Notes under the pieces: generated by a model
The model's database searches: none
Seen by the model: the letters and a program-made list of their open reading frames with translations, nothing else
What the model was told of the DNA's origin: nothing
Shown: piece by piece, positions 1-23,620 of the stretch
How the letters are laid out: each line of letters begins with the position of its first letter
Position numbering within the stretch: position 1 is the stretch's first letter
Translations under genes and position numbers: made by a program
IMG/VR virus record: IMGVR_UViG_3300005581_000136
Coordinates: 1-23,620 of that record
From: a virus
DNA length: 23,620 nt
Direction: 5' to 3' (one strand)

Positions 1-1
1 C

Positions 2-769
2 CTCCTCGACAACGACACCCTAGGGTCACAGTGGGGCTATGCGCTGGAGTCCGAGATTCTCATCCTGAACGAATTGAAGGAGCCCGAGGCCCGTGAGCGC
101 CGGGCGCTTGCCAACAAATTGAAGCCGGTCATCGCCGCCCCGCCCGATATGCTCACGGTCAACCGCAAGGGGCTGCACCCGTATGACAGTCTGAACCGCA
201 TGTTCGTCTTGGCGTTTTCCAATGACCCCGTGCCGATCACAATTGACAGTCAGGACCGCCGTTGGTTCTGCGTCTGGTCCTCGGCGCCTCGCATGGCCCC
301 AGACGCCGCCGCCCGGCTCTGGAACTGGTACAAGGCCGGCGGTTATGAGGCGATCGCCGCTTGGTTGAAGGCGCGGGACGTCTCCGCCTTCAACCCGTCG
401 GCCGCGCCGGCCTGGACCGAGTTCAAGGCAAACCTGGTCGAGCATGGCATGAGCATTGCCGAGTCGTACCTGGTCGAGATGATGCGCGGCCGCAGGGGCG
501 AATTTGCCCGAGGCGTGGTCGGTAGCCCCTTCCATAGCCTTTGCGACCGTGTGGCGGCGTCTGCGCCGTCTGGCGTCAAAGTACCGCAGGCTGCGCTCCT
601 CCATGCGCTGAAGGAGGCCGGCTGGATCGACTGCGGTCGGCTCAAGTCGCGCGCCAATGACGGCCGCAAGCACGTTTTCTGCGCGCCCGATATGTTGCAG
701 CATAGCAAGTCTGAACTGCGCGATTTGGTCGAGGAACCCGCATCGCCGCTCATGGTACGGGTCAAATAG
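2..769 (+). CDS. Phage replicative primase/helicase, DUF5906/D5-like, C-terminal part (5' end outside window)
   Basis: The reading frame is open from base 2, so the start lies upstream of the window. About 255 C-terminal residues remain. The stretch IAAPPDMLTVNRKGLHPYD, followed by VLAFSNDPVPITIDSQDRRW, matches the sensor/arginine-finger part of phage superfamily 3 helicases fused to primases (DUF5906 type, related to P4 alpha and pox D5). The SNDP stretch and the DRRW arginines are the typical conserved elements. These enzymes unwind DNA at the phage origin and prime synthesis. The Walker A motif would lie upstream and is not seen. The last ~90 residues (from about GVVGSPFHSLCDRVA to CAPDML) look like a winged-helix DNA-binding tail. 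The gene converges on a minus-strand operon, with a hairpin between them. The function call is firm as a family; the origin-binding role of the tail is inference. Confidence 0.85.
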   Translation, partial: LLDNDTLGSQWGYALESEILILNELKEPEARERRALANKLKPVIAAPPDMLTVNRKGLHPYDSLNRMFVLAFSNDPVPITIDSQDRRWFCVWSSAPRMAPDAAARLWNWYKAGGYEAIAAWLKARDVSAFNPSAAPAWTEFKANLVEHGMSIAESYLVEMMRGRRGEFARGVVGSPFHSLCDRVAASAPSGVKVPQAALLHALKEAGWIDCGRLKSRANDGRKHVFCAPDMLQHSKSELRDLVEEPASPLMVRVK

Positions 770-775
770 GCCAAG

Positions 776-803
776 AAAAAGGCCCGGCTGGTAAGGCCGG
801 GCC
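776..803 (-). terminator. Rho-independent terminator of the minus-strand operon
   Basis: A perfect 8-bp stem (781-788 GGCCCGGC with 796-803 GCCGGGCC) closes a 7-base loop. Read on the minus strand, the stem is followed directly by TTTTT (complement of 776-780), the form of an intrinsic terminator. On the plus strand no T-run follows, so it would stop plus-strand transcription from the primase gene only weakly. It lies between two convergent genes. Confidence 0.8.
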
Positions 804-818
804 TGAAGGGCAACTGCG

Positions 819-881
819 TTAGAGGTCGAAGAAAACCGCCAGCAGTGCGGCGATTATGCCGCAAATCAGGATTGCGCCCAT
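819..881 (-). CDS. 20-aa hydrophobic membrane peptide
   Basis: This is a 20-codon reading frame, last in the minus-strand operon. The peptide begins MGAILICGII and ends LLAVFFDL, so nearly its whole length is one hydrophobic helix. Support comes from the translation signal: on the minus strand GAGGAGG stands 7 bases before the ATG. The start lies within the last codons of the upstream 72-aa gene, a 16-base overlap that suggests translational coupling. The stop is followed by the operon terminator. No family is recognised. Small single-helix phage peptides are often membrane-acting (lysis, inhibition or membrane-complex subunits), but nothing here decides that. Confidence 0.6.
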   Translation of the reverse strand: MGAILICGIIAALLAVFFDL

Positions 882-1084
882 ACCGCAGCCTCCTCGATCG
901 CTTGCACCGTGCCGGGCGATAGCAGGGGCAGGATGTCAACCCCGGCCACTTTGGCGCTTATCAGATAGGCCGCCGCCGGCCATGCTGGATCCGTCTCGGT
1001 CTGCGCCTGTAACGGGTCGTATTCCAATTCGCAGTCGAGCCCGATCCCTTCGCCGTGCTCATAGTGGTGGCTTATTGTTCGCAT
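866..1084 (-). CDS. Hypothetical phage protein, 72 aa
   Basis: I do not recognise a family. It is a 72-residue acidic protein starting MRTISHHYEHGEGIG. The N-terminal half is polar, with HHYEHGEG and CELEYDPLQAQTETDP. The C-terminal half is milder, with AAAYLISAKVAGVDILPLL and a final helix-like AIEEAAVWAQS. A clear GGAGG ribosome site lies 7 bases before the ATG on the minus strand. Its start overlaps the end of the NinX-type gene upstream by 13 bases, and its end overlaps the 20-aa peptide gene, so it sits in a tightly packed operon. It is cytosolic by composition, and its role is unknown. Confidence 0.7.
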   Translation of the reverse strand: MRTISHHYEHGEGIGLDCELEYDPLQAQTETDPAWPAAAYLISAKVAGVDILPLLSPGTVQAIEEAAVWAQS

Positions 1085-1395
1085 GGCAGCGCCTCCGGGA
1101 CGTCGATGGTGTCACCGAGCTTGCTGGCGACATAGCAGCGCATGGCTGCGATCAATGGCGTGGGGCCATAAGCCTGCGCCTCTCCTGAGTCACGCTCGGG
1201 CGCAGGTGTCCATGCGCTCCAATTGGGGTTCTTCGCGTAGTTGTCTAGGTTGATACCCTCCCGCTCAATAATGGGGCCGCCTTGTGCCCAGTTGGTGGAC
1301 GGGGAATATCCGTCGATCAAAAAATGTCCGGTGTTACCGTTTGCTTTTGCCACCGCCCAATCAAGGGCTGCGCCTGTCAATTCGCTAGTTTTCAT
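1072..1395 (-). CDS. ninX: NinX-type phage protein (DUF2591)
   Basis: The 107-residue product begins MKTSELTGAALDWAVAKANG, the hallmark N-terminus of the P22 NinX / DUF2591 family. Other family features follow: FLIDGYSPSTNWAQGGPIIE, and near the C-terminus YGPTPLIAAMRCYVASKLGD. NinX proteins lie in the nin region of lambdoid phages; their biochemical role is not established. The ATG is preceded by GGAGG at 7 bases. It overlaps the upstream gene by 4 bases (ATGA) and the downstream gene by 13. Full length for the family, no defects seen. The family call is strong; the function stays unknown. Confidence 0.9.
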   Translation of the reverse strand: MKTSELTGAALDWAVAKANGNTGHFLIDGYSPSTNWAQGGPIIEREGINLDNYAKNPNWSAWTPAPERDSGEAQAYGPTPLIAAMRCYVASKLGDTIDVPEALPCEQ

Positions 1396-1733
1396 TCTGT
1401 GGCCTCCATCACTTCAGGGATTGACGGGTCTAGCATGGGCGCCGGGCGGTCGGCGTAGGTGTAGGTGAGGATTTTGTCCTCGGAATAGTTGCCCACGAAA
1501 AGATAGCTGTTCAAATTGGTGTACTGACGGATGTATTCCGTTGTCGTCATGCCCGGATAAAACGTCGGGAAATGGCGCTTGCTGCTGTCGTGCTTGACGT
1601 GGCCCTTATCCTTGGGCAGTTTGCGCCCTTTGCGCCCTTTGGACTTATCGATCAGTGCCAACAGCTCGCGGGTCGGTTCGGCGTTTTCGGGTTTGACGGT
1701 AAACGTGGCGCGATTGTGGGTGATGGTGATCAT
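1392..1733 (-). CDS. Hypothetical phage protein, 113 aa, basic centre
   Basis: I do not recognise a family. I place the start at the ATG giving MITITHNRATFTVKPEN, because CTGGAG stands 8 bases before it and the other start further upstream would overlap the neighbouring gene. Residues 29-48 are strongly basic (DKSKGRKGRKLPKDKGHVKH), then comes a folded-looking part rich in aromatic residues (HFPTFYPGMTTTEYIRQYTNLNSYLFVGNYSEDK). The C-terminus is acidic (PSIPEVMEATE). The basic stretch could bind nucleic acid, but this is inference. It is linked by a 4-base ATGA overlap to the NinX-type gene downstream in the same operon. Confidence 0.7.
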   Translation of the reverse strand: MITITHNRATFTVKPENAEPTRELLALIDKSKGRKGRKLPKDKGHVKHDSSKRHFPTFYPGMTTTEYIRQYTNLNSYLFVGNYSEDKILTYTYADRPAPMLDPSIPEVMEATE

Positions 1734-1737
1734 GGTG

Positions 1738-1866
1738 TTAGCTCCAGAGAATGTCAAAGTAAGCCAGACCGAGCGCGGCCAAAGCAAGGCCGACGACGAG
1801 CGCGGCGAGGAAGTCGAGCGCGGCGCTGGCGCGGCGCGCGGGCTTGGGTTGGTAGTGTTGCCTCAT
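1738..1866 (-). CDS. Small single-pass membrane protein, 42 aa
   Basis: The start chosen gives MRQHYQPKPARRAS, because GAGGAGG lies 7 bases upstream on the minus strand; a longer frame to 1926 has no such site. The product has a basic N-terminal tail (about residues 1-14) and then one hydrophobic segment of roughly 20-25 residues (ALDFLAALVVGLALAALGLA), ending YFDILWS. The positive-inside rule predicts N-in, C-out topology. Its start overlaps the upstream 93-aa gene by 4 bases (ATGA), arguing for coupling. Function unknown. It is one of two tiny membrane peptides in this operon. Confidence 0.7.
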   Translation of the reverse strand: MRQHYQPKPARRASAALDFLAALVVGLALAALGLAYFDILWS

Positions 1867-2144
1867 GCTGCGGCCTCCTCGCGCTGGGTTAGCTGGTTGA
1901 TGCGATCGCAAAGGTTTTGCAGGCATCCGTCGTACTCTTGGAAAACGATGCCGCCACCATAGGCTTTAGTGTGGTGCTTCTTTCCGCCGATGCTGTTGGC
2001 GAGCTTGCAGGCAATCGCGTAACGCTTGGACAGTCCTATCTTGGACCGCCAGCCGTGGACGTCCAGGTGCAGGAAATGGCAAACGTGGCGCGGGTTGCCG
2101 TTGACGTCGTTGCGTATGCGGGTGAAGTTGCTAGGGGTGATCAT
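1863..2144 (-). CDS. Conserved hypothetical phage protein, 93 aa
   Basis: The protein starts MITPSNFTRIRNDVNGNPRH and continues with VCHFLHL, a run of small helix-forming residues, then HHTKAYGGGIVFQEYDG. The pattern 'PSNF.RIRND.NGNPR.VCHF' and 'YGGGIVFQ' is one I recall from small uncharacterised proteins in several tailed phages, so it is likely a conserved family without known function. It carries Cys and His residues (VCHFLHLDVH, KKHH) that could bind metal, although no regular zinc motif is clear. AAAGGAG stands 8 bases before the ATG. It overlaps the membrane-peptide gene by 4 bases and lies 3 bases after the 63-aa gene. Confidence 0.75.
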   Translation of the reverse strand: MITPSNFTRIRNDVNGNPRHVCHFLHLDVHGWRSKIGLSKRYAIACKLANSIGGKKHHTKAYGGGIVFQEYDGCLQNLCDRINQLTQREEAAA

Positions 2145-2147
2145 GGT

Positions 2148-2339
2148 TTAGGCTCCTTTGTTCATGGTTGACAGCTTGGCGCTAATGTCGCGCAGTCGAG
2201 GCGCGATGATGGTGCCCGAAAGATCGCGCGCGTAAGCCTTCCAGCTATCGCGGTTGGTGCGGTAGATATGCCAGACAGTGCCGCCACCATATCCAATGTA
2301 GAGGCCGGAATGAAAAGCGCTTTTTTCGATGTTGCTCAT
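2148..2339 (-). CDS. Hypothetical phage protein, 63 aa
   Basis: Not recognised. The 63-residue product starts MSNIEKSAFHSGLYIGYGGG and includes VWHIYRTNRDSWKAYARDLSG, rich in aromatic and basic residues, then a helix-like tail (RLRDISAKLSTMNKGA). The ribosome site CTGGAG stands 8 bases before the ATG on the minus strand. It lies 3 bases before the 93-aa gene and 53 bases after the 67-aa gene. That 53-base gap holds a hairpin, listed separately. Likely soluble; function unknown. Confidence 0.65.
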   Translation of the reverse strand: MSNIEKSAFHSGLYIGYGGGTVWHIYRTNRDSWKAYARDLSGTIIAPRLRDISAKLSTMNKGA

Positions 2340-2361
2340 GGTGTGTACTCCAGTTGATTGA

Positions 2362-2381
2362 GCGCGGCGCTCTGGCCGCGC
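2362..2381 (-). promoter_or_regulatory. Intercistronic hairpin in the minus-strand operon
   Basis: A perfect 7-bp G/C stem (2362-2368 GCGCGGC with 2375-2381 GCCGCGC) closes a 6-base loop between the 67-aa and 63-aa genes. No T-run follows on the minus strand, so it is more likely a pause, processing or mRNA-stability element than a terminator. This is the only sizeable gap inside the operon. Confidence 0.45.
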
Positions 2382-2392
2382 GGGGTTGATGG

Positions 2393-2596
2393 TTAGATGG
2401 TTGACAGGAAATCAATGGCGCGCTCGGTGACGTCGCTCTCGCGCAGCTTTGGTGCGCCATTGACAATCACGCGCTCGATTTCAATCACGCGCTCGATGTT
2501 GCCATGATGGTAGGCAGCATAAGCGGCAGCTTCAAAACTAAAGCGGTGCTGGCGCTTGCCGGCGGTGGTGACAGTAAAGTATCCGGTTTCGTTCAT
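2393..2596 (-). CDS. Hypothetical phage protein, 67 aa, first gene of the minus-strand operon
   Basis: Start at the ATG giving MNETGYFTVTTAGKRQHRFS. TGGGAG lies 6 bases before it, and longer versions would run back through the promoter. The N-terminal half looks like a small beta sheet (YFTVTTAGKRQHRFSFEAAA), the second half is mixed (NIERVIEIERVIVNGAPKLRE) and a helix closes it (SDVTERAIDFLSTI). I do not recognise a family. As the promoter-proximal gene of an early-type operon next to the repeat region, a regulatory or host-directed role is possible, but nothing in the sequence shows it. Confidence 0.7.
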   Translation of the reverse strand: MNETGYFTVTTAGKRQHRFSFEAAAYAAYHHGNIERVIEIERVIVNGAPKLRESDVTERAIDFLSTI

Positions 2597-2608
2597 GTTG
2601 CGCTCCCA

Positions 2609-2671
2609 GGTGTTGCATCGCGTTGTTGCGATGGCTGTAGTGTAAGGGATTTCCTTGCACAATGCAACACC
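2609..2671. promoter_or_regulatory. Inverted-repeat operator candidate around the minus-strand promoter
   Basis: GGTGTTGCAT (2609-2618) is repeated exactly in inverted form as ATGCAACACC (2662-2671), 43 bases apart. The right arm contains the -35 box of the minus-strand promoter and the left arm lies downstream of its start. A nested palindrome TTGCA-CAA-TGCAA (2655-2667) covers the -35 box, and CATCGC...GCGATG (2616-2633) lies in the leader. Such paired sites fit binding by a phage repressor dimer or a looping pair; this is inference. TTGCACAA recurs at 3215-3222 just upstream of the terminase operon. Confidence 0.45.
2639..2667 (-). promoter_or_regulatory. Sigma70-like promoter of the minus-strand operon
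   Basis: Read on the minus strand: TTGCAT (-35, complement of 2662-2667), a 17-base spacer, then TACACT (-10, complement of 2639-2644). Four of six bases match consensus in each box with ideal spacing. Transcription would start near 2632, about 35 bases before the ATG of the first operon gene at 2596. Confidence 0.55.
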
Positions 2672-2779
2672 CCTACAAAATAGTCGGGATTGTGGGCCAT
2701 GTGTGGTTAGCTTGTGGTCAATGCGCGGGGATATGCGTGACCCACACGCTGTCATTGGGAGAACGGGCTTTGTGGTCCA

Positions 2780-2788
2780 TGTGGATAA
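2780..2788 (-). promoter_or_regulatory. Perfect DnaA-box match
   Basis: TGTGGATAA on the plus strand is TTATCCACA on the minus strand, identical to the strong bacterial DnaA box. It abuts an AT-rich stretch to its right. A one-mismatch version, TTGTCCACA, lies at 3105-3113. A single 9-mer can occur by chance; its place beside the AT-rich palindrome and among the repeats raises the odds that it is used. Confidence 0.5.
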
Positions 2789-2836
2789 TGAGTTGTATAG
2801 TCTAAAAGGAGATATATATACTGTATATATGTACAG
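2785..2836 (+). promoter_or_regulatory. AT-rich stretch with 17-bp palindrome; possible unwinding element and promoter
   Basis: This is the most AT-rich stretch of the control region. It contains the exact palindrome ATATATAC-T-GTATATAT at 2814-2830. A plus-strand promoter can be drawn: TTGTAT (2793-2798), 18 bases, TATACT (2817-2822), but no convincing gene follows it. Lying next to the DnaA box, it could be the melting element of an origin, or a promoter for an origin transcript. Confidence 0.4.
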
Positions 2837-2932
2837 CTATGGCTGCTACGCTCGCCACCAACCCGCGCCGCGATTGCCCACATTGACCACAAACGCGTTT
2901 TTGGCTGTAACTTGTTGATTTTAAAGGGCTTT

Positions 2933-2993
2933 TTTGTGGGTCATTGTGGGTCAATACCATAGTCCAACAATGACCCACACGATGACCCACAAA
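2933..2993. repeat. Large inverted repeat built from TGTGGGTCA units
   Basis: The left arm 2933-2953 carries two tandem TGTGGGTCA units with 10-base spacing. The right arm 2971-2993 carries two inverted TGACCCACA units with 12-base spacing. The arms match for 12 and 9 bases with a 2-base offset between the blocks. The 17-base spacer is 2954-2970. It could bind a protein tetramer or extrude a hairpin. Confidence 0.65.
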
Positions 2994-3180
2994 CTGGCGC
3001 CAAAACTGTGGTCCATGTGGGCAATGGCTAAAGGGTTGCCCACATGACCCACACTCCAAGCGCGTAGCTACGCAAGCCCTGCGACTGTCGGGCCATGGTC
3101 CACATTGTCCACATGGTCCACGCGGCTGCTGGCCGCTTGGCTGTGTGAGTGAGGGCTTGCTAACCAGGGGGGAGGGGGAG

Positions 3181-3195
3181 GGCCGGCGGCCGGCC
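3181..3195. repeat. 15-bp GC palindrome after a G-rich run
   Basis: GGCCGGC (3181-3187) and GCCGGCC (3189-3195) are exact inverse copies around one base. Directly before it, 3167-3182 is almost pure G on the plus strand. Such DNA is stiff and structure-prone, and lies 65 bases before the small terminase gene. A packaging signal or a roadblock between the control region and the late operon are possible roles. Confidence 0.4.
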
Positions 3196-3244
3196 GGTCA
3201 CGGCAGCGGAGGGATTGCACAAACTTTTTTATTTTTTGCAAAAG

Positions 3245-3253
3245 TGCTATATT
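3245..3253 (+). promoter_or_regulatory. Extended -10 promoter of the terminase operon
   Basis: TGC-TATATT (3245-3253) is a good extended -10 element (TGn plus five of six bases of TATAAT), preceded by a T-rich stretch at 3225-3237 but no good -35 box. Transcription would start about 7 bases downstream, near 3260. This is the A of the terS ATG, so the message may be leaderless. Confidence 0.45.
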
Positions 3254-3259
3254 CGGCCC

Positions 3260-3703
3260 ATGTTCGAGACCCTGCCATATGAGCCGCGTCAGTTGCAAGC
3301 GACTGAGGACCGGCTGCATCGCATCTACAAGGCTGCCAAGCTCGGCCTCAAGGGCGACAACTTGGCGCTGGCCGCAGGCATGTTGCCCAAGGAGTACGCC
3401 AGGCTCAAGCAGTTTGACGAGATTGCGGAGTACGCTGAACTCAAGGGCCGCGCCGAGGGCGAGCTGGAGATGAGCCACCTGCTGCACGACGCCGCAGCGC
3501 AAGGCGACGCCAAGGCGGCGCTGGCGATCTTGCAGAACGTCCACGGCTGGGTAGCCAAGCAGGCTATTACAGTAGATGTGAACCAGTCGATCAGCATCAC
3601 AGCGGCGCTACAAGAAGCCGAGCGACGCGTCATCGACGTCATCGAGAACAACCCAAGCCAAGTGCTACAACATGCAGACCACACGTTACAGCGCGCAGGA
3701 TGA
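3260..3703 (+). CDS. Putative terminase small subunit
   Basis: 147 aa, directly before and overlapping the large terminase gene by 32 bases, the standard place of terS. The N-terminal part has a helix-turn-helix-like segment (about residues 28-50, LGLKGDNLALAAGMLPKEYARLK). It is followed by a helical oligomerisation-type segment (51-80) and a C-terminal part with GDAKAALAILQNVHGWVAK (82-100) and a last helix. Small terminases recognise the packaging start on concatemeric DNA and regulate the large subunit. The ATG at 3260 has no Shine-Dalgarno sequence in front; a TTG at 3215 in frame sits too close to GGAGGG to use it. No specific family is recognised, so the call rests on fold pattern and position. 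Confidence 0.75.
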   Translation: MFETLPYEPRQLQATEDRLHRIYKAAKLGLKGDNLALAAGMLPKEYARLKQFDEIAEYAELKGRAEGELEMSHLLHDAAAQGDAKAALAILQNVHGWVAKQAITVDVNQSISITAALQEAERRVIDVIENNPSQVLQHADHTLQRAG

Positions 3704-5204
3704 GCAGGAGCTGATGGCTCGGCTATGGAGCCCGGCCATCAAGGACAACCCGCTGGCGTTTGTGATGTTCGCGTACCCGTGGGGCGTCAAGGGCACGCCA
3801 CTGGAGCACTTCACTGGCCCGCGCAAGTGGCAGCGCGAGGTGCTCGCGACTATGGCCGAGCACATTAAAAAGAACGGCGGCAAGGTAGACTTTGACGTGC
3901 TGCGCCTGGCGGTCAGTTCGGGCCGGGGTATCGGCAAGTCGGCGCTGGTCAGTTGGATCACGGACTGGATGTTGTCCACGCGCATCGGCTCGACGACCAT
4001 CATATCGGCTAACAGTGAAAGCCAGCTCCGCAGTATCACCTGGGCCGAGCTGACAAAGTGGCTGGCGATGTCGATTAACAGCCACTGGTTTGAAGTAAGT
4101 GCTACCAGACTGATGCCGGCCAAGTGGCTGACGGAGCTGGTTGAGCGCGACCTGAAGAAAGGCACTAGATACTGGGGCGTTGAGGGGCGGCTATGGTCGG
4201 CCGAAAATCCAGACGCCTACGCTGGCGTGCACAACTTCGACGGCGTGATGGTGATCTTCGACGAGGCGTCGGGTATTGACGACGCTATCTGGGCGGTGAC
4301 CAGCGGATTCTTCACCGAGAACACGCCAAACCGCTTTTGGCTGGCGTTTTCCAACCCGCGCCGCAACACCGGGTACTTCTACGAGGCGTTTAACAGCAAG
4401 CGGGAGTTCTGGGCGTCAAAGATCGTGGACGCCAGGACGGTCGAGGGCACTGACAAACAGGTGTATGAGCAGATCATTGCGGAATACGGGCCGGACAGCA
4501 GCCAAGCGCACGTCGAGGTGTATGGTCAGTTCCCCAACGAGGGCGACGATCAGTTCATCAGCATCGGTGTGGTCGATGAGGCGATGAAACGGGCCAAGCA
4601 TATGGACCAGTCGGCACCAATTGTGATCGGCGTAGACCCGGCGCGGTTCGGGGCAGACGCGACGGTCATCGCCGTGCGGCAAGGGCGCGACATCGTCAAG
4701 CTGATACGGCATCGGGGCGACGACACCATGACGGTGGTCGGGCACGTCATCGACGCGATTGAGGAGTTTAAGCCGTCGCTGGTCAACATCGACGAGGGCG
4801 GGTTGGGGGCGGGGGTCGTGGACCGGCTCAAAGAGCAGCGGTACAAGGTCAGGGGCGTAAACTTTGGCAATAAGGCCAAGAATCCCATTATGTACGGCAA
4901 CAAACGGGCTGAAATGTGGGGTGATATGCGCGATTGGTTGAAAACAGCCAGCGTGCCCAACGACAGGTTCTTGAAAAGTGACTTGATTTCGCCTAAGATG
5001 AAGCCCGATTCGCGTGGTACTATATTTCTAGAGTCCAAAAAGGACATGAAAGCCCGTGGTTTGGCCTCACCGGACGCAGCAGACGCCATCGCGCTGACGT
5101 TTGCGTATCCTGTCGCCAGCCGAGAGTATCGTGAGCCAAAGTCACACATTCGCACCGCAAGCGGGTATAGTGGCGGGGCTGTAACCAGTTGGATGGGGGC
5201 GTAA
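3672..5204 (+). CDS. terL: Terminase large subunit (packaging ATPase and nuclease)
   Basis: 510 aa, full length. ATPase domain: Walker A SGRGIGKS (83-90, Lys89), Walker B VMVIFDE (192-198, Asp197-Glu198), and a coupling motif around AFSNP (225-229). RNase H-like nuclease: Asp322 in VIGVDPARFG, Asp374 in VNIDEGG, and Asp468/Asp471 in SPDAADA near the end. It pumps DNA into the prohead through the portal and cuts it. The start overlaps terS by 32 bases with no clear ribosome site, suggesting coupling; an ATG at 3714 after AGGAG is another possible start that would remove 14 residues. The stop abuts the next gene directly. The family is certain; headful cutting is inferred from the P22-like context. 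Confidence 0.96.
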   Translation: MQTTRYSAQDEQELMARLWSPAIKDNPLAFVMFAYPWGVKGTPLEHFTGPRKWQREVLATMAEHIKKNGGKVDFDVLRLAVSSGRGIGKSALVSWITDWMLSTRIGSTTIISANSESQLRSITWAELTKWLAMSINSHWFEVSATRLMPAKWLTELVERDLKKGTRYWGVEGRLWSAENPDAYAGVHNFDGVMVIFDEASGIDDAIWAVTSGFFTENTPNRFWLAFSNPRRNTGYFYEAFNSKREFWASKIVDARTVEGTDKQVYEQIIAEYGPDSSQAHVEVYGQFPNEGDDQFISIGVVDEAMKRAKHMDQSAPIVIGVDPARFGADATVIAVRQGRDIVKLIRHRGDDTMTVVGHVIDAIEEFKPSLVNIDEGGLGAGVVDRLKEQRYKVRGVNFGNKAKNPIMYGNKRAEMWGDMRDWLKTASVPNDRFLKSDLISPKMKPDSRGTIFLESKKDMKARGLASPDAADAIALTFAYPVASREYREPKSHIRTASGYSGGAVTSWMGA

Positions 5205-5465
5205 ATGGCTAAAAAAGGCGTGTCTCTAAGTGTTGGACGGGGCGAGAAGCTGCCCGTCAGCAAAGGCGCGGGCCTGACAGCCAAGGGCCGCGAGAAGTAC
5301 AACGCAGCCACTGGCTCGAACCTCAAGCCCCCGGCCCCAAACCCCAAGACTAAGGCCGACGCTGGCCGCAAGGCTAGCTTCTGCGCCCGCATGGAGGGCG
5401 TCGTCAAGAACGCCAAAGGCGACGCCGAGCGGGCTAAGGCATCACTCAAACGATGGAAGTGCTGA
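5205..5465 (+). CDS. Small basic phage protein, DUF6321-like, 86 aa
   Basis: The ATG follows the terL stop with no gap. The product is basic and low in hydrophobic residues. It contains GLTAKGREKYNAATGSNLK (residues 25-43), a Pro/Lys stretch (PPAPNPKTKADAGR), and KASFCARMEGVVKNAKGD leading to a basic end with KRWKC. The 'SNLKPPAPNPKTK.DAGR..SFCARM' pattern is one I recall from a small uncharacterised phage family (DUF6321). It is the first of four very small genes between terminase and portal. The basic charge suggests nucleic acid or capsid contact, which is inference; no enzyme motif is seen. Confidence 0.8.
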   Translation: MAKKGVSLSVGRGEKLPVSKGAGLTAKGREKYNAATGSNLKPPAPNPKTKADAGRKASFCARMEGVVKNAKGDAERAKASLKRWKC

Positions 5466-5467
5466 TC

Positions 5468-5623
5468 ATGGCTACCAAACCCGGACTCTACGCTAATATC
5501 CACGCCAAGCGCGAGCGCATCAAAGAAGGCTCTGGCGAAAAGATGAGGAAGCCTGGCTCGCCCGGCGCGCCGACCAAAAAAGACTTTGTGCAGTCGGCCA
5601 AGACGGCCAAGAAGGGTAAGTAA
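5468..5623 (+). CDS. Small basic conserved phage protein, 51 aa
   Basis: The product starts MATKPGLYANIHAKRERIKE, runs through GSGEKMRKPGSPGAPTKKDF and ends in a Lys/Ala tail (QSAKTAKKGK). It is mostly basic and probably disordered. I recall close relatives as tiny conserved genes next to terminase or portal genes in metagenomic phages, function unknown. The ATG lies 2 bases after the stop of the 86-aa gene, and the stop shares its last base with the next ATG (TAATG). It was recognised from the frame, the packing and the familiar N-terminus. Confidence 0.75.
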   Translation: MATKPGLYANIHAKRERIKEGSGEKMRKPGSPGAPTKKDFVQSAKTAKKGK

Positions 5624-5760
5624 TGCCACTCGTCAAGTCCAAATCACCCGAAGCCTTCCGCAAAAACGTAAAGGCTGAAGTCAAAGCAGGCAAGCCGGTC
5701 AAGCAGGCCGTTGCCATTGCATACGCTGTTAAACGCGCCGCACCGAAAGGCAAGAAATGA
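5623..5760 (+). CDS. Small basic conserved phage protein, 45 aa
   Basis: The product starts MPLVKSKSPEAFRKNVKAEV, continues KAGKPVKQAVAIAYAVKR and ends in a Lys-rich tail. One amphipathic helix is likely in the middle. The 'MPLVKSKSPEAF...EV.AGKP.KQAVAIAY..KR' pattern is familiar as a common tiny protein of many tailed phages with no assigned function. It starts on the stop of the previous gene (1-base overlap) and ends with an ATGA overlap to the next, so all four small genes look translated as one unit. Confidence 0.8.
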   Translation: MPLVKSKSPEAFRKNVKAEVKAGKPVKQAVAIAYAVKRAAPKGKK

Positions 5761-5942
5761 ACAAGACCCTCGCACCCATCAGCAAACTTAACGCCTGTGA
5801 GCCAAAGATTACTGGCGGCGGGATGCCTGACCGCAATAAGGAGACGTACTCCAAGATGCCGGGCATGGGCTGTCACGGCAGCATCCCGTCGGGCACCAAC
5901 GTTAAGGCCACGGTTGCTAAGGTTCTGAGCAAGATCAAGTAA
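5757..5942 (+). CDS. Hypothetical small phage protein, 61 aa
   Basis: Not recognised. The 61-residue protein begins MNKTLAPISKLNACEPKITG, then GGGMPDRNKETYSKMPGMGC and a C-terminal helix (NVKATVAKVLSKIK). It has two cysteines (residues 14 and 39) and is basic. It is the last of four tiny genes before the portal, joined by an ATGA overlap to the gene before it and 2 bases from the portal start. Its steady place suggests a role in virion assembly or DNA packaging, but this is only context. Confidence 0.7.
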   Translation: MNKTLAPISKLNACEPKITGGGMPDRNKETYSKMPGMGCHGSIPSGTNVKATVAKVLSKIK

Positions 5943-5944
5943 TC

Positions 5945-8089
5945 ATGGACTACACAGGAATCGCCGCTGCTGGAGCGGTCAGCGAGGGCGGCTCGGCCAA
6001 GGACAAGAGCGACTCTGAGGTGCTCTCGACGGCCAGATCCCGCCTCGACATGGCGATTTCTGCGCTGTCTGAGTCGCGTGAGGACGAGCTGGACGACTTG
6101 CGGTTCTACGCCGGCTCGCCCGACAATCACTGGCAATGGCCTGCCGACGTGCTGGCGACCCGCGGCGCGGTGCAGGGCCAGACGATCAACGCCAGGCCGT
6201 GCCTGACGATCAACAAGCTGCCACAGCACGTCCATCAGGTCACCAACGAGCAGCGGCAGAACAGGCCGCAGCCCAAGGTTATTCCGGCAGACGACGGCGC
6301 TGACGTTGAGGTGGCCGAGATTTTTAACGGCATGATCCGGCACATCGAGTACATCTCGGACGCCGACGTGGCCTACGACACGGCCTGCGAGAACCAAGTG
6401 TCCTACGGCGAGGGCTACGCTCGCATCCTGACCGAGTACTGCGACGACAACACGTTCGATCAGGACATCAAGATCGGGCGCATCCGCAACTCGTTTAGCG
6501 TCTACATGGACCCGCTGATCCAAGACCCGTGCGGCTCTGACGCCCGCTGGTGCTTCATCACTGAGGACATTCCCAAGGACGAGTACGAGCGCCAGTACCC
6601 AGACGCTGCACCCATCACCACGCTGCAAACGCTGGGCGTGGGCGACCAAGGCTTTAGCCAGTGGATGAACGAAAATACGGTGCGTATCGCCGAGTATTTC
6701 TACATCGAAAACACCAAAGAAACGCTCAACCTGTACCCCGGCAACGCCACGGCGTTTAGCGGCACGCCCGAGGACAAGATGATGCGCGCGCAGTTTGGCA
6801 AGCCCCTGCGCTCGCGCCCGTCTGACCGCAAGAAGGTCAAGTGGCTCAAGATCAACGGCTACGAGGTGCTGGAGCGGTCCGACTGGGCCGGCGCTCACAT
6901 CCCAGTGATCCGCTGCGTAGGTAACGAGTTCGAGGTTGAGGGGCGGCTGTACGTCAGCGGCCTCGTGCGTAACGCCAAAGACGCGCAGCGCATGTACAAC
7001 TACTGGACCAGCCAAGAAGCCGAGATGCTGGCGCTGGCCCCCAAGGCACCGTTCATCGGCTACGGCGGGCAGTTCGAAGGGTACGAGATGCAGTGGAAGA
7101 CTGCAAACACCCAGAACTGGCCCTATTTGGAAGTCAACCCAGACGTTACAGACGGCCAAGGCGCCGTTTTGCCGCTGCCCCAGCGTGCAGCCCCACCGCT
7201 GCCCCAGACCGGCCTCATACAGGCCAAAATGGGTGCTGCTGACGACATCAAGAGCGTCACCGGGCAGTACAACGCAGCCTTGGGCCAGACATCGAACGAG
7301 CGGTCGGGCAGGGCTATTTTGGCTCGGCAGAAAGAGTCGGACACCGGCACCTACCATTACGTTGACAACTACGCCCGGTTCATCCGCTACATCGGCCGTC
7401 AGTTGATCGACCTGATCCCAAAAATCTACGACACGCAGCGCATCGCCCGGATCGTCGGCGAGGACGGCGAGTCCAAGATGATCAAGATCAACCCGATGCA
7501 GCCCGAGCCGGTCAAGAAAATCCGCAACGAGCAGGGCATCGTGGTGGACAAAATCTACAACCCCGGCGTCGGCAAGTACGACGTGATGGTCATTACCGGG
7601 CCCGGCTTTGCCACCAAGCGTCAGGAGTCGCTGGAGGCGATGGCCCAACTGCTGCAAGGCAACCCGGACCTCTGGCGCGTGGCCGGCGACCTGTTTGTCA
7701 AGAACATGGACTGGCCGGGCGCTCAGGAAATGTCTCAGCGGTTTGCCAAGGTTATCGACCCGGCGATCATTGGCGACGATGAGGACAATCCGGCGCTGGC
7801 TGCGGCCAAGCAGCAGATGGAGGCCATGAATCAAGAGATGCAGCAGATGGCCGGGATGCTTCAGAACGTGCAGAAATCGATGGAAGCCCGCGATCTGTCG
7901 ATCAAGGAGTTTGAGGCCGAGATCAAGGCGTACCAGGCTGAGACGCAGCGCATCAGCGCGGTGCAGGCCGGCATGTCCGAGCAGCAGATTCAGGACATCG
8001 CTATGGGCGTCGTGGCGGCTGCGATGGAGAGCAACAACCTGAACTCGCAGATGCCGGAGATGATGCCTGAGCAAGGAGTCCCGCAATGA
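5945..8089 (+). CDS. P22-type portal protein
   Basis: 714 aa, the size of the P22 portal family (P22 gp1 is 725). The N-terminal part fits the family: ARSRLDMAISALSESREDELDDLRFYAG (30-57), NARPCLTINKLPQHVHQVTNEQRQNRP (82-108), then YGEGYARILTEY (154-165) and FSVYMDP (184-190). The stem and wing region holds VTGQYNAALGQTSNERSGRAI. The C-terminal ~110 residues are a Gln/Met-rich coiled coil (about 600-690), matching the helical barrel seen in P22 portals. Twelve copies form the vertex through which terminase drives DNA. Start 2 bases after the small-gene cluster; end overlaps the next gene by 4 bases. Confidence 0.93.
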   Translation: MDYTGIAAAGAVSEGGSAKDKSDSEVLSTARSRLDMAISALSESREDELDDLRFYAGSPDNHWQWPADVLATRGAVQGQTINARPCLTINKLPQHVHQVTNEQRQNRPQPKVIPADDGADVEVAEIFNGMIRHIEYISDADVAYDTACENQVSYGEGYARILTEYCDDNTFDQDIKIGRIRNSFSVYMDPLIQDPCGSDARWCFITEDIPKDEYERQYPDAAPITTLQTLGVGDQGFSQWMNENTVRIAEYFYIENTKETLNLYPGNATAFSGTPEDKMMRAQFGKPLRSRPSDRKKVKWLKINGYEVLERSDWAGAHIPVIRCVGNEFEVEGRLYVSGLVRNAKDAQRMYNYWTSQEAEMLALAPKAPFIGYGGQFEGYEMQWKTANTQNWPYLEVNPDVTDGQGAVLPLPQRAAPPLPQTGLIQAKMGAADDIKSVTGQYNAALGQTSNERSGRAILARQKESDTGTYHYVDNYARFIRYIGRQLIDLIPKIYDTQRIARIVGEDGESKMIKINPMQPEPVKKIRNEQGIVVDKIYNPGVGKYDVMVITGPGFATKRQESLEAMAQLLQGNPDLWRVAGDLFVKNMDWPGAQEMSQRFAKVIDPAIIGDDEDNPALAAAKQQMEAMNQEMQQMAGMLQNVQKSMEARDLSIKEFEAEIKAYQAETQRISAVQAGMSEQQIQDIAMGVVAAAMESNNLNSQMPEMMPEQGVPQ

Positions 8090-8451
8090 GCACCGCAGCA
8101 GACTTCATGGGCCTCTTGTTCTTGGCCCGCGACGTAGCCCATTCGGTGCATCTGAACACGCGCAGCTACTCCAAGCATGTGGCGCTCAACACCTTTTACG
8201 ACACCATCATCGACCACGCTGATGCGTTTGCCGAGGCGTACCAAGGGCGTCACGGGCTGATCGGGCCGATTACCCTACACTCGGCCAAAAAGACGACCAA
8301 CATCACCGAGTTCCTTGAGGCATCGCTGGCCGAAATTGAGGAAATGCGCTACAAGGTGGCGAAAAAAGAAGACACCTCGTTGCAGCAGTTGATCGACAAC
8401 ATTGTCGAGTTGTACCTGACCACTCTGTACAAACTCAAGTTTCTGGCATGA
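8086..8451 (+). CDS. Short Dps/ferritin-like protein (DUF5856-like), 121 aa
   Basis: The protein is all-helical: MSTAADFMGLLFLARDVAHS, a helix with FYDTIIDHADAFAEAYQG, and two C-terminal helices from NITEFLEASL to TTLYKLKFL. I relate it to a family of phage proteins known as DUF5856. The order H19, H31, N35, D46, E50 has the same spacing as the ferroxidase ligands of bacterial Dps proteins (His-12-His-4-Asp-11-Asp-4-Glu), with Asn in place of the first Asp. Dps proteins store iron and bind or protect DNA. At 121 aa it is shorter than Dps (about 165). It is joined to the portal and to the first tail gene by ATGA overlaps. Iron oxidation is not shown; a structural role is possible. Confidence 0.7.
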   Translation: MSTAADFMGLLFLARDVAHSVHLNTRSYSKHVALNTFYDTIIDHADAFAEAYQGRHGLIGPITLHSAKKTTNITEFLEASLAEIEEMRYKVAKKEDTSLQQLIDNIVELYLTTLYKLKFLA

Positions 8452-8711
8452 CTATTGTTGTTACCCACACCACACCGGCAGACGGCACGTTCAGTGCCGC
8501 AGGCGCTGCTGCGTGGAACGCAGACCACGCTTTAACGGGCATTGTGGCCGTGGCAAACGGCGGCACAGGAACGGCAACACCGTCATTGGTAGCCGGCACC
8601 AATGTGACCATTACAGGCTCTTTCCCAAACCAGACCATCAACGCTTCTGGTGGTGGCGGTGGCTCTTCACCCATCCCTAAACTACAATCTTGGTCTATTG
8701 GAGCAATGTAA
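8448..8711 (+). CDS. Short tail-fibre-like protein, 87 aa
   Basis: Starts in an ATGA overlap with the Dps-like gene. The protein has MTIVVTHTTPADGTFSAAGA, then AVANGGTGTATPSLVAGTNV and a Gly/Ser stretch (INASGGGGGSSP) near the end. The GGTG...TPSLVAGTNVTITG pattern is common in fibre shafts of phages, and GGTG units recur in the fibres at 18930 and 21300. It may be a short fibre segment, a remnant of a longer fibre, or an adaptor. It opens the AT-richer tail cassette. Confidence 0.7.
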   Translation: MTIVVTHTTPADGTFSAAGAAAWNADHALTGIVAVANGGTGTATPSLVAGTNVTITGSFPNQTINASGGGGGSSPIPKLQSWSIGAM

Positions 8712-9155
8712 ATGGCACAAAACACAAACCCTATTTTTCCGCTAATCCCTGTCAATACTTGGGTTAGCGGCACGGCTGCAACAGCAGGAACACCGGGTCT
8801 TACCGCCAACACAACCACCGACCTGACCGCAGGCACGATCTACGGCCCTATTGAAACGGCTGGTGCTGTAGAAGGCTCACGGCTGGACTTCATCAAGGTC
8901 AGGTCACTTGGCACTAATGTGGCGACTGTTATTCGCATTTGGATCAACAACGGTTCTGTAACGACAACAGCAGCTAACAACACGCTGTATCTTGAGCGCA
9001 CACTGTCAGCAACAACGGTATCGCAAACAGCAGAACAGCCCGACATCATCTTGCCTTTAAACATCAGTTTGGCGGCAGGTTACCGTGTCTACGCTACGTT
9101 TGGCACAGCGGTAGCGGCAGGTTTCCACCTGACTGCTATTGGCGGAGATTACTGA
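8712..9155 (+). CDS. Hypothetical phage structural protein, 147 aa
   Basis: The ATG abuts the stop of the previous gene; TTGGAG lies about 8 bases before it. The product is rich in Thr, Ala and Val, poor in charges, and looks all-beta: LTANTTTDLTAGTIYGPIET, then DFIKVRSLGTNVATVIRIWI, NTLYLERTLSATTVSQTAEQ, and AAGYRVYATFGTAVAAGFHL. This resembles the jelly-roll-type small structural proteins found near phage fibres, but no family is recognised. It shares one base with the next gene (TGATG). A virion role is likely from context. Confidence 0.65.
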   Translation: MAQNTNPIFPLIPVNTWVSGTAATAGTPGLTANTTTDLTAGTIYGPIETAGAVEGSRLDFIKVRSLGTNVATVIRIWINNGSVTTTAANNTLYLERTLSATTVSQTAEQPDIILPLNISLAAGYRVYATFGTAVAAGFHLTAIGGDY

Positions 9156-10300
9156 TGTTTACGGGGTTCGCATCCGAAAACACACCAGCAATACAGGTGT
9201 GGAATTTTTTTAGGACATTTGCGTCAGCATCGGCACCCAGATCGGTTTCGCTGCCAGATGACTGCGCCCCAATTCAAGTATTTAAAACCGGCGCAACGAC
9301 AACGGCCATAGAAGTGTATCTTCCTGCAAGCGCCCCAGAAGGAAAACAGATCACAATTGTAAACTCGCGATTTGCTTCTAGTAATCAAAGTCTTTCCATT
9401 AGATCATCAGACGTAAACGGTGCTGGTACGGCTTCTGGTTTAACTACCCTTGGCCCCGGCGGGTATTTAGTCCTTACATATTCAAAAGATTTTATAAGTT
9501 TTGGAACTAGTACTGGACTCAGTGCTTCTGGTTGGATTTCGTTAAATTGCAGCAGCTCAACAGCCGCTAACTACGGCTCTATTACTATTGGCGAAGGCAA
9601 TTCGGCATCAGGAACTCTATCGGCAGCAATTGGTGGAAATTCAAATACAGCATCTAGTACTTATAGCGGGGTTTTTGGTGGTCAATCTAATTCAGCATCT
9701 TCAACTTACAGCGTAGCTGTTGGCGGCGCATCTAATACTGCATCAAGCTCTTTCGCTGGCGTCTATGCTGGAAATGCAAATACAGCAAATAGTAGTTATT
9801 CCACTGTAGTTGGTGGTGGTTACGGCACGACAAGATCAATAACTGGAAACTTTGTCACGCCTGCAAGTGACACGCCTATTGCTTCATCAGCGGGGCGGCA
9901 GCAACTTGCAACATTGTTACTTGGTCGACAAACTACAGATGCGACTGCAACTGTATTAACAAGCAACGTATCTGCCGCATCTACAACCAACCAAGTCATC
10001 TTACCCAACAACAGTGCCTACACATTCCAAGGCACTTGCATCGCCAACGTAACTGGTGGCAGCACTACATCAGGCTGGAAATTTGAAGGCGTAATTAAGC
10101 GCGGCGCTAACGCTGCGTCGACTGCTCTTGTGGCCGCAGTTACGCCAACTGTTATTGCCCAAGATGTTGCCGCTGCTACTTGGGTTTTGGCAATTACTGC
10201 TGACACAACAAACGGCGGTATTGCTGTGACTGTCACCGGCGCAGCGGCGACCACAATCCGCTGGGTAGCAAAAATTGACACTACTGAGGTGACCTTCTAA
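9155..10300 (+). CDS. Tail fibre/adhesin with YadA-like repeats, 381 aa
   Basis: N-terminal beta-type domain (about 1-140), then five tandem 15-residue repeats (146-220) of the form GxSNTASSTYSxVxG, then a C-terminal domain (about 225-381). The repeats resemble the left-handed beta-roll of trimeric adhesins (YadA head repeats), so a trimeric fibre is likely. The C-terminal part (VILPNNSAYTFQGTCIANVT... to VAKIDTTEVTF) resembles C-terminal domains of other phage fibres. It is more AT-rich than the head genes. One-base overlaps on both sides couple it to its neighbours. Receptor binding is the probable role. Confidence 0.75.
   Translation: MFTGFASENTPAIQVWNFFRTFASASAPRSVSLPDDCAPIQVFKTGATTTAIEVYLPASAPEGKQITIVNSRFASSNQSLSIRSSDVNGAGTASGLTTLGPGGYLVLTYSKDFISFGTSTGLSASGWISLNCSSSTAANYGSITIGEGNSASGTLSAAIGGNSNTASSTYSGVFGGQSNSASSTYSVAVGGASNTASSSFAGVYAGNANTANSSYSTVVGGGYGTTRSITGNFVTPASDTPIASSAGRQQLATLLLGRQTTDATATVLTSNVSAASTTNQVILPNNSAYTFQGTCIANVTGGSTTSGWKFEGVIKRGANAASTALVAAVTPTVIAQDVAAATWVLAITADTTNGGIAVTVTGAAATTIRWVAKIDTTEVTF
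9590..9814 (+). repeat. Five tandem 45-bp coding repeats (15 aa each)
   Basis: Units start at residues 146, 161, 176, 191 and 206 of the fibre. All follow G-x-x-N-(S/T)-A-x-(S/G)-(S/T)-aromatic-S/A-x-hydrophobic-x-(G/A). DNA copies have diverged at third positions, so the array is not recent, but it can still change length by slippage or recombination. Confidence 0.75.
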
Positions 10301-10563
10301 TGGCTCTGAAAATCTCCATCCAAAACAGTAACGTAGGCGTACCGTTTACGGAGGCTTACGCCCGTATCACCAACATTTTTGGCAACAAAGATCAGGTGCA
10401 GTACCAAGTCAGTGTCAGCGCCAATGCAGATGCCCGACAAGCAAACGCGCAGGAAGTGGCGTCACATGCCTTCTATTGCGCTACCCCGCAGGGCAACTTG
10501 ATGGACGGCCTGTACGCTGATCTGAAGCTGCAAGCTGGTTTTGAGAATGCAGAAGACTGCTGA
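10300..10563 (+). CDS. Hypothetical phage structural protein, 87 aa
   Basis: The start codon shares a base with the stop of the fibre gene (TAATG). The product begins MALKISIQNSNVGVPFTEAY and continues with QVQYQVSVSANADARQANAQ and FYCATPQGNLMDGLYADLKL. A small mixed alpha/beta protein is likely; no membrane segment is seen. The pattern (a short protein between fibre genes with 'PFTEAYARI...Y.V.V....AR...') is one I have a faint memory of from other phage tail regions, with no function. One-base overlap with the next frame. Confidence 0.65.
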   Translation: MALKISIQNSNVGVPFTEAYARITNIFGNKDQVQYQVSVSANADARQANAQEVASHAFYCATPQGNLMDGLYADLKLQAGFENAEDC

Positions 10564-10631
10564 TGGTCAAAGCACAAGCGCTAAAATTTGGGTTGAAAAT
10601 ACGCCAAAAACCGGCGAAAATTGACCTATGA
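10563..10631 (+). CDS. Possible 22-aa basic peptide in the tail operon
   Basis: A 22-codon frame starts on the stop of the previous gene (TGATG) and ends in an ATGA overlap with the next. The product begins MVKAQALKFGLKIRQK and is basic. Its main support is the exact one- and four-base junctions on both sides, the same type seen through the whole cassette. It could also be a spacer that keeps ribosomes running. No family recognised. Confidence 0.4.
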   Translation: MVKAQALKFGLKIRQKPAKIDL

Positions 10632-10747
10632 GCGGCCCTTTTTTTGGCGGAAATTTTTTTGCTGGTGGCTTCTTTGCCGGCATTGTGCAAGCAACTGAGC
10701 AACTTTTGATCAAGTTGCGGTCATTCACTGAACGTAGGAGATTTTAA
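10628..10747 (+). CDS. Tiny Phe/Gly-rich protein, 39 aa
   Basis: The product begins MSGPFFGGNFFAGGFFAG, with three FF pairs separated by Gly/Ala, then a short helix with a basic end (IVQATEQLLIKLRSFTERRR). I recall similar 'GPFF.GGFF.GGFF' mini-proteins in other phage tail regions without assigned function. The first half is hydrophobic but Gly-rich, so it may insert in a membrane or pack against a virion protein. It is joined by ATGA to the frame before and TAATG to the gene after. Confidence 0.6.
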   Translation: MSGPFFGGNFFAGGFFAGIVQATEQLLIKLRSFTERRRF

Positions 10748-11052
10748 TGGCGATCAACCTCAAAGCAATCACGTCAGTGATGGGCTACCAGCAGATCACA
10801 AGTCTTAGCTCGGCAACTCGACTGACAGTCCCTCAACGTGACTTAAACGGCCTGGTAGGCACGCCCCGCATTGCTATCATCACCCCTGAAACGCAAAATG
10901 TGCGCTGGCGCGATGACAACGTAGCCCCCACGGCTTCGGTTGGAATGCCGCTGGCCGCTGGCGTCACTTTGCAGTACGATGGTGACCTGTCTCAGATTCA
11001 GTTCATTGAGCAAACTGCTGGGGCCAAGCTCAACATTACCTATTACTCTTGA
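10747..11052 (+). CDS. Hypothetical phage structural protein, 101 aa
   Basis: Starts on the stop of the previous gene (TAATG) with AGGAG 6 bases before the ATG. The product begins MAINLKAITSVMGYQQITSL and continues with RLTVPQRDLNGLVGTPRIAI, NVRWRDDNVAPTASVGMPLA and IQFIEQTAGAKLNITYYS. A small beta sandwich is likely. The middle part (VRWRDDG.APTAS.GMPL..G..L.Y.GDLS.I.FI) is a pattern I recall from phage structural proteins of unknown function. It is the last of the tightly coupled run that starts at the portal. Confidence 0.7.
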   Translation: MAINLKAITSVMGYQQITSLSSATRLTVPQRDLNGLVGTPRIAIITPETQNVRWRDDNVAPTASVGMPLAAGVTLQYDGDLSQIQFIEQTAGAKLNITYYS

Positions 11053-11062
11053 CGAGGTCATC

Positions 11063-11551
11063 ATGCAAATTTCCAATGACACCCCGGCGCTGAACTACGT
11101 TGAGTACTTCACCAAGCAGTTGCCTATTGACCTAGCTACGATGGCCGCGCTGCGTGACGAACTGGCCGTGCGCCAAGGCGCCTTGTCGGCTGCTCAAGAC
11201 GCAATCAAAGACCGCGATGCGGCCAAACGCGAGCTAGAAGCCGCTAAGGCAGAAGCTGCAAGCATCAAAGTTGACGCAAAAGCTGACCGTGATGCGGCTG
11301 CACAGGCGCTGGCCGAAGCTCAAGCAAACGCCAGCAAACTGAACAACGACGCGCTGGCAACATCAAAAGACACTGCCGCCCGCGAAAAAACAGTGGCAAC
11401 GCGTGAAAAACAAGTTGCAACGGCTGAAGCTGCGCTAACCAAAGACCAAGAACAACTGGCTCAGCAACAAGCCACGCTGGTTGCTGACCAAGCCGCACTT
11501 GAGGCTCGCGTCAAAGCGTTCCAAGACAAAGTAGCTGCAATCAGCATCTAA
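11063..11551 (+). CDS. Alanine-rich coiled-coil phage protein, 162 aa
   Basis: Start at the ATG giving MQISNDTPALNYVEYFTKQL, after GAGG at 6 bases; longer versions would run into the previous gene. Residues 1-35 are mixed. From about 36 to 155 the sequence is a long Ala/Lys/Glu/Gln heptad-type coil (AKRELEAAKAEAASIKVDAK and EKTVATREKQVATAEAALTK). It probably forms a rod or trimer. It lies between a small structural gene and the tailspike, so it may be a fibre rod, a spike adaptor or an assembly chaperone. No family recognised. Confidence 0.7.
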   Translation: MQISNDTPALNYVEYFTKQLPIDLATMAALRDELAVRQGALSAAQDAIKDRDAAKRELEAAKAEAASIKVDAKADRDAAAQALAEAQANASKLNNDALATSKDTAAREKTVATREKQVATAEAALTKDQEQLAQQQATLVADQAALEARVKAFQDKVAAISI

Positions 11552-11560
11552 GGATTTAAC

Positions 11561-13723
11561 ATGGCAGTAAACCTTTCTCCAGTTGGCGGCGCTGCTGCTC
11601 AGTTTTTTGACAATAACGGCAACCCGTTAACTGGTGGCAAGATTTACACTTATGCCGCTGGCACAACAACTAATCAGGCCACATACACCAGCGCGGCAGG
11701 TACTACCGCCCACACCAACCCCATCGTTTTAGATGCGGCTGGCCGAGTATCCGGTGGTGAGATTTGGCTGACTGACGGCCTTGTTTACAAGTTTGTGCTC
11801 AAAACAAGCACTGAAGTGCTGATCGGCACATACGACAACATTGTGGGCATCAATGATGTCAATGCGTGTGATATTGAGTACACCCCTTCGTTTACCGGAG
11901 CCGTAGAAACTGCGGTGTGCGATAAGCTGGAGCAATACGTCAGCATTAAAGACTTCGGTGCTGTTGGCAATGGAGTTGCCAATGACACGAGTGCTATTCA
12001 AGCTGCGCTCAATAGCGGCGCAACGGATATTTATGTTCCTTCTGGTACATACAACTATTCAAGCCAATTGACCATTTCTTCTACATTGCGTTTGTACGGA
12101 GAAGGCACATTCAACGAAACAACACTACTCACTCAAGGCATATTGGTAGATAGTGCCGATGGTGTTCGCATTGAAGGCATCGCCTTTACTGGCCCTGAAA
12201 CTCTTGCAGCATGGAATTCTGGCGGCAGCGCGTATCGCCAGTCATACAAGTCATTCATCAAGTTTGACAATTGCAAAAACGGCGTTGTTGACAATGTGAT
12301 CAGCAGCGGAAAGCGCGGCACTGTATGGCTTCTTGACTGTCAAAAAATGACTGTTCAGGGAATCAGACATAACGGTTTCCTTGGTAATTTAACCTTTCCT
12401 CCGGTGGCCGATAGCAACTATTATGAAGTTGTGTTTGTGCAAGACGGATTAGAAAACCGTGTGTTAAATTGCCAAGGTTTCTCATGTGGCAACGTTGTAC
12501 TGATTGGTCTTGACAGCTCGTACAACATTGTTTCTGAAATTTCAGGACGAGAAATTCAAGATGCCTTGATCTACAACAGCAGCGGTACTAATTCAACTTT
12601 TACAAATTCAACTGTAAATGTATGCACCAACGGATTGGTTATTCGTGGCTCTAGCCACACCGTGGCAAACAATGTGATTTTTGATTCCGACCAGCTTGGC
12701 ATTTCACTGACTGGAAACGGATCAACACCAGACGGTTACAACGCAAACGGTTTTGGCACTGTCTGCACAGGAAACACCTTATCAAACACCAACGGTTACG
12801 CAATAGCAACCGTCGAACAAGATGGCTTGTATCCAAGAGATTTTATAATCTCCGACAACACCGTTGAGGCGCACGTAGGAACTGGCGGGTTTTCTCCGTT
12901 TCTGATAAATGGTGAGCGTGGCATGAAAGTGTCAAACAACACTGTTGTTGGCTCTACTTCGGCTAGTTACGCTTATGGAATTTTTGGGCAAACTGGTAAT
13001 CGGGCGCTTGATTTCGACATCAGCGGAAACATTGCGACTGATTGTGTTGTTGGGTTTAGGTTTCAAAACGTAGATGATTCGCTTGTGTCAAACAATACGG
13101 TGTCAATCAACAGCAGTTTTGCTTTTGATTTCCGCTTGTGTGATGACAACTTCATTACTGGCAGCAGATCTTCTGGCGCAAATGGAATTCGACTAAGTAA
13201 TTCCGCTGGCGAAGAATGCTTGAACAACGTATGCGTAAACAATGATGTTCCAAACCAGTCTGGTCAAGCTGCCAACGTCACTGCACTCCCGATTGAATAT
13301 GAGACTGCAACTTGGACGCCAACTTATACCGCAACAAGTGCTGATTTCACATCAGTAACCTATGACGCAGAAACTCAAGGCTACTACACCAAAGTTGGTC
13401 AGCTTGTGACAATCAGCGGGTTCATCCGAACTGACGCAATTACTGTTGGCGGCGCTTCTGGCGATGTAATCATTGGCGGACTTCCTTTTGCAGTCAGCAA
13501 CAATGGTACAGGCGTCCGCTCGGCGGTGTCGTTGACATTGTTAGAAAACTTTGCAGGTGATTACCCGTCATCGGGATTTTTGCAACGCAATGAAACAGTC
13601 ATTCGGCTTCAATATCGGACTGCCGCAAACGGCGATGATATTCCTTTGGCTATTGCTGACTTGGGAACTGGTGCAGATGCTAACGGGTTCGCATTCAGCG
13701 CAACTTACATAACCGACCTTTAA
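11561..13723 (+). CDS. Tailspike with pectate-lyase-type beta-helix, 720 aa
   Basis: AAGGA lies 7 bases before the ATG. N-terminal virion-binding domain (about 1-105): GGKIYTYAAGTTTNQATYTS, NPIVLDAAGRVSG and EIWLTDGLVYKFVL, as in P22-type head-binding domains. The linker VSIKDFGAVGNGVANDTSA (127-145) is the classic start of a pectate-lyase-superfamily beta helix, and the rest to about 570 has the Asn/Gly/Val ladder of right-handed helices. A separate C-terminal domain starts at residue 580 (YETATWTPTY). Spikes of this type bind and often cleave surface polysaccharide. Active-site residues cannot be named from sequence alone. Lower GC than head genes suggests exchange. Confidence 0.88.
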   Translation: MAVNLSPVGGAAAQFFDNNGNPLTGGKIYTYAAGTTTNQATYTSAAGTTAHTNPIVLDAAGRVSGGEIWLTDGLVYKFVLKTSTEVLIGTYDNIVGINDVNACDIEYTPSFTGAVETAVCDKLEQYVSIKDFGAVGNGVANDTSAIQAALNSGATDIYVPSGTYNYSSQLTISSTLRLYGEGTFNETTLLTQGILVDSADGVRIEGIAFTGPETLAAWNSGGSAYRQSYKSFIKFDNCKNGVVDNVISSGKRGTVWLLDCQKMTVQGIRHNGFLGNLTFPPVADSNYYEVVFVQDGLENRVLNCQGFSCGNVVLIGLDSSYNIVSEISGREIQDALIYNSSGTNSTFTNSTVNVCTNGLVIRGSSHTVANNVIFDSDQLGISLTGNGSTPDGYNANGFGTVCTGNTLSNTNGYAIATVEQDGLYPRDFIISDNTVEAHVGTGGFSPFLINGERGMKVSNNTVVGSTSASYAYGIFGQTGNRALDFDISGNIATDCVVGFRFQNVDDSLVSNNTVSINSSFAFDFRLCDDNFITGSRSSGANGIRLSNSAGEECLNNVCVNNDVPNQSGQAANVTALPIEYETATWTPTYTATSADFTSVTYDAETQGYYTKVGQLVTISGFIRTDAITVGGASGDVIIGGLPFAVSNNGTGVRSAVSLTLLENFAGDYPSSGFLQRNETVIRLQYRTAANGDDIPLAIADLGTGADANGFAFSATYITDL

Positions 13724-13732
13724 GGTGATCAC

Positions 13733-13993
13733 ATGAGTCTTGAAAAACAAAAAACTGTTAAGCAATTTTCAGTTTCTACGTCTGGTGTTGTTTTTTATGT
13801 TGAAGAATCGTCTGTGCTAGACACAGAGACAAATCAAACAATTGGTTTGCCGTCAATAAACAGGTCAAGCGTCATTCCCGGTCAAAACTTAGCCAACTGC
13901 CCAGCACAAGTTGTTGCCTTTTGCAACAAAATTTGGACTCCAGAAGTGATTGCCGCATATCGCCAATCCATCAATCAAACACAGGAGGTCTAA
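13733..13993 (+). CDS. Hypothetical protein, 86 aa, paralogue of the 85-aa protein at 14639
   Basis: Ten bases after the tailspike, with AAGGTG before the ATG. The product begins MSLEKQKTVKQFSVSTSGVV and continues with a small beta part, RSSVIPGQNLANCPAQVVAF, and a C-terminal helix (TPEVIAAYRQSINQ). It matches the 85-aa protein at 14639 along its length: beta start with SG.V, acidic middle, (H/S)..(V/I)..IPG / ITPG, then A.V.A and a T..V.AAY helix. Both follow a tail gene carrying the same C-terminal domain. A fibre chaperone or partner role is inferred. Very AT-rich: only 17 G/C in the 60 bases at 13741-13800. Confidence 0.7.
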   Translation: MSLEKQKTVKQFSVSTSGVVFYVEESSVLDTETNQTIGLPSINRSSVIPGQNLANCPAQVVAFCNKIWTPEVIAAYRQSINQTQEV

Positions 13994-13994
13994 C

Positions 13995-14627
13995 ATGGCT
14001 GACACAAAGATTTCCGCACTTACCCCAGCAACTACTCCGCTTGCCGGTACTGAGGTATTGCCCATTGTTCAAAGTGGTACGACTAAAAAAGTTGCTGTAT
14101 CTGATTTAACAGCAGGTCGTGCAATAAGTGCAACACAGGTAACATTAACTACTGGCAGTTTAATTGTTGGTGCTGCTGGACAAGGCATCGACTTCAGCGC
14201 CACAACAAGTGGCTCTGGAACGATGACAAGCGAGTTGCTTTCAGACTATGAAGAAGGCACATTCACGCCAACAGTAATTCAGGGTTTTGACCCGGCAGTT
14301 ACATACACGACGCAAGATGGCTGGTACACAAAAATCGGAAACATTGTGTTTTTCCGTTTGTACCTTTACATGGCCGCTGGTTTAACTCGCAATGTGGACA
14401 TTGTTGCCATTGGCGGGTTGCCTTTTGCGCCTGCAAGCGGAAACCAAGGCGGTGCAGTCCTTAACTATTGCAGCGGGGTAGTTGTTGCTGGAACGGCTTT
14501 ACCTGTGATAAACACTGGCTCCTCTGGACTATTTATGTTTAACACAGGAGGTTCAGGGTTTACGGGACTTACGTTGACAAGCGCACGTCCTGAGTTCACT
14601 GTCAGCGGTCACTACCGTGTTTCTTAA
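13995..14627 (+). CDS. Tail fibre with shared C-terminal domain, 210 aa
   Basis: AGGAGG stands 5 bases before the ATG. The N-terminus MADTKISALTPATTPLAGTE, VLPIVQSGTTKKVAVSDL (1-38) is a common virion-anchoring segment of phage fibres, and is related to the start of the fibre at 18930 (ISALP...VMPIVQSGITK). A short shaft follows. The C-terminal domain starts at residue 85 (YEEGTFTPTV) with GWYTKIGNIVFF, and is homologous to the last 141 residues of the tailspike (YETATWTPTY ... GYYTKVGQLV). It is probably a short receptor-binding fibre. Function inferred from family pattern. Confidence 0.78.
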   Translation: MADTKISALTPATTPLAGTEVLPIVQSGTTKKVAVSDLTAGRAISATQVTLTTGSLIVGAAGQGIDFSATTSGSGTMTSELLSDYEEGTFTPTVIQGFDPAVTYTTQDGWYTKIGNIVFFRLYLYMAAGLTRNVDIVAIGGLPFAPASGNQGGAVLNYCSGVVVAGTALPVINTGSSGLFMFNTGGSGFTGLTLTSARPEFTVSGHYRVS

Positions 14628-14638
14628 AGGAGAATGAA

Positions 14639-14896
14639 ATGAGCGTTACACAAAAATCTGTTGTTGACATGATTGAAATTGTTGAAAGTGGTGCTGTTCA
14701 AGTAAGAACTGCAAACCGTATCCTCGATGAAAATGGCGCTGTATTGAGCAGTTCTTTTCACCGCCACGTTATTACTCCCGGCGATGATTACAGCGCCGAA
14801 GATGCCCGTGTACAAGCTATCTGTGCGGCAACGCACACTGTTGACGTTGTAGCCGCTTATCAAGCTGCCCAAACCAATGTTGCACAGCCAGAGTAA
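14639..14896 (+). CDS. Hypothetical protein, 85 aa, paralogue of the 86-aa protein at 13733
   Basis: AAAGGAG lies 5 bases before the ATG. The product begins MSVTQKSVVDMIEIVESGAV and continues QVRTANRILDENGAVLSSSF, HRHVITPGDDYSAEDARVQA, and ends in a helix with VDVVAAYQAAQTN. I do not know its function, but small proteins of this pattern ('VQVR...I.DENG...S..FHR.V..PGDD.S.ED..V.AI......T..VVAAY') recur next to phage fibre genes in memory. It closes the tail cassette and is followed by the scaffold leader. Confidence 0.75.
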   Translation: MSVTQKSVVDMIEIVESGAVQVRTANRILDENGAVLSSSFHRHVITPGDDYSAEDARVQAICAATHTVDVVAAYQAAQTNVAQPE

Positions 14897-14909
14897 TCTG
14901 CTGTAAGAT
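14880..14909 (+). promoter_or_regulatory. Possible sigma70 promoter before the scaffold gene
   Basis: TTGCAC (14880-14885), 18-base spacer, TAAGAT (14904-14909): four of six bases match in each box. The start would fall near 14916, exactly at the 5' edge of the structured leader listed next. This would give the scaffold and coat genes their own transcript. Confidence 0.4.
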
Positions 14910-14914
14910 AACCC

Positions 14915-14957
14915 AACCGTACCGGTGAGGTTCACCGGGAACTCACACGAGTTAAAA
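14915..14957 (+). promoter_or_regulatory. Structured leader RNA of the scaffold gene
   Basis: Two adjoining hairpins fill the space before the scaffold ATG. Hairpin 1: CCGGTGA (14922-14928) with TCACCGG (14932-14938). Hairpin 2: AACTC (14940-14944) with GAGTT (14949-14953), loop ACAC. AACC (14915-14918) can also pair with GGTT (14929-14932) in the loop of hairpin 1, a possible pseudoknot if the stem opens by one pair. The only Shine-Dalgarno-like GAG lies in the stem of hairpin 2. Translation control of the scaffold is a reasonable inference. Confidence 0.55.
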
Positions 14958-15746
14958 ATGACTGATGAAGTCCAAGCCTTAGCGGAAGTTGACTCCGCGC
15001 AAGCACCCGAGGTGACGGCCACCACGGACAATGCACAAAATGCGCCGGTAGTAGCTGAAAATCAAGACGGTAGCACCCAAGAGGAAAAGAAGTACTCGCA
15101 GGCCGAGATCGACGCGATGATCAGCAAGCGCCTTGCCCGAGAGCAGCGCAAATGGGAACGTGAGCAGCAGGCCAAACTTGCCCAACCGCAAGCGCCAAGA
15201 GAAGTCCCGCCTATCGACCAGTTTGAGTCCCCTGATGCCTACGCGGAAGCGTTGGCTGTCAGAAAGGCTGAAGAACTGATCGCGCAGCGAGATTTCCAAC
15301 GGCAGCAGGCTGAGATTAACGACGCTTACCACGACCGTGAGGAAGAGGCCAGGGCCAAGTACGACGACTTTGAACAAGTCGCCTACAACCCGCAGCTTCG
15401 AGTCACTGACGTGATGGCCGAGACAATCAAGGCGTCCGACATGGGGCCGGACCTAGCCTATTGGCTGGGAACCAACCCGAAGGAAGCTGATCGCATTTCC
15501 CGCTTGGCACCTCTTTTGCAGGCCCGAGAGATTGGGAAGATTGAGGCCAAACTTGGCTCCAATCCTCTTGTGAAACCGACTACGTCTGCGCCTACGCCTA
15601 TTTCGCCTGTTACCGCACGCACCAGTGGAAGTCCGTCCTACGACACGACTGATCCTCGCTCGACGAAGACCATGACTGATTCGCAGTGGATTGAAGCTGA
15701 ACGTGCCCGGCAGATGAAGAAGCTGCAAGCACAAATGAACCGCTAA
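14958..15746 (+). CDS. Scaffolding protein, 262 aa
   Basis: Directly before the coat gene, the usual place. Very polar: an acidic disordered N-terminus (1-40), then EEKKYSQAEIDAMISKRLAR (42-61) and a long charged helix (50-140), a globular-looking part (LAYWLGTNPKEADRI, 166-180), a Pro/Thr/Ser linker (200-235), and a basic C-terminal helix (ERARQMKKLQAQMNR). P22 scaffold uses a basic C-terminal helix-loop-helix to bind coat protein, and this end fits that. It directs prohead assembly and leaves before or during packaging. I take the ATG at 14958; a GTG at 14925 lies inside the leader hairpin and lacks a ribosome site. Confidence 0.88.
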   Translation: MTDEVQALAEVDSAQAPEVTATTDNAQNAPVVAENQDGSTQEEKKYSQAEIDAMISKRLAREQRKWEREQQAKLAQPQAPREVPPIDQFESPDAYAEALAVRKAEELIAQRDFQRQQAEINDAYHDREEEARAKYDDFEQVAYNPQLRVTDVMAETIKASDMGPDLAYWLGTNPKEADRISRLAPLLQAREIGKIEAKLGSNPLVKPTTSAPTPISPVTARTSGSPSYDTTDPRSTKTMTDSQWIEAERARQMKKLQAQMNR

Positions 15747-15767
15747 AACTTTGAAAGGACCGCCGAA

Positions 15768-16976
15768 ATGGCTAATAGCATTCTTACCATTGACATGATC
15801 ACCCGGAAGGCTCTCGAAATCCTTGAGAACAACCTGGTGCTCACCCGTAACGTGAACCGTCAGTACGACGACAGCTTTGCTGTTGAAGGTGCCAAGATCG
15901 GTTCGACCCTGCGTATCCGTCTGCCTGACCGCGCTCTGGTCACCGACGGCGCCGCCCTGCAAGTGCAGGACGACAACGAGCAGTTCACCACCCTGACTGT
16001 GTCTTCGCAGAAGCACATCGGCGTGAACTTCACGTCTGCCGAACTGACCATGCAGTTGGACGACTTCGCAGAGCGTGTTCTGAAGCCTCGTATCAGCCAG
16101 TTGGCCTCGTCCATCGACGCTGACGTTGCTAACGCATTCAAGCAAATCGGCAACACCGTTGGCACCCCTGGTACCACGCCCGCCACCTCGCTGGTTCTGC
16201 TGCAAGCTCAGCAGAAGCTCAACGAGAACGCCGCTGTGATGTCGCCTCGCTACGCCACCGTCAACCCGGCTGCTAACGCTGGTTTGGTCGAAGGCATGAA
16301 AGGTCTGTTCAACCCCACCGACACCATCAGCAAGCAGTTCAAGAACGGCATGATGGGCATGGGCGTGTTGGGCTTCGACGAGATCAACATGTCTCAGTCG
16401 ATCAAGCAGTTCACCACTGGTTCGCGTACCGCTACTGGCGGCACGACCTCTGCTGCTGTAACTGCTGAAGGTGCTACGACTATTGCCATCACCGGCGCTG
16501 GTGCAGCAGGCACCGTGAAGATCGGCGATGTGTTTACCGTGGCTGACTGCTTCGCTGTGAACCCACAAACCCGTGAGTCCACTGGTTCGCTGTTCCAGTT
16601 CGTCGCAGCCGCTGACGTGACCCTGAACGGCTCTGGCGCTGGCAACATCACCGTGGCCCCGATGTACTCGGCCAACCACGCGCTGGCTACCGTTGACGTT
16701 CTGCCGCAAACCGGCAAGGCCGTTGTGTTCGTGGGTGCTGCTTCCAGCCAGTACGCTCAGAACTTGGTGTACCACAAGGATGCGATCACCTTCGCCACCG
16801 CCGACCTGCTCCTGCCGCAAGGTGTGGACATGGCCGCTCGCGCCGTTCACAATGGCATCAGCCTGCGTGTGGTGCGCCAGTACGACATCAACAACGACCG
16901 TATGCCTTGCCGTATTGACGTTTTGTACGGCTTCAACACGATCCGCCCACAAATGGGCTGCCGTATCTGGGGCTAA
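15768..16976 (+). CDS. P22-type major coat protein
   Basis: 402 aa (P22 gp5 is 430). The N-terminus MANSILTIDMITRKALEILE with NNLVLTRNVNRQYDDSFAVE and KIGSTLRIRLPDRA matches the P22 coat family: an N-arm, then the HK97-fold E-loop and P-domain. A Gly/Thr/Ala-rich inserted or I-domain-like region spans about 225-300 (SRTATGGTTSAAVTAEGATT). The end contains LLLPQGVDMAARAVHNGISL and RMPCRIDVLYGFNTIRPQMG, as in relatives. AAGGA lies 8 bases before the ATG. It forms the icosahedral shell around the scaffold. Codon use is strongly biased to C/G-ending codons, as in a highly expressed gene. Confidence 0.93.
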   Translation: MANSILTIDMITRKALEILENNLVLTRNVNRQYDDSFAVEGAKIGSTLRIRLPDRALVTDGAALQVQDDNEQFTTLTVSSQKHIGVNFTSAELTMQLDDFAERVLKPRISQLASSIDADVANAFKQIGNTVGTPGTTPATSLVLLQAQQKLNENAAVMSPRYATVNPAANAGLVEGMKGLFNPTDTISKQFKNGMMGMGVLGFDEINMSQSIKQFTTGSRTATGGTTSAAVTAEGATTIAITGAGAAGTVKIGDVFTVADCFAVNPQTRESTGSLFQFVAAADVTLNGSGAGNITVAPMYSANHALATVDVLPQTGKAVVFVGAASSQYAQNLVYHKDAITFATADLLLPQGVDMAARAVHNGISLRVVRQYDINNDRMPCRIDVLYGFNTIRPQMGCRIWG

Positions 16977-16982
16977 ATGAAT

Positions 16983-16998
16983 GGGGGCTTTGGCCCCC
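16983..16998 (+). terminator. Hairpin after the coat gene, weak terminator
   Basis: GGGGGC (16983-16988), loop TTTG, GCCCCC (16993-16998), followed by CTTCT rather than a pure T-run. It lies 6 bases after the coat stop. It may stop part of the transcripts or protect the 3' end of the coat message. Confidence 0.55.
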
Positions 16999-17030
16999 CT
17001 TCTACACATTTATTTTGAAAGGATTTCATC

Positions 17031-17438
17031 ATGGCTCTCCCTAATGGCGCAGGTGGTTATCAAGTCGGCGACGGTAACCTGACCGAGGCACAACTCACCG
17101 TACAAACTATCCCCGCAACCTTGACCGGCGACACTACGTTGACCGCTGCTCAAGTGGCTGTTGGTCTGGTTGTGTGCAACAAAGGCAGCGATGCCACGCT
17201 GACCGTGACGCTGCCCACCGCAGCGTTGCTCGATGCGGCTGTTCCCAGCGCAAAGGTTAACTCCGCTTTTGAGCTGACCATTTGCAACAACAACAACACC
17301 GGATCATCGTCTACCGTTCCTGTCACCACGGGCACTGGTATCACGATCTTCGGCTCGGTGACCGTCCCACGCTTCGGTGCCCACACCTACCGCTTCGTGC
17401 GTACTGGCGAAGCAGCTTACTCGGCGTTCTTGATATAA
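17031..17438 (+). CDS. Putative head decoration-like protein, 135 aa
   Basis: AAGGA lies 8 bases before the ATG. The product begins MALPNGAGGYQVGDGNLTEA and is all-beta by pattern: TLTGDTTLTAAQVAVGLVVC, TLTVTLPTAALLDAAVPSAK, FELTICNNNNTGSSSTVPV, and TITIFGSVTVPRFGAHTYRF-type strands at the end. It is low in charge and rich in Thr/Val/Ala. Its place between coat and gp4 genes, flanked by hairpins, suggests a capsid decoration or head-fibre protein. No family is firmly recognised, so the role is inference. Confidence 0.65.
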   Translation: MALPNGAGGYQVGDGNLTEAQLTVQTIPATLTGDTTLTAAQVAVGLVVCNKGSDATLTVTLPTAALLDAAVPSAKVNSAFELTICNNNNTGSSSTVPVTTGTGITIFGSVTVPRFGAHTYRFVRTGEAAYSAFLI

Positions 17439-17440
17439 AT

Positions 17441-17465
17441 AATGGGGGCTCCGGCCCCCATTTTT
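17441..17465 (+). terminator. Terminator or attenuator between the two decoration-like genes
   Basis: A perfect 9-bp stem AATGGGGGC (17441-17449) / GCCCCCATT (17454-17462) with a TCCG loop, followed by TTT. This is the best plus-strand intrinsic terminator in the late region. As no promoter is evident before the next gene, partial read-through is likely. Confidence 0.75.
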
Positions 17466-17477
17466 AAAGGAAACATC

Positions 17478-17963
17478 ATGCCTAATACCAAGCCTGTAGG
17501 CGTCGCGTTTAGCGACCCTGAATTAACTTCTGGCACTACTGTAAGTGGTGCGGTAATTGATAACAGCACAATCGGTGCAACAACGCCATCAACTGTGGTT
17601 GGAACTACCGTTTACGCTACAACGGAAATTGGTTATACCGCTGCCGCCCAAGGTACGGTCACTCAGTTGACCAACAAAACGACAGCGGTCACGCTGGACA
17701 AGTCTGCTGGTCGCATCACAATGAACAACGCATCGTTGGCAACCGCCACCAATGCGACGTTCGTTTTGAACAACAGCACCATTAGCGCCAACGACGCGGT
17801 GATTTTGACCATCTCTGGCGGGCAAGCTACTGCTGGCTCATACAACGTATTTGCCAATGCTTTGTCTGCTGGTCAAGTCAGCATTACCTTACGCAACATT
17901 TCGGGCGGGTCGCTGTCCGAGGCTGTTGTCATCAACTTCGCAATTGTTCACTGCGCAAGCTGA
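17478..17963 (+). CDS. Putative head fibre/decoration protein, 161 aa
   Basis: Start at the ATG giving MPNTKPVGVAFSDPELTSGT, after AAAGGAAA; the longer frame would run into the terminator. Residues about 55-161 carry a pattern I know from C-terminal domains of phage fibres and head proteins: GTVTQLTNKTTAVTLDKSAG, NNSTISANDAVILTISGG, SYNVFANALSAGQVSITLRN and GGSLSEAVVINFAIVH. The N-terminus (VAFSDPELTSGTTVSGAVIDN) looks like a virion-anchoring part. It lies between coat and gp4 genes, so decoration or a head fibre is likely. Confidence 0.72.
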   Translation: MPNTKPVGVAFSDPELTSGTTVSGAVIDNSTIGATTPSTVVGTTVYATTEIGYTAAAQGTVTQLTNKTTAVTLDKSAGRITMNNASLATATNATFVLNNSTISANDAVILTISGGQATAGSYNVFANALSAGQVSITLRNISGGSLSEAVVINFAIVHCAS

Positions 17964-17968
17964 AAGGA

Positions 17969-17988
17969 GTGGGGACTCCGGTCCCCAC
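17969..17988 (+). promoter_or_regulatory. Perfect hairpin between Shine-Dalgarno and start codon
   Basis: GTGGGGAC (17969-17976), loop TCCG, GTCCCCAC (17981-17988). AAAGGAG (17963-17969) lies just before it and the ATG of the next gene at 17991 two bases after. Folded, the hairpin brings the ribosome site within normal reach of the start; unfolded, the spacing is about 21 bases. There is no T-run, so it is not a normal terminator. Confidence 0.6.
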
Positions 17989-17990
17989 TT

Positions 17991-18188
17991 ATGGCAATAA
18001 TTTACCTCACACACCCCGTCCACGGCGCTAAGGTTGCGACAATGGACATGGAAGCCGATTTGGATGTTCAAAACGGCTGGTCGCGGTACAATTTCGAGAC
18101 CGTTGAAGAAGTGGCTGAAGAAGTCAGCCCCGAGCCTGTAGCACGGCGTGGCCGTCGCAAAAAGGACGTTTTAACCGCAGAGGAATAA
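17991..18188 (+). CDS. Hypothetical small phage protein, 65 aa
   Basis: The product begins MAIIYLTHPVHGAKVATMDM, then EADLDVQNGWSRYNFETVEE, a Glu/Val-rich stretch, a basic patch (ARRGRRKKD) and ends LTAEE. The N-terminal 30 residues look like a small fold and the rest is charged and flexible. The pattern 'MAI.YL.HP.HG.KVA..D.EA..D..NGW.R' is familiar from small proteins next to the head genes of P22-like uncultured phages; function unknown. Its start is controlled by the hairpin above, and it ends 1 base before the gp4-like gene. Confidence 0.72.
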   Translation: MAIIYLTHPVHGAKVATMDMEADLDVQNGWSRYNFETVEEVAEEVSPEPVARRGRRKKDVLTAEE

Positions 18189-18189
18189 C

Positions 18190-18921
18190 ATGACGACCTA
18201 CACCGCAGGCGAACAGATCAACCGGGCGTTGCGGCTGCTAGGCGTCTTAGCCGAGGGCGAAACGCCATCGGCCTCAGTGTCTCAGGACTCCCTGATGGCG
18301 CTCAATCAGATGATCGACTCGTGGAACACCGAGCGATTGGCTGTTTTTGCCACCATCGACCAGATTTGCAATTGGCCGGTCGACGCGATCAACGCAACCC
18401 TTGGCCCCAGCGGCTCGCTGGTGCGGCTCAACGGCACTGCTGTACGCCCGATTCTGGTGGACGACGCCACCTACTTCAAAGACCCTGGCACTGGCGTGTC
18501 GTACGGCATTAAGCTGATCAACCAGCAGCAGTACGACGGCATCGCGGTCAAGACAGTGACCTCAACTTTTCCGCAGGTAATGTTCGTCAACAACACCTAC
18601 CCGGACTTTGACATTTACATCTACCCGCGCCCGACGCGGCTGCTGGAGTTTCACTTTATCAGCGTCCAGGAGCTGACGCAGCCGGCCAATCTGTCCACGG
18701 ACATCCTGTTTCCGCCAGGCTACTTGCGGGCGTTCACGTACAACTTGGCCTGCGAGATCGCGCCTGAGTTTGGCGTTGAGCCCAGCCCCCAGGTGCAGCG
18801 CATTGCGATGTACAGCAAGCGCAACTTGAAGCGCATCAACAATCCGGACGATGTGATGTCGATGCCGTACTCGCTGATCGCCACGCGGCAGCGGTTCAAC
18901 ATTTACGCAGGCAATTTCTAG
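18190..18921 (+). CDS. P22 gp4-like tail accessory / packaged DNA stabilisation protein
   Basis: 243 aa. N-terminal helices MTTYTAGEQINRALRLLGVL and SLMALNQMIDSWNTERLAVF (34-53) are typical of gp4-like head-completion proteins, as is PDFDIYIYPRPTRLLEFHFI and FPPGYLRAFTYNLACEIAPE. In P22, twelve gp4 copies bind under the portal ring and begin closing the head after packaging; P22 gp4 is 166 aa, and longer relatives such as this one are common. The gene lies between head and tail genes as expected. GAGGA stands 5 bases before the ATG. Peptidoglycan cleavage, known for P22 gp4, cannot be judged here. Confidence 0.87.
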   Translation: MTTYTAGEQINRALRLLGVLAEGETPSASVSQDSLMALNQMIDSWNTERLAVFATIDQICNWPVDAINATLGPSGSLVRLNGTAVRPILVDDATYFKDPGTGVSYGIKLINQQQYDGIAVKTVTSTFPQVMFVNNTYPDFDIYIYPRPTRLLEFHFISVQELTQPANLSTDILFPPGYLRAFTYNLACEIAPEFGVEPSPQVQRIAMYSKRNLKRINNPDDVMSMPYSLIATRQRFNIYAGNF

Positions 18922-18929
18922 GAGCCATT

Positions 18930-19664
18930 ATGACCACCATCGCCATTTCAGCACTGCCCGTTGCGACAGTCATCAACGCAGCAGACGTTATGCCCATTGT
19001 GCAAAGCGGCATCACTAAGCAACTTACCAAGACGTTGTTGTTTACCAGTCCGACTTTGGTGACTCCGATTCTTGGCACGCCAACTTCAGGAATTTTGACC
19101 AATTGCACGGGCCTGCCAATAGCAACTGGCGTATCTGGTTTGGCTGCGAACGTAGCAACTTTTTTGGCAACCCCATCAAGTGCGAATCTTGCGGCAGTCC
19201 TCACAGATGAAACCGGCACAGGGGCAAACGTTTTTGCAAACACCCCAACGCTGGTGACTCCAATTCTTGGGACACCAACATCTGGGGCGTTGACAAACTG
19301 TACTGGGTTGCCGCTAACCACTGGCGTGACAGGCGCTCTGCCAGTTGCCAATGGCGGTACAGGGGCATCAGCGGCAGTTCAGTCATTGAGTGGCCCAGGT
19401 GCGGTAAATATCACAAGTCTTGTCACTGCTTTTACTTCAACTGCAACTGGCAACGCATTGACTCTTGCTGATGGCGCACAGGGCCAACTGAAAACAATTA
19501 TTTATGTTGCAGAGGCGGCTGGCGGCGACACTGGCGTTTTGACACCAACCAATCTTGGAAGTGCCACCACAATCACATTCAACGCCGTGGGTGATTCAGT
19601 AACCCTTCAGTTTGCCGGAACTGATTGGTGGGTTGTCGGCTTCCGAGGTGCGGTGGTGGCGTAA
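18930..19664 (+). CDS. Tail fibre-like protein with internal duplication, 244 aa
   Basis: AGGAG lies 6 bases before the ATG. N-terminal anchor MTTIAISALPVATVINAADV, MPIVQSGITKQL (1-32) is related to the start of the 13995 fibre. Two copies of the block (S/T)PTLVTPILGTPTSG, LTNCTGLP, TGV follow (40-70 and 105-135), then ALPVANGGTGASAAV (137-151). The C-terminal 80 residues are beta-type and end in WWVVGFRGAVVA. This is a common layout of shaft repeats in phage fibres. Insertion of a fibre gene between gp4 and gp10 is unusual for the P22 order. It shares one base with the next gene (TAATG). Confidence 0.77.
   Translation: MTTIAISALPVATVINAADVMPIVQSGITKQLTKTLLFTSPTLVTPILGTPTSGILTNCTGLPIATGVSGLAANVATFLATPSSANLAAVLTDETGTGANVFANTPTLVTPILGTPTSGALTNCTGLPLTTGVTGALPVANGGTGASAAVQSLSGPGAVNITSLVTAFTSTATGNALTLADGAQGQLKTIIYVAEAAGGDTGVLTPTNLGSATTITFNAVGDSVTLQFAGTDWWVVGFRGAVVA
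19047..19334 (+). repeat. Two diverged coding repeats within the fibre (19047-19139 and 19242-19334)
   Basis: Each copy spans 31 residues, (S/T)PTLVTPILGTPTSG followed by LTNCTGLP and (A/T)TGV(S/T)G. Amino acids are almost the same while many third bases differ, so the duplication is old and kept by selection. Confidence 0.75.
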
Positions 19665-21307
19665 TGAAGACGCCGATTTTGGGCAGCACCTATGTGGCTC
19701 GCAGCGTCAACGCTGCGGATGCCCGCATGGTCAACTTGTTTCCCGAGATCGTGCCCGAGGGCGGCAAAGAGCCGGCGTTCCTGAACCGCGCTCCGGGGCT
19801 AAACCTGCTCAACTCGATTGGCACCGGCCCGATTCGTGGCCTGTGGGCCTTCTCGCCGCAGGACGGCACCGGCTTTGTGGTGTCGGGCACGCAGCTCTAC
19901 AAGATCAACAACAGCTACACGCCGACGCTCATCGGCACCGTGGCCGGCGCTGGCCCGGTCAGCTTGGCCGACAACGGCACGCAGCTCTTCATCGCGGCCA
20001 ACGGCCCGAGTTACATCTACAACAACACGACCAACGCTTTCGGGCAAATCACCGACCCGGACTTCCCCGGCGCAGTAACCGTAAGTTACTTAGACGGCTA
20101 CTTTGTCTTCAACGAGCCGAACAGCCAGAAGCTGTGGATCACGGCGCTGCTTGACGGCACGTCGATTGACCCGCTGGAGTTCGCCAGCACCGAAGGTTCG
20201 CCCGACGGATTGGTGGCTGTTATATCCAACTTCCGCGAGGTGTGGGCCTTTGGCACCAACTCGATTGAGGTTTGGTCTGACACGGGCGCAACGGACTTCC
20301 CGCTCCAGCGCATCCCCGGCGCGTTCAACGAGTTGGGCTGCGCTGCGCCCTACTCGATTGCCAAGATGGACAACGGCCTGTTCTGGCTCGGGCGTGACCG
20401 GCGCGGTCAGGGCATCGTCTACCGGGCCAACGGCTACGCCGGCCAGCGCATCAGCACCCATGCCGTTGAGTGGCAGATTCAGCAATACAGCGACTTGACG
20501 GACGCGGTTGCGTACACCTACCAGCAGGACGGTCACAGCTTCTATGTGCTGATCTTCCCCACGGCCAACACAACCTGGGTGTACGACGTTGCCACTCAAG
20601 CCTGGCACGAGCGGGCTGGCTGGAACAACGGCGAGTTCACCCGGCATCGCAGCAACTGCCAGATGGCGTTCAACAACAAAGTGGTCGTCGGCGACTACGA
20701 GAACGGCAACATCTACGCCTTTGATCTGGAAGACTACTCGGACAACGGCAGCATCCAGAAGTGGCTGCGGTCGTGGCGGGCGCTGCCCACCGGCCAAAAC
20801 AACTTAAAGCGCACCGCGCAGCACAGCCTGCAACTCGACATTGAGTCGGGCGTTGGCTTGAACTTGTATCCCGCCTATGATGCGGAAGAGTTAACGGCTG
20901 AAAACGGCGACATCTTGATTGCCGAGTACGTGCAAAACGAAATTACTGCCGAAACGGGCGAAGTGCTGACTACCGAGGCAGGTAATGGTTTTGAGCCGCT
21001 GGTTGATGCAGCCGCCTACCCCGTGCCGTTTGTGCCGCCCATGATGTTGTCAACCACTGGTTACCCTGCTGCACCCGGCTACAGCCCCGAGGTTATGCTG
21101 CGCTGGTCAGACGATGGCGGTCACACATGGTCCAACGAGCACTGGGCGCAGATCGGCAAGATCGGCGAGTACTACCGCCGGGTGTTCTGGCGGCGCATGG
21201 GCATGACCCTGAAGCTGCGCGACCGCGTTTATGAGCTATCGGGCACCGACCCCGTGAAGATCAGCATCATGGGCGCAGAGTTGATTCTGAGTCCAACGAA
21301 TGCTTAG
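19664..21307 (+). CDS. P22 gp10-like packaged DNA stabilisation protein
   Basis: 547 aa (P22 gp10 is 472). Start at the ATG sharing a base with the previous stop. MKTPILGSTYVARSVNAADA, RMVNLFPEIVPEGGKEPAFL and NRAPGLNLL (1-49) are hallmarks of the gp10 family. Beta-propeller-type repeats follow (GYFVFNEPNSQKLWITAL, VWAFGTNSIEVWSDTG, GRDRRGQGIVYRANGY). The C-terminus VMLRWSDDGGHTWSNEHWA, YYRRVFWRRMGM is strongly conserved in relatives. gp10 forms the tail hub plugging the portal after packaging. About 40 acidic residues (406-445, TAENGDILIAEY ... TAETGEVLTTEAG) break the family pattern and look like an insertion with two related sub-repeats. It overlaps the next gene by 8 bases. Confidence 0.9.
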   Translation: MKTPILGSTYVARSVNAADARMVNLFPEIVPEGGKEPAFLNRAPGLNLLNSIGTGPIRGLWAFSPQDGTGFVVSGTQLYKINNSYTPTLIGTVAGAGPVSLADNGTQLFIAANGPSYIYNNTTNAFGQITDPDFPGAVTVSYLDGYFVFNEPNSQKLWITALLDGTSIDPLEFASTEGSPDGLVAVISNFREVWAFGTNSIEVWSDTGATDFPLQRIPGAFNELGCAAPYSIAKMDNGLFWLGRDRRGQGIVYRANGYAGQRISTHAVEWQIQQYSDLTDAVAYTYQQDGHSFYVLIFPTANTTWVYDVATQAWHERAGWNNGEFTRHRSNCQMAFNNKVVVGDYENGNIYAFDLEDYSDNGSIQKWLRSWRALPTGQNNLKRTAQHSLQLDIESGVGLNLYPAYDAEELTAENGDILIAEYVQNEITAETGEVLTTEAGNGFEPLVDAAAYPVPFVPPMMLSTTGYPAAPGYSPEVMLRWSDDGGHTWSNEHWAQIGKIGEYYRRVFWRRMGMTLKLRDRVYELSGTDPVKISIMGAELILSPTNA

Positions 21308-22955
21308 CCCAACCACGCCAATCATTACGCCCCCACGGGTGCCGCTGGTTGACCCGCGCACGGGGCTGATCAGCCGGGCTTGGTACTTGTTTTTCCTGTC
21401 GCTCAACAACGCGACCACGGCGATCATTGACGACTCGGGCGTTACGTTCAGCGCCGAGTCAACGATCGCGTCTGTTGACGCTGCGCTTCAGGCAGTCAAT
21501 CAAGAATTGCAGACGCTGCCGCCCGTACTTGACTTGAGCGATGAGTTGGTCAAGTTGATCGACGCAGCGACGTTGGCAGACTGCTGCTCGGCGTTGGTGT
21601 CGCAGGTTGCCGAGTTGCAAAAGCAAATTGATGCGGTCAACCTGTTGCCGCCGCCTATGCAGGGGACGGTTACGGCAGTCACGGCCACTTCGCCTGTTGT
21701 GTCCAGCGGTGGCACCACGCCCGACATCAGTATGCCTGCGGCCAATACGTCCACGAATGGATATTTGACCTCGACGGACTGGAACACGTTTAACGGCAAA
21801 GCACCCGCCACCAGCGGAACGTCGATCCTGTACGGCAACGGCAGCGGTGGGTTCAGCAACGTCACGATTGGCTCGGGTGTCAGTTTTGTCGGCGGCACAC
21901 TGGCGGCTACCGGATCGGGCGGCTCGGTAACTAGCGTAGGGCTGGCCCTACCTACTGAATTTACCGTCACCAACTCGCCGGTAACGACCAGCGGCACGTT
22001 GACGGGCGCTTGGGCAAGCCAGACGGCCAAGTACTTCTTTGCCGCGCCTAACGCAAGCGCCGGAACACCGTCGTTCCGGGCAATCGTCGCGTCCGACATT
22101 CCGGCGTTGTCCTACGTCAGTTCAGTCGGGGCCACCGCGCCCATCACTTCGTCAGGCGGTCTAACGCCTACGATTGGTGTTACCGCTGCGGCTTTGACTG
22201 AGGTTGACGACACCAACGTCACGCTGACGCTGGGCGGCTCGCCCACGACAGCTTTGCTCGCGGCCACGTCAATTACTGTTGGCTGGACGGGTCAGCTTGC
22301 CGTTGGTCGAGGTGGTACAGGTGTGGCTACAGCCACGGCCAATACTGTTTTCGCTGGGCCGACATCGGGCGGCGCAGCAGCCCCGAGCTTTCGCTCCCTT
22401 GTTGCGGCTGACATCCCAACCCTGTCCTATGTTACATCGGTCAGCGGCACATCGCCGGTTGTCTCCAGCGGCGGCACAACTCCGGCGATCAGCCTAGCTT
22501 CAGGTTACGGGGACACCCAAAATCCGTATGCCAGCAAGACGGCCAATACTTTCTTGGCCGCACCCAACGGGTCAGCCGGCGCGCCGACATTTCGTGCGAT
22601 TGTGGCTGCCGATGTGCCCGCGTTACCATACAACCCCACCGCAGCGCCAGTCACGCAGACAGCCAACTTCTCTGTGGGCGCTACGGATGTCTGGACAATC
22701 AACAACAAGTCTGGATCGTCTTGCGTGGTGACGCTCCCGACAGCGTCTAGCAACTCTGGTCGAGTGCTGTACTTTCAGAACTACCAAGCTCAGACGCTGG
22801 TGTCAGCGTCTAGCAACGTAGTGCCTTTGGTCGGCGGCTCGGCCACCACGGCGATCTTGGAGGCCGTAGCTGGGGCAAACGCTACCTTGGTTTCCGATGG
22901 AACAAGTTGGATAATGACGCAATACTCGTCTAACAACTCTTTGCAATTGGAGTAA
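21300..22955 (+). CDS. Long tail fibre protein with shaft repeats, 551 aa
   Basis: The N-terminus VPLVDPRTGLISRAWYLFFL (14-33) is a common phage fibre segment thought to bind the virion. A coiled coil follows (about 55-115), then beta shaft repeats. Three copies of (F/L)(A)AP(N/T)..(A)PSFRAIVAADIPALSYV occur at about 245-272, 350-378 and 418-443, with VSS(G)GTTP units between and one GGTGVATATANTV at 338-350. The C-terminal ~100 residues (ATDVWTINNKSGSSCVVTLP to NNSLQLE) are a compact beta domain. It lies where P22 has the gp26 needle, but it lacks a long simple needle coil, so a fibre is more likely. Confidence 0.8.
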   Translation: MLSPTTPIITPPRVPLVDPRTGLISRAWYLFFLSLNNATTAIIDDSGVTFSAESTIASVDAALQAVNQELQTLPPVLDLSDELVKLIDAATLADCCSALVSQVAELQKQIDAVNLLPPPMQGTVTAVTATSPVVSSGGTTPDISMPAANTSTNGYLTSTDWNTFNGKAPATSGTSILYGNGSGGFSNVTIGSGVSFVGGTLAATGSGGSVTSVGLALPTEFTVTNSPVTTSGTLTGAWASQTAKYFFAAPNASAGTPSFRAIVASDIPALSYVSSVGATAPITSSGGLTPTIGVTAAALTEVDDTNVTLTLGGSPTTALLAATSITVGWTGQLAVGRGGTGVATATANTVFAGPTSGGAAAPSFRSLVAADIPTLSYVTSVSGTSPVVSSGGTTPAISLASGYGDTQNPYASKTANTFLAAPNGSAGAPTFRAIVAADVPALPYNPTAAPVTQTANFSVGATDVWTINNKSGSSCVVTLPTASSNSGRVLYFQNYQAQTLVSASSNVVPLVGGSATTAILEAVAGANATLVSDGTSWIMTQYSSNNSLQLE

Positions 22956-22958
22956 ACC

Positions 22959-23294
22959 ATGACCGTTTCAGTCAAAGTCCTTGTTCCGGCCAAAACGGTT
23001 GAGAACAGCCAAACCACCCAGTACACAGCGACTGGCGTGACGACCATCATCGACAAGTTCACCGCGACGAACTACAGCGCCAGCGCTGCGACAATCAGCG
23101 TCAACCTCGTCACGGCGGCAGGGTCGGCGGGCAATCAGAACTTGATCACCAAGACCAAGACTTTGCAGGCGTCCGAGGTGTACACCTTCCCCGAACTGGT
23201 GGGCCAGGTGCTTGGCATCGGCGATTTCATCTCGACGATTGCCGGCACGGCCAGCGCTATCAACATGCGCGTCAGCGGGCGTGAGGTGACCTGA
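22959..23294 (+). CDS. Hypothetical phage structural protein, 111 aa
   Basis: GGAG lies 6 bases before the ATG. The product begins MTVSVKVLVPAKTVENSQTT and continues QYTATGVTTIIDKFTATNYS, AATISVNLVTAAGSAGNQNL, TLQASEVYTFPELVGQVLGI and ends with INMRVSGREVT. The Thr/Ala/Val-rich pattern with 'TIIDKFTATN' and 'VYTFPELVGQ.L..G' looks like a small beta-sandwich protein common next to phage fibre genes; function unknown. Its stop shares a base with the cupin gene start. Confidence 0.7.
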   Translation: MTVSVKVLVPAKTVENSQTTQYTATGVTTIIDKFTATNYSASAATISVNLVTAAGSAGNQNLITKTKTLQASEVYTFPELVGQVLGIGDFISTIAGTASAINMRVSGREVT

Positions 23295-23620
23295 TGAAGT
23301 TTATTGAGCCTGAAGTGCGGCATCACTTTGGCGGCGGCGTCTACGCCAAAGAGGCGTTCATCCCCGCTGATAAGTGGCTTGTGCAGCATACGCACAAGTT
23401 CGACCATCTGTCGGTGCTGGCGCAAGGCTCAATTGAGTTGATTGTTGACGGTCAGAAGTCTATTGTCCACGCTCCGGCCTGTCTAACGCTTGAGGCCGGC
23501 AAACACCACGGCGTGCGCTCTTTGACAAACGTGGTTTGGTACTGTATACACGCGACGGACTGCACTGATGAGGATGAAATCGATGAGGCGATTATTGCCT
23601 CGACGGATTCTGATCAGGTG
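23294..23620 (+). CDS. Cupin-fold phage protein, 3' end outside window
   Basis: The frame starts on the stop of the previous gene (TGATG) and stays open to the window end, 109 codons. Residues 1-26 (MKFIEPEVRHHFGGGVYAKE) lead into the cupin pattern: H32-T-H34 ... H38 in QHTHKFDHLSVLAQG, G45, VDGQKSIVHAPACLTLEAGK, H71-H72, and VVWYCIHAT at 81-89. His32, His34 and His71 or His72 are plausible metal ligands, and the usual Glu of motif 1 is replaced (His38 is near). Small cupins of this kind are found in phage tail regions; substrate unknown. An acidic tail follows (TDEDEIDEA). Confidence 0.8.
   Translation, partial: MKFIEPEVRHHFGGGVYAKEAFIPADKWLVQHTHKFDHLSVLAQGSIELIVDGQKSIVHAPACLTLEAGKHHGVRSLTNVVWYCIHATDCTDEDEIDEAIIASTDSDQV

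Follow-up and report, generated by a model that had tools for sequence, protein, structure and literature searches.

The window, the whole 23.6-kb stretch of viral DNA that we analyzed, is a virus record, probably a fragment, from a water phage, a podovirus with a P22-type portal. Annotated relatives are MW202483.1 and OR003940.1. From its left end it holds the 3' part of a primase-helicase gene, several small leftward genes, a long non-coding gap with a dense repeat array, and the small terminase gene terS. The features considered here are as follows, in positions of the window.

2..769, plus strand: primase-helicase gene, 3' part (255 aa; end of a DUF5906 D5-like helicase plus the C-terminal domain), the proposed initiator
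455..742, plus strand: predicted winged helix at the C-terminus (fragment residues 152-247; AlphaFold2), the proposed origin-binding domain
644..670, plus strand: wing tip KSRANDGRK (K215-K223), the specificity loop; K215/D220 from pair contrasts, with R217 and R/K222 tracking the word
2691..3121, no strand: iteron array, candidate replication origin; 18 TGTGG-core units in both orientations, kept in place in about 150 relatives
2691..2789, no strand: left iteron set; cores 2691+, 2702+, 2713+, 2742-, 2771+, 2780+
2784..2833, no strand: AT-rich segment, candidate DNA unwinding element; 24% G+C, between the two iteron sets
2873..3121, no strand: right iteron set; cores 2878-, 2887-, 2935+, 2945+, 2975-, 2987-, with further cores 3007+, 3016+, 3040-, 3049-, 3100-, 3109-
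3260..3703, plus strand: terS, small terminase gene (ORF); neighbor of the array, outside the proposed module

Counting TGTGG/CCACA cores revealed exactly 18 in 2691-3113 of the window, nine on the plus and nine on the minus strand, mostly paired head-to-tail and 9-12 bases apart. Order-1 Markov sequences of equal length held a mean of 1.2 cores under the composition of the window and 2.9 under the region's own composition, with 9 the most in any of 5000 sequences. Chance is therefore disfavored by a wide margin and the array is real, even though local composition lifts the expectation to about 3. The general unit is TGTGG-N-[CT]-[AC]-A-[TA], with TGTGGGTCA/TGACCCACA present six times and TGTGGTCCA just twice, and the core at 2780+ (TGTGGATAA) is a perfect E. 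coli-type DnaA box as well. The gap that holds the array is bounded by the final small gene of the leftward group, whose start codon ends at 2599, and by the terS ATG at 3260. No other non-coding gap in the window is longer, and terS starts 140 bases downstream of the array. Nothing was found when the window or array region was scanned for Rfam families, tRNAs and promoters.

A first-pass annotation, made from the sequence alone, had described about 18 copies of the core in two orientations, some of them tandem at 9-12 base spacing and all lying between divergent operons, and each of these points held. Its expectation of about one copy held in part, given the two composition models. Its full-unit sequences were partly wrong, as TGGTCCACA had been misread as the reverse complement of TGTGGTCCA, the true reverse complement being TGGACCACA; TGGTCCACA is the complement of TGTGGACCA. 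The claim that this is the only gene-free region failed, since other gaps exist, and the claim that it lies near the primase/helicase gene was off, as a distance of 1.9 kb and several small leftward genes separate the array from that gene's stop codon (about 769). The AT-rich segment at 2784-2833 inside the array had been overlooked.

One of these leftward genes (1863-2144, minus strand) matches Pfam Phage_TreK, a Staphylococcus phage terminal-repeat protein, at E 6.5e-17, here in an unrelated podovirus, and its neighbor at 1072-1395 matches P22 NinX.

The primase-helicase fragment matches DUF5906 and the PHROG 'DNA primase'. There is also a weak match to the solved phage primase 6k9c. Full-length relatives span 764-785 aa with DUF5906 above cut-off, and the full-length protein of L089 begins with a region weakly matching an AEP-like primase (RepB_primase, E 0.0013, below Pfam's cut-off), followed by the DUF5906 helicase and then the winged helix; no TOPRIM was matched in full-length relatives at E 0.01, just the weak RepB_primase. 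One feature of the P4 alpha/SaPI Rep type is a D5/SF3-type helicase fused to a primase-like N-terminus, and this the protein has. It also agrees with that type in its predicted C-terminal winged helix, in iterons of its own genome that are paired with this domain by sequence covariation, and in the placing of iterons on both sides of an AT-rich region. A first structure model of the whole 255-aa fragment was of low quality in the helicase region. AlphaFold2 on the 106-aa C-terminal domain gave a mean pLDDT of 89.8 and predicted three helices plus a two-stranded wing, with the loop that varies among relatives at the wing's tip. Foldseek of the domain against the PDB returned no match at E 0.001 or better, and the best-ranked PDB chains in a fold comparison were mostly winged-helix proteins (Z up to 6.8), a common arrangement whose predicted likeness says nothing on function. 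The P4 origin-binding domain gave no relevant sequence match and was absent from the 50 listed fold-comparison rows, which does not exclude likeness.

Arrays and their words in related phages

Viral-contig scans with TerL and with the primase-helicase fragment yielded 158 further loci, a third scan yielded 68 more, and the covariation set comprised about 190 relatives. A genome-contig search had matches in only five metagenome-assembled contigs, and no host was identified. Array words were taken as over-represented 8-mers upstream of TerL, one mismatch allowed, and word classes were set by eye ahead of the tests; per-locus EM motif finding converged on composition motifs and was dropped, with mismatch-tolerant word counts used instead.

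These scans revealed a dense two-orientation array just upstream of terS in about 150 related phages, usually stronger than any control stretch of its own locus, and a single array per genome in 10/10 near-complete relatives examined. The word itself varies by lineage, and includes TGTGGACAAT, TGTGGTCCAT, TTTGGGTCAT, TTTAGGTCAT, TGTAGTCAT, TATTGTCAT and others; array, conserved place and changing word are all directly shown. The window's own word is TGTGG[TG]CCAT, further lineage words are TGTGGGTCAT, TGTGAGTCAT, TGTTAGTCAT, TGTAGG[TC]AAT and AATATTG[CT]CAT, and L103, a close relative with a 99% identical TerL, has TGGGTCAT in place of TGTGG words. A clear array word was not found in some relatives (L140, L150, L153, L133).

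Several loci hold arrays of other kinds. One clade (L025, L027, L029, L036, L039, L069, L073) has a second dense array, GTTAGT/ACTAAC, upstream of terS, standing beside or instead of the TGTGG array and with no reader assigned. L131 has 19 copies of GTCGGCG (4281-4646) as tandem direct repeats on one strand upstream of TerL, replacing the typical array. OR003940.1 (L004) has an array of near-palindromic TGACCCA[GC]TGGGTCA at 3597-4259, and its primase C-terminal tail shows no recognizable kinship to that of the window.

Across 42 TGTGG arrays, same-orientation units were 9 bp apart in 176 cases, the next spacing being 11 bp (15 cases); the 9-bp step also holds for TGGGTCA arrays (98 cases), and the shorter word TAGTCAT has an 8-bp step (19 cases). 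The segment at 2784-2833 ranks among the lowest-G+C 50-mers of the window, and in 89/152 relatives the array contains the 50-mer with the lowest G+C of its locus, where 11.7 would be expected by length alone, an excess partly due to the array being non-coding because non-coding DNA is generally AT-richer. Two or more units stand on each side of the AT-rich segment in 115/135 arrays. The presence of this segment is shown, and its opening is inferred.

The array word tracks the C-terminal domain of the primase-helicase

Pairwise comparison of word similarity with protein identity gave a rho of 0.32 for the primase-helicase (0.32 also given TerL), against 0.04 for TerS, 0.01 for the polymerase, 0.07 for a small leftward gene family, 0.11 for TerL and 0.14 for the portal, and these correlations do not support the latter five as specificity determinants. 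Phages whose words differ can have TerS proteins of 97-99% identity. A segment-by-segment scan of the primase-helicase reached 0.44 over the last ~80 residues and at most 0.34 elsewhere, and given the whole primase-helicase the partial correlations were 0.32 and at most 0.14, respectively. The word tracks the C-terminal ~80 residues, the predicted winged helix, above all the wing tip (K215, R217, D220, R/K222).

Word class changes 28 times on a helicase-only tree, and of 11 well-supported independent pairs on that tree, 8.3 showed a wing change in step with the word and 0.1 a change against it (median p 0.008). As wing and word change together, protein and landing site seem to evolve as lock and key. 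A natural chimera makes the same point at a single pair, L089/L106, whose primase-helicases hardly differ ahead of the wing and diverge from there on (wings KSRANDTKKH and ASADYPSKKN), whose words differ, and whose TerS proteins are 99% identical.

Side-by-side reading revealed that the wing, which follows LLHALKEAGW, shifts with the word, such that K-S-R-x-x-D goes with TGTGG, A-S-[GA]-D-x-x-S with TTTGGGTCAT, and M-S-R-x-Y-[TP] with TGT(T)AGTCAT; the wing of L155, for one, is MSRDYTAKKH. Four wing-word rules were fixed before the 68 new loci were opened, and one of the four failed. The K-S-R-x-x-D rule for TGTGG was right in 20/21 new loci with >=2.8 kb of downstream sequence, the sole exception (L186) lacking a TGTGG array; the M-S-R rule for TAGTCAT was right in 9/10 and the Y-S-R rule in 1/1. 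The failed rule, A-S-x-[DE]-x-x-S, was wrong in all four loci covered, where words were TATTGTCAT-type or unclear. Among matched pairs, K215 and D220 differ in 17/20 that are discordant for the word versus 2/20 that are concordant. Two further associations are descriptive and uncorrected for relatedness: R217 accompanies GT in the word's 5' half in 114/116 distinct combinations, and R instead of K at 222 accompanies G/T instead of A at base 6.

The exchanged block in matched pairs extends from the primase C-terminus across the small genes to the array's right end, and stops between array and terS. Because this block spans wing to array, simple hitch-hiking had to be ruled out. Wing identity correlates with the word at rho 0.615, and at 0.606 once helicase identity and the content of intervening genes are controlled for (0/500 permutations), whereas intervening gene content scores 0.10 alone and -0.10 given the wing. 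Median word similarity is 0.02 for pairs with different wings and shared intervening genes, and 0.62 for pairs that share the wing but none of these genes. The word cannot be predicted from the genes in between, so the covariation is not due to linkage.

Origin interpretation, rival readings and known systems

We consider it most likely that the array is a replication origin made of iterons, to which the primase-helicase binds through its C-terminal domain, an inference from sequence alone for which there are no binding or replication data. In the mechanism we propose, the winged-helix domain of an AEP-like primase plus DUF5906/D5-type helicase would bind 9-10 bp words in head-to-tail pairs with a 9-bp step, in two sets flanking the AT-rich segment. 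The helicase, loaded through paired words, would then open that segment and prime synthesis, the wing tip would set which word is read, and lineages would repeatedly have swapped wing and array together. That the covariation is limited to the C-terminal domain and strongest at its wing is shown, and physical binding is inferred from it; opening, priming and replication start at the array are inferred from known relatives (P4 alpha, SaPI Rep, Cch2, PICI origins).

The first-pass annotation had offered both an origin and a packaging site. Its origin half, a P4-type pairing of the primase-helicase C-terminal tail with repeats of its own genome, is strongly supported by the covariation, and its packaging half, with TerS as reader, is unsupported, TerS identity not predicting the word. 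It had also proposed looking for conserved repeats at the same place in relatives, where dense arrays are indeed found in about 150, and for a cumulative GC-skew minimum, which in ten near-complete relatives did not fall consistently at the array; the extremes were scattered and the skew was uninformative. The origin reading gains nothing from the skew, and counting against it are L186, the failed A-S-x-[DE]-x-x-S rule, the wordless relatives, the GTTAGT array without an assigned reader (the clade around L029/L039/L073), and OR003940.1 with its palindromic array and a tail not recognizably related.

The rival that survives best, which we nonetheless regard as unlikely, is that the wing binds the array mainly for regulation (autoregulation, timing of the divergent operons, copy control) and not for replication start. 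The array does lie between divergent operons, initiator binding alone does not prove initiation, and GC skew offers no support for a start at the array. Against this, two iteron sets around the locus's most AT-rich segment are the origin architecture described for PICIs (PMC6092414), no promoter consensus above shuffles was found in a scan of the array region, and, as the ten near-complete relatives have one array per genome, they offer no second cluster of that word to serve as the origin.

A pac site recognized by the small terminase is very unlikely. The array adjoins terS, and in many phages pac lies near or within that gene. However, TerS identity is unlinked to the word, different words accompany TerS proteins of 97-99% identity, and the exchange block stops between array and terS.

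Equally hard to sustain is the view that the units are clustered DnaA boxes, with either the host's DnaA or a DnaA-like HTH protein of the phage as their reader. In its favor, TGTGG is common to the DnaA box, one perfect TGTGGATAA stands at 2780, and MW202483.1 encodes a DnaA domain IV-like protein. However, just 1/18 window units matches TTATNCACA, the words of other lineages do not, TTTGGGTCAT, TGTAGTCAT and TATTGTCAT among them being unlike DnaA boxes, and Bac_DnaA_C was found in 1/34 records searched. The protein in question is a small one with a DnaA domain IV-type helix-turn-helix (MW202483.1 31477-31671, W01; L003 7083-7379, minus strand) that matches Bac_DnaA_C at E 3e-19, was not found in the 33 other records searched, and is possibly a DnaA mimic.

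Finally, that wing and array are merely co-inherited on one cassette whose real reader is another gene would fit the extent of the exchanged block, from primase C-terminus through small genes to the array's right end, and is rendered very improbable by the word following the wing (0.606 partial) and not gene content, as the 0.02 and 0.62 medians also indicate.

Returning to the reading of the array as an origin bound by its own primase-helicase, the mode of action proposed here is established for P4 alpha (PMC4234260) and for SaPI Rep (PMC7581432). Short repeats in two orientations are found at the P4 origin. The primase of P4 alpha is of the TOPRIM type (PMC4234260) and relatives here have just the weak RepB_primase (AEP-like) match; unlike P4 alpha, the present phages have many lineage-specific words that covary with the wing. 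SaPI/PICI Rep and SCCmec Cch2 are self-loading initiator helicases whose C-terminal domain recognizes iterons (PMC7581432), and in PICI origins two iteron sets flank an AT-rich region (PMC6092414), as in the window array. However, SaPI/PICI origins lie directly 3' of rep. This does not hold in the window, where the primase-helicase ends at 769 and the array, beginning at 2691, lies 1.9 kb off, beyond several leftward genes and beside terS in a podovirus; the distance in relatives is similar. On our reading, the iterons here are bound by their initiator as in P4 alpha and SaPI Rep, and what differs is the 1.9-kb distance and a legible protein-DNA code.

The inference from covariation has experimental precedent in PLE RepA (Vibrio cholerae satellites; ICP1 Odn), whose DNA-binding domain covaries with the origin and for which swapped origins proved the cognate pairing (PMC8263062). 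PLE RepA belongs to the RepA_N family, with an N-terminal binding domain, ~30 bp semi-palindromic iterons and two specificity groups, whereas the present phages show a different fold, at least six word classes and a residue-level pattern. A phage nuclease targeting one origin type was offered as a reason for repeated exchange in that system (PMC8263062).

Implications for origin specificity

A bolder reading, to be taken as one joint claim and toward which we lean by a narrow margin, is that the wing carries a legible amino-acid-to-base code (R217 for GT in the 5' half, K215 plus D220 for GG, R in place of K at 222 with G/T in place of A at base 6) and that origin specificity has passed between these phages again and again as a wing-plus-array cassette; competing phages or satellites that parasitize or target origins are a plausible driver. 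If this is true, the origin word would be predictable from protein sequence and origin-compatibility groups could be mapped in metagenomes.

Most phage origins in metagenomic genomes are unidentified because skew and repeats are weak guides, and here natural variation alone, without experiment, links a probable origin and its proposed reader to a few residues. With at least six specificity classes and matched natural protein-DNA pairs, two questions become directly testable: how a wing by itself can alter which bases are recognized, and what makes phages switch origin specificity so frequently.
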